Virus record (IMG/VR): IMGVR_UViG_3300033233_000107
Coordinates: 1 to 34,858 of that record
Strand: one strand, 5' to 3'
Source: a virus
DNA: 34,858 nucleotides
Within the stretch, counting starts at the first letter, position 1, and each line of letters starts with the position of its first letter. Under the pieces are notes generated by a model. That model searched no databases, was not told the DNA's origin, and was given only the letters and a program-made list of their open reading frames with translations. Shown piece after piece: positions 1 through 34,858 of the stretch. The position numbers and the translations under genes are program-made.

Positions 1-84
1 GTTCCAGTTCCAGTTCCAGTTCCAGTTCCAGTTCCAGTTCCAGTTCCAGAGTTCAAACGCCGTTCAAACGCCGTTCGAACGGCG
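1..84. repeat. Iteron-like repeats and palindrome inside the replication gene (candidate ori)
   Basis: Eight visible copies of GTTCCA (nine in the complete copy at 34726-34779) are followed by two direct copies of GTTCAAACGCC (51-61, 62-72) and a perfect 16-bp palindrome CGCCGTTCGAACGGCG (69-84). The same structure is at 34782-34815. The repeats lie between the N-terminal DNA-binding part and the C-terminal part of the replication protein. This is the position of the origin iterons in the lambda O gene. The assignment as an origin is inference from layout; the repeats are directly visible. Confidence 0.5.
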
Positions 85-127
85 TTAGCAAGGTCGTGAT
101 GAAGTCCTTCGTAGGTCTTTAGAACTT
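1..127. repeat. Terminal overlap identical to 34732-34858
   Basis: The first 127 bases match the last 127 bases exactly, and the replication reading frame continues across the join without a break. An odd overlap of exactly 127 bases is what a k=127 de Bruijn assembler leaves on a circular contig. This therefore most likely marks a circular or circularly permuted molecule of 34,731 bp, not a true terminal repeat of the virion DNA. The ends fall inside a hexanucleotide repeat, so the copy number there depends on correct assembly; the fully flanked copy at 34726-34779 has nine units. Confidence 0.9.
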
Positions 128-476
128 CGTAAAAATGCGGAAATAAATAGGTGTCGGGCAACTCTTCAAGTTCCGCTCGCGCTCGCTTGATGTGGTTGGC
201 GCTTGAAAGCGGATTATATTCAAACCAGGATCGAAGAAATAAAACCTTGGATTGCTGGTCATATTCAGCCAAGGATCCTAAGGCCTCCATCGCGGTGACG
301 ACCTTTTGAATTGTCCATCCCAGGTCTTCGGATATATAAGCCAGGGGAATCCGATAGATACCCACGATGTTCGCGTGTTCATTGGAAATCAGATAATGAA
401 AAAGGAGCTTAGAGTCGTCGGTCAGCTCTTTATGGTTGATCCAGAATTTTTTGTAGAGCTTGCCGTACTCAGCCAT
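1..476 (-). CDS. Phage replication initiation protein (N-terminal part; gene continues at 34731)
   Basis: Reads from ATG at 476 (preceded by GGAGGGG about 8 bases upstream) through position 1 into 34731-34377. The joined gene is 831 bases, 276 residues. The first ~125 residues begin MAEYGKLYKKFWIN and look like the winged-helix domain of phage O-like/DnaD-like replication proteins: a start resembling FWxxxxxxxLxDxxKLLFxYLxSN, then YxIPLxYIxxDLGW and a VxxAMxxL helix. A Gly-Thr dipeptide linker of nine repeats follows, then the C-terminal domain (see 34377-34858). The role inferred from the family is origin binding and recruitment of the host replicative helicase. The gene sits at the end of the early accessory block and just before a possible helicase loader. 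Repeats inside the gene may be the origin itself. Confidence 0.8.
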   Translation of the reverse strand, partial: MAEYGKLYKKFWINHKELTDDSKLLFHYLISNEHANIVGIYRIPLAYISEDLGWTIQKVVTAMEALGSLAEYDQQSKVLFLRSWFEYNPLSSANHIKRARAELEELPDTYLFPHFYEVLKTYEGLHHDLANAVRTAFERRLNSGTGTGTGTGTGTGTG

Positions 477-501
477 CTATTTGCCCCTCCATGTTTGTCA
501 A

Positions 502-711
502 CTAGGTTTCCCGCCCCTTGCATTGTTTCCGCGCCCTGATCGACCGGCGCCGGCGCTTGCAATGAATCCGATCCTTATATCCGAGTAATAAAAGGCCATG
601 GTCGCAGTCGACGCAGACGATCCCGAGCTCGCGCATCTCGGCGACCTGGTTGGACGCCCAATCCTTCAGAAATAGCTTTACGTGGCCCTGGGTGACGGTC
701 TCGAGCTTCAA
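502..711 (-). CDS. Small hypothetical basic protein
   Basis: A 69-residue product if started at TTG 711, which overlaps the upstream stop (TTGA) and has GGAGG seven bases before it; a GTG at 741 is an alternative start. The N-terminal half is a plausible helix (HVKLFLKDWASNQVAEMREL), followed by a C-x2-C (CVDC) and later a Cys in a strongly basic tail (KRRRRSIRARKQ). It may bind nucleic acid or a metal, but there is no recognisable family. It is the last small gene before the replication protein, with a 25-base gap. Confidence 0.6.
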   Translation of the reverse strand: MKLETVTQGHVKLFLKDWASNQVAEMRELGIVCVDCDHGLLLLGYKDRIHCKRRRRSIRARKQCKGRET

Positions 712-1034
712 TCGATCGCCTCCGTCTCTCGTGTTTGCCACTGCTTATATTTCAGCCAGTGACCAAAGCCATCGAAGCACTCGGCAACCTCAAGATATTC
801 TTGATAGCGCTTCTGCGCCGACGTCATTTTTCTGATCGTCCCTATTTCGCCGTATTTAACCTCGCTGGTCGGATGAGCGTTTCTGATTACGCCGGGTCTA
901 TCCGAGTCAAAATTCACCCCGATGTAATGACCTCGATCAGCGACAATGATTCCCGGCTTATCGCCAATAATGACGCGCCTTCCATATTCAGCCGGCACGC
1001 CATAGCCGCTTCTTACGTATTGAAAATCATTCAT
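708..1034 (-). CDS. Hypothetical protein, SH3-like beta-rich
   Basis: The start at ATG 1034 overlaps the previous gene by ATGA, giving 108 residues. The sequence has the rhythm VPAEYGRRVIIGDKPGIIVADRGHYIGVNFD, with Gly-spaced beta strands, then a C-terminal helical part rich in aromatic residues (WLKYKQWQ). The first half resembles small phage beta-barrel proteins that carry the pattern GxRVxxxGxxGxIxxxxxxYIxVxFD. The function is unknown. It belongs to the translationally coupled early chain. Confidence 0.7.
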   Translation of the reverse strand: MNDFQYVRSGYGVPAEYGRRVIIGDKPGIIVADRGHYIGVNFDSDRPGVIRNAHPTSEVKYGEIGTIRKMTSAQKRYQEYLEVAECFDGFGHWLKYKQWQTRETEAID

Positions 1035-1570
1035 CCGGCCTGGCCTCCTTGGGCTTGGTTTTCGGTCAAAAAAAGAGAGTCGGCGGGACGCCAACATAAG
1101 CCGTCGCCTAATGTTTTAGCGTCTCTCATCGGGCCGCTGATGGCCCACTCACAACCTTTGTCACAATTCCGACATCCGCCGCGATAACTCCACAGCCCCA
1201 GCCGCCCCTTTACTGGGAATGGTTTGAGCGGCCGTGGATTCTCAAATATCCAGGCCCACAGCCCCTCCTGGTATCGCACCCAGGCTTGCATCTCGTCCTC
1301 CGGCGTCATCGGCCGGATGTCGATCAGGTCGACTACGCAGATGGCTTGTCCGAGCGGTAGGCGCTCGTCCGGCAGACTTCTCCATGCCGGCAAGGCCCGC
1401 ACCGTATTTGCGAATCCGAATCTTAAGCGCTCGATGTCTCGTTCCTCGGTCTGGCTGCTGCAAATCATCACCGGGCCCCGGTAATTGGTCCGGCGGCTGC
1501 GGATCTCCAGGGGTTTGATGCCGAGGGCCTCCATCGTGGCCCAGGGCTGTTTGACGCTAAGGGCTTTCAT
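1031..1570 (-). CDS. ASCH-domain protein
   Basis: ATG at 1570 is chosen because the protein then begins MKALSVKQPWATMEALGIK, the usual opening of phage ASCH proteins (179 residues). The diagnostic features are the SVKQPWA opening, the K-x-x-E-x-R-S/T-W-like patch (KPLEIRSRRTNYRGPVMI) and the later GLWSY near residue 130. A C-terminal Cys cluster (CRNCDKGC) could bind zinc and is not part of the core fold. ASCH is a PUA-like beta-barrel family thought to bind RNA or modified bases. In phages it often sits near DNA-modification genes. The gene overlaps the upstream reading frame by 14 bases. Confidence 0.85.
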   Translation of the reverse strand: MKALSVKQPWATMEALGIKPLEIRSRRTNYRGPVMICSSQTEERDIERLRFGFANTVRALPAWRSLPDERLPLGQAICVVDLIDIRPMTPEDEMQAWVRYQEGLWAWIFENPRPLKPFPVKGRLGLWSYRGGCRNCDKGCEWAISGPMRDAKTLGDGLCWRPADSLFLTENQAQGGQAG

Positions 1571-2441
1571 CCGTCGCCTCCAAGTAATAACCATGCAGCT
1601 CTAACCACTCCCGGAACCTGGCCATTTCCAAGGGCCCGGATTCGGTCCACCCGATCGGCCACCCCATAAGCCACTCGACCCAGTTCGGGTTCAGCTGCCC
1701 ACCAGCTCCCTCCGCCTGTCTGACCTGTCTGGGTAGGCTCGATCCCGTTTTCGTGTTGTGGCCGCGCTTTCCATCGGACGCGCACGGTGTCGCCCATAGC
1801 CGTGTTTCCTCTCGGGCTACCGCTGTCGCGAGATCGTCTCCGCCGCTGTTTGGGCGATTCACCCGGGCATAATCCGGGCCGCTCATGGACGCTTTCGGCG
1901 TCGGCCACATCCTTTGCCCGCCCGCTGCGGCGCACTCGACCAGGGATAGGCCCCGCTTTCCGTCCGGTTGTCGTGCGCCGGCCGTCGCGTCCCTCGCCGT
2001 TGGCGTCGGCCACGGTTTTGCGTGTGGGCCCAGGCCCTCCATTTCCAGCACTTTGCCGGTTAGGGTCCGGCCGCTGTTTGGTCCCGTCCGCCCCTTGTCC
2101 GGCTTGCCGCAAAACCCGGCCGCGTCCATGACGGTCGGAGTCGGATATCTCTTGACCGCCGTTTCCAGCCCGTCGCCGCTTTTGTTTGAGAGGCCCTTGC
2201 GGTTGTTGTTGCCGAGCACGGCCATGAAATCCCGGACAATGTGTTCGTATGGCTGCCAGGTCGCCGAGTTCTCTTTTACTCGGCGCCGGTGTTCGGTCCA
2301 GCAGGCGTCATAGTCGCCGCATTTTGTGCACGGCGCCGGGGTCTCTTTGCTGCCGTTCCATTTGTAGCCGAGCTCCCAGCCGTTGCCGTAGCCGTAGCGG
2401 CCAAAGCAATCCGGTTGGCTCACTTCCCCCTCGTTTTCCAT
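1557..2441 (-). CDS. TP-repeat protein of the phage cytosine-methyltransferase-associated type
   Basis: Starting at ATG 2441 this is 294 residues. Near the N-terminus is a short Cys site (C-x2-C ... C, residues ~35-45). From about residue 95 there are four imperfect repeats of the form (W/Y)P/ATPxxxDxxG ending in a leucine segment: YPTPTVMDAAG, WPTPTARDATAG, WPTPKASMSG and WATPCASDGKRG. They are followed by LNPNWVEWLMGWPIGWT. In phage genomes this module is often joined to, or follows, C5-cytosine methyltransferase domains. No methyltransferase motif (no PC, no ENV, no SAM-binding glycine loop) is present here, so it should not be called an enzyme. Codon use is GC-rich like its neighbours. 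Confidence 0.75.
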   Translation of the reverse strand: MENEGEVSQPDCFGRYGYGNGWELGYKWNGSKETPAPCTKCGDYDACWTEHRRRVKENSATWQPYEHIVRDFMAVLGNNNRKGLSNKSGDGLETAVKRYPTPTVMDAAGFCGKPDKGRTGPNSGRTLTGKVLEMEGLGPHAKPWPTPTARDATAGARQPDGKRGLSLVECAAAGGQRMWPTPKASMSGPDYARVNRPNSGGDDLATAVAREETRLWATPCASDGKRGHNTKTGSSLPRQVRQAEGAGGQLNPNWVEWLMGWPIGWTESGPLEMARFREWLELHGYYLEATDESP

Positions 2442-2590
2442 TGGCCCCAAAGCCGTAGATAATGCTTGCCGCGCTTCTCGCGGATCCAGCCGATCGGGAT
2501 GGATCGGGCTCGGCAGAAGGCCTCGAGGCAGAATGCTGGCGCCACCACATATCGGCAGCGGTTAAAGGCGATGCGGTTGATCACCGTCAT
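2420..2590 (-). CDS. Small hypothetical protein (56 aa)
   Basis: ATG at 2590 overlaps the stop of the upstream gene by ATGA, and the frame is open to a TGA at 2420-2422. The product begins MTVINRIAFNRCRYVV and contains RSIPIGWIREKRGKHYLRLWGQWK. It is basic, with an aromatic C-terminus. There is no known family. The coupling overlap, plus the fact that it fills an otherwise empty 140 bp, supports a real gene; it overlaps the start of the next gene by about 20 bases. Confidence 0.6.
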   Translation of the reverse strand: MTVINRIAFNRCRYVVAPAFCLEAFCRARSIPIGWIREKRGKHYLRLWGQWKTRGK

Positions 2591-2820
2591 GGTCGATACA
2601 CCCCATCGCCGGAATTAAGCGCCTCCTGGATGCTCTGAGGAAGCGCGTTGGCCGTTTGACGTAGCTCCGCATTTTCGGCTCGCAGTTGCTCTATTTCGGT
2701 TTGGGCGGCCGTGAGGGTGTCAAGAAGAACGCGATAATCTTTTAACGATATATGACCCTTGTATTTTCGATCGACGACGATTTGCCTTGCTGGTGCGAAG
2801 TCAGCCCCGTCTATCTTCAC
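2587..2820 (-). CDS. Hypothetical protein with C-terminal coiled coil
   Basis: The GTG at 2820 overlaps the upstream stop as GTGA, giving 77 residues; a longer upstream frame (to 2943) would run through the preceding gene and is not preferred. A short N-terminal part (VKIDGADFAPARQIVVDRKY) leads into a leucine heptad region of about 30 residues (LLDTLTAAQTEIEQLRAENA). No family is recognised; it probably forms a dimer or oligomer. It stops with ATGA coupling into the 56-residue gene. Confidence 0.6.
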   Translation of the reverse strand: MKIDGADFAPARQIVVDRKYKGHISLKDYRVLLDTLTAAQTEIEQLRAENAELRQTANALPQSIQEALNSGDGVYRP

Positions 2821-3056
2821 GCCGGGATCCTCGCTTCGATCTCTTTGCGTGTGACGCATGGCGCGTATATCCCGGGAAAGTCTAAGCTGACCGCCAGGTG
2901 TCCCTTGGCTACCAACACTCCGATGATCGTCGCCGCGGGCCATCCGACGCTGCTTGAAATATCCGCGATCGTGCCGGATCCGCGCTTCCAGAATATTTTC
3001 ATGACCGCCGCTTCTCTCGCGGCGCCGGAGTGGCTGAACTCTTGCGCTTGTTTCAT
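2817..3056 (-). CDS. Winged-helix-like DNA-binding protein
   Basis: ATG at 3056 is preferred over the further-upstream 3173 because it begins a compact 79-residue domain (MKQAQEFSHSGAAREAAVMK) after a purine-rich AAAAGAG site. The sequence has a helix, then GTIADISSSVGWPAATIIGVLVAKGHL, typical of a winged-helix turn with a recognition helix and a wing ending in YAP. It could be a transcriptional regulator or a small initiator-type protein; the target is unknown. Its stop is coupled to the next gene (GTGA). Confidence 0.6.
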   Translation of the reverse strand: MKQAQEFSHSGAAREAAVMKIFWKRGSGTIADISSSVGWPAATIIGVLVAKGHLAVSLDFPGIYAPCVTRKEIEARIPA

Positions 3057-3090
3057 ATCTCTGCTACTCTTTTCTTGGTTGGAGGACGCC

Positions 3091-3345
3091 TTACGGGGCG
3101 TCTTTCTTTTTGCGGCCACCGATTTTCCCGATCGTCTCAAAATACTTGACGCCATGACGGGCCTTGGTCGCATTGCCGCCCTTCTTGCCGATTACCTCGA
3201 AGAACTCCGGGCCGTATTTATCCCGGACCGCTCGGCCGCCTTTGCTGCCGATCTTCGCGAAGAATTCCGAGCCGTACTTGGCGCTTACCGATAGGCCGCC
3301 GTGTCGCGCATTAGGCGTCCCTGCCTGTGGTCCTCGCTTTCTCAA
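3091..3345 (-). CDS. KGG-repeat (stress-induced repeat) small protein
   Basis: 84 residues starting at TTG 3345, with GGAGG eight bases upstream. Three imperfect tandem units of about 23 residues have the form (K/R)YG.(E/K)(F/Y)F..IG.(K)GG: KYGSEFFAKIGSKGG, KYGPEFFEVIGKKGG and HGVKYFETIGKIGG. This is the glycine-rich KGG or stress-induced bacterial repeat (YciG/GsiB-like) pattern. Such proteins are hydrophilic and largely disordered; their role in phages is unknown. It overlaps the preceding gene by 35 bases. Confidence 0.75.
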   Translation of the reverse strand: MRKRGPQAGTPNARHGGLSVSAKYGSEFFAKIGSKGGRAVRDKYGPEFFEVIGKKGGNATKARHGVKYFETIGKIGGRKKKDAP

Positions 3346-3625
3346 TTAATCCGCCTCCCTTCTTGGCACGTTTTGTGCCGTAGTGTTTAAATATTTCATT
3401 CACGCTTCGGGTCGAAATCCCGACGACCGGCGCCGCGCCTGCAGCCCAAAACCACCGGACCGCTATTTCCAGTCCTCTTTCGATTTGTGGCCAGAAATGC
3501 TCGGCGGTGAGAAATAGGGCTATCAGGGCGATGTAGATCGCCAATGAAGCCAGGCCCATAATCCGATCGTTTCGGGCCGATCCGAACCAAAACATTGTTT
3601 GGCGCAGAATCTCTTGCTGATTCAT
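3311..3625 (-). CDS. Small membrane protein
   Basis: 104 residues from ATG 3625, which overlaps the upstream stop (ATGA) and follows GGGAGGTG. Hydrophobic segments at about residues 23-40 and 52-70 suggest two membrane passes. The C-terminus is basic (HYGTKRAKKGGG) and probably cytoplasmic. There is no recognised family. It sits far from the lysis genes, so a holin role is not supported. Confidence 0.65.
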   Translation of the reverse strand: MNQQEILRQTMFWFGSARNDRIMGLASLAIYIALIALFLTAEHFWPQIERGLEIAVRWFWAAGAAPVVGISTRSVNEIFKHYGTKRAKKGGGLIEKARTTGRDA

Positions 3626-4209
3626 GTTTTCACCTCCCTCATTTCATTTTCAAAGCAGTCCAAAAGCCTAAGCAGCATCGGATAAAACTCTGTGGCATTT
3701 TTGCCGTCCATTTTTTTGATTCGGGCCTGGGTAAAGTTGCGCCAGTCTGCGAAGCTGTGGCACTCGCAGCCTGCGGATAGATGTGTGTCTGTAATCGTGA
3801 CAAAATATCGAAGACCGCAGACTGTGATGATGTTCTTCGACACCCGCGCCTCGCCGGACACCCGCGCCTCGCCGGACACCCGCGCCTCGCCGAACACCCG
3901 CGCCTCGCCGAACACCCGCGCCTCGCCGAACACCCGCGCCTCGCCGAACACCCGCGCCTCGCCGAACACCCACGCCTCGCCGGACACCCGCGCCTCGCCG
4001 AACACCCGCGCCTCGCCGAACACCCGCGCCTCGCCGGACACCCACGCCTTGTCGAACACCCACGCCTCGCCGTTGATAAAAGCGCTGTCATCTACTTGGG
4101 CCGTATCCGCAACCCAGCCACCTCCATTGGCGTGTCGATGAGCTGGAACAGGACCGCATCCGTCCTCAAAGTCGAAAGTCAATTGATCTTTTTTTATTTT
4201 CTCTGTCAT
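3622..4209 (-). CDS. Hexapeptide-repeat left-handed beta-helix-like protein
   Basis: 195 residues with an excellent start (GGAGGTG five bases before ATG 4209). Residues ~1-38 are a leader domain with a DxAxV-type opening of repeats (VADTAQVDDSAFI). Then come 13 six-residue units of the form (F/S/N)GEA(R/W)V, and a C-terminal globular part of ~75 residues (from KNIITVCG, with HxxxGCEC). GxAxV hexads of this kind build left-handed parallel beta-helices in acyltransferases and in phage GEARV/GNARV proteins. No acyltransferase active-site histidine can be assigned. The repeat DNA is nearly identical, so unit number is likely to change by slippage. Function unknown. Confidence 0.8.
   Translation of the reverse strand: MTEKIKKDQLTFDFEDGCGPVPAHRHANGGGWVADTAQVDDSAFINGEAWVFDKAWVSGEARVFGEARVFGEARVSGEAWVFGEARVFGEARVFGEARVFGEARVFGEARVSGEARVSGEARVSKNIITVCGLRYFVTITDTHLSAGCECHSFADWRNFTQARIKKMDGKNATEFYPMLLRLLDCFENEMREVKT
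3841..4074. repeat. 18-bp tandem array, 13 units
   Basis: Thirteen in-register 18-bp units, consensus CACCCGCGCCTCGCCGAA on the plus strand, differ mainly at the last bases (GAA, GGA or GTT) and at G/A in position 6. The variation switches F/S/N and R/W in the encoded hexapeptide. Because the unit is a multiple of three, loss or gain of units keeps the frame. The same composition leaves long open frames on the opposite strand, which are not genes. Confidence 0.95.
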
Positions 4210-4212
4210 GTT

Positions 4213-4341
4213 TCACCTCCCCGCCTGTGGTCTTAAAAAGATCAAAGACCCCGCCGTGGTAGCGCTAGGCTGGCTGTGTAGCGCTGCCGGGACACCGATA
4301 CCCATCGAGCTCCCGGCGACGAGGTCTAAGTTGAATTTCAT
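4213..4341 (-). CDS. Possible 42-residue peptide
   Basis: ATG at 4341 overlaps the stop of the HTH gene by ATGA, and the frame runs 42 codons to a TGA placed just before the strong ribosome-binding site of the next gene. The peptide begins MKFNLDLVAGSSMGIG and is mildly hydrophobic. No family. The coupling overlap is the only support; there is no good ribosome-binding site. Confidence 0.35.
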   Translation of the reverse strand: MKFNLDLVAGSSMGIGVPAALHSQPSATTAGSLIFLRPQAGR

Positions 4342-4556
4342 ATGCCGAGCTCGCTCAAATACCGCTGGACGTCTTCCGGTTGCCAGCGGCGGCCGAGACC
4401 CGGGAAATATTTAAATGGTAAAAGCCCGCGCTCGTTGAGCCGGGTTAAAGTCGAAGAGGAGCAGTCCAGAATTTGCCGAACGTGGCGGGAATTGAGAAGG
4501 GAAGCGCTCTGGGCGCTTTTAAGCGTTTGCTCCGTATGTTTGGCTCTATCCTTCAT
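4338..4556 (-). CDS. MerR/excisionase-like helix-turn-helix protein
   Basis: 72 residues from ATG 4556. After a polar ~18-residue lead, the sequence LLNSRHVRQILDCSSSTLTRLNERGLLPF ... RRWQPEDVQRYL matches the helix-turn-helix-wing layout of MerR-type and phage excisionase (HTH_17) proteins, including the GLLP turn and a final W-x-x-E-D-V-x-x-Y-L. It lies second in the leftward early operon after the Cro-like gene. It could be the excisionase partner of the integrase at 6205-7269 or an early regulator. Confidence 0.75.
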   Translation of the reverse strand: MKDRAKHTEQTLKSAQSASLLNSRHVRQILDCSSSTLTRLNERGLLPFKYFPGLGRRWQPEDVQRYLSELGI

Positions 4557-4615
4557 CCCGTATCCGTTTCTCTGGAATCCTGGCGTCGTGTGATCGCTCA
4601 GGCGCTCCGCTTGGC

Positions 4616-4867
4616 CTAACTAGCCTTAGTCTTCTCAATAAAAAATATATCATCGAACCTGACTTTATATATTTGACAAAGCTTCTTCGCCACTTGCGGG
4701 CTTGGACTCCTGATGTCATTCTCAATCTGGCTGTAGAAGCCGCTTGATATGCCAGCTTTTTTAGCTATTTCCAGTTGGCTTGAGCCCGATAAAATTCTTA
4801 TTGTCTTGAGGGCCTCAATTTTTATCTTGATTTTCATGAATGCCTTTCCGCTAACCGCACTTAGCAT
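4616..4867 (-). CDS. Cro-like XRE-family regulator
   Basis: Two starts are possible. ATG 4867 has GGAGGGG six bases before it (83 residues). ATG 4837 has GGAAAGG five bases before it (73 residues) and begins MKIKIKIEALKTIR. If the promoter at 4865-4892 is used, its transcript would begin near 4858, so only the ATG at 4837 could be translated. The HTH is IRILSGSSQLEIAKKAGISSGFYSQIENDIRSPSPQVAKKLCQIY, a clear XRE domain. It is divergent from the repressor at 4947, first gene of the leftward operon, so a Cro role is inferred from position. Confidence 0.85.
   Translation of the reverse strand: MLSAVSGKAFMKIKIKIEALKTIRILSGSSQLEIAKKAGISSGFYSQIENDIRSPSPQVAKKLCQIYKVRFDDIFFIEKTKAS
4850..4865. promoter_or_regulatory. 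Operator-like palindrome GCTAA-N6-TTAGC
   Basis: GCTAACCGCACTTAGC is an inverted repeat with five-base arms. It overlaps the predicted leftward promoter start. Further half-sites of the same sequence occur at 4879-4883 (GCTAA, between the -35 and -10 elements) and 4920-4924 (TTAGC, near the rightward repressor promoter). This spacing is what a divergent CI/Cro switch would need. Which protein binds is not shown. Confidence 0.5.
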
Positions 4868-4892
4868 ATATCCCCTCCGCTAAGCCTGTCAA
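4865..4892 (-). promoter_or_regulatory. Leftward early promoter
   Basis: On the minus strand a perfect -35 TTGACA (4892-4887) is followed after 16 bases by TATATG (4870-4865). Transcription would begin near 4858 and read the Cro-like gene and the whole leftward early operon. Operator half-sites lie between and next to the two boxes. Confidence 0.55.
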
Positions 4893-4934
4893 GCATTTTA
4901 TTTAAATAATTCACTATTGTTAGCGCGAACAGCC

Positions 4935-4940
4935 GATAAT
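4935..4940 (+). promoter_or_regulatory. Rightward repressor promoter, possibly leaderless
   Basis: GATAAT, one mismatch from the -10 consensus, lies six bases before the repressor ATG at 4947, so the predicted transcript begins at or next to the start codon. No ribosome-binding site is visible before that ATG. There is no good -35, as in activated repressor-maintenance promoters. Lambda cI from PRM is the classical leaderless case; the comparison is inference. Confidence 0.4.
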
Positions 4941-4946
4941 GACATT

Positions 4947-5288
4947 ATGGAGCAGTTAAGAAAAGAGATAAGGCGTCTCCGAGAAGCCAAGAATTTAAGC
5001 AAAAGGGCGCTTAGTAACTATACAAAGGTTTCGGACGCATATATTGTTCAAATCGAATTAGGCCAAGTTAAAAGCGTTAGCCCGGAAATTCTTCGGAAGT
5101 TAGCGCCCGCCCTCGGAACAAATTATCGACGCTTAATGGAGTTGGCCGGATACCTTAAGGATATAGATTTTAGAGATGAAACAATCTTGGACGGTAAGCC
5201 TTTGACCGATAAAGAAAAGGCCATAATCAGATTAACCCGCGAGGTTGAACCTGAGCAAAAAAAAAGCGAGACACTTAACGCTCATTAA
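4947..5288 (+). CDS. CI-like XRE-family repressor (0-frame product)
   Basis: 113 residues from ATG 4947. The N-terminal helix-turn-helix is LREAKNLSKRALSNYTKVSDAYIVQIELGQ, followed by a short helical region (LRKLAPALGTNYRRLMELAGYL). No LexA-like peptidase domain is present, so it is a short repressor without the Ser-Lys self-cleavage route. The reading frame crosses an A9 tract at 5257-5265 and then ends at 5288; a +1 change there would extend it (see next entry). It heads the plus-strand lysogeny block and faces the Cro-like gene. Confidence 0.85.
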   Translation: MEQLRKEIRRLREAKNLSKRALSNYTKVSDAYIVQIELGQVKSVSPEILRKLAPALGTNYRRLMELAGYLKDIDFRDETILDGKPLTDKEKAIIRLTREVEPEQKKSETLNAH

Positions 5289-5373
5289 ATATCTGATTGA
5301 TCCCTCAATAACGATAAGCCGACAAACAATCGAACACCTGAAGGCATTAATAAGAGAAAAGGAGAAAAGATAA
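5266..5373 (+). other. Alternative-frame C-terminus of the repressor after an A9 tract
   Basis: If the A9 run at 5257-5265 is read as A8 (or the frame moves +1), the repressor continues for 35 more residues (beginning ARHLTLIKYLIDPS) to a TAA that overlaps the next ATG as TAATG at 5371-5375. The extension fills the otherwise empty 84 bases between the two genes, is helical and basic, and its stop/start coupling is the usual arrangement in this genome. Together these suggest it is the ancestral or alternative C-terminus. The product would be 141 residues. Phase variation, transcriptional slippage or a base error are all possible. Confidence 0.55.
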
Positions 5374-5597
5374 TGAAGCGTTTATTTATCCTGGCCCTGA
5401 CGATCGTTTTGCTTGTGGGGACGCCTGCTGAGGCTGGAACTAGATTTGTCGGTAGCAAACAAACCAAGAAACTGCACGATTCGACGCATGCTGCCTGTCG
5501 GCAATATATCAAACAAACCAAAAAGGCCAATCGGGTCTACTTTAAATCAAAAAAGGCGGCGCGGAAGGCCGGGTATATGAGTTGCAAAAAATGCTAG
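5373..5597 (+). CDS. Secreted Ada-like metal-site protein
   Basis: 74 residues after a good AAAGGAG site. Residues 1-21 are a signal peptide (MKRLF, hydrophobic core, AEA-G cleavage). The mature part has FVGSK ... H35/H39 and C42, then NRVYFKSKKAARKAGYMSCKKC with C71 and C74. The pattern N-x-V-x-F-x-S-x-x-x-A-x-x-A-G-Y-x-x-C-x-x-C is that of the Ada-type zinc-binding fold, which also occurs in secreted bacterial proteins. It is not a DNA-repair enzyme. Its place between repressor and integrase suggests expression in the lysogen, possibly altering the host surface. A role is not shown. Confidence 0.75.
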   Translation: MKRLFILALTIVLLVGTPAEAGTRFVGSKQTKKLHDSTHAACRQYIKQTKKANRVYFKSKKAARKAGYMSCKKC

Positions 5598-5626
5598 GAT
5601 GGGTTGTCTAAAAAGAAAGTGAGGAA

Positions 5627-6208
5627 ATGGTGATTAAAAAATTGCTTATCGGTGCCGTGGTGTTTTTTGTTTTAGTCGTGATTGTCATAACTATTTCCGG
5701 GCCTTCGGGAGAAAAGGCGACAATCAAACAGGTCGGAGCCAAGCAAGACCTAACGACAACCGTCGAGAATATTATTACAGACAAACTTGGCGAGACCCTC
5801 GTTAATGATAGCAATAAGAAAAGAATCGTATCAGTCGTCATCCTAACAAACGATCCCGCCGATTGGCCCGCGGCCGCCAAAAATAAATACAATGCAACGA
5901 TCGAATTAAACGCTGATGAAAATACAAGCGGAGATCTCACTAAATATGGCATCCTTGGAAATATTAAGGATATCCTTCAGCCCATCTCTGAGCTCAACTC
6001 GGACCTCTACCAGATCGGCTTCGCGTTTCACCTACCGCTCGTTGATAAATTTGGGAAAAAGAAAGACGAACTTGTCTTAAATTACGTAATAGACGAGCCG
6101 ACCTGGGATAAAATCCAATGGGATAACTTTAATCCAGATGATTTTCCGAGCCTAGTAGTGGGAACAGACCACGGCAGTTATTATGAGCATGACGTTTTGA
6201 AACAATGA
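5627..6208 (+). CDS. Membrane-anchored hypothetical protein
   Basis: 193 residues. Residues ~5-24 form one strongly hydrophobic segment after a KK pair, so the remaining ~165 residues are expected outside the membrane. The exported part is mixed alpha/beta with no Cys and no recognised family (features such as VSVVILTNDPADWPAAAKNK and VLNYVIDEPTWDKIQ). GAGG lies very close to ATG 5627, so the GTG at 5630 may be used instead. It is in the lysogeny operon and overlaps the integrase start (ATGA at 6205). Superinfection exclusion is a possible role, from position only. Confidence 0.7.
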   Translation: MVIKKLLIGAVVFFVLVVIVITISGPSGEKATIKQVGAKQDLTTTVENIITDKLGETLVNDSNKKRIVSVVILTNDPADWPAAAKNKYNATIELNADENTSGDLTKYGILGNIKDILQPISELNSDLYQIGFAFHLPLVDKFGKKKDELVLNYVIDEPTWDKIQWDNFNPDDFPSLVVGTDHGSYYEHDVLKQ

Positions 6209-7269
6209 CGACCGGCTCTGTCCAATTCAAGAAATTAAAAAGCGGTATTCGCTGGTATGTCGTCTTGCGCCAAGACGGCAAACAGGTGTTTGTTAAAGGG
6301 AGTGGGAGCCAGAATCGGCGCGAAGCTCAGGCGCGATTAAGCCGAATGCTCGGCCGTGATATCATAAATGAAAATATTAACTTTTCCGACTTCGCGCAAG
6401 AATATCTGGAAAGCGCCCAACTCCGGGTAAAGCCCTCCACTTTTGAGCGTTACCAAAGCATCGTCGACCTGCATCTGTCGCCGATATTGGGTCCCTTAAA
6501 ATTATCCAGGATTACATTGCCGACACTTGAATGCCTAATCGACGATAAGATCAGGGCCGGGCTTGCGCCTGCCACGGTCAATAAGATTATTGTCGTAGCC
6601 AAAATCATCTTTAAGCGGGCGCGGCGCTATAAACAGATCATTGATGATCCAGCGGAATATCTCAAGCGATTGACGGTCGAAAAGAAAGACAAGGATTTCC
6701 TGCGGCCGGAAGATATCGGTATCCTTTTAGATCATATACAAATCAATGTACCGAAATGGTATCCATTCCTGATGGTCGCCGTCTTCACCGGCGCGCGGAT
6801 CAGCGAACTCTTGGCGCTTAAATGGAGCGACATCAACTGGAAGACCGACGAGATACGCTTCGGCGCCAGTCTTTTTCGCGGGAAGGTACTCTCGAATAAG
6901 ACAAATACCATCGCTCTAGTCGAGGTGCCGACTGAGGTTACGGCGGCTCTTAAGACTCAAGAGCACATTATCACGCCAGACGACCTTATCTTCGTTCACC
7001 GGGACGGCAAGCCCTACGACCGGACCGGCGTTTATAAATGGGTATTTAAGAAGGCTCTAAGAGGCGCGGGCTTGCGCGAGGTCACCTTCCATAGCCTTCG
7101 GCACAGTTTTAACTCGATCATGCTTTCAACTGGAGCTAATCTAAAGGTCGTTCAGGATCAGGTGCGGCATAAGACTCTCGATATGACGCTCAACACTTAT
7201 GGCCATGCCCTAAAAGCCGATAAAGCGCGGGCGGTCCGGGAAGTCGCCGACCGGATTCTTCACCCCTAA
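6205..7269 (+). CDS. int: Tyrosine integrase
   Basis: 354 residues, normal length for a phage integrase. Residues 1-50 are an arm-site-binding domain (SGIRWYVVLRQDGKQVFVKG), residues ~58-150 the core-binding SAM-like domain, and ~165-350 the catalytic domain. Catalytic residues are visible: R198 (TGARISELLAL), H296-x-x-R299 (HSLRH), H322 (VRHKT) and the nucleophile Y332 (NTYGH). Translation is coupled to the upstream gene by ATGA. The attachment site follows directly. It integrates and, with an excisionase, excises the phage at a tRNA gene. Confidence 0.97.
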   Translation: MTTGSVQFKKLKSGIRWYVVLRQDGKQVFVKGSGSQNRREAQARLSRMLGRDIINENINFSDFAQEYLESAQLRVKPSTFERYQSIVDLHLSPILGPLKLSRITLPTLECLIDDKIRAGLAPATVNKIIVVAKIIFKRARRYKQIIDDPAEYLKRLTVEKKDKDFLRPEDIGILLDHIQINVPKWYPFLMVAVFTGARISELLALKWSDINWKTDEIRFGASLFRGKVLSNKTNTIALVEVPTEVTAALKTQEHIITPDDLIFVHRDGKPYDRTGVYKWVFKKALRGAGLREVTFHSLRHSFNSIMLSTGANLKVVQDQVRHKTLDMTLNTYGHALKADKARAVREVADRILHP

Positions 7270-7459
7270 TTTTCTAGTATTTTCTAGCAGCCCGCAATAA
7301 TAAGACAAATAAGACAAATAAGAAAAAACGGAAAAGCAGGTCAACGATAAACGCGCTGGTCAAGAAAGTATAGGCACAACACTTTCAAGGCGGCGGCGCG
7401 GATTCGAATTCCGCTGGGGGCACGGGGCGCGGGCAATAATTTTCTAGTGGAATTTCTAG
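7269..7459. other. attP region with integrase arm sites
   Basis: TTTTCTAG-type sites occur in two pairs on either side of the core: 7269-7277 and 7279-7287, then 7438-7447 and 7451-7459 (the last as ATTTCTAG). Pair spacing is about 10-12 bases, one helical turn. A second repeat, AATAAGACAAATAAGACAAATAAG-like (7297-7322), lies between the left pair and the core. Paired arm sites flanking a core are the expected architecture for a lambda-type attP. The core is described separately. Confidence 0.75.
7398..7422 (+). other. attP core: 3-prime end of a tRNA gene
   Basis: GCGGA-TTCGAAT-TCCGC (7398-7414) is a perfect T-arm with the standard seven-base T-loop. It is followed by TGGGGGC (7415-7421), the 3-prime acceptor strand, and A (7422) as discriminator base. 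There is no 5-prime half of a tRNA nearby. Phages that integrate into tRNA genes carry this piece to rebuild the gene. The host tRNA should begin GCCCCCA; its amino acid is not determinable here. Confidence 0.8.
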
Positions 7460-7488
7460 CTGATATCTCTAACAACGTCTAACGCTTT

Positions 7489-7497
7489 TGCTATAAT
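7489..7497 (+). promoter_or_regulatory. Extended -10 promoter of the GIY-YIG gene
   Basis: TGCTATAAT (7489-7497) is a perfect extended -10 (TGnTATAAT). No clear -35 is seen, as is common for this class. Transcription would begin about 7504, giving a leader of about 23 bases to ATG 7527. It lies 30 bases after the right-hand arm sites. Confidence 0.6.
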
Positions 7498-7526
7498 CAA
7501 GTGAAACCTATTCAAGGGGCAGCTTT

Positions 7527-7991
7527 ATGGCAAAAGGTTCGATCGTTCAGAGGGGCAATAATTACTATATTGTTTATCGCTGGAACGGCAAACAGATATG
7601 GAAAGCGGCGGGGGCCGACAAGAAGATTGCCGAGATAATGCTTAGGTCCGCTATGGGGGCCGTGAACCGAAATCGACCGCAGCGACAGAGACCAAAATAT
7701 GGTTTTCCCGTGGAGCTGATCACTATCGGCGATCAGATATTAGAGTTTGAAGTCCCGATGTCCTGGCCGCCCTGTATCTACTTTCTCTTAGATGGTCTTG
7801 AGGTCATTTACGTCGGCCAATCAATAAATCTACTTTCGCGCATCGTCGGACATCGGCGCGACAAAAAAGAGTTCGACCGGATTCTTTACTTACCGGTAGC
7901 GCAAGCTGATCTCAATAAGATCGAGCAATCGTGGATTCGCAAACTCAAGCCACGGCTAAATAAGACTCATGCCGAGCTGACGCTGGCCTGA
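7527..7991 (+). CDS. GIY-YIG nuclease fused to an integrase-type arm-binding domain
   Basis: 154 residues. Residues 1-45 (MAKGSIVQRGNNYYIVYRWN, then GKQIWKAAGADKKIAE) match the three-strand-plus-helix arm-binding domain that opens many tyrosine integrases. Residues ~82-147 are a GIY-YIG domain: CIY (83-85), YVG (95-97), the conserved Arg at 105 (LLSRIVGH), H109, the metal-binding Glu at 133 (KIEQSWI) and N145. All usual catalytic residues are present, so the nuclease is probably active. The gene has its own promoter and terminator and lies between attP and the lysis genes, so it would sit at the prophage edge. Site-specific cutting or nicking near arm-type sites, or phage defence, are possible roles. 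Confidence 0.85.
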   Translation: MAKGSIVQRGNNYYIVYRWNGKQIWKAAGADKKIAEIMLRSAMGAVNRNRPQRQRPKYGFPVELITIGDQILEFEVPMSWPPCIYFLLDGLEVIYVGQSINLLSRIVGHRRDKKEFDRILYLPVAQADLNKIEQSWIRKLKPRLNKTHAELTLA

Positions 7992-7997
7992 AACGCG

Positions 7998-8033
7998 AAA
8001 AAGCCCGTCCCCGATTAAGGGAGCGGGCTTTTT
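7998..8033. terminator. Bidirectional terminator
   Basis: AAAAAGCCCG-TCCC and its reverse-complement arm GGGA-GCGGGCTTTTT form a strong hairpin with A/T tracts on both sides. It separates the converging GIY-YIG gene (plus) and lysis genes (minus) and can stop transcription from both. Confidence 0.9.
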
Positions 8034-8056
8034 GGGCGGCGGCGGTGCTGTGGTTT

Positions 8057-8209
8057 TTAGTTTGTCGGCGAACTGCCGAGGTGGCTGATCGCGTTGGAGC
8101 CAAGGTAGGCGGTGACGATCCAGAAGACTTTATCGGGCTGGCTTATGGCCACAAAATAGGCGCAGCCGGCCACGGCAAACCAGAATTTACGGGAGGTTAA
8201 TTTGTTCAT
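8057..8209 (-). CDS. Small membrane protein, possible holin or lysis accessory
   Basis: 50 residues starting at ATG 8209, with GGAGATAAGCG upstream, only three bases after the amidase stop. It begins MNKLTSRKFWFAVAGCAYFV and has hydrophobic segments at about 9-22 and 28-40. Short proteins with the opening K-x-x-S-R-K-F-W are common at the end of phage lysis cassettes, where they are often labelled holin-like. It is the last gene of the leftward late operon before the terminator. Confidence 0.7.
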   Translation of the reverse strand: MNKLTSRKFWFAVAGCAYFVAISQPDKVFWIVTAYLGSNAISHLGSSPTN

Positions 8210-8212
8210 CGC

Positions 8213-9013
8213 TTATCTCCCCGCCGGCTGCAGTAAAAGGCTCCATGTCGCCGGGCCGACGACTCCGTCGACTTCGATCGGCAGCCCATTGACTTTGACG
8301 CCCTGGGCTCGCCGGGCGGCCTGGAAATGCTTAACCCCGGTTTCTGTCGCCGGGCCGAACTGGCCGTCGACCACGACCGTCACGTGATGAACATTTAGGC
8401 GGACCTGCAGGGCGGAGACGTCTTTGCCTGTTGCCCCGCGCCTCAAAGTCGGACGGGTGGCGGTCTCCGGTTGCGGCGCCGGCGGCACGACGTTGCCGCG
8501 CAATCTGAGAATTGCCCGCGCCAGCTGCCGGCCGCGCTCATCTTGGTTATCGGGCTGCTCGATAAAATCCATTTCCAGCAGGATCGACGGCGCCATGACG
8601 CCGCGGCACCACCAGAGCGATTTCCAGCGCGTGGTCGTGTCGTTCTTCGCTAGACCCGGCAGACCGGTTTCCGCGCTGAGTAGGGCCGCCAAATCTGAGG
8701 CCTGCTTTTGCCGGGCGGTGTTCCCGAGCGCATAGTAGGCCTCGATGCGCCGGGCGCTGGTGGATCCGGCATTCTTGTGTATCTCGAGGGCCAGGCAATC
8801 CGGCCCGGGGTGGCGCTGGTTTACCCACCTCACTTCGTCGATCAGATTATCGCTATGCGGGACGACCGCGGTTGGCACGCCGGCGGGGATGAGGACGGCC
8901 GCGCAGGCGTTGACGATCGCGATCGCGTCGGCCGCTTCGGTTTCTGTGCCGAATGTAGCGCCCGGGTCGCCGCCGCCGTGTCCCGCCGCCAGGATAACTG
9001 TTCTGAATGTCAT
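8213..9013 (-). CDS. Endolysin: N-acetylmuramoyl-L-alanine amidase with peptidoglycan-binding domain
   Basis: 266 residues, with GGAGG six bases before ATG 9013. Residues 1-175 are an Amidase_3 zinc domain: H12 (AAGHGGGDPG), E24/E26, H79 (ALEIHKNAG) and the catalytic E147 (LLEMDFIEQPDN). Residues ~190-262 are a peptidoglycan-binding domain of the PG_binding_1 type (LRRGATGKDVSALQVRL ... VDGVVGPATWSLL). It cuts the bond between MurNAc and L-alanine at lysis. No signal peptide, so it depends on a holin. Confidence 0.95.
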   Translation of the reverse strand: MTFRTVILAAGHGGGDPGATFGTETEAADAIAIVNACAAVLIPAGVPTAVVPHSDNLIDEVRWVNQRHPGPDCLALEIHKNAGSTSARRIEAYYALGNTARQKQASDLAALLSAETGLPGLAKNDTTTRWKSLWWCRGVMAPSILLEMDFIEQPDNQDERGRQLARAILRLRGNVVPPAPQPETATRPTLRRGATGKDVSALQVRLNVHHVTVVVDGQFGPATETGVKHFQAARRAQGVKVNGLPIEVDGVVGPATWSLLLQPAGR

Positions 9014-9029
9014 AAATTGCCTCCAATCG

Positions 9030-9054
9030 AAAAAGCCCCCGGATTTCCGAGGGC
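9030..9054 (-). terminator. Terminator between the holin and amidase genes
   Basis: On the minus strand GCCCTCGG-AAAT-CCGGGGGC is followed by TTTTT. It lies 17 bases before the amidase start, in a 106-bp gap after the holin-like gene. It may lower endolysin expression relative to the virion genes, or need antitermination. Confidence 0.8.
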
Positions 9055-9119
9055 TACCCTATTACCTTATGCGGTTTCAGCGCTTAGAATGGCTTACAAT
9101 AATCCGTTTACCTGCGGGT

Positions 9120-9413
9120 TTAGAAAATCCGGCGGAGCTCAATTACGGCTCTTACTGCGCCCCAAATGGTAATTATTGCCCCGGAGAGATAGAGTATCCC
9201 GCGCCCGAGATTCGTAGCGAGCTTAAAGGCCAACCGTTTTTCGAGGCGCTCCGCCAGCATGGGGTCGATCGTGTCCCGTACTTCGTCGATAGATTTCCCG
9301 AGGGCGTTGTGCTGCTCGAGATTTTTTAGTTCGTAATCGGCTTGGCGCTCCACATTTTTTTGCTCGAGCTGGTCTATCCGGTCGAGTATATCTTGGATGC
9401 TTTTTGGCTCCAC
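9120..9413 (-). CDS. Holin-like protein (XhlA-type layout)
   Basis: 97 residues. Residues ~5-50 are a charged coiled coil (ILDRIDQLEQKN ... NLEQHNALGKSIDEV) and residues ~71-92 a single membrane segment (GILYLSGAIITIWGAV) with a short basic tail (IELRRIF). This coiled-coil-then-TM plan is that of the XhlA/hemolysin family, found beside amidases and holins in phages. It is two genes away from the small membrane protein at 8057, so the two may act together. Confidence 0.7.
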   Translation of the reverse strand: MEPKSIQDILDRIDQLEQKNVERQADYELKNLEQHNALGKSIDEVRDTIDPMLAERLEKRLAFKLATNLGRGILYLSGAIITIWGAVRAVIELRRIF

Positions 9414-9435
9414 TATGTTTATCCCTTCTGGTGGT

Positions 9436-10065
9436 TTAGAAAAAATGCGCGAATCCGGCGGGTGCCGCTGATGGGATCACGAGCCGGAGGTCTATGTTTA
9501 TCGAACTTCCGTCCAGGCCGTTCTCTATCTGGTCCATCCAGGAATTACCCATGGCGCCCGGTTCTTCGTTATCGAAATCGGCGGCGAGCATTAAGCAAAA
9601 AGCTGCCCAGCCATTAGTAGTAAAATGTTCCAGGCCGGCCGCATTCAGGTTGGTGCTTATCCAGTTGTCCGTGCCAAAATTAGCGAGCGGGATCCTATCG
9701 GCTAATTCTGTGGCCTCGTATGCCGAGTAATCATCAACCGTTAAGCCTGTGGGTGGGAGCGCCGCCGTGCTTTTCGCGAAAACTAAACTATCACCATGGG
9801 CATCTCCATCGAGAATATTGGCTTTAACTTCAATCCGGGCTCCGCTTGGCATCGTCAGGTCTGGAATATCAAAGAACGCATGCCAGCGGGCTAGGATCCA
9901 TCGGCCCCAAAAATAATTTAAACCGAATACGGCGAGATCGCCTTCGCTTGCGCCGTTAAAAGCCCAATCGGCCGGGGTCGATCGCACTTCCGGCCAGGTG
10001 CCTGTCCATCCGGTTGTATGTCCAATAGCCCAACTATTAGCGGGGTCATAATCGATCACGCTCAT
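9436..10065 (-). CDS. Tail tip or receptor-binding protein, uncharacterised
   Basis: 209 residues, start coupled to the upstream tail gene (ATGA at 10062). The sequence is aromatic- and Gly-rich with alternating strands (WAIGHTTGWTGTWPEV, GDLAVFGLNYFWGRW, IPDLTMPSGARIEVKANI), which suggests a beta-sandwich. It is the last virion-type gene before the lysis genes, where receptor-binding proteins are usual. No family is recognised. Confidence 0.6.
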   Translation of the reverse strand: MSVIDYDPANSWAIGHTTGWTGTWPEVRSTPADWAFNGASEGDLAVFGLNYFWGRWILARWHAFFDIPDLTMPSGARIEVKANILDGDAHGDSLVFAKSTAALPPTGLTVDDYSAYEATELADRIPLANFGTDNWISTNLNAAGLEHFTTNGWAAFCLMLAADFDNEEPGAMGNSWMDQIENGLDGSSINIDLRLVIPSAAPAGFAHFF

Positions 10066-11597
10066 ACTGGCACCATCGTTAGCTCGATCGTTAAATCCGC
10101 ACCAGCGGTCCCGCTGCCGACTTGGTCGATGTCGACGGTTAGGACGGATCCGCTCGAGACAGCGTCATTTCCTATCGTAGCCTGGGTCCCGCTTGTTTCG
10201 CCATCGGCGATCGCCAGGCGATTGTCCGGATCATTCCAAACCGAGGACCCATCGACATTAATATCTATCAATATGGCGGCGCCGTCCGGGGCGGTCTTGC
10301 AGTGAGCAATTGCGGCCAATATCGTGAAGCCCTGCGGCACCTCAAATTCGGCGGAGACGTTCGTGTCCTCGGCTGCATCTCCGGCGACATACCAAATCAT
10401 GACCCGGCGCTTGAGATCGTCGCTGGCTTTATCCGGCGTGACCGCATCGTCCTGTAATTCATCGGTTCCGACTGCGTCATCTTGGAGCTGGTCCGGCCCG
10501 ACCGCGTCCGGCGCTATCTCATCTTCGGTCACCGAATCCGGCGGCAGGTCCGGGGGGAATTCATCCGGCGGATCAGATGGCGGTTCGTCCGGAGTCCCCG
10601 GAGGATCCGTGGCCGGCGCCGGGTCGATGCCTTCAGCTAAAGATAAGGGCGCCGCGCCCATAAGAATCTCCATCGTGAGATCGCCCGGGCCCCACCTGGC
10701 TTGCTGGATCAGGGCCTCATAAGTACGGCCGTCCGCCAGACCGGTTATTTCCGCTGCCTGCCCGACTGCGATGCCCGCGTCATAGTCGACCGTGGCCCCT
10801 ATTTCTTGCTTCGGAAATGCGGAATATGCCAGGATTTTATAGGCATAGTTGGCGGCTTGGGTCTCGCTGGCGATCCACGACTTAGATATTTTTTGCGACT
10901 TGATCCCGTAGGCCTCTTGGCTGTCGGTGTCGTTATAGGTAAAAATTCCGGCGGCGGTTGTCAGGATGACTTGATTGATAATGTCGCGGGCGGTGTAGGT
11001 CGTGGTGAAATCCCGGCAGTTCGCGTTGAGCTCAAACGTCTGATCGATCGCTGTCGGAGTTGCCCCGGCGTGAAATTTATAATCGGTCGAGAACCAAAAG
11101 TTAAAGCCGGTGAGCAGGCATATCTCTTGGATCGCTTCGTCGACATTTTTGTCTTCGTAGTTGATATTGTCGATCGTTGGCCCGGTTGCGACCGCCGCCG
11201 CGTCCCAGGCCCAGCGCGAGACTTGGCCGATTAAGGTCTGCAGCGCCGATTTTGCGCTCACGCCGGTGAAGGCGCCGGTGTATTTCACGTCTCGGCCCAA
11301 AATCAGAAGGCCGACGCATTTCACCCGGCACTCCAAGACGGACCAGTCGATCGTGTAATCGTCAACGATATAGACGTCTTTTTTGCTGCCATCCATCCAG
11401 ACCTCGATGGTGCTGGCTTCGTCCAGCCAGCCGGCGACGATAGCGGCGGTGGTCGCCCGCAGGGTGAATTCAAGGGACCCCGGCGCGTTGCGGACCTTTG
11501 TTATTATGAGATCGGAAAAACCGCCGACAGTGGCGCTGGTGACGTCGTTGTAGGATACCGATCCATGCTTGTAAATCCTCAGTTTCTCGTCGGCCAT
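10062..11597 (-). CDS. Tail hub/baseplate protein with adhesin-like C-terminus
   Basis: 511 residues. The N-terminal ~330 residues resemble tail-associated hub proteins: VKCVGLLILGRDVKYTGAFTGVSAKSALQ, then a domain ending LIQQARWGPGDLTMEI. Residues ~335-370 are a Pro/Asp linker (PPGTPDEPPSDPPDEF). Next are three DAVxxDxLQDDAV-type repeats typical of phage fibre linkers, and a ~130-residue beta-rich C-terminal domain (from MIWYVAGDAAED). Its place straight after the tape measure (ATG at 11597 overlaps the tape-measure stop) fits the tail-tip role. Confidence 0.75.
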   Translation of the reverse strand: MADEKLRIYKHGSVSYNDVTSATVGGFSDLIITKVRNAPGSLEFTLRATTAAIVAGWLDEASTIEVWMDGSKKDVYIVDDYTIDWSVLECRVKCVGLLILGRDVKYTGAFTGVSAKSALQTLIGQVSRWAWDAAAVATGPTIDNINYEDKNVDEAIQEICLLTGFNFWFSTDYKFHAGATPTAIDQTFELNANCRDFTTTYTARDIINQVILTTAAGIFTYNDTDSQEAYGIKSQKISKSWIASETQAANYAYKILAYSAFPKQEIGATVDYDAGIAVGQAAEITGLADGRTYEALIQQARWGPGDLTMEILMGAAPLSLAEGIDPAPATDPPGTPDEPPSDPPDEFPPDLPPDSVTEDEIAPDAVGPDQLQDDAVGTDELQDDAVTPDKASDDLKRRVMIWYVAGDAAEDTNVSAEFEVPQGFTILAAIAHCKTAPDGAAILIDINVDGSSVWNDPDNRLAIADGETSGTQATIGNDAVSSGSVLTVDIDQVGSGTAGADLTIELTMVPV

Positions 11598-13549
11598 TAG
11601 CGCACACCACTACGCCGGGATTGTGTCGTTTGCTTAACGATGGCGCGGGTCATCTCTTTGCCGTCAAGGTAAAGATGTATCTCTTGTTTCCCGGCGCCGC
11701 TACCGCCGATCGGCATAGTCGATCTGATCGGGCCGGCGTCGGCAAAAGAAGCGGCGCCGACGGAATACCCGGGCGCCTGCAGCGCGACCCGAGCTCCGGT
11801 TGTCACGGCCGTCGCGAGGCCGAGCGCGGCTTTTTTGACGCCATCCGTCCCGGCGATCACTCCGCCGCCCATTCCGGCTGCGGCCATGCGGCCATACAAA
11901 TGCATGAGCGCCGACGGGCTGGCGATGCCCAGCGCTTTTTTGATGGGCCCGGGAATCACGGATTTAATCCAGCCCCAAACGGTATTATATAGCCATGTGC
12001 CCATTGCCTTGAGGCCGTTCCAGATCCCGGTGGCGATGCTCTTACCCAGACCCATGCCGATATCCTGTAATTTGCCGGGCAGCGAGATAAACCAGCCGCC
12101 GATCTTACCGACCCACTGGACTATCCAGCGGCCGGCGGCGCTTAGGCCGTCCTTCACGCTCTCGCCGACTTTCTTCCAATTGACGGCGAATAATAAGCGG
12201 ACCAAAAGCAGGCCCGGGATGAGCGCGGTGGCAAGATTCAGGGCGTTCTTTTTAAGCCAATCGACCACGGCATGATAGCCGGCAATCACCCCGGCTTTGA
12301 CGCTTTTCCAGAGGCCCGAAAAGAACTTTTTAATTCCGGACCAATGTTTAATAATCTCATAAACTCCGAACGCCACCAGCGCAATGGCGGCGATGATTGG
12401 CAATATCGGCCCAGATACGGCAGCCCAAGCGATGGTTGCGGCTGGACCCAAGAAACCAAATGCGGCAACGCCTCCGCCGATAAGGCCTATTAAAGTCGTT
12501 ATTGGACCACCGATAAGAGCAAAACCAACTACCAGCAATGTAATAGTTTTTATAACACCTTTCATTGCCGGCGAGAGCTTATTAAACCATGCGAACGCCT
12601 TCATGAGGCCCTCGGCGATCATTGTCTTGATCGGCAGGATAGATAAGCCCATCTGCACCTCAAGTCCCTTTTGCGCCATCTCGTTGTCCTTGACGGCTGA
12701 CCCGTAGCGCTTAACAGCGTCCAAGTTATCTTGTGTCAGAGCAAGGCCCATCTCCTGAACCTTTGCAATAAGTTTCGTGAATCCTTCTTTTCCTCCCGCG
12801 AGCAGCGGCAACATATCCTTAAATTGCTTGCCGAAAATTTTTGATGCTAGAGCCGAGGCCTCTGTCCTATTTTTCATCGTCTTGTATTTCTCGGCGACGT
12901 CCATCATGACATCGAGCTGGTTGCGATAATGCCCGTTTTGATCGCGGGTGGCGATGCCATATTGCAGAAGCACATTTTTGCTGCTCATAACAGTTTTTGT
13001 GAGGCCACTTTGAGCGGCGGAACTGGTGTGTAGCGTCGCGACCTGGTTATTGATCGCGATTATCTGCTCTTTGATTTTGATTTCCGCATCTTTTGTCAGC
13101 GTGCCATGTAATTTCATGCTGGACATCTGGCCCATTAGCGCCGTTTTGTGAGCTGCCAAGCCCGCGATTTTTGCCTTGAGCGCCGAACTATTGACTTTGA
13201 CCGTTTCAGTGTCGTTCTTAATGAGTTTTGAAAGATTACCGACCATTCGGGCGGCCGATGAACCTTCGATCCCAACGCGGCCAAGAATGGCGGCAAAAGT
13301 AGAACTGGTTTTTGCGTTTGCGCCGGTAATTCGCTGCATTTGGATGGCTTCCTTGCCAAAACTCACAGCGCTATTGGCGGTTTTGTTGAGCGCGGCCGCC
13401 CCGGCCACACCGAAAGCAGTTAGAGCCGCACCCCCAACCGCCGCGCCCTTGGAAATCCCGCCCATGCTGTCGCTGGCGCCCTTGACTCCCCCGGCCGTCA
13501 TGTTCTTGGCCTGTATGACGATAGATAGAACCTTTTCGTTTATTGCCAC
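11597..13549 (-). CDS. Tail tape measure protein
   Basis: 650 residues. N-terminal helical/coiled region (KNMTAGGVKGASDSMGG, ALNKTANSAVSFGKEAIQMQRITGA), a long helical middle, then hydrophobic segments at ~330-400 and ~435-460, and a C-terminal Gly/Ala-rich stretch (GIASPSALMHLYGRMAAAGMG), the usual phage tape-measure ending. Using the family rule of about 0.15 nm per residue, the tail would be close to 100 nm. It follows the tail-assembly chaperones as in other siphoviruses. Confidence 0.92.
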   Translation of the reverse strand: MAINEKVLSIVIQAKNMTAGGVKGASDSMGGISKGAAVGGAALTAFGVAGAAALNKTANSAVSFGKEAIQMQRITGANAKTSSTFAAILGRVGIEGSSAARMVGNLSKLIKNDTETVKVNSSALKAKIAGLAAHKTALMGQMSSMKLHGTLTKDAEIKIKEQIIAINNQVATLHTSSAAQSGLTKTVMSSKNVLLQYGIATRDQNGHYRNQLDVMMDVAEKYKTMKNRTEASALASKIFGKQFKDMLPLLAGGKEGFTKLIAKVQEMGLALTQDNLDAVKRYGSAVKDNEMAQKGLEVQMGLSILPIKTMIAEGLMKAFAWFNKLSPAMKGVIKTITLLVVGFALIGGPITTLIGLIGGGVAAFGFLGPAATIAWAAVSGPILPIIAAIALVAFGVYEIIKHWSGIKKFFSGLWKSVKAGVIAGYHAVVDWLKKNALNLATALIPGLLLVRLLFAVNWKKVGESVKDGLSAAGRWIVQWVGKIGGWFISLPGKLQDIGMGLGKSIATGIWNGLKAMGTWLYNTVWGWIKSVIPGPIKKALGIASPSALMHLYGRMAAAGMGGGVIAGTDGVKKAALGLATAVTTGARVALQAPGYSVGAASFADAGPIRSTMPIGGSGAGKQEIHLYLDGKEMTRAIVKQTTQSRRSGVR

Positions 13550-13766
13550 TGGTTTTTCTCCGCTATCGCTGCCGCGAAACTCTGAAAATAAATATAGTCG
13601 TCAATGTTTTGATCGAGCGCCGCGCCGAGATTAGGCAAACACCCCATATCTTTACAAAAACTGTACAGCGCTATTTTCTCAGCTATTTTCTGATGCTGGT
13701 TGAGGCTGTTCAGGGGTGGCGCTGATGGTTTTGCGTTCAGGCATTTTGTCATCAGCGCCTTCGCTG
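13540..13766 (-). CDS. Frameshift extension of the tail assembly chaperone (gpT-like)
   Basis: A second frame, shifted +1 (equal to -2) from the upstream chaperone, is open past the upstream stop. It carries LNSLNQHQKIAEKIALYSFCKDMGCLPNL, then NIDDYIYFQSFAAAIAEK, ending nine bases into the tape-measure gene. The C-terminal phrase is typical of gpT-like chaperone halves. It has no good start of its own, so it is expected as a fusion with the 13679-14212 product by ribosomal frameshifting. Confidence 0.75.
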
Positions 13767-14212
13767 TTTTTTTCGGCCTCACTCGGGATGGCCGCCTCCC
13801 ATACTTCCTTGACCTGAGCGTCGATCCAGACGGCATCTTGCGGATGGGCTTTGTCGTATTCTTCAAGAATAGCCTTGCCGCCGAACGATTCATTGCCCTT
13901 CGTTAATTTGACGGCCAATGCTTCGAGCCGGAACCTTTTTACCGCCGGAGATTGTGAGACGCTTTCCGCTGCTGCTTTTTGTGCTGCCTTAACTTCCGGG
14001 GAGTTTTCGTCTATCTCCTCAATAATTTTATCGGTAATTGTCCCGAGCTTTTTCATGATCTCGAACTCTTCAATAGCCGCTTCCCGCTGCGCCTTAAAAT
14101 CCTCATGCTCTAACTTTTCGCAGGCAATGACGGCGCGGACCGATGGATAGGATTTCAAAATCAATTTGTCACCGCTCACATCGGTAAATTCTTTTTCTCC
14201 CAACGCCCTCAT
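13679..14212 (-). CDS. Tail assembly chaperone (gpG-like)
   Basis: 177 residues from ATG 14212, coupled to the tail tube gene (ATGA at 14209). It begins MRALGEKEFTDVSGDKLILKSYPSVRAV and is mostly helical and acidic in the middle, with a Gln/Pro/Ser tail (EQPQPASENS). Position between the tail tube and tape measure, plus the overlapping second frame, identifies the G/GT pair that loads the tape measure during tail assembly. Confidence 0.8.
   Translation of the reverse strand: MRALGEKEFTDVSGDKLILKSYPSVRAVIACEKLEHEDFKAQREAAIEEFEIMKKLGTITDKIIEEIDENSPEVKAAQKAAAESVSQSPAVKRFRLEALAVKLTKGNESFGGKAILEEYDKAHPQDAVWIDAQVKEVWEAAIPSEAEKNSEGADDKMPERKTISATPEQPQPASENS
13767..13773 (-). promoter_or_regulatory. 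Candidate frameshift tract (A7)
   Basis: Minus-strand G-AAAAAAA-C, 0-frame GAA AAA AAC. It contains the classic -1 heptamer A AAA AAC, but a -1 shift here reaches a stop after five codons, whereas a -2 shift enters the long gpT frame directly. A later CCCC tract (ACC CCT GAA) offers a +1 route. Which is used cannot be settled from sequence. Confidence 0.45.
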
Positions 14213-15162
14213 GAAAGGCCCGGCCCATTGATATCCTCGATCTCGTTCTGGGCCTCGATCGTGATCCCGGTCGCCTTGAGATCGGCATCGGCTGTGACTA
14301 CGTCCTCGCCCACCTCTGAATCGAGGCCGCCGACATACTGGCAGTCGGTGAGGGTCACGCGCAAAAAGTTGTAATAAATGGTGCTTATCAAGTCGCCCTG
14401 GACGTAAAGGACCAGATCGAACGGCCCGGCGCTGGTCCTCTTTGCCTGCTCCGCTTTGACGAGATCAAGGAATTTGAGCTTGGCCTTGATCGTCGGGATT
14501 GATTTGCGGCGGATCCGGTTGGGGGATCCTTCCGCATCCTCGATTACTTGGGGCGCCTCGAGCTGGCCGTCGTAGTCGATCTCGATTTGCGTGATGTCGT
14601 TGTTCGGATCGCCATCGAGAGTGATCGCGCCCGCGAGCATCGTTAAGAGATCGTCGAGGAAATCTTCCGGCTGTGGATCGCTCAGCAATGTCGCATCGTT
14701 TTCATGGCCGAGCGCCAACCACTCGAGGTCGACAAACGCTTGTTCTCCGCCCTGGCCGTGAATCTTGAACTTGTCGATCTTCGCATCCCGCTGCTTACAA
14801 AAATCGTAGACCCGGTTCGCCTCGATCGTTAGATTGACCGGATCGTCGGCTTGGGTGATGGTGTGCAGAAAAATGCCGGGCGACGGCTCGGTCGTCTCGA
14901 TCGCGCCGAGGGCATAAAGCAGCGGATGCGGCTGGCTGGCCATCAGCTCGATCGTCGCTTTGCCGTCCGGCTTGATCGTGCCTTTTCGATCGGGCAAAAA
15001 TCTGCCGGTCCCCTGATGCGTTTTTCTCTCGATATGATTCGGGTTATCGTTTGCCGTGACCCCGGTGGTCGAGAGGAAGTTCGTCACCTCGTCTTCCGCC
15101 ACGCCGGGCGTTATTTGCGGCTCCATGCCCAGCCAGTGTTTGGCTCCTAATTCGTTTGCCAT
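14209..15162 (-). CDS. Tail tube (major tail) protein
   Basis: 317 residues beginning MANELGAKHWLGMEPQITPGVA, a usual opening of siphovirus tail tube subunits (xAKxWLGxExxTxPGxA). It carries strands around TIELMASQPHPLLYALGA and TVTL-like segments and an acidic character. It lies between the tail-terminator region and the tail chaperones. The C-terminal region (DVVTADADLKATGITIEA) may form the outer surface of the tube. Confidence 0.85.
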   Translation of the reverse strand: MANELGAKHWLGMEPQITPGVAEDEVTNFLSTTGVTANDNPNHIERKTHQGTGRFLPDRKGTIKPDGKATIELMASQPHPLLYALGAIETTEPSPGIFLHTITQADDPVNLTIEANRVYDFCKQRDAKIDKFKIHGQGGEQAFVDLEWLALGHENDATLLSDPQPEDFLDDLLTMLAGAITLDGDPNNDITQIEIDYDGQLEAPQVIEDAEGSPNRIRRKSIPTIKAKLKFLDLVKAEQAKRTSAGPFDLVLYVQGDLISTIYYNFLRVTLTDCQYVGGLDSEVGEDVVTADADLKATGITIEAQNEIEDINGPGLS

Positions 15163-15175
15163 GATAATTTCCTCC

Positions 15176-15589
15176 CTATTTCTTGGAAAATTCCGCCCCT
15201 ACCTCGTCTAATATCTTCGCCATCTCGGCGACGGCCTCGTCTTTCTTGGCCGCGAATGCCGGGTATAAAAAAGCCTTCTTTCGCTTCGGGTCGAACTCGT
15301 TGCGTTTGGCGTAGTTGTAACCTGCAGGGTATTTCTTGCTTTTCTTTTTGGCGCTGACCACCACCGAGGCCTTCACTAGCGTCGACCGGGCCTTAATCGA
15401 GGCGATCATCTTGCCGGATTTTCTTAAGCGCAGGGCCTCGGCATTACTCCGGGCTTTGACCGCCACAATTTCACCGACGGTCTTAATCCGCGCCTTGATG
15501 CCCTGCTTTATGATCTTGTCTTCGTTTTTCAGGTTGCGCTTGAGCTCTTTTAGGCCCTTGATCTCTACATTGGCGTCCGATCTTGCCAT
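15176..15589 (-). CDS. HK97 gp10-like head-tail protein
   Basis: 137 residues. The opening VEIKGLKELKRNLKN ... GIKARIKTVGEIVAVKARSNAEA and the basic middle (SAKKKSKKYPAGYNYAKRNEFDP), ending with FLYPAFAAKKDEAVAEMAKIL, is the standard pattern of HK97-gp10/minor-capsid neck proteins. It lies directly before the tail tube gene and is one base in overlap with the upstream gene. Confidence 0.88.
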   Translation of the reverse strand: MARSDANVEIKGLKELKRNLKNEDKIIKQGIKARIKTVGEIVAVKARSNAEALRLRKSGKMIASIKARSTLVKASVVVSAKKKSKKYPAGYNYAKRNEFDPKRKKAFLYPAFAAKKDEAVAEMAKILDEVGAEFSKK

Positions 15590-16071
15590 TAGCTGATCCG
15601 CGCCTTGACGTTGAGCTCGCAGGTGATCGAGGCGACCCGCACTTGTGTGTTTTCTTCCGGGATGATCTCGTTGTCGGTCAACGGCCCGACCGTCATGATG
15701 TTCACCGCCCCGTCGAAGGGGTTGTCCTCATGCGCCCAGGCAACGATCGAGGCCTCCACGATCGCCATAAGCTCGTATGCCCGGGTTAGAAGCTCCTGCT
15801 GTGATCGCTGGCTCGAGTCCAGGACGTCGATAATGATCTCGAGCTGGTAGAATTCGTTCGCCCGGGCTAGGCCGGCGGTATATACGCGTGCGACGCCCTT
15901 GGCGGCGCCGATGTATATCAGTTCTCGTTGCTGGTCCTTCGGATGCGGGGATCCCCAGGAGACCTGGACGCCGGCCAGTCCTTCGGCCTCCGAGGTGAAA
16001 TCGTCGCGATCGTGACCGCGGAGTCTCGCTAATATCGCGGCCTTGCAGGCCGGTACCGACGAAACCATCAA
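15589..16071 (-). CDS. Tail terminator/completion-like protein
   Basis: 160 residues, ATGA-coupled to the connector gene. Mixed alpha/beta: KAAILARLRGHD, an aromatic/Gly run with strands (ELIYIGAAKGVARV, FYQLEIIIDVLD), a helix (ELLTRAYELMAIVEAS) and a closing strand (VASITCELNVKARI). Together with its place between the connector and gp10-like genes, this fits the phage tail-terminator family. Assigned partly by position. Confidence 0.65.
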   Translation of the reverse strand: MMVSSVPACKAAILARLRGHDRDDFTSEAEGLAGVQVSWGSPHPKDQQRELIYIGAAKGVARVYTAGLARANEFYQLEIIIDVLDSSQRSQQELLTRAYELMAIVEASIVAWAHEDNPFDGAVNIMTVGPLTDNEIIPEENTQVRVASITCELNVKARIS

Positions 16072-16724
16072 AACACCGCCAGGGCTTGAGCTTTATATCG
16101 CTGCAGTTTCAGATGCGCCTGGAAGGGGATGTCGAAGCCCGGGGTGGCGGTCGGTACGATCGCTTGGCCCACTCCAAGATCGGCGGGATAACCGGTCATC
16201 TGTGCCGCCGGGCGGCTGATCCAGGACCCCACCGTTATGATCGCGGCGTCATTTACGTCCTCGGCGACTTCCGCGGTCGATTCCCAGACGCCCCAATTGC
16301 CGGTTACCTCGAGACGGGCGTAGCCGAAGTTGGCGGCATATTCTGAGCTCAGGCTTAATACTTGGCTTAGTCTTATCTTCCCGTAGGTCCCGGTGAGCGG
16401 GTTCGCTCTGAGTGCATAATCAGCGCCCTGCACAAGCGTGACGGGCTCTTCGGCTTCCGGATGCAGGATTACGGTCTCTGCGGCACGCAGGTCAAAAGAG
16501 AAGAGATCGACGATCCGGCTATTAACGTCGAACGTCCGGATCTCGCCGGAGGATCCCGGCACAAATTCCCGGCAGTATTCGTTGTTGATCCGCTCGGTGG
16601 CCTTGGCGATAAAACCGTTGATCCGGTCGTCGTCAACGTCCCGGGCGATTCCATAGCGCTCCTTGACCTGCGCCAGTGTGCACAAAAATACCCCCGTTGG
16701 GATGGGGGTTAAAATAGCCGTCAT
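16068..16724 (-). CDS. Head-tail connector (gp6-like)
   Basis: 218 residues. The N-terminal LCTLAQVKERYGIARDVDDDRINGFIAKATERINNEYCREF is the helical signature of head-tail connector adaptors (Phage_connect_1/gp6 type): a first-helix VKxxLxI-like stretch, DDxxI and a helix with AxxxIxxxYCR. The rest contains strands and a Trp-rich loop (NWGVWES). A standard place in the head-to-tail region. Confidence 0.82.
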   Translation of the reverse strand: MTAILTPIPTGVFLCTLAQVKERYGIARDVDDDRINGFIAKATERINNEYCREFVPGSSGEIRTFDVNSRIVDLFSFDLRAAETVILHPEAEEPVTLVQGADYALRANPLTGTYGKIRLSQVLSLSSEYAANFGYARLEVTGNWGVWESTAEVAEDVNDAAIITVGSWISRPAAQMTGYPADLGVGQAIVPTATPGFDIPFQAHLKLQRYKAQALAVF

Positions 16725-16736
16725 GTCTTGGCTCCT

Positions 16737-17339
16737 TTACTCGACGTCGACCTGTTCGAGATGCTCGAGGTATCCGTCTTCTGAAAATATGAGCGTATAT
16801 TCCGCCGCCGGCTCGACCGCTAGGCTCCACTCGCCGTCGGTTTCGGCCGTCGTGCGCCTCTTTGGCGTTGCCCGGTTGACATCTGCTCTCAGATAGGCGG
16901 TGATCTTCGCGTTTGGTGTCGTGATCCCGATCGCGTCGCCGTCGGTGTTTTCGGTGGCCTGAGTTAGGATTGTGTCGCTCTCGCTGGCCGCGCCCCACAG
17001 ACCGGCGCCGTGGGTGGCGGACAGCTGCTCGTCCACCGCTGCAGCGTCAAGATTGCTCAGTTCAACAACCACTTCAACCACGCCAATCTTTTCCTCGCAG
17101 CTCAGACCGTCGGCTGTCAGTGTAGCGATGACAATATACTCTCCGACCGATTGCCCGGTCGTGTCCCAAGTAGCCGTATACCTCGTGCCGGATACGGCCA
17201 CCATGTCAGCGGGTGCGACTACCTCAGCGGCGCCTTTGCGGATGGTATATTGTGGCGTGCCGGTTATCGCTGGAGCGTCGCCGGTTGGGCGGCGGAAAGT
17301 GTGGTCGATGGTTATGGTGTCTCCGATTTTAGCTATCAT
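16737..17339 (-). CDS. Virion-associated beta-sandwich protein (Ig/carboxypeptidase-regulatory-like)
   Basis: 200 residues beginning MIAKIGDTITIDHTF, coupled by ATGA to the gene before it. The N-terminal ~95 residues form one beta-sandwich (TIRKGAAEVVAPADM, YTATWDTTGQSVGEY). The C-terminal ~65 residues, from ITTPNAKITAYL to AEYTLIFSEDGYLEHLEQVDV, resemble a carboxypeptidase-regulatory (CarboxypepD_reg) fold with the DGxWSLAVxP and GY elements. Head-surface or neck decoration is likely from position, but not shown. Confidence 0.65.
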   Translation of the reverse strand: MIAKIGDTITIDHTFRRPTGDAPAITGTPQYTIRKGAAEVVAPADMVAVSGTRYTATWDTTGQSVGEYIVIATLTADGLSCEEKIGVVEVVVELSNLDAAAVDEQLSATHGAGLWGAASESDTILTQATENTDGDAIGITTPNAKITAYLRADVNRATPKRRTTAETDGEWSLAVEPAAEYTLIFSEDGYLEHLEQVDVE

Positions 17340-17611
17340 TTGTTCGCTTCCTTATAATTGGCCTTTTCTTGCTTTATCCGCTCGCGCTCGGTGGGCAAAA
17401 GATGACCAAGTGCCGCAAATATCTGCCTATCGGTAGGCGGAGTATCGCTCGCCTCAACAAGCAGCTTGTTATCGACTTCCACCTTCAATAATTGCTTATT
17501 GGCGTCTTGCGAGTGAATTTCTGTTCGCAGTAGGACGGAATTATCTCGCTGTTTCAGGATTTGCCAGCCAGCTAAAAAAGCATACTCAACACTCATTACT
17601 ATCTGCTTCAT
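17336..17611 (-). CDS. Hypothetical small virion-region protein
   Basis: ATG 17611 is chosen because AAGGAG lies eight bases upstream and it follows the stop of the fibre gene; 91 residues (MKQIVMSVEYAFLAGWQILKQRD ...). Strands then a Lys/Glu-rich C-terminal helix (LPTERERIKQEKANYKEANK). No family. It may be a small chaperone for the neighbouring fibre; that is a guess from position. Confidence 0.6.
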   Translation of the reverse strand: MKQIVMSVEYAFLAGWQILKQRDNSVLLRTEIHSQDANKQLLKVEVDNKLLVEASDTPPTDRQIFAALGHLLPTERERIKQEKANYKEANK

Positions 17612-17622
17612 ATTACGTCTCC

Positions 17623-18924
17623 TTACATTTGATTTAATATGAGCCAATTAGCCCCATCGCTAATAAGCTCCATAGCACCGTATGCTGCTGTAATGGTTTT
17701 TGAAGCCGCTCCATCAATCGTTTGACCCTCGACAGGGAACACAACCCATGAAGAAATCGTTGTTTGATTCTTCTTAAGCGTGTACCTTCTCCCAGGGCAG
17801 CTCACGGCAGAGGGCAGATACACATTATCACCATCGGCGACAGTCGTAATCAAAGCCTGCTCTGTCTCATCAAGCGAATGATCGTCATTGCTGATTATAG
17901 TAATCGCTGTTGCAAACGACCCCAAAACATGGAACGCCGAAGTAGGATTTTTCGTTCTTACGCCAAGCCTATCAGTGTTTGTGACTAAAACCGTAGGGTC
18001 AGCGAGATCGCCGGCGCAACCTAACCCGATTGAGTATGCAACATCATTCGTGTGTCGGCCGATGGCAATTGCCTCTGTCGAGAGCGCCGATGCGTGCATC
18101 CCTACAGCCAGCGAGAACCCATCGATTGCTGTGTTCCCATAGCCAATACACATTCCGTCATAGCCGCCTACAATGTTATTCTCGCCATATGCGTGATCCG
18201 AGGCGTAGCTCAGGGTGTTTGCCCAACCAATTGCAACTAACCCATTGTAACATCCGAGTGTGTTGTTGGTTCCTAAAGCGACGCTGGCCGGGCCGGAAAC
18301 ACTGTTCCCAGAACCAATTGCAACGCCGTCGCCGGAGATGATTTGACATTGAGCGCCAATGGCGATCCCTCCAGGAGATAAAACGGATGCACCGTCTCCA
18401 ATTGCTATACCACGATACGACACTGCCGATTTGCCAGCCGCAAACGAAAATTGCCCAGTTTGGGGCCAGGGCTCGTCGGGCCACCCCGCTATTGCTCCTG
18501 GCCCTATCGCTACATTACCCCAATGCGACACCACTAACGCATACGTGTCCTCGCCAGTGTCAAAAGATTTTGCCCCTATTTTAACTGAGCTGCGACGCCA
18601 TTTCCAAGCGGAATCCGTAGTGGGTTCGCTCAAATTGACTGTGATGTTATAGTCGTCGATTTTCGTGACGACTCGATATTCCGACCAGTCGATAGGAATG
18701 TAAATATAATCATCAACCGCCAAAGCTGCGAACGAACCATCAGCAACCGTCATGTCTCCCGCACCGGATGCCGTTACGGTTCCTTGCCCATCATATATCT
18801 GGTCGTCAAGCAGCTTAAAAAATGCTGTCTGGTCCTCCCGTATCCCGGCCAGCCGAGCGGCAAGCGAACCATATGCTGTTATAGCCGAGTCAATAGCGGT
18901 TAAGAGACTTTTACCAACCGACAT
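17623..18924 (-). CDS. Trimeric fibre with YadA-like beta-roll
   Basis: 433 residues with AAGGAGGGATT before ATG 18924. After a helical start and a small domain (~45-110), residues ~130-310 contain many repeats of the form VAIGxGxxxxGxxSVALGxxNxxG (e.g. GVAIGSGNSVSGPASVALG), the left-handed beta-roll of YadA-type trimeric adhesins. Then comes LGVRTKNPTSAFHVLGS, a phrase typical of phage fibres, and a C-terminal beta domain (RYTLKKNQTTISSWVVF ... ISDGANWLIL). Its position near the head genes allows either a head fibre or a tail fibre. Confidence 0.82.
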   Translation of the reverse strand: MSVGKSLLTAIDSAITAYGSLAARLAGIREDQTAFFKLLDDQIYDGQGTVTASGAGDMTVADGSFAALAVDDYIYIPIDWSEYRVVTKIDDYNITVNLSEPTTDSAWKWRRSSVKIGAKSFDTGEDTYALVVSHWGNVAIGPGAIAGWPDEPWPQTGQFSFAAGKSAVSYRGIAIGDGASVLSPGGIAIGAQCQIISGDGVAIGSGNSVSGPASVALGTNNTLGCYNGLVAIGWANTLSYASDHAYGENNIVGGYDGMCIGYGNTAIDGFSLAVGMHASALSTEAIAIGRHTNDVAYSIGLGCAGDLADPTVLVTNTDRLGVRTKNPTSAFHVLGSFATAITIISNDDHSLDETEQALITTVADGDNVYLPSAVSCPGRRYTLKKNQTTISSWVVFPVEGQTIDGAASKTITAAYGAMELISDGANWLILNQM

Positions 18925-18962
18925 AATCCCTCCTTCTTAATTCTTGGCTTTCGCCTTGGCGG

Positions 18963-21269
18963 CTACCTTTTCTCCGGCGCGACTCGCGGGCGGGTGCTTC
19001 TGGGTCTCTTTATCGTGTCCGCCGGCGCCCGGCGGACCGCTTGCCGCGGTCCCTCGATGATAACGGGCACCTGGCGCTTGGCTTTCAGTCTCAAATTTTT
19101 AAACTCTTCCGGATCCATCTGTAAACTCTTTAGTTGTTCCTTCGCTTTAGCCCGATCGGCCGTGCTTAGACTGGCAAAATGCCCGTCTTTTCGGGCCAGA
19201 TACATCGCCCCGGGCCTCTTTGTCGCCACAAATCTAGCGCCCAAATGGGCGAAGCCGACCCAGAGCGCCCCGTCGACCCAGTCGTTGCTCTCGATATAGG
19301 GCTGCTCAACCCAGAGACAGCGCCTGTAAGGCGATAGCGACGTCGATCCGTGTCTCCCCGCCAGCAGGGTTTTGGCGCTTACGTGTGGGAACATCCGATC
19401 GCGTTCGCGTCTCCGGTCGGCGCCGAACTTAATACCGATGCTTACGACGTCGGCGGCCGGCGCGAGTTCCGCGACGTCATCGAGGCAGGTCGGTAGGTTC
19501 TGATCGTCTACGTCAAGGTATTGGATCCACTCGGCTTGGGTGATGGCTACCGCGACGTTCCGGGCCCGGCCCATGCTCTGGTGCTCGGGCAGGGTCGCCA
19601 GTCTCCACGGGATCCCGGCCGCCTCGAGCGGCGGCACACATTGCTTGTCCCAAATGCCGGGAGCGTCGTTCTCTGTCGGTCCCGAAATCACGACCGTGAC
19701 CCGGCTGGGCTTTCGGTTGCTCTGGCATATCGAGCGCGTCCAAGCCGGCAGGAATTTCCCATAGTCCCCGTATAAGGAGGTCACGATCGCCACATCCAGC
19801 GGCTTGCTGGTTTCATCCGCCCGGGGGACGTCGGCGTTGACTTGATCGCCGTCGCTAAGTTCAAAGTGCTTTCTTAAGCATATATCCGATACAAATTCAG
19901 CGTCTTGTGGCCCGTTCTTCGAGAGTGGCGGCCGCATATAATGGCAATCGTGGCCATTTATCTTCGCTGGGTAGAATCGATACGGGCCCCATTCGCTGTC
20001 GACCACGAGTTCCGCCCGGTCTAGTTCAATTCCGGCATCGAGGCGCACGTTCAAGGATCCCGGAAAGGGCTCATATCCTAAGACCTCCGCGACCTTTTTG
20101 GCGTATTTGGTAAGTTGTTTGCTGGTTTTGCCCAGGCCGACCTGCACGATACCCAGATTTGCCGGCAGATTTGCCGGCATTTCCCTGAGCTCGAGCGTCA
20201 CCTGGTCACCATTCTTTAGGCTTAAGTGCTCCCGGAGGTTAACGTCGGCCATGATTTCGGGCACGTCATCCGACCAGCGCGAATGCGGGGGCTTGGCTAT
20301 CCAGCACTCATATCCGTTTAGCGTGCACGGCCAGAGATAGAATTTACCGCCCTGGATCGGAAACGAGGCGGCCTTGTCGCGAGACAAAATCAGATCGTTC
20401 GCCAGTCTGATATTCAGGGTCCCGGCGGCCATTGTTTGGCCGGTGGCTCGTCTCAAATGCGGCGCCCACAGTTCGGTGTGTTTCCGGGCCCCGCCGGTGC
20501 CATCGATCGGTGTCCCGATGCATGGCCCCGGCGGGTATCTCTTGAGCGGCCGCTCGGCCACCTTATCCCGGTCCAGGGTCTTACTGATCACGGCATTATG
20601 CTCTTGGTTTAAGTGCTCGAGGATCGCGTCGGCCCAGCGGACGTTGATGGTCCTGATTTCGCCGCCGGTCGGCGTCTCGATAAAGGCTATGGTCCCTTTT
20701 CGGGTGGCCTCCAGGAGCGCGTCGGCGATCGGCTGCCATTCGTTTACGTTGTGGACCACGCTGAGCGCTAGGATCACATCGTATTTTTCGGCCCGCACGA
20801 TCTCGGCGATTTGCCGGGCGTTTAGCGACCTATTAATGCCGCGCATATTCTTAAAGCCGTTCGCTGCGATAATGTTAAGGAGACATTCGTCTCGGTCGAT
20901 TAAGGTGCAGGCGGCTCCAAAATCGTTAGCGAGACGAAAGCTGAAATATCCTTGTGCCGCGCCAATGTCGAGGACGGTAAATTCCCGGGGGAGGTCTTTA
21001 AGGCTCTCGGCGATCACGCTGTAGCGTTTCTCGCAGTCCCTCTGGCCCTTAGCGACGGTCTTGCCCTTCAACCACACGTCTTGGTAGGGGTTGCGTCCGG
21101 AGGTGCGATACAGTGGCTTCTCCGGCGGTGTTTCCGCCGCGCCTTCATCCCCGACTTTGACTAGGCGTTTGCCCAGCACTCTGATTTCCCCGGGCGTCGG
21201 CTTGAACACGTCGCCGGTTCTGAATCGGGTCCGGCGTATATATTGCCCCTGTACTAACCGATATTCCAT
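18963..21269 (-). CDS. Multi-domain enzyme: SAM methyltransferase, two RibK-like domains, GT2 glycosyltransferase
   Basis: 768 residues, directly after the capsid gene. Residues 1-45: a small head-gene-type lead. Residues ~75-245: class I methyltransferase with motif I VLDIGAAQGYFSF (99-111), D125 after strand 2 and the YDVILALSVVHN helix. Residues ~265-362 and ~372-482: two domains with G(T/S)LN(I/V)RL, PC/PAxxNG(Y/H)xC, and xLREHLxLxxGDQV, the conserved phrases of archaeal CTP-dependent riboflavin kinase (DUF120). The second also keeps GLGKTSKQLTKY. Residues ~490-690: family-2 glycosyltransferase with VAIVTSLYG and a DxD (LDVDD, 585-589). The C-terminus is basic (RRAPADTIKRPRSTRPR). A combined methyl/phosphoryl/glycosyl transfer to a glycan or virion protein is inferred; substrates are unknown. 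Confidence 0.78.
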   Translation of the reverse strand: MEYRLVQGQYIRRTRFRTGDVFKPTPGEIRVLGKRLVKVGDEGAAETPPEKPLYRTSGRNPYQDVWLKGKTVAKGQRDCEKRYSVIAESLKDLPREFTVLDIGAAQGYFSFRLANDFGAACTLIDRDECLLNIIAANGFKNMRGINRSLNARQIAEIVRAEKYDVILALSVVHNVNEWQPIADALLEATRKGTIAFIETPTGGEIRTINVRWADAILEHLNQEHNAVISKTLDRDKVAERPLKRYPPGPCIGTPIDGTGGARKHTELWAPHLRRATGQTMAAGTLNIRLANDLILSRDKAASFPIQGGKFYLWPCTLNGYECWIAKPPHSRWSDDVPEIMADVNLREHLSLKNGDQVTLELREMPANLPANLGIVQVGLGKTSKQLTKYAKKVAEVLGYEPFPGSLNVRLDAGIELDRAELVVDSEWGPYRFYPAKINGHDCHYMRPPLSKNGPQDAEFVSDICLRKHFELSDGDQVNADVPRADETSKPLDVAIVTSLYGDYGKFLPAWTRSICQSNRKPSRVTVVISGPTENDAPGIWDKQCVPPLEAAGIPWRLATLPEHQSMGRARNVAVAITQAEWIQYLDVDDQNLPTCLDDVAELAPAADVVSIGIKFGADRRRERDRMFPHVSAKTLLAGRHGSTSLSPYRRCLWVEQPYIESNDWVDGALWVGFAHLGARFVATKRPGAMYLARKDGHFASLSTADRAKAKEQLKSLQMDPEEFKNLRLKAKRQVPVIIEGPRQAVRRAPADTIKRPRSTRPRVAPEKR

Positions 21270-21301
21270 CTATAAATCCTTTCGGTCGCTGCCAATAACG
21301 A

Positions 21302-21325
21302 GGATCCCCTCAGATGAGGGGATCC
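21302..21325. ncRNA. Perfect 10-bp hairpin after the capsid gene
   Basis: GGATCCCCTC-AGAT-GAGGGGATCC is a perfect inverted repeat in the 73-bp gap between the capsid stop and the next start. There is no T-run after it in the minus-strand direction, so it is not a normal intrinsic terminator. It may stabilise the capsid mRNA 3-prime end or attenuate transcription of the genes that follow. Confidence 0.7.
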
Positions 21326-21342
21326 CGGGTTGTTGGTAGGGA

Positions 21343-22626
21343 CTACGCGCTCAGGTCCGGCACGATCATCGAGAAGCTCTGGCCGCGTCTTACCGCGACG
21401 TCGACGTCCTGAAATACGATCGTACGGACGCCGCCGCTCTTGCCGAGCGTGTACGGATCGACAAGCATGTCGAGCCCGCTCCACTGGCCGATGATCACGT
21501 CGTTCCAATTGCCGAACATCAGGGTCTCGGCCTGGTTTGTGCAACCGCACGGATAGCCGTTGAGCGGCGTGGTGTTGTTGCTGTCGTTCCAGATGAAGAC
21601 CGGATACCCCGAGGATTTCTCGGTCGTCTTCAGGAGACCCCTGGTGGCCGCGTCGCAGATGTAGGCCAACGCGCCGAGGTCGGCGTTGTCGAGGGCCACC
21701 TGCGTCTCGAGCTCGACGATGTCGGGCCAAGTCAGGGCATCGATATCGGCCTCGACGGTGTTCACATCGTCCTGCTCCGTCACGCCTTTGGGCTGATTGC
21801 TGGCCCCCAGGCCATGCAGCGCCGCGAGATCGATCGCCAGCGCCAGCACGGCCGCCAGGTCTCTTTTGACAAAGTTCTCTACGTCGATCGAACTTTGGAT
21901 TAAGAGCTGGCGGGTCAGGTCGGTGTACGCTCCGAGCGTCTTAGCGACCAACGGAACCTGGCCCAGCGTCTGTTGGCTCTCAGTAAGGCTGCCGCCTTCA
22001 GCCACCCAGTAAGCCCGACCGGCCGCATTTTGCTTGGGTACCGACAGGTTTCCGACGAGACCGCTCCAGACTTGCGCCCCCATCTGCTTGACGATCATCT
22101 TGTTCCGCAGAATGTCGATGAAATTCGCCGCGTCGACCGTGGTCTGGACGGTATATCCGCCGGCGGTGGGACTGCCGAGGTTCAGATCGCGCTGTTGGAC
22201 CTCAGCGGGCACCCAAAAACCGCGGGCTTCGCGCTTCGATCTCTTGCCGATCTCGTCGCTGGCCTCTTTTTCCAGCTCCGCCCCGCGCCAGTCCTTATTG
22301 GCTTGCGCGTTTATAGCCCGAAGCAGGCTATATTTGCGGAGGTCTTTCTCGTCCATCCCGAGGTTGTTGGGATCGTCGGCGGGCACAACCGTGAAGTTTT
22401 CACCGGCGGCGCGGATGCTTTCCGCCTCGGCGAGCGCAGCCTTGGCCCGCTCGGCGGTGTGCTTGGCCGTTTCGCAGTCCGTAAAGGCTGCGCCCCGGGC
22501 TTCGTCGGTCGTACCTTCCGCCAGGTCCAGGAAGATGCCGCCGGCGCGTTGGACTTCGACGCACGCGTCGTTATACTGCTTTTTCCTTTCCTGGATCAGC
22601 TTTTGGATTTTTTCGTTGTCAGGCAT
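21343..22626 (-). CDS. HK97-family major capsid protein
   Basis: 427 residues. Residues ~1-100 are a charged helical delta (scaffold-like) domain (KIQKLIQERKKQYNDACVEVQRAGG ... ERAKAALAEAESI), expected to be cut off by the protease. Residues ~130-427 show the capsid fold: VSVPK-like SVPKQNAAGRAYWVAEG, TKTLGAYTDLTRQLLIQSS, DLAAVLALAIDLAALHGLG, and the C-terminal VRRGQSFSMI. Overlaps the protease gene by 31 bases. It builds the icosahedral head. Confidence 0.95.
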   Translation of the reverse strand: MPDNEKIQKLIQERKKQYNDACVEVQRAGGIFLDLAEGTTDEARGAAFTDCETAKHTAERAKAALAEAESIRAAGENFTVVPADDPNNLGMDEKDLRKYSLLRAINAQANKDWRGAELEKEASDEIGKRSKREARGFWVPAEVQQRDLNLGSPTAGGYTVQTTVDAANFIDILRNKMIVKQMGAQVWSGLVGNLSVPKQNAAGRAYWVAEGGSLTESQQTLGQVPLVAKTLGAYTDLTRQLLIQSSIDVENFVKRDLAAVLALAIDLAALHGLGASNQPKGVTEQDDVNTVEADIDALTWPDIVELETQVALDNADLGALAYICDAATRGLLKTTEKSSGYPVFIWNDSNNTTPLNGYPCGCTNQAETLMFGNWNDVIIGQWSGLDMLVDPYTLGKSGGVRTIVFQDVDVAVRRGQSFSMIVPDLSA

Positions 22627-23420
22627 GGTTCCTCTTTCGTTGTTGGATGTTGACTTGTCGCCAGCGTGACTAGCTCTGTCATGATGGCTATTTGATGCTC
22701 GACCCGACTTTCGTCGGCGCCGTCATCCTTAACGGGGACCGGCGTTGCCGCCGCGCCCTCCGCCGTTTCACGGGCGACCTCACGGATGTGAGAGCCGATC
22801 CCGGAAGTCTCTTTTAGAAATGACCGCAAGGCGGCCTCGGTTGTGGAATACGCGCCCTGGGCGCAGACGCAGACGTCAGAGAGCGCCCGGCATTTTAGGA
22901 GCGTGTAATCATAGGAAGTTACGCCGGCGTCCTCATCGGTGACGACGGTCATGCTTTCTTTGGCCACGGAAAAGGCGAAGCTCATCTGATCCATGATCCC
23001 GAGGTCCATTTTGCTGGCTAAGCGCAGGACGTCCGGATCGCTTGACGATAGCCGGGCCGCTATCCGCAGGCCCATAAGATCGCAGGCCAATTCGAGGCCG
23101 CCGATGCCGGCGATGCCGGTGCGAGCCATGGCCGTATTCATGTCATGGCCCATGTTGAAGTGGCAATCCGGCTTATCCGCGAGAACGTCGTCAAAAAAGC
23201 CGGGGTCGATCGCCTCTGTGATCCGAAATCCGGACCCTTCATAAAGGACGGTTCTTTCGTTGAAGACCGCCGCATGGCCGGAGAGGTAACGGCTGCCGTC
23301 GCCGCTGCCGGATTCCCGCCACTCGAGGCCGGTTAATGGCTTGACCCTTGTCCGGGTTTCGCCAACAAAAAAGGCCCGGATAGTTTCCGGGTCCAGGTTC
23401 TCTAGCTCTTTTTCAGGCAT
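22596..23420 (-). CDS. HK97-type prohead protease
   Basis: 274 residues. The core has YLSGHAAVFNERT, then the catalytic H92 in FNMGHD and S147 in QMSFAF, the His/Ser arrangement of U35 prohead proteases, followed by LSDVCVCAQGAY. The C-terminal ~80 residues are acidic and disordered. It trims the capsid delta domain. The gene overlaps the capsid start, as in other HK97-like phages. Confidence 0.95.
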   Translation of the reverse strand: MPEKELENLDPETIRAFFVGETRTRVKPLTGLEWRESGSGDGSRYLSGHAAVFNERTVLYEGSGFRITEAIDPGFFDDVLADKPDCHFNMGHDMNTAMARTGIAGIGGLELACDLMGLRIAARLSSSDPDVLRLASKMDLGIMDQMSFAFSVAKESMTVVTDEDAGVTSYDYTLLKCRALSDVCVCAQGAYSTTEAALRSFLKETSGIGSHIREVARETAEGAAATPVPVKDDGADESRVEHQIAIMTELVTLATSQHPTTKEEPCLTTKKSKS

Positions 23421-23432
23421 GTTTGCCTCCTG

Positions 23433-24692
23433 TCAGTCTCCAGTATTGTCGATATTTGTATTCACGATCGGCTTATCGTTTGGAGCTCCGCCGACCGGGG
23501 TTACCTGTGGAATTTGGCCTATGCCGTCCGGGTATGGCCGCAGGCTATCCATCGCTCGCGCTTCATCCGGCAGCCAGATGCCGGCTTGGACTTTTCGCAC
23601 CTGGATGTCGGCCTCCGTCGCCAGGTCCCCGCGGATTAATCCGGTTACGTCAAATCCCGGGAAGACCCGATAGTCCGGGAAATAATCGGGATCGGAGGTG
23701 AAGGCGGACTCAATTCGGCTCAGCCTGGGTCCGAATCCGTGATACATCCAGCGTCGTTGTTCGTGCTCGGGGGTCTGGGGCTTGCTGGTTTTGTCGGATA
23801 TGCCAAGAAACCAGACGGGCACGTTCGTGATCCGGGAGACGTCTAAAACCGAAAGGTCGACCGACTGAGCAAATTGCGCGTCAGCTTGAGTCATCCCGAT
23901 CACCTGCAGCGTCGCGCCGCCGCCGACGACCTTGGTTTTGCCGGTGTTCCCCGGGCCGGCATGTCCGGCATCGAACCCTTCTTGCCATTCATCCGCTTGG
24001 TCTTTTTTGACGTCTTTAGGAAATATGACGGCCAATCCGCCGGAGGCGCCGCGGGCATAGAGGCTGGCCTCATGTTCTTGTTTTGCTAATGACAGGCCGA
24101 GAGCGCTGGCGAATAATTTAACCGGCGATGGCGCTATTGTCTCGCCCAGACCGCCGCGGCCGCGAATATGCAATAATGTCGATCGATCTACCTGGACGGT
24201 ACCGAGGCCTTCGACCTCCCAGGGCGTCGGATATCCCTGGTTGAACGTCACGTAATATTCATGGGTGCCCCGCGGGGAGGTCACTTGGTCTGGATGCAGG
24301 GCCCAGTGCATGAGAATCTTGCCGTCGGCGCCCTTTGTCTTCCAGATATACGCGTTATTTCTGGCCGTCAGGGAGGCCTCGACTATCTCCCAAAAAGTAA
24401 AAGCGGATTGATCGGGGTTTGGCTGTCCGCGAAAAAGCCGGGATTGCCAGAGATTGTTTAGGCGCTCCTTGATGGGACCTTCGCCGCGCCAGACGCCCAT
24501 TGTTAAGCAGGCGACTGATTGGGCGGCAAAAGTCACGGCCGCATGAAATGCAGGGATCCCGGGGGCCGTCCGGTTATTGACGATCATGCCTGCCGTGGAC
24601 CCAAATCCTTGCCCGCGTATAGCCGCCATCAATTCTGACGATAAGGTAACGCTTCGCTGGTGCCGATCGCCGTGTCTGGTCGCTAGAATCAT
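23433..24692 (-). CDS. HK97-family portal protein
   Basis: 419 residues. Typical portal phrases are visible: VACLTMGVWR, FTFWEIVEASLTARNNAYIWK, LHPDQVTSPRG, LHIRGRGGLG, and a later helical section LDVSRITNVPVWFLGISDKT with MYHGFGPRLSRIESAF. It forms the twelve-subunit vertex through which DNA enters. Coupled by ATGA to the small gene before it. Confidence 0.95.
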   Translation of the reverse strand: MILATRHGDRHQRSVTLSSELMAAIRGQGFGSTAGMIVNNRTAPGIPAFHAAVTFAAQSVACLTMGVWRGEGPIKERLNNLWQSRLFRGQPNPDQSAFTFWEIVEASLTARNNAYIWKTKGADGKILMHWALHPDQVTSPRGTHEYYVTFNQGYPTPWEVEGLGTVQVDRSTLLHIRGRGGLGETIAPSPVKLFASALGLSLAKQEHEASLYARGASGGLAVIFPKDVKKDQADEWQEGFDAGHAGPGNTGKTKVVGGGATLQVIGMTQADAQFAQSVDLSVLDVSRITNVPVWFLGISDKTSKPQTPEHEQRRWMYHGFGPRLSRIESAFTSDPDYFPDYRVFPGFDVTGLIRGDLATEADIQVRKVQAGIWLPDEARAMDSLRPYPDGIGQIPQVTPVGGAPNDKPIVNTNIDNTGD

Positions 24693-24919
24693 ACGATCAC
24701 CTGGACAAACAGGACTTTTTCGGCCGGCACTTCAACCAGCCCCTCAAGCGCGATCGCTTGATCGGGTTCGCTCATCAGCTGCGGGATCATTAAAATATAA
24801 TGGCCGGCCCAGCGGCCGAGAAGAATTCCCCCTAAGCTTGGGCCGTCGTTGATCAAATGAAGTCGGACCCGACGCTTTCCGCGCAGGGCGTAAAATATCC
24901 GGGCGAGAAATCTAGGCAT
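24689..24919 (-). CDS. Small head-region protein between terminase and portal
   Basis: 76 residues (MPRFLARIFYALRGKRRVRLHL ...). Basic N-terminus then a beta-rich part, VEVPAEKVLFVQVIV. Short genes between the large terminase and portal are frequent in HK97-like phages; function unknown. It lies 12 bases after the terminase stop and overlaps the portal start. Confidence 0.7.
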   Translation of the reverse strand: MPRFLARIFYALRGKRRVRLHLINDGPSLGGILLGRWAGHYILMIPQLMSEPDQAIALEGLVEVPAEKVLFVQVIV

Positions 24920-24931
24920 ATCGTGTTCCTT

Positions 24932-26530
24932 TTACCATTGACTGCTCCATACGTCCGCGGTTTTCTCGTTCCGGATGGCTCGATCGAGCGCCATAATCAG
25001 CCCGACCACGCCATCGATTCTCTTTGCTGATGTCCGGCGATCCGGCTTGACCGGCTTTATATTGCCGGCCGGGTCTTGCTTGGCGGTCACACAATCGACC
25101 ATCCAGCGCAGGACCGGGTTGCCGCCGTGGTTTAATTTGGCTCCCAAGACCAGGCGCTCGAATTCTTTAGAGGGTCCTGAAAGGTTTGCATATCCCTGGC
25201 CCATCTCCACCATCTCGATGCCCTCGTCGGCGAGGTCTTGGCTCATCTGGGTGGCGCCCCACTTGTCGTAGGCGACTTCTTTTAAGAGATAGTCCTGGTT
25301 GTCCTGTAGGATGTCGTTTCTGACGATCCGATAGTCGACGACATTGCCGGGCGTCGCCTTGATAAATCCATTCCGGACCCAGACGTCGTAGTTGATTCCG
25401 GTCTTCACGAGCTCCGCGACCCTGTCCTCCGGCATCCAGAATCTGCAGACGACCTTGAGCAGTTCGTCTTCGCTCTCTGGCGGAAAAAGCTTTATAAAAG
25501 CGGTGAGGTCGGTGGTCGACGACAAATCAAGGCCGGCGAAGCAAAGCCGGCCCTTCAATTTGATCTGGTCGACAATGCCGACGCACTTATCCCAGGCGTT
25601 TAGCGGGATCCAGCGCGTCACCTGCTTGGTCCAGATATTCAGGTGGTATCTTTTAAAGGCATTCTCGGCCGCCGGCGTGTCTTGCGCCCGCTTGCACATC
25701 TGTCGGAGGTAGTCGCGCTTGATGCTTACATCGATATTCGGGTTGGCTTTCTCCCAGGTTTTCTCGTCCGTCCAGTCGTCGGTTTCTTCCGCCCCGTAAA
25801 TCACGCCCCAAAAGGTCGGATCCTCGATGATCCGCTCGGCGCATTTCCGGGCATATTCATGTTTCTCCCAGCAGACCGTGCTTTCCTCGGTGCCGGCGGT
25901 GGTGATAATCACGATCAGCGGCTGTTCTCGCGAGCCGGTGGCGGTCTCGATGACATCCAGGAAGTCCCGGTTGCTGTGCGCGTGCAGCTCGTCGATGATC
26001 GCGCCGTGAATATTCAGGCCTTGTTCGTACTTGGCATCGGCCGTGATGACTTTAAAACTGCTGTCCGTGGCCTGATAAACGATCGCGCCTTTGTAAACCG
26101 TCAGCCGCTTCGATAGCGGTTTGGAGGCCTCGACCATCTTGGCCGCCGGGTCAAAGCATTGCTTGGCCTGGTCTTTCTTTGTTGCCCCCGCCACAACCTC
26201 GGCGCCGGGCTCCCGATCGGCTGATAAGAGATAGAGCGCCGTGACGCTGGCCGCGGTGGTCTTGCCATTCTTCCGCGGTTCCTCGATATAAACCGTCTTG
26301 ATGATCCGCGTCCCGTCCGGGTGTTTCCATCCGAAGACCGGCGCGACGTAATATTCAATCTGCCAGGGCTCCCACTCGAAAGGGGATCCCGCCCACTTGC
26401 CCTTGATGTGGCGGCATTTACTGGAAAATTCCAAGAACCTTTCGACCGCCGCCGTGTCAAACCATGCCCCGGGCACATAATCCGGTACCGGAGAGACGAA
26501 AAGCGGCTTAGGTATCGAAGATGTTGTCAT
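24932..26530 (-). CDS. terL: Terminase large subunit (Terminase_1 type)
   Basis: 532 residues. ATPase: Walker A-like EEPRKNGKTT (83-92), Walker B AIIDE (177-181) followed by HAHS, and a TTAGTE coupling-type motif at 210-215. Nuclease domain: FAGLDLSSTTD (D335 as a metal ligand) and the RIDGVVGLIMALDRA C-terminal block. It packages DNA into the prohead and cuts it. The start overlaps the small-subunit gene by 23 bases. Confidence 0.96.
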   Translation of the reverse strand: MTTSSIPKPLFVSPVPDYVPGAWFDTAAVERFLEFSSKCRHIKGKWAGSPFEWEPWQIEYYVAPVFGWKHPDGTRIIKTVYIEEPRKNGKTTAASVTALYLLSADREPGAEVVAGATKKDQAKQCFDPAAKMVEASKPLSKRLTVYKGAIVYQATDSSFKVITADAKYEQGLNIHGAIIDELHAHSNRDFLDVIETATGSREQPLIVIITTAGTEESTVCWEKHEYARKCAERIIEDPTFWGVIYGAEETDDWTDEKTWEKANPNIDVSIKRDYLRQMCKRAQDTPAAENAFKRYHLNIWTKQVTRWIPLNAWDKCVGIVDQIKLKGRLCFAGLDLSSTTDLTAFIKLFPPESEDELLKVVCRFWMPEDRVAELVKTGINYDVWVRNGFIKATPGNVVDYRIVRNDILQDNQDYLLKEVAYDKWGATQMSQDLADEGIEMVEMGQGYANLSGPSKEFERLVLGAKLNHGGNPVLRWMVDCVTAKQDPAGNIKPVKPDRRTSAKRIDGVVGLIMALDRAIRNEKTADVWSSQW

Positions 26531-27008
26531 TGCCTATCTCTTTTTCCGGTACCGATAGGCCAGTTCGCGCTGATGGTGTCATGCCGAACTCCTGCAAAAA
26601 GGCCCGCATATGAGCCAGGGCTTTGCTTGCGATGGCCACCTGGGGCACCTGCTGCAGATATTTAATTCCGCCCAGGATCGGTTTACCGTTCTCATCGAGG
26701 CCGGGGGATGGGTGTCTGATCGGGAAGACGGTACCCTTCGCAATCAAAAATTCGGTTGCCTCTCTCCACTCGGCATACTTCTGGCAATAGGCCGCGAAGG
26801 CTGTGCCGTCGATTTCCGTTAAAAGGCCGAGGGCGTCGAGCTGTTTAGCCCTGACCCTCCATTCTGTCTTGGCATATTTATGGAGCCACGACGGGCACTT
26901 TGGCGCGATCGGCCTTGGTTTCGGCTCCTTGTCGTTGATCGGCCGGTGGCCCGGGTTGTTCTTGAGCAGCGTTAAGTGCGTCGGCTGCGGTTTCGGTCCT
27001 GGTTTCAT
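26508..27008 (-). CDS. terS: Terminase small subunit (P27 family)
   Basis: 166 residues with GGAGG six bases before ATG 27008. The pattern GPKPQPTHLTLLKNNPGHRPIN, then EPKPRPIAPKCPSWLHKYAKTEW, LGLLTEIDGTAFAAYCQKYAEWREA, is diagnostic of P27 terminase small subunits, which recognise the packaging site. Unusually, the first 131 bases are also read in another frame by the end of the methyltransferase gene. Confidence 0.93.
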   Translation of the reverse strand: MKPGPKPQPTHLTLLKNNPGHRPINDKEPKPRPIAPKCPSWLHKYAKTEWRVRAKQLDALGLLTEIDGTAFAAYCQKYAEWREATEFLIAKGTVFPIRHPSPGLDENGKPILGGIKYLQQVPQVAIASKALAHMRAFLQEFGMTPSARTGLSVPEKEIGNDNIFDT

Positions 27009-27428
27009 TCGTCGCCTCCGGCCACCAGTCGTCTGGCAAGCCTTTCAGTTTTGCGTATCTCCGGACAATTACGTCGACATACTTGGGGTCGAGCTCCATG
27101 ATCCGGGCGCGGCGGCCGAGATGGTCGGCGCCGACGAGCGTCGATCCGCTGCCTCCAAACATATCGAGCGCGATCGCGCCGGCGCCGCTTGAATTCTTGA
27201 GCGCCTTATAAGAAAGGGCCACGGGTTTTTGGGTCGGGTGATCATATTTTCCCGTGTCGTTTTCCACTTCCCATAGGTCTGTGGTCTTCGCCGGCGGCGT
27301 GATCACTAAGCCGTCGCCGGCTTTTAACCGCAGCGTCCGGAGCTTCTTGTTTTTCGGTGCTTTGGGCGCGAGGTAGAGCTCGTTGCCTTCGCCGGTTGTT
27401 ATTCGAATACCATTAGCCAGACTGACCC
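26878..27428 (-). pseudogene. C-terminal half of the DNA methyltransferase, out of frame
   Basis: This frame carries the second half of a beta-class (N6-adenine/N4-cytosine) methyltransferase: KYDHPTQKPVALSYKAL, the SAM-binding motif MFGGSGSTL and RARIMELDPKYVDVI. The first half, with DPPY, ends at 27399 in the neighbouring frame. The two join smoothly if one base is added to the G4 run at 27426-27429 (ATG GGG GTC). It may be translated as a fusion if frameshifting occurs; otherwise the enzyme is dead. The tail (from EATNETRTET) runs into the terS gene and looks non-domain. Confidence 0.7.
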
Positions 27429-28769
27429 CATCCGATCGCCGCTCTCGCTCCGGGCGGTAACGTGCCAGATGGTCCCTTGTGACCGATCGCCTAACCACTC
27501 CGCGCTCTGGCCGGCTTTCTCGCAATAAAAACAGGGCTCATGCTGCCAGTGATAATGCGCGCGCCCGAGGACGAAACTGGGCTTAGCCCAGATGATGTAT
27601 TGCTTCTCGAGCAGGCCGGCGGCCATGATCGCGTCCTCGAATTCCCGGCGCGTTGCGCTCGCGTGCCAAATATAAAAGGCCGCGGTGTCTGTGGTCACGG
27701 AGCCGGCGAGCGTGAGCGCGGCCGTCAGCATTTTAAAGAGGTCGTCATCGCGCTTGCCGTCGTTCTTAATTATTCCGTGGCCGGCTTTGCTGTCATAACT
27801 TACGCCATAGGGCGGGTCCGTGAAGACGATCTCCGCTTTCTTCCCGCCCATGAGTTTTTCCATATGATCCGCGCTGGTGGCGTCGCCGCACATCACGCGG
27901 TGGGCGCCGATGCCGGCACGCATGTATCGCTCCCAGGTCGGCCGGTCCTGGCTAAATAGCCGGCTGCTGTTGTTTGGCAGCATCGTGATGTCGGTGCAGC
28001 ACGGCAGGCAGCCCGTCTCGAGGCTCGCCGCCGGCGGGTACTCGATATTGTTTCCTTTTAGGTAACTGTCGATGTCGGCATCGGTCCAATGCGCCAGTGG
28101 GTAGCTCTGGTACCAGCGATATTTCTTCGGCTTAAAAAGCATGCCGTTGTCGAGCATCCCGAATGTCCGGCGCTGGCTTTCGTCGGCCCGATTTCCCCAA
28201 AACACGACGCGGATCCGAAAGGTCCGGAGCACCGCGTTGGCATATTTCTCTTTCAGTTGGTAGCAGCACTGGACCGGGCTGACCCGAAGGCCCGGGATCG
28301 CCCGCTTATATTTCGTAAATCCGCGCTTGCTGAGCACGGGATAATATCCGGTTCGGTCCCACATCGCGATCGGGTCCTCGTCGACCGTCGTCTCGATGTA
28401 GGTTATCTCGGCCGGTTTGGCCGCTTTTGACGTTTTATCAACAAAGGATCGGGCCCAATCGAGGGCCCCTGGCCGCCCGAGCGTCGTGTTATTGTGCATC
28501 ACGATCAATTTCGGGGCGGTCTGGTTTTGGCCGGCGGGTTTCTGGTGGGGTTTCTGCGTCAGAAAACCTGCCACCAGGTGCAGGAGCACGGTGGAATCCC
28601 GGCCGCCGCTGTAAAGCAAGGCGGGCGGACCGATCGCGAGGCTGCGCTTTATGATGTCCTGGGTGACGGCCAGCTTCACGCCCCAGGTTTCACGCTGCAG
28701 GCGCTCGAGGAGCCGGCGCCGGCTTTGGAGTTGCTCCGGCCCGCAGCGCTCATAGACGCCCTTGGTCAT
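27399..28769 (-). CDS. PAPS-reductase-like domain fused to the N-terminal half of a DNA methyltransferase
   Basis: 456 residues. Residues ~30-285 are an adenine-nucleotide alpha-hydrolase (PAPS reductase/IbrA-like) domain: PP-loop SGGRDST (54-60), CC at 168-169 and C-x2-CC at 254-258 (a possible metal or Fe-S site). Residues ~290-448 start a beta-class DNA methyltransferase: RVMCGDAT, then the catalytic motif IV TDPPYG (317-322), YIWHASATRREFE. The frame stops soon after a G4 tract at 27426-27429, before the SAM-binding motif, which is found in the next frame. It is coupled to the ParB-like gene (ATGA at 28766), suggesting one DNA-modification unit. Confidence 0.85.
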   Translation of the reverse strand: MTKGVYERCGPEQLQSRRRLLERLQRETWGVKLAVTQDIIKRSLAIGPPALLYSGGRDSTVLLHLVAGFLTQKPHQKPAGQNQTAPKLIVMHNNTTLGRPGALDWARSFVDKTSKAAKPAEITYIETTVDEDPIAMWDRTGYYPVLSKRGFTKYKRAIPGLRVSPVQCCYQLKEKYANAVLRTFRIRVVFWGNRADESQRRTFGMLDNGMLFKPKKYRWYQSYPLAHWTDADIDSYLKGNNIEYPPAASLETGCLPCCTDITMLPNNSSRLFSQDRPTWERYMRAGIGAHRVMCGDATSADHMEKLMGGKKAEIVFTDPPYGVSYDSKAGHGIIKNDGKRDDDLFKMLTAALTLAGSVTTDTAAFYIWHASATRREFEDAIMAAGLLEKQYIIWAKPSFVLGRAHYHWQHEPCFYCEKAGQSAEWLGDRSQGTIWHVTARSESGDRMGSVWLMVFE

Positions 28770-29365
28770 TTCGGCGCCCGGGTGCTCTCGATCGCGATTC
28801 CCTTGTGAGCGTACCGGGCCCGGATATCGGCTTCGATTTCCCGGGTGATGATTCCCTTGCTCGCCCGGAGCGTGACGGTCACGATCTCTTTGCTGACCTC
28901 GCCCATTTGCCGCTTTACCGGCGCGTCGATCAGGGCGGCGTATTCCGCCATGCTTCCGGTGTGGTTAGCGATGGCCGCGATGTCGGCGATCTCCATTATG
29001 CTGAATCCGGTTAGCTCGGGATCCATCGCCGCCTCGATGTCGGCGAGCACGTAAGCGAGTTGCTCGAGGTCCCAATCGCCGCCGGTCTTATTGAGCGCCA
29101 CGTTTAGGGCCTTTTCGCGCTCTAAATCGACGTTAATTACGGACACTTTTACGGTCTTATCGCCGCGGGCCTTTAGTATCTTGAGCCTCTGGTGGCCGCT
29201 GACAAGGTTGCCGGTTTGCTCGTTCCAGACGAGCGGCTCGACTAGATCAAATTCCGCTATGACCTGGGCAAGCCTATCGTACTCGGGGTCTCCGGGCTTG
29301 AGCTCAATCCGGGGATTGTAGGGCGCCGGGTGGACCTTGTTTATGGCGATGGTTTGGATGTCCAT
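28766..29365 (-). CDS. ParB/Srx-domain protein
   Basis: 199 residues. Residues 1-90 are a ParB N-terminal (ParB/sulfiredoxin) domain: INKVHPAPYNPR, FDLVEPLVWNEQTGNLVSGHQRLKILKARG, then VNVDLEREKALNVALN-like wording. In phages this domain is commonly paired with methyltransferases and PAPS-reductase-like proteins. The C-terminal ~100 residues are helical with a conserved-looking EVSKEIVTVTLRASK. It is not a plasmid partition protein here. Upstream partner of the PAPS-reductase/methyltransferase gene. Confidence 0.88.
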   Translation of the reverse strand: MDIQTIAINKVHPAPYNPRIELKPGDPEYDRLAQVIAEFDLVEPLVWNEQTGNLVSGHQRLKILKARGDKTVKVSVINVDLEREKALNVALNKTGGDWDLEQLAYVLADIEAAMDPELTGFSIMEIADIAAIANHTGSMAEYAALIDAPVKRQMGEVSKEIVTVTLRASKGIITREIEADIRARYAHKGIAIESTRAPK

Positions 29366-29567
29366 ATCTTAGGGCTGGCCTCCCACCCCCCCTACGCTAA
29401 CTTGCGAATTTAAACGCGAGAGGAAGCGGGTCCGGCAAAGCCGCAGGTCAGCGGGCCAGATACCCCCCCTTCATGCATTTAGGTTGATAGCGTTAAATGC
29501 CTGTGGGCACACGCGACACTTTGCCCTGCTTTTTGGCTAATCTCAGGCACCGCTTTTAGTGGGGCTT
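29366..29567. other. Intergenic region, candidate packaging (cos) region
   Basis: This 202-bp gap is the largest non-coding stretch of the late strand. It holds two copies of the G7T tract on the minus strand (GGGGGGGT, complements at 29387-29394 and 29462-29469), a 7-bp inverted repeat GCATTTA ... TAAATGC (29475-29500) and two ACTAAAAGC-type repeats just after the HNH stop. An HNH gene next to a non-coding gap before the terminase is the usual setting of a cos site. No cleavage position can be read from the sequence. Confidence 0.35.
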
Positions 29568-29858
29568 TTAGTCTCTCTCGGCCGCTGTCTTCTTGTTATG
29601 GCACGCCTTGCAGAGCGGCTGGTGGTTGGTCGGATCCCACATTGATCCGCCTCTCGCGACTGGCTTGATATGATCGGTCGCCACGCTTGGTCTGCCGCAA
29701 CTGCACCATGGGTTGGCAACCAGATAGGCCTTGGAATACTTCGCCCAATTCCAATCGTAGACGCGCTCGGTTTTTTTCTGGTGGTCCAGACAAAAACCGC
29801 CGGTCGTCAGGTTCGGGCATCTCGGGCTCGGGCACGGCTTCTTGGCTTTTATGGGCAT
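29568..29858 (-). CDS. HNH endonuclease of the packaging-associated type
   Basis: 96 residues. It starts with a Cys-rich lead (CPSPRCPNLTTGGFCLDH), then the HNH core: C52-x-C54 (CSC), D62-H63 (TDHIKPV), N78 (DPTNHQPL) and C83-x2-C86-H87 (CKACHNKK). Size, sequence and position upstream of the terminase genes match the HNH proteins that assist terminase cleavage in HK97-like cos phages. Confidence 0.92.
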   Translation of the reverse strand: MPIKAKKPCPSPRCPNLTTGGFCLDHQKKTERVYDWNWAKYSKAYLVANPWCSCGRPSVATDHIKPVARGGSMWDPTNHQPLCKACHNKKTAAERD

Positions 29859-29860
29859 GT

Positions 29861-30325
29861 CTACTCTGGCTTGATTAGCACGTCGCCCTCTCGCGCCTCA
29901 TAATTTTTAAACCACCTATTCACGATCTCTTGCCAGGCGCCGGCGTTTTGCGATCGGCGTGCATCCCTGCCTATATGGTCGTAGCATTCTTGCTTGTGTG
30001 CGTCGATAAGAATTATCTTAGCGCCTAGTCGATCGGCTAATTCTTGCCTTTGTTCTGGCCGTGGAGCGCCGACCACGATCCATGCACGATAGATGCTTGA
30101 TGGTTGCTCAAGTCTAACTAGAATGCCATCCCAGGCCGCCGCCACAAAAGGGGCCAGGGCCTCCGGTGAATAGTAGTAAGGCTGCCCTGTTAGCGCCTGC
30201 CAGATCGCATCTCTATCCAGGATTAGGTCGCCGGGCTTGGCGTGTCTCTTGACGTAGGTGGTTTTCCCACAGCCGGGGGAGCCGCAAATAACGATGACGG
30301 CTGGCCGGTCCTGGGTTTTTAGCAT
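29861..30325 (-). CDS. P-loop kinase-like protein
   Basis: 154 residues from ATG 30325 (GGAGA upstream; a longer start at 30367 is not favoured). A clear P-loop GSPGCGKTT at residues 15-23 follows a beta strand (AVIVIC), with an LDRDAIWQALTG segment after it, a WIVVGAPRPEQRQELADRLGAKIILIDA block and a C-terminal arginine-rich lid (IGRDARRSQN). This resembles small polynucleotide/nucleotide kinases of phages. Substrate unknown. It overlaps the upstream HNH gene by seven bases. Confidence 0.75.
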   Translation of the reverse strand: MLKTQDRPAVIVICGSPGCGKTTYVKRHAKPGDLILDRDAIWQALTGQPYYYSPEALAPFVAAAWDGILVRLEQPSSIYRAWIVVGAPRPEQRQELADRLGAKIILIDAHKQECYDHIGRDARRSQNAGAWQEIVNRWFKNYEAREGDVLIKPE

Positions 30326-30561
30326 ACCCGTTCTCCGTGGTCGTTTTCCCTGTGGCACTTGTAGCACCAGAGGCGCACGTTCTCTTCGGTGGTCTCTCCG
30401 CCTTGGCCCGTGAAGACCTCATGTGCCATCTCGAGGCGGTACTTGGTCCCATTATGACCGCATCTCTCGCAGGCCAGGTAATCGGTTCCGTCTTCGTCTT
30501 GGCGAGTGGCTCGGCGGTAGACGGCCTCATAGACTTTGCGCTCGGCTATTTTCATAGGCAT
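30319..30561 (-). CDS. Small HNH protein
   Basis: 80 residues. HNH elements: C31-x2-C34 (CERCG), H47 (EMAHEVF), N61 (TEENVRL) and C66-x2-C69-H70 (CYKCHREND). It begins 2 bases after a terminator T-tract and has no clear ribosome-binding site; ATG 30555 is an alternative start. Sequence differs from the HNH proteins at 29568 and 33349, so they are not copies of each other. Confidence 0.8.
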   Translation of the reverse strand: MPMKIAERKVYEAVYRRATRQDEDGTDYLACERCGHNGTKYRLEMAHEVFTGQGGETTEENVRLWCYKCHRENDHGERVC

Positions 30562-30562
30562 T

Positions 30563-30587
30563 AAAAAAGGCCCCGGAGATTGGGGCC
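30563..30587 (-). terminator. Intrinsic terminator between early and late blocks
   Basis: Minus-strand GGCCCC-AATCTCC-GGGGCC followed by TTTTTT. It is the only strong terminator between the early replication genes and the DNA-modification/packaging genes, so it may split them into two transcripts or act as an antitermination point. The downstream ATG follows the T-run directly. Confidence 0.85.
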
Positions 30588-30617
30588 CGCTGACGGTTTT
30601 TAGAGTTGGTAAACGTA

Positions 30618-30812
30618 TTAATCGCCAATATTATCCATTCTTGTTTTTATGTTGTCAAGATAGGCTGCCCATTGTTCTTCGGTAAGCGCAGGGAATCCAT
30701 GCTCTGTGCGGATATCATTTATGTCGGATTGCAGTTCTCCCTCGGTAATCATCCCTTGTATGTACGCGATGCACGGACCGTTGATGCGTTGTCTGAGCGT
30801 CCCTATCATCAT
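30618..30812 (-). CDS. Hypothetical protein
   Basis: 64 residues from ATG 30812, which overlaps the upstream stop (ATGA) after GGGGAG; the second ATG (30809) is equally placed. Contains an acidic helix pair (MITEGELQSDINDIRTEH, LTEEQWAAYLDNI). No family. Last gene before the terminator. Confidence 0.65.
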   Translation of the reverse strand: MMIGTLRQRINGPCIAYIQGMITEGELQSDINDIRTEHGFPALTEEQWAAYLDNIKTRMDNIGD

Positions 30813-31186
30813 TTTCTCCCCAGCCGGCATCGCCCATCGCCGGTCAAGAATCCGCACGGTCGATACCCTTGTGTGCAGTCGGCCGCTTTTTGGGATTTCT
30901 CATATTCGCAGCCCACCACCTCATTCTCGCGATCGCCCAGCCAATCCATAGCATCTGCGGCCAGGTCCTTCAGTTCCTGCTCGAATATCCGCAATCGGGA
31001 TACCGCTGCTGGATCATAGGCGATGGCATGGCTTGCTCTTTTGCCTTTTTGTGTGGGCTGGCCATCGGAATCGACCGCATGAGGCCAGCCGTGGGTTGCC
31101 ACGTGCTTGAGCGTCTCTAGGACCGAGAGCGCTAGGCTTATTTCTGGATATTCTATGAGGTCTACATCTCTTAGGTTTTTGCTCAA
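30809..31186 (-). CDS. Hypothetical protein with C-terminal Cys motif
   Basis: 125 residues, ATGA-coupled at 31186. A helical first part (IEYPEISLALSVLETLKHVATHGW), a central helix (FEQELKDLAADAMDWLGD) and a Cys-containing end (GCEYEKSQKAADCTQGY, CGF, CRLG). Four cysteines could bind a metal. The function is not recognisable. Confidence 0.65.
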   Translation of the reverse strand: MSKNLRDVDLIEYPEISLALSVLETLKHVATHGWPHAVDSDGQPTQKGKRASHAIAYDPAAVSRLRIFEQELKDLAADAMDWLGDRENEVVGCEYEKSQKAADCTQGYRPCGFLTGDGRCRLGRK

Positions 31187-31386
31187 CTGCCGCTCCTTGG
31201 CTTTTCCTGCATTGTCTCTCTAAACAAAAACTGTGTCTTGCTTTCCACGTCGAATCTCGCCCGCTCTATTAACGACAAATAGGCCCGTTGGGCCTTGTCG
31301 GCCGCGGCAAAGGCGGCGATGGAGGCTAGTCGCGCTGCGTCGAGCTCGGCCTTGCTTGGCGGCGGGCCGATCCTCGGTTTTTGCAT
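31183..31386 (-). CDS. Small hypothetical helical protein
   Basis: 67 residues from ATG 31386, which overlaps the upstream stop as TGATG. Nearly all helical, alanine-rich (AELDAARLASIAAFAAADKA), probably a coiled coil. No family. Confidence 0.65.
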   Translation of the reverse strand: MQKPRIGPPPSKAELDAARLASIAAFAAADKAQRAYLSLIERARFDVESKTQFLFRETMQEKPRSGS

Positions 31387-31550
31387 CAATTCTTTCCGAT
31401 CAGCGCATGGAAGGCGGCCCGTTTCCCGCAGGGCAATTTGACCGGGTAATTCTGATTGATTTCGAGCATGTTCCCGGGCCTAAGATATAAGCCGATCATC
31501 ATATAGGTCGCCTTCACGGGTGGGCATACCATAAATATAGGCCCGATCAT
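31386..31550 (-). CDS. Small hypothetical protein (54 aa)
   Basis: ATG 31550 overlaps the upstream stop (ATGA) and the frame ends in TGA at 31386-31388, itself overlapping the next start. It begins MIGPIFMVCPPVKATYMM and includes PGNMLEINQNYPVKLPCG. A short beta-rich protein, with no recognised family. The double coupling makes it a credible gene. Confidence 0.65.
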   Translation of the reverse strand: MIGPIFMVCPPVKATYMMIGLYLRPGNMLEINQNYPVKLPCGKRAAFHALIGKN

Positions 31551-31771
31551 CTCTTCCGCCTTCGCTGCTTGCGATTCGCGGCCCTTGCTTGTTTTGGCAT
31601 TTCCGCCAATGCTCTGCAGTGCCGGCAGATCAGGACCGTCTCGTACTCATGATGCCCGCGATCCTGACACATTCTTCGGAGCGCCGCGGCGACTTCCTCC
31701 TCGGCGATCGCGCTAGATATTCCGGTCTTGCCGTTCTTGCGCGGTATCAGTTTTTTTTGATCGACGCTCAC
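31547..31771 (-). CDS. Small basic protein with a Cys/His motif
   Basis: 74 residues from GTG 31771 (GTGA overlap with the upstream stop). It has C-x5-H (CQDRGHHEYE) and C-x2-C (ICRHC) elements that could form a zinc knuckle, and a very basic C-terminus (ANRKQRRRKR). Nucleic-acid binding is likely but unproven. Confidence 0.65.
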   Translation of the reverse strand: MSVDQKKLIPRKNGKTGISSAIAEEEVAAALRRMCQDRGHHEYETVLICRHCRALAEMPKQARAANRKQRRRKR

Positions 31772-32046
31772 CGCTTCCCTTTATCTTTCTCGACAATAAT
31801 GTCGTTCAGAATCTCGTTTACTCTGGCCTCGATCGTTTTTGTCGTGATCGCGCTCGCTCTGTCCTGTGCCGCCTTTTCAGCCCTGAGCGCCCGGTTTTCG
31901 AACTGCAGGCGCTCGAGCTTGGTCTGGCTTGCCTTGACGGCCGTGGTCACGGTGATGATCCCGGACGTTACGCCTATGAGGATCACGATCAGGGCGCCGG
32001 CGAGACAAAGGTAAACGGCCAGCATTGCGCGCTCTTTTTTATCCAC
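31768..32046 (-). CDS. Membrane protein with coiled coil
   Basis: 92 residues from GTG 32046 with GGAGG six bases upstream. A hydrophobic segment at ~9-35 (one membrane pass) is followed by a coiled coil at ~38-80 (QTKLERLQFENRALRAEK). Looks like a small bitopic membrane protein; it resembles spanin-like proteins in layout but is far from the lysis genes. Function unknown. Confidence 0.65.
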   Translation of the reverse strand: MDKKERAMLAVYLCLAGALIVILIGVTSGIITVTTAVKASQTKLERLQFENRALRAEKAAQDRASAITTKTIEARVNEILNDIIVEKDKGKR

Positions 32047-32404
32047 TTCCGCCCTCCAGTAGTTCGGGGTTTTGGTAGATATTGCCGATGACTTCCAGGC
32101 TGGCGATGCGATCGTAAAATGCCGGGAATCCGCGGGGGCCCTTGATTCGCTCTAAGCGCCAGCCGCCCCACTTGAACTCGACTTTAAATGTGGTGTATTT
32201 GTCCTTGACGATATGGCCCTCATAAACCGCCTGGCCTTTTTTGTCCCTTGAGCCCGTGAACTCCAGCATGGGCGTTTCGAAGTCGATAAAGGTATTGCTT
32301 TCAGTCATTAGCCTGAGTAGTTTCCTGGACCAGCTCCGGCTATTAGTAAGGTCCAGGGTGTGCCAGACTCCGTTTTTCAGGGCTCTAAACTTCCGTTCCC
32401 TCAT
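32039..32404 (-). CDS. YopX-domain protein
   Basis: 121 residues. Opening RERKFRA, then MLEFTGSRDKKGQAVYEGHIVKD, VEFKWGGWRL and a closing LEVIGNIYQNPELL are the signature phrases of the phage YopX family. Function of the family is not established. ATGA-coupled to the RuvC-like gene. Confidence 0.92.
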   Translation of the reverse strand: MRERKFRALKNGVWHTLDLTNSRSWSRKLLRLMTESNTFIDFETPMLEFTGSRDKKGQAVYEGHIVKDKYTTFKVEFKWGGWRLERIKGPRGFPAFYDRIASLEVIGNIYQNPELLEGGSG

Positions 32405-32853
32405 AGCGCTCCTTTCTTCCTCTCTTGGAGTATGCTTGTCGCCGTCATTTTCGCCGCGATCGCGTGACGGATCGCGTCGACCACGTGCTCGCTGACCTTA
32501 TCGCCGCCGAGAGACATCTTGGCCACGATCTCCGGGATCACCATCCGGTCCTGCTGATGAACGATAAAATAAGGCAGACCCAGGGCGCATATCCGGATCG
32601 TCAGCTCGCAGACGAATGCCGACATTGCATGGGCTTGAAGTGGTTGCGTCTGCCGCCATCCTTCCGGGAAATATCCCTCGATCACCACGATGTCCGGGCG
32701 CTGTCCATCCAGCCAGGCGATCGTCTTTTTCATCACCGCGGCGCTGATCTCTTTTTTGCCGCGGCGGATGGTCTGGTGGGCGATAACCTGATCACCCAGC
32801 AAGACGGCGAGGCCCGTTGTGGCCAGTCCCGGGTCGACGGCCGCGAGCTTCAC
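32401..32853 (-). CDS. RuvC-like Holliday-junction resolvase
   Basis: 150 residues from GTG 32853 (GTGA overlap). RNase H-fold nuclease signature: D7 (AAVDPGLATTGLAVL), E59 (IVVIEGYF), and H123-x-x-D126 (SEHVVDAIRH) near the C-terminus. It has the usual length of RuvC. In a phage this would cut branched DNA from recombination or replication before packaging. Confidence 0.85.
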   Translation of the reverse strand: MKLAAVDPGLATTGLAVLLGDQVIAHQTIRRGKKEISAAVMKKTIAWLDGQRPDIVVIEGYFPEGWRQTQPLQAHAMSAFVCELTIRICALGLPYFIVHQQDRMVIPEIVAKMSLGGDKVSEHVVDAIRHAIAAKMTATSILQERKKGAL

Positions 32854-33368
32854 TCCGGCCTGGGCCCGTGCGTTCTGGCCGGGCTAATCTCATCGGTCGC
32901 GAGCCGCATTGCTTCGCCGGGCGTCAGTTCGCGCATCGCGAGCATCGTGGGTATGCCGATGAATTTCATCAGCTTGCCCGCCTCTTCGCCTGTCGGCGCC
33001 GTGATATAAATTTTGGTGCTTGTCTCGCCGTTGATTCTCATGATCGTGACCGGGACCTCGACCATAAATGGCGGGTTATCCGTTGTGTCGGTGTCTTTCT
33101 GCTCCATGTCTCTTTTCGCATCCTCTCTTAGGTTTGGCTCCAGGCCGTGGGCCCGGCGGACCTCGTCATAATCTGTCAGGGTTTTAACCGCAGCAGAAGG
33201 CTCGGCCGGCGGCGCGTTCCCGAAGACCATTAGGCCCACATTATCGTCTGCTTTCCATGCCAGATATTCCTGGTGGAGCGGGCACCCTTTTGCGATAAAG
33301 CCGCGGCAGGCGGTGCACGTCTGCTCTTTTTTACAGGTGTCCGGCTTGCTAAATGTTTGCTTGTCCAT
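32850..33368 (-). CDS. Hypothetical protein with N-terminal Cys cluster
   Basis: 172 residues, ATG 33368 after TGGAG. The N-terminus has CKKEQTCTACRGFIAKGC, a candidate zinc or Fe-S site (C-x4-C-x2-C-x6-C). The C-terminal ~70 residues are a beta-alpha domain (VEVPVTIMRINGETSTKIYI ... LTPGEAMRLATDE). No family recognised. Neighbour of the RuvC-like nuclease, so perhaps a DNA-metabolism accessory. Confidence 0.65.
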   Translation of the reverse strand: MDKQTFSKPDTCKKEQTCTACRGFIAKGCPLHQEYLAWKADDNVGLMVFGNAPPAEPSAAVKTLTDYDEVRRAHGLEPNLREDAKRDMEQKDTDTTDNPPFMVEVPVTIMRINGETSTKIYITAPTGEEAGKLMKFIGIPTMLAMRELTPGEAMRLATDEISPARTHGPRPE

Positions 33369-33699
33369 TAATCAACTCCATCTGTCCGGCAGCTACCCGG
33401 TTTCGCGCCCGCGTCGATCGCCGATGGCGCACGTCATATCCGTTGTGGCATTTCTGGCAGAGCGCCCGCAGGTTCGTCGGATCGCAGTTTTCCGGCTGGT
33501 GGTCCAGGTGGGCGATCGTCAGCACGACCATCGATCCGGTGACCGGATGTGGTTTACGATTCTCGGCCCCGCACCATTCGCATCGGGCCTCTTCCCGCTC
33601 TTCCCCTTCTCCCGTTTCGCCTGCTCGCGCTAAAATTTCTCCCCTGATCTGTGGCCAATTTTCCGGATAGCGATCGCGGTTTTCGGGTAGGATCGGCAC
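33349..33699 (-). CDS. HNH endonuclease-like protein
   Basis: 116 residues from GTG 33699. C40-x2-C43 (CEWCG), H64-x-D66-H67 (TIAHLDHQP), N76 (DPTNLRALC) and C81-x2-C84-H85 (CQKCHNGYD) give a full HNH. Basic C-terminus (RHRRSTRARN). May help replication or recombination; could also be a small homing-type nuclease. Confidence 0.85.
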   Translation of the reverse strand: MPILPENRDRYPENWPQIRGEILARAGETGEGEEREEARCEWCGAENRKPHPVTGSMVVLTIAHLDHQPENCDPTNLRALCQKCHNGYDVRHRRSTRARNRVAAGQMELINGQANI

Positions 33700-33700
33700 T

Positions 33701-34039
33701 CTAGACCAGTTCCTCGGCTTTGATAATCTCGAAATGAACGGCCCGGATCAGGATTCCTTTGATAAGGTCGTGGCCGATGCCGCAGACTTGCGCCGTCACA
33801 ATAAATCGGCGCTCTTCCCGTATCTTTGGGATCCCGCTGTCTTTGTCTAGCTCGATCCCGGCGGCTTTCAGTTTGCCGATCATGGCGAACACCTTTTCGC
33901 CCTCGAATAACGGGAGCTGCTGGGCCTTGATGGCCTCGACGGCCGCCTGCAGTTTTGGCAGGTTCGTTTTTACCGGCGGGTGTCCGGGGACCTGGATTGT
34001 CATGTCGTCTTCGCCTCCGGGGTTAACTGTTTTATCCAT
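33701..34039 (-). CDS. Hypothetical protein
   Basis: 112 residues from ATG 34039, with AAAGGA six bases upstream; a TTG at 34060 would add seven residues. Includes LPKLQAAVEAIKAQQLPLFEG and GKLKAAGIELDKD helices and a final helix-strand region (VHFEIIKAEEL). No family recognised. It lies between the possible helicase loader and the HNH gene. Confidence 0.65.
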   Translation of the reverse strand: MDKTVNPGGEDDMTIQVPGHPPVKTNLPKLQAAVEAIKAQQLPLFEGEKVFAMIGKLKAAGIELDKDSGIPKIREERRFIVTAQVCGIGHDLIKGILIRAVHFEIIKAEELV

Positions 34040-34066
34040 GTGGATCCTTTCGATCGCCAAGTCGCG

Positions 34067-34396
34067 TTATTTGCGCATCGCTTCCAGTGCCTTCTTGGCA
34101 TATTTGCTGATGTCGACCGGCGCGCCGCCGCGGTCATCGGTCTGCATTTCTTTTGATTTTTGCCGGTCACGAGCTTCGAGGCGCAGTTGTCCGATGGTCT
34201 GAATAAGGTCTGAGTAGTTGGGCCATCTGCCCCGGAAAACATCGCATACCCGATCGATGGCCTCTTTAAGTTCCTCAATCTTGACCTTGCGCCGCCGCAT
34301 TCGTTTAAACCAATCATCTGCCTGGCGCTTTGCCTGGTCGTGGTCAAAGCTGTCGATTAATCCTAGTATGGCGCCGTCAAATTCCTGTCTGTTCAT
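34067..34396 (-). CDS. Possible replicative helicase loader
   Basis: 109 residues, all helical (FDGAILGLIDSFDHDQAKRQADDWFKRMRRRKVKIEELKEAIDRVC split by short turns, then GRWPNYSDLIQTIGQL). The helix layout with a W-x-x-x-L/M spacing and the closing GRWPNYSDL resembles G39P-type helicase loaders, which follow the initiator gene in several phages. The position directly after the replication protein is the main support. Similarity is weak. Confidence 0.4.
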   Translation of the reverse strand: MNRQEFDGAILGLIDSFDHDQAKRQADDWFKRMRRRKVKIEELKEAIDRVCDVFRGRWPNYSDLIQTIGQLRLEARDRQKSKEMQTDDRGGAPVDISKYAKKALEAMRK

Positions 34397-34858
34397 CGGC
34401 CTCCTTTCGTTTTCTCGCCTCGGCTATCCAGTCAGGTTCAGCCTTGCCGCGTTTACCGCCGGTGCCTGGAGCTTTCTCTTGCGATCTGGATAGCCAGTTA
34501 ACCAAGAAGCGCTCGTTGTTTTTTTTCCGGTTTTTCGGGTTGGCTTTAAGCCATACCGCGGCCGCCTTTATCTCGCGTTCCACGTCAATGGCCGGATTTG
34601 CCTCACGCCACAATGCTAGGTCTGCGTCTTCAATTCCTGAAAACGATCCGGTGTCATGATCGAATGCGATTACTTTTGGTGGCTTTCGCTCTGGTTTCGA
34701 GTTTTCGTTTCGGGCTAACGTACTTGTTCCAGTTCCAGTTCCAGTTCCAGTTCCAGTTCCAGTTCCAGTTCCAGTTCCAGAGTTCAAACGCCGTTCAAAC
34801 GCCGTTCGAACGGCGTTAGCAAGGTCGTGATGAAGTCCTTCGTAGGTCTTTAGAACTT
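34377..34858 (-). CDS. Phage replication initiation protein (C-terminal part)
   Basis: Continuation of the gene that begins at 476. The last 127 bases repeat 1-127, so the reading frame is open to the end of the window. It includes the nine Gly-Thr pairs (34726-34779), a Ser/Thr/Lys/Pro linker and a C-terminal domain (DLALWREANPAIDVEREIKAA, AVWLKANPKNRKKNNERFLVNWL). This last phrase is typical of the C-terminal module of O-like phage replication proteins. The stop overlaps the next start (34396) by 20 bases. Confidence 0.8.
   Translation of the reverse strand, partial: VLKTYEGLHHDLANAVRTAFERRLNSGTGTGTGTGTGTGTGTGTSTLARNENSKPERKPPKVIAFDHDTGSFSGIEDADLALWREANPAIDVEREIKAAAVWLKANPKNRKKNNERFLVNWLSRSQEKAPGTGGKRGKAEPDWIAEARKRKEADEQTGI

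What the first reader, a model, noticed from the sequence alone, without database searches (positions are those of the whole stretch)
7527..7991. GIY-YIG nuclease carrying an integrase-type arm-binding domain, next to attP with its own promoter and terminator
The first 45 residues read like the DNA arm-binding domain of a tyrosine integrase, but the catalytic part is a complete GIY-YIG nuclease. The gene is between attP and the lysis operon, has a perfect extended -10 promoter and ends in a bidirectional terminator, so it is an autonomous unit (moron-like) that would lie at the opposite prophage edge from int. It may recognise TTTTCTAG arm sites or cut related integration sites: a possible integration-guard or defence nuclease.
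Basis: partly seen in the sequence, partly recalled or inferred. Interest (0 to 1): 0.76.

Follow-up and report, generated by a model that had tools for sequence, protein, structure and literature searches.

The report
Nuclease carrying a phage-integrase DNA-binding domain
This temperate phage carries, beside its chromosome-attachment site, a small DNA-cutting enzyme whose DNA-binding part resembles that of its own integrase; relatives elsewhere show the same matched pairing, which suggests, though no experiment was done, an unrecognised group of nucleases aimed at phage attachment sites.

Summary
7527-7991 encodes a 154-aa protein. Residues 83-145 form a GIY-YIG nuclease domain with the expected catalytic residues (GIY reads CIY). 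Residues 1-46 form a three-strand-plus-helix domain that resembles integrase arm-binding/AP2 domains and best matches this phage's own integrase N-terminus (BLASTP 2e-4; first of 33 integrases). The gene follows int and the inferred attP and has its own promoter-like site and a bidirectional terminator.

The pairing is recurrent. Among 156 distinct relatives of the nuclease domain, 33 lie within 400 bp of a tyrosine integrase. About 20 carry an integrase arm domain; one type is curated (lambda Arm-DNA-bind_1, E 2e-11). GIY and neighbouring-integrase N-termini match each other better than shuffled partners (P 2e-5; P 5e-4 within one arm type). Other int-adjacent relatives carry excisionase-like HTH_17 or DUF4224 domains. 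Papers searched did not describe this.

Best reading: a nuclease aimed at att arm sites, analogous in design to ICP1's origin-directed nuclease Odn, serving as attP homing enzyme or weapon against phages with related att sites. Binding and cutting are inferred. It is not needed for integration: 0 of 23 similar integrases sampled have it. How self-cleavage is avoided is unknown.

The parts
6205..7269 (+). tyrosine integrase (354 aa), N-terminal arm-like domain + SAM-like + catalytic domain
   Evidence: Phage_integrase 1.6e-26, SAM_3 3.6e-12; phrog_1 8.6e-70
7269..7287 (.). two ATTTTCTAG repeats, candidate P-side arm sites
   Evidence: repeat family D1; exact TTTTCTAG occurs only here and at 7440 in the window
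7299..7327 (.). three AATAAGACAAA-type repeats, candidate second arm/accessory sites
   Evidence: repeat family D2
7383..7423 (+). inferred attP core: looks like the 3' half of tRNA-Glu(UUC) from anticodon loop to 3' end
   Evidence: weak tRNA match 7357-7414 with intact T-arm GCGGATTCGAATTCCGC, below cut-off; tRNA-Glu assignment is own reading
7439..7459 (.). ATTTTCTAG and AATTTCTAG, candidate P'-side arm sites
   Evidence: repeat family D1
7469..7497 (+). sigma70-like promoter with extended -10 (TGCTATAAT)
7527..7991 (+). arm-domain GIY-YIG nuclease gene (154 aa)
7527..7664 (+). residues 1-46: integrase arm-binding/AP2-like domain (beta-beta-beta-alpha)
7770..7967 (+). residues 82-147: GIY-YIG catalytic domain
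7998..8033 (.). bidirectional intrinsic terminator hairpin
   Evidence: scan
8213..9013 (-). amidase endolysin, first gene on the other side (lysis/tail strand)
   Evidence: Amidase_3 3.1e-13, PG_binding_1 5.3e-10

Best explanation
It is an att-directed nuclease. The N-terminal domain, of the type integrases use to bind attP arm sites, is proposed to place the GIY-YIG domain on arm-type DNA, where it would nick or cut nearby. The likely targets are attP regions of other phages with related integrase/att specificity that meet this phage in the same cell. The payoff would be either copying of the int-attP-nuclease block into the cut rival (homing) or destruction of the rival (exclusion). Shown: two-domain architecture, intact catalytic residues, location beside int and the inferred attP, recurrence of the pairing, and matching of GIY and integrase N-termini within the same element. 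Inferred: binding to arm sites, cutting, the victim, and the benefit.
For: Window GIY N-terminus vs own integrase: BLASTP 2e-4 and best of 33 integrases (score 58; others mean 27, max 46). Same pairing in L067, where the GIY ORF hits the neighbouring integrase at 3e-12, and in L054, L090, L159, L165, L169, L175, L225 and others. Curated lambda Arm-DNA-bind_1 plus GIY-YIG, both above cut-off, in L095, whose neighbouring integrase N-terminus looks similar. Cognate N-termini match better than shuffled: all P 2e-5, arm class P 2e-5, AP2-like arm subset P 5e-4, non-arm P 0.17. A profile trained on 21 bacterial integrase N-termini hits GIY N-termini down to 7.5e-18; 12 of 13 such GIYs with usable flanks are int-adjacent vs 21 of 111 others, Fisher 2.4e-7. 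33 of the 39 nuclease loci that contain an integrase have it within 400 bp. Other int-adjacent members carry HTH_17 (below Pfam cut-off) or DUF4224 domains. Precedent by design: ICP1 Odn, a GIY-YIG-clan nuclease with a RepA-type DNA-binding domain, cuts the satellite origin and needs the iterons (PMC8263062).
Against: No binding or cleavage data. Self-cleavage must be avoided in an unknown way. The window's arm domain is a divergent subtype: it reaches no Pfam arm family threshold and is not hit by the profile. Structural Z values for the N-terminal domain (4-6) are middling; AP2 and unrelated folds score equally. Loci were recruited with profiles built from fusions, so prevalence figures are not a random sample. 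Integrase ORFs were detected with an in-house profile. Exceptions exist: a Methylovorus plasmid protein with no integrase among the annotated neighbours and an arm-like fusion in a bacterial genome with no integrase detected within about 6 kb.
Confidence: 0.55

Rival explanations
1. attP homing endonuclease: a free-standing mobile GIY-YIG gene that inserted beside attP and took its specificity from the integrase; it cuts att regions lacking the gene and is copied in by repair. Its insertion next to the arm sites would spoil the cleavage geometry and so protect the carrier. (A sub-version of the best explanation, so the confidences overlap.)
For: GIY-YIG is a classic homing nuclease fold. Gene order relative to int varies (tandem both ways, divergent, convergent). 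The gene is optional: 0 of 23 arm-type integrases in sampled genomes have it, and the fusion is rare in sampled genomes. T5orf172 homing nucleases are described with modular DNA-binding domains (PMC10448857).
Against: No matched pair of near-identical int/att loci with and without the gene was found (one search gave only the query itself and one close relative, both with it). Homing sites usually lie in conserved coding sequence rather than att arms.
Confidence: 0.35
2. Superinfection or integration guard: a lysogen-expressed nuclease that cuts intact attP of incoming related phages while its own attL and attR, each holding only part of the arms, are spared. (Also a sub-version of the best explanation.)
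For: Own promoter-like site and terminator would allow expression from the prophage; after integration the gene should lie at the prophage edge opposite int; one provirus record begins at the ATG of such a gene, with the lysis module beside it (L164).
Against: Many relatives sit in apparent operons with int (L054, L169, L175, L225), suggesting co-expression with Int rather than steady prophage expression; a replicating phage would carry its own intact attP.
Confidence: 0.25
3. Recombination accessory: the protein acts with its own integrase, for example as a directionality factor or by nicking att DNA to relax or resolve an intermediate.
For: Tight linkage to int; HTH_17 and DUF4224 domains in sister proteins resemble excisionase-type DNA-binding domains; same N-terminal domain type as its integrase.
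Against: Absent beside 23 of 23 sampled integrases with the same arm type; a conserved catalytic nuclease set is not needed by known directionality factors.
Confidence: 0.2
4. Generic domain shuffling: the N-terminus is simply an AP2-like DNA-binding domain picked up by a homing nuclease whose target has nothing to do with att sites.
For: AP2 domains share this fold (6sy0 Z 5.8) and occur in phage HNH homing nucleases (PMC10448857); arm-like fusions without a nearby integrase exist.
Against: N-termini match the neighbouring integrase beyond shuffling, also within one arm type, and int adjacency is strongly enriched for the arm class.
Confidence: 0.2

Closest known systems
Odn (origin-directed nuclease) of vibriophage ICP1
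   Same: GIY-YIG-clan (T5orf172) nuclease with an N-terminal domain resembling the site-binding domain of another mobile element's own machinery (42% identical to PLE RepA_N); cleavage requires the RepA iterons (PMC8263062)
   Different: Odn uses RepA_N and hits a replication origin of a satellite; here the domain resembles an integrase arm domain of the same phage, the nuclease hits are to GIY-YIG/GIY_YIG_2 rather than T5orf172, and activity is untested
Free-standing GIY-YIG homing endonucleases of phages (I-TevI and Seg type; NUMOD-bearing)
   Same: GIY-YIG catalytic fold and residues plus a swappable DNA-binding module
   Different: DNA-binding module is integrase-type and N-terminal; no homing shown
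Arm-type DNA-binding domains of lambda, P4, HPI and HAI7 integrases
   Same: beta-beta-beta-alpha fold, N-terminal position, sequence similarity to this phage's integrase
   Different: joined to a GIY-YIG nuclease instead of a tyrosine recombinase
AP2-HNH homing endonucleases
   Same: AP2-like three-strand-plus-helix DNA-binding domain with a nuclease domain
   Different: other nuclease fold; integrase linkage not tested for them here

Membership tests
GIY-YIG nuclease superfamily | GIY and YIG motif tyrosines, Arg, His/Tyr, catalytic Glu and Asn | tested here: met
   Y85, Y95, G97, R105, H109, E133, N145 conserved in relatives; first Gly is Cys
GIY-YIG nuclease superfamily | GIY-YIG fold | tested here: met
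   model blocks of pLDDT 89-95 over the core; UvrC Z 9.6, EndoII 9.2, I-TevI 7.5
GIY-YIG nuclease superfamily | curated Pfam score cut-off (a detection threshold, not a biological feature) | tested here: not met
   PF01541 17.2 vs 22.6 bits, PF20815 19.7 vs 22.4; several relatives pass
Integrase arm-binding domain | beta-beta-beta-alpha fold | tested here: met
   E4-9, E12-19, E22-29, H32-46; fold is shared with AP2
Integrase arm-binding domain | sequence relationship to integrase N-termini | tested here: met
   BLASTP 2e-4 to own integrase; rank 1 of 33
Integrase arm-binding domain | curated Pfam arm family hit (a detection threshold) | tested here: not met
   none for the window protein, nor for the window's own integrase N-terminus; met by relative L095, PF09003 2e-11
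Integrase arm-binding domain | binds arm-type sites in attP | not testable with these tools
   needs binding assay
Tyrosine integrase | tyrosine recombinase catalytic domain | tested here: not met
   no Phage_integrase match in the 154-aa protein
Homing endonuclease | cuts cognate locus lacking the gene and is copied in | not testable with these tools
   needs cross experiments
Homing endonuclease | presence/absence at otherwise near-identical loci | tested here: inconclusive
   only one close relative of the L166 int found, with the gene
Odn-type chimeric nuclease | RepA_N domain + T5orf172 domain | tested here: not met
   neither domain found in the window protein
Odn-type chimeric nuclease | site-binding domain of an element's own machinery joined to a GIY-YIG-clan nuclease | tested here: met
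   this is likeness of design, not membership
Moron (autonomous prophage gene) | own promoter and terminator | tested here: met
   consensus-level promoter match and stable bidirectional hairpin
Moron (autonomous prophage gene) | expressed in the lysogen | not testable with these tools
   needs RNA data
Excisionase / directionality factor | shifts recombination toward excision | not testable with these tools
   needs recombination assay

The most novel reading that the evidence does not exclude
A general class of att-directed GIY-YIG nucleases exists in temperate phages and other mobile elements: the same small nuclease is repeatedly joined to whichever att-binding domain the element uses (integrase arm domains of several types, excisionase-like HTH_17, DUF4224) and is used to cut attachment sites of competing elements, making attP a battleground like the replication origin in the ICP1-PLE conflict.
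Probability: 0.4. Interest if true: 0.85.

Novelty: new variant of a known kind. Interest (0 to 1): 0.72.

Why it matters
If these nucleases cut attachment sites, integration itself is a target in conflicts between temperate phages. The matched arm domains also give a readable code: the integrase next door would predict what the nuclease binds. That makes the idea directly testable, and it could supply natural nucleases whose DNA-binding module follows known integrase specificities.

Tried and rejected
Assembly chimera: rejected, since independent fusions occur in many contigs and MAGs. Close relatives of the window protein, integrase or L067 protein by single-protein scans of viral contigs: none. 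Tape-measure relatives gave only distant phages. The first multi-sequence alignment had no stretch conserved enough to scan with. PDB by sequence: nothing meaningful. T-loop motif search between int and GIY in relatives: nothing, including the window itself, so the pattern was too strict. A recent inversion explaining the crossed arm similarity of L166/L167: not seen at DNA level. Literature: no paper in the held library joins GIY-YIG, excisionase, integrase and attP; the one paper holding GIY-YIG, arm-type and integrase is a restriction review; the 2006 GIY-YIG superfamily survey does not contain the word integrase. Absence from this library is not proof of novelty. No known fold is claimed absent for the N-terminal domain.

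Full report
Observation. The window is a virus record (34,858 bases, linear) with terminase, portal, head protease, major head protein and tape measure on the - strand. On the + strand lie a tyrosine integrase (6205-7269), a repeat-rich intergenic region, and the gene in question (7527-7991), followed by a strong bidirectional terminator and the amidase on the - strand. The intergenic region holds ATTTTCTAG twice at 7269-7287 and again, with a one-mismatch copy, at 7439-7459; these are the only exact TTTTCTAG sites in the window. Between them is a stretch that I read as the 3' half of tRNA-Glu(UUC), about 7383-7423; the Rfam tRNA match is weak and below its cut-off, so attP is inferred, not shown.

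The protein. Pfam sees the GIY-YIG domain only below threshold, but every catalytic position is conserved across relatives and the predicted structure matches UvrC, T4 EndoII and I-TevI catalytic domains. The first motif residue is Cys instead of Gly. Residues 1-46 are predicted as three strands and a helix, mostly with pLDDT 80-89. The best structural neighbours include the AP2 domain of SIP2 (Z 5.8), the lambda Int N-terminal domain (Z 5.0, 2.1 A over 45 residues), and arm domains of P4-like (Z 4.6, 1.8 A, 22% identity), HPI and HAI7 integrases. These Z values are middling and unrelated folds reach similar ones, so the structural match is supportive only. By sequence the domain aligns with the first 50 residues of the phage's own integrase (E 2e-4 for that single comparison).

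Recurrence. Single-protein scans found no close relatives, but profile scans of viral and genome contigs found many relatives of the nuclease domain. Among 156 distinct nuclease cores, 39 loci contain a tyrosine integrase and 33 of these have it within 400 bp (ORFs taken stop to stop). About 20 carry an integrase arm-type N-terminus. L095 combines lambda Arm-DNA-bind_1 (2e-11) with GIY-YIG, both above curated cut-offs; L066 combines DUF4224 with GIY-YIG. Other int-adjacent members have HTH_17-like N-termini below Pfam cut-off. A largely int-unlinked class has a 'TPEERKAIAAK' N-terminus (3 int-adjacent of 51 with usable flanks) and acts as an internal control.

Matching to the neighbouring integrase. 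I scored each GIY N-terminus against the N-termini of all neighbouring integrases. Cognate pairs total 2123 against a shuffled mean of 1203 (sd 100, maximum 1671 in 20,000). After removing duplicates, P is 2e-5 for all pairs and for the arm class, 5e-4 within the AP2-like arm subset alone, and 0.17 for non-arm proteins. The window pair ranks first of 33. Because I first assembled the arm class from int-adjacent examples, I repeated the classification with a profile trained only on N-termini of 21 integrases from sampled bacterial genomes (these had been found with the fusion profile, and their arm segments were delimited with it): it hits 15 GIY N-termini (to 7.5e-18), and 12 of 13 of these with usable flanks are int-adjacent, against 21 of 111 others (Fisher 2.4e-7). 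That profile does not hit the window protein, which looks like a different arm subtype, nearer to L067 and L090. Conversely, the fusion profile A5 hits, with its N-terminal half, many long ORFs in gammaproteobacterial genomes; among the loci fetched for these hits, 23 integrase ORFs were confirmed with the in-house profile. The two halves of profile A7 likewise hit integrase-sized ORFs and UvrC-sized ORFs separately.

How it may work. The simplest reading is that the arm-type domain brings the nuclease to arm-type DNA. ICP1 Odn is an experimental precedent for this design: a GIY-YIG-clan nuclease with a RepA-like N-terminus that cuts the satellite origin and requires the RepA iterons (PMC8263062). 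Which DNA is cut here, and why the carrier survives, is open. Variable gene order around int, rarity in sampled genomes and absence beside 23 sampled integrases argue for an optional, mobile gene rather than a part of the recombination machinery. They fit homing or inter-phage conflict. The own promoter-like site and terminator fit expression from the prophage, as a guard would need, but several relatives appear to be co-transcribed with int.

An intriguing lead. L166 and L167 are related phages whose integrase catalytic regions and nuclease domains are about 90-100% identical in DNA, while both arm domains and the region between are 50-68% identical. Each nuclease arm resembles the other phage's integrase more than its own (123 and 103 against 92 and 77). 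That could mean reciprocal targeting, but it is one pair and could be chance or old exchange; a recent inversion is not seen.

Limits. Recruitment was profile-guided, many loci are metagenomic fragments, integrases were called with an in-house profile, the host is unknown, and no activity is shown. Literature searches covered only the held open-access library.

Verdict. The wider finding, integrase-linked GIY-YIG nucleases whose DNA-binding domain matches the integrase next door, appears undescribed in what I could search, and makes a clear prediction about attachment-site cleavage.

Noticed in passing
L166 and L167, about 3600-4430: Related phages with near-identical integrase and nuclease catalytic regions but divergent arm domains; each nuclease arm resembles the other phage's integrase arm more than its own.
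   Followed up: partly
L003, L025, L078, L117, L141 (GIY ORFs next to int): GIY-YIG proteins with HTH_17/AlpA-like N-termini beside integrases, resembling excisionase-type DNA-binding domains.
   Followed up: partly
L066 1458-1931 and L068 about 3785-4306: DUF4224 (L066) or a similar N-terminus (L068) joined to the same GIY-YIG domain; L066 lies right beside an integrase.
   Followed up: partly
L006 2788-3693 (Methylovorus plasmid pMsip01): Arm-like domain + GIY-YIG + LuxR-type (GerE) HTH in one protein, upstream of a SOS-response peptidase and umuDC; no integrase among annotated neighbours.
   Followed up: partly
L084 3749-4237: GIY-YIG protein with a P4-integrase-like arm fragment (own reading), upstream of the terminase gene; integrase about 15 kb away.
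   Followed up: partly
L317 5968-7143 (-): Arm-like + GIY-YIG fusion in a bacterial genome without a detected integrase within about 6 kb.
   Followed up: partly
window 27399-28769 (-): One 456-aa ORF matches PAPS reductase (42-258) and DNA methyltransferase (287-439) families: possible fusion.
   Followed up: no
window 18963-21269 (-): 768-aa ORF among structural genes with methyltransferase-like and glycosyltransferase-like regions.
   Followed up: no
window 5373-5597 (+): 74-aa ORF with a weak match to the metal-binding domain of Ada (4.8e-4, below cut-off).
   Followed up: no

What the first reader, a model, noticed from the sequence alone, without database searches (positions are those of the whole stretch)
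18963..21269. Methyltransferase + two RibK-like kinase domains + glycosyltransferase in one 768-residue phage protein
Four enzyme-like modules lie in order in one protein directly after the capsid gene. The two middle domains share G(T/S)LN(I/V)RL, xLREHLxLxxGDQV and the preceding GLGKTSK-like loop with archaeal CTP-dependent riboflavin kinase (DUF120), a family not usual in phages. A methyl, phosphoryl (or nucleotidyl) and sugar transfer chain acting on a glycan, or on virion or surface proteins, would be a new type of phage modification system. Domain boundaries come from motif reading; the substrate is unknown.
Basis: partly seen in the sequence, partly recalled or inferred. Interest (0 to 1): 0.82.

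Follow-up and report, generated by a model that had tools for sequence, protein, structure and literature searches.

The report
Phage glycan-capping enzyme with riboflavin-kinase-like kinases
A phage gene next to the capsid gene encodes one protein that probably adds a sugar, a phosphate and a methyl group to make a capped glycan on the virus particle, using a kinase fold otherwise known from archaeal vitamin B2 metabolism.

Summary
One 768-aa ORF carries a methyltransferase (MT), two PF01982 (CTP-dependent riboflavin kinase, RibK) domains and a GT2 glycosyltransferase, directly downstream of the capsid gene. Each RibK domain passes Pfam's cut-off alone, and the modelled first domain matches M. 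jannaschii RibK at Z 14.8.

The MT belongs to a phage family whose best solved relative is WbdD, the methyltransferase-kinase that caps E. coli O9a glycans with methyl-phosphate. In all 38 IMG/VR loci surveyed plus the window (about 30 distinct phages) this MT has a kinase partner, and only one type per locus: a protein-kinase-like (PKL) gene upstream, a PKL-like module fused C-terminally as in WbdD, or a RibK domain fused C-terminally. The PKL type occurs in mycobacteriophage kinase-MT-GT operons whose MT and GT resemble the window's.

Best reading: RibK-fold domains fill the kinase slot of a phage methyl-phosphate glycan-capping module, probably acting on the virion. Nucleotide and metal motifs are kept; the flavin-contact threonine is lost. 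MT-RibK fusions recur in 11 other viral contigs but in none of 50,697 deposited phages. The tandem RibK-GT fusion was seen only here. Substrate and CTP use are untested.

The parts
18963..21269 (-). 768-aa gene: MT - RibK1 - RibK2 - GT2; ATG at 21267-21269, preceded by GAAAGGATTTATAG
20532..21095 (-). WbdD-like methyltransferase domain (residues 59-246); R77/R82 (RDCEKR), H173-N174 and R240 align with WbdD R31/R36, H132-H133 and R203
20187..20510 (-). RibK-like domain 1 (residues 254-361), GxG and GTLN kept, divergent helix region
19827..20147 (-). RibK-like domain 2 (residues 375-481), VGLGK loop, LGYEPFPGSLN, LRKHFELSDGD
19113..19799 (-). GT2-family glycosyltransferase domain (residues 491-719), LDVDD motif, same family as mycobacteriophage Redno2 gp17 / Tweety gp104
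18966..19112 (-). basic C-terminal tail, modelled with very low confidence
21343..22626 (-). major capsid protein gene directly upstream; candidate glycan acceptor
17623..18924 (-). gene directly downstream: YadA-head-like repeats by eye (AIGxGA), fibre-like; candidate glycan acceptor
   Evidence: only a weak PHROG match of unknown function

Best explanation
The protein is a phage-encoded glycan-building and capping enzyme. The GT2 domain adds a sugar (inferred). One or both RibK-fold domains then phosphorylate the sugar, using CTP or another nucleotide (inferred from the family), and the WbdD-like MT methylates that phosphate (inferred from homology and aligned residues), giving a methyl-phosphate-capped glycan. 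The target is most likely a virion protein made from the same operon, such as the capsid or the fibre-like neighbour (inferred from position). Shown here: the domains and folds; the WbdD kinship of the MT; a kinase with this MT in every surveyed locus; and RibK-type instead of PKL-type kinase in that slot.
For: (1) RibK identity: Pfam 48.2 and 60.1 bits against a cut-off of 25; the domain 1 model (pLDDT 87) matches MJ0056 RibK with CDP+FMN at Z 14.8, rmsd 2.7 over 119 residues, with unrelated folds at Z 7.2 or less. (2) The MT profile finds WbdD at 9.6e-12, the next natural methyltransferase at 1.4e-5; Foldseek of the full model ranks WbdD 4azs first, although generic methyltransferases follow closely. 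(3) WbdD residues essential for methylating phosphate (R203, H132, H133; PMC3482155) align with a conserved R and with HH in the phage MTs; the window keeps R240 and H173. (4) Survey: 12 loci MT-RibK (window included), 15 MT-PKL-like fusions, 12 upstream PKL kinase, none without a kinase, none with RibK plus PKL. (5) Nearest MT/GT relatives are mycobacteriophage kinase-MT-GT operons (35-36% identity). (6) MT-RibK genes lie just downstream of capsid genes with other GT genes. (7) Klebsiella O7 ORF6 joins MT, a non-WbdD kinase and GT2 in one methyl-phosphate-making protein (PMC11231755). (8) Capsid and tail-tube glycosylation is reported for mycobacteriophages.
Against: No biochemistry. HH is common in class I methyltransferases, and the second His is Asn in the window. 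The nearest known phage systems were found by homology; no methyl-phosphate has been shown on any phage here. RibK domain 1 is very divergent (LGYEPFP region lost) and could be inactive. Loss of the flavin threonine shows divergence, not which substrate replaced riboflavin. The GT region of the model is poor (pLDDT mostly under 50). The surveyed MTs were found by homology to kinase-linked ones, so the survey is not an unbiased sample, and near-identical contigs inflate the 39 counted loci to more than the roughly 30 distinct phages.
Confidence: 0.6

Rival explanations
1. Same enzyme chemistry, but the target is the host surface glycan (LPS, capsule or teichoic polymer), altering phage receptors during lysogeny or infection.
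For: WbdD and Klebsiella O7 ORF6 act on cell-surface polysaccharide (PMC3482155, PMC11231755); the window phage carries an integrase and so may be temperate.
Against: The gene lies inside the late structural operon between capsid and a fibre-like gene, and relatives sit beside capsid genes in phages with different neighbours; no transporter gene is seen beside it.
Confidence: 0.15
2. The RibK domains are not glycan kinases: they phosphorylate a serine, threonine or small molecule, or transfer a nucleotidyl group, and the MT and GT act on sugar hydroxyls independently.
For: Acceptor residues differ from riboflavin kinase (the Thr99 position is Arg in 10 phage domains, Ser in both window domains), so the acceptor is unknown; E. 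coli O8 WbdD methylates sugar hydroxyls without a kinase.
Against: The same MT has some kinase in every locus surveyed and the RibK type takes the place of PKL types in that slot, which argues for one shared substrate; the R203-equivalent is kept in all MTs where that end aligns.
Confidence: 0.15
3. One or both RibK domains have lost catalysis and only bind CTP or a sugar nucleotide, as a sensor or scaffold.
For: Domain 1 has a very long branch (3.69 changes per column) and lacks several conserved positions.
Against: GxG, G[T/S]LN, Glu107, Arg115 and the DG/NG positions are kept in both domains and in single-domain relatives.
Confidence: 0.1

Closest known systems
WbdD (E. coli O9a / K. pneumoniae O3) methyltransferase-kinase
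   Same: Class I MT homologous over the domain (9.6e-12), MT followed by kinase in one chain, key residues R31, R36, H132, R203 aligned.
   Different: Kinase is RibK fold (twice) instead of protein-kinase fold; a GT2 domain is attached; second His is Asn; phage-encoded.
K. pneumoniae O7 ORF6 (MT - kinase - coiled coil - GT2; methyl-phosphate terminus; PMC11231755)
   Same: MT, a kinase unlike WbdD's, and GT2 in one protein in the same order.
   Different: Its kinase resembles AmiN-type kinases, with a coiled-coil ruler; acts on O-antigen. No sequence comparison could be made here.
Mycobacteriophage kinase-MT-GT operon (Redno2 gp15-17, Tweety gp102-104)
   Same: MT and GT are homologous (36% and 35% identity), with a kinase, near the capsid gene in Redno2.
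   Different: Three separate genes; kinase is PKL (APH/WaaP-like) placed first, no RibK domain.
Archaeal CTP-dependent riboflavin kinase RibK (MJ0056, RbkR)
   Same: Family PF01982, same fold, nucleotide/metal motifs kept.
   Different: Forms a separate branch from 16 archaeal enzymes (100/99), fused to MT, flavin-contact Thr lost, far below NCBIfam riboflavin kinase cut-offs.

Membership tests
CTP-dependent riboflavin kinase superfamily (PF01982) | Passes Pfam gathering score | tested here: met
   48.2 and 60.1 bits vs 25
CTP-dependent riboflavin kinase superfamily (PF01982) | RibK fold | tested here: met
   domain 1 model vs 2vbv_A Z 14.8, rmsd 2.7, 119 residues; domain 2 by sequence plus a model of moderate confidence
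Riboflavin kinase (the enzyme) | Equivalog score of NCBIfam riboflavin kinase models | tested here: not met
   66.8 vs 279 and 64.9 vs 168 bits
Riboflavin kinase (the enzyme) | Mg-binding Thr43/Asn45 and G-loop (roles from own knowledge of MJ0056) | tested here: met
   GTLN in domain 1, GSLN (conservative) in domain 2; GxG in both
Riboflavin kinase (the enzyme) | Flavin-contact Thr99 (role from own knowledge) | tested here: not met
   Thr/Ser in 14 of 14 archaeal, Arg in 10 of 10 phage domains, Ser in both window domains
Riboflavin kinase (the enzyme) | CTP dependence | not testable with these tools
   needs enzyme assay
WbdD-type methyl-phosphate capping enzyme | Homologous MT domain | tested here: met
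WbdD-type methyl-phosphate capping enzyme | Phosphate-processing residues R203, H132, H133 | tested here: inconclusive
   R203 and H132 equivalents present; H133 is Asn in the window, His in most relatives; HH is common in MTs
WbdD-type methyl-phosphate capping enzyme | Protein-kinase-fold kinase domain | tested here: not met
   RibK domains in that place
WbdD-type methyl-phosphate capping enzyme | Methyl-phosphate product | not testable with these tools
   needs NMR or mass spectrometry
Phage virion glycosylation module (mycobacteriophage type) | Homologous GT and MT near structural genes | tested here: met
Phage virion glycosylation module (mycobacteriophage type) | Glycan on capsid or tail protein | not testable with these tools
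   reported for Che8, Corndog, Myrna, Rita in papers citing Freeman 2023

The most novel reading that the evidence does not exclude
A CTP-dependent kinase fold thought confined to archaeal riboflavin metabolism was recruited by phages as a glycan kinase, and phages cap virion glycans with methyl-phosphate, with the kinase slot filled by unrelated or differently arranged kinases in different lineages; the window adds a second RibK domain and the glycosyltransferase in one chain.
Probability: 0.5. Interest if true: 0.8.

Novelty: new variant of a known kind. Interest (0 to 1): 0.63.

Why it matters
It predicts a chemical modification not yet described on phage particles, as far as the searched literature shows (methyl-phospho-glycan), gives the RibK fold a function outside riboflavin metabolism, and offers an explanation for the kinase and methyltransferase genes that sit beside capsid-proximal glycosyltransferases in well-studied mycobacteriophages. 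Those phages grow in laboratory strains, so the prediction can be tested directly by mass spectrometry. Virion glycosylation is reported to shield mycobacteriophages from antibodies (PMC12363180), so the nature of the cap matters for phage biology.

Tried and rejected
Single-sequence scan of IMG/VR with the whole protein found no relative. A six-sequence RibK alignment was too diverse to scan with. tblastn of RibK domains in deposited phages gave only chance matches (E 5 or more; none); plasmid hits were mainly haloarchaeal riboflavin kinases. The N-terminal 58 residues match no Pfam, PHROG or phage protein. The idea that the C-terminal part of the third MT group was a diverged RibK was rejected: profile comparison matches the PKL catalytic segment (84.8%) and not RibK (0.1%); that segment is short, so 'PKL-like' is probable, not proven. 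PDB matches of that profile to ETV6 constructs look spurious. Host-genome searches were not possible because the window is a virus record; the only genome-contig scan returned archaeal loci, but its patterns were narrow, so bacterial RibK outside phages is not excluded. That domains 1 and 2 are sisters is not rejected (p-AU 0.47) nor shown. No held paper found links RibK/DUF120 or WbdD with phage capsids; the original virion glycosylation paper is not held.

Full report
What is there. The finding's coordinates are right, with the gene on the minus strand: 18963-21269 encodes 768 residues without a stop. Profiles place a class I methyltransferase at residues 59-246, RibK-like domains at 254-361 and 375-481, and a GT2 glycosyltransferase at 491-719, followed by a basic tail. 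The RibK assignment is beyond chance: each domain alone passes the PF01982 cut-off (48.2 and 60.1 bits against 25), and domain 2 finds M. jannaschii RibK in the PDB by sequence at 5e-6.

Folds. Domain 1, the more divergent, was modelled with 22 relatives (pLDDT 87). Its best structural match is MJ0056 RibK with CDP and FMN, Z 14.8, rmsd 2.7 over 119 residues; all seven top rows are RibK structures and the first unrelated fold is at Z 7.2 (Foldseek agrees). The alignment supplied RibK relatives, so the model leans towards that fold, but the confidence is high. In the full-length model the MT is confident, the RibK region moderate and the GT region poor; Foldseek ranks WbdD 4azs first for it, with generic methyltransferases close behind.

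Active-site comparison. Numbered on MJ0056, the positions that hold nucleotide and metal (roles from general knowledge of the MJ0056 complexes) are kept: G16 and G18 in all phage domains, N45 in all, T43 as Ser in relatives and domain 2 and Thr in domain 1, E107 and R115 in all. The flavin-contact T99 is Thr or Ser in 14 of 14 archaeal enzymes, Arg in 10 of 10 phage domains and Ser in both window domains. NCBIfam riboflavin kinase models score far below their cut-offs. So the domains are RibK-fold with a probable nucleotide site but are not filed as riboflavin kinases. In a tree, nine phage domains including both window domains lie on one side of a branch against 16 archaeal enzymes (100/99).

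Relatives. Among 50,697 deposited phages the full protein matches only mycobacteriophages, through MT and GT. In Redno2 these are gp16 and gp17, behind kinase gp15 and near the capsid gene gp13; in Tweety gp102-104. That kinase is APH/WaaP-like, PKL superfamily. No deposited phage has a detectable RibK domain of this type. IMG/VR does: MT-RibK fusions of about 300-330 aa in L006, L007, L008, L034, L036, L037 (L038 is a near copy), L039, L059, L060, L080 and L090. In L006, L007, L008, L034, L036, L037 and L039 the gene lies just downstream of the major capsid gene, with Gly_transf_sug or other GT genes and FkbM or other methyltransferase genes beside it. The window is the only case seen with two RibK domains and with the GT fused.

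The kinase slot. A profile of the phage MTs finds WbdD first (9.6e-12; next natural methyltransferase 1.4e-5). WbdD phosphorylates the terminal mannose of a glycan and methylates that phosphate; R203, H132 and H133 are essential and are named as what allows a phosphate acceptor (PMC3482155). With the chain offset of 13, R203 aligns with the R of the RP(L/M/I) motif near the MT end, and H132-H133 with the HH of LSVLHH; the window has R240 and H173-N174. HH alone is weak evidence because many class I methyltransferases have it. Scanning the loci held for this MT family gave 12 loci with a C-terminal RibK (window included), 15 with a C-terminal fused segment bearing HGDxxPxN...ID, and 12 with an upstream PKL kinase gene. 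None lacked a kinase and none had RibK plus PKL. Several contigs are near copies, so about 30 are distinct. The fused segment matches the phage PKL kinases at the catalytic loop and not RibK.

Mechanism. The simplest account is that the MT needs a phosphate made by its partner, and that phages have used RibK-fold or PKL kinases for the same step. With the GT this gives sugar addition, phosphorylation and phosphate methylation. A precedent for such mixing is K. pneumoniae O7 ORF6, where MT, a kinase unlike WbdD's and GT2 share one chain and make a methyl-phosphate terminus (PMC11231755). The target is inferred from position: late operon, between the capsid gene and a fibre-like gene. Capsid or tail-tube glycosylation is reported for mycobacteriophages Che8, Corndog, Myrna and Rita (citing a paper not held here). 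Shown: domains, fold of domain 1, kinship, linkage. Inferred: substrate, nucleotide, order of steps, virion as target.

Verdict. It is a new variant of a known kind: a WbdD-like methyl-phosphate glycan module of phages with a RibK-type kinase. The interest lies in the predicted modification and the new use of the RibK fold, and in how directly it can be tested on mycobacteriophages in M. smegmatis.

Noticed in passing
window 1-127 and 34732-34858: Exact 127-base direct repeat at the two ends (GTTCCA repeats and following sequence), so the contig is probably a complete, circularly closed phage assembly.
   Followed up: partly
window 21302-21325: Perfect 11-bp inverted repeat (GGATCCCCTCA-TC-TGAGGGGATCC) between the capsid gene and this gene, terminator-like but without a clean T run; could tune expression of the enzyme relative to capsid.
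   Followed up: no
window 17623-18924 (-): 433-aa protein with YadA-head-like AIGxGA repeats by eye and a fibre-like C-terminus, no Pfam match; possible head fibre and possible glycan acceptor.
   Followed up: partly
window 3622-4209 (-): Protein of tandem GEARVFGEARVS-type units, YdcK beta-solenoid repeat in Pfam (6e-11); repetitive DNA with long open frames in several frames.
   Followed up: no
L035, L069-L079, L081-L083: MTs fused to a very short (about 120 aa) C-terminal segment with a PKL catalytic loop but no recognisable N-lobe: a minimal kinase-like module of unclear activity.
   Followed up: partly
L090 3279-3992 and L036 6051-6797: Dehydrogenase-like genes (IIGAGEVGEAL..., VVGAGEVGTAV...) beside the GT and MT-RibK genes, perhaps making a sugar-nucleotide precursor.
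   Followed up: no
window 29861-30367 (-): P-loop AAA_33 protein (kinase-like, VICGSPGCGKTTY), unrelated to the RibK or PKL kinases.
   Followed up: no
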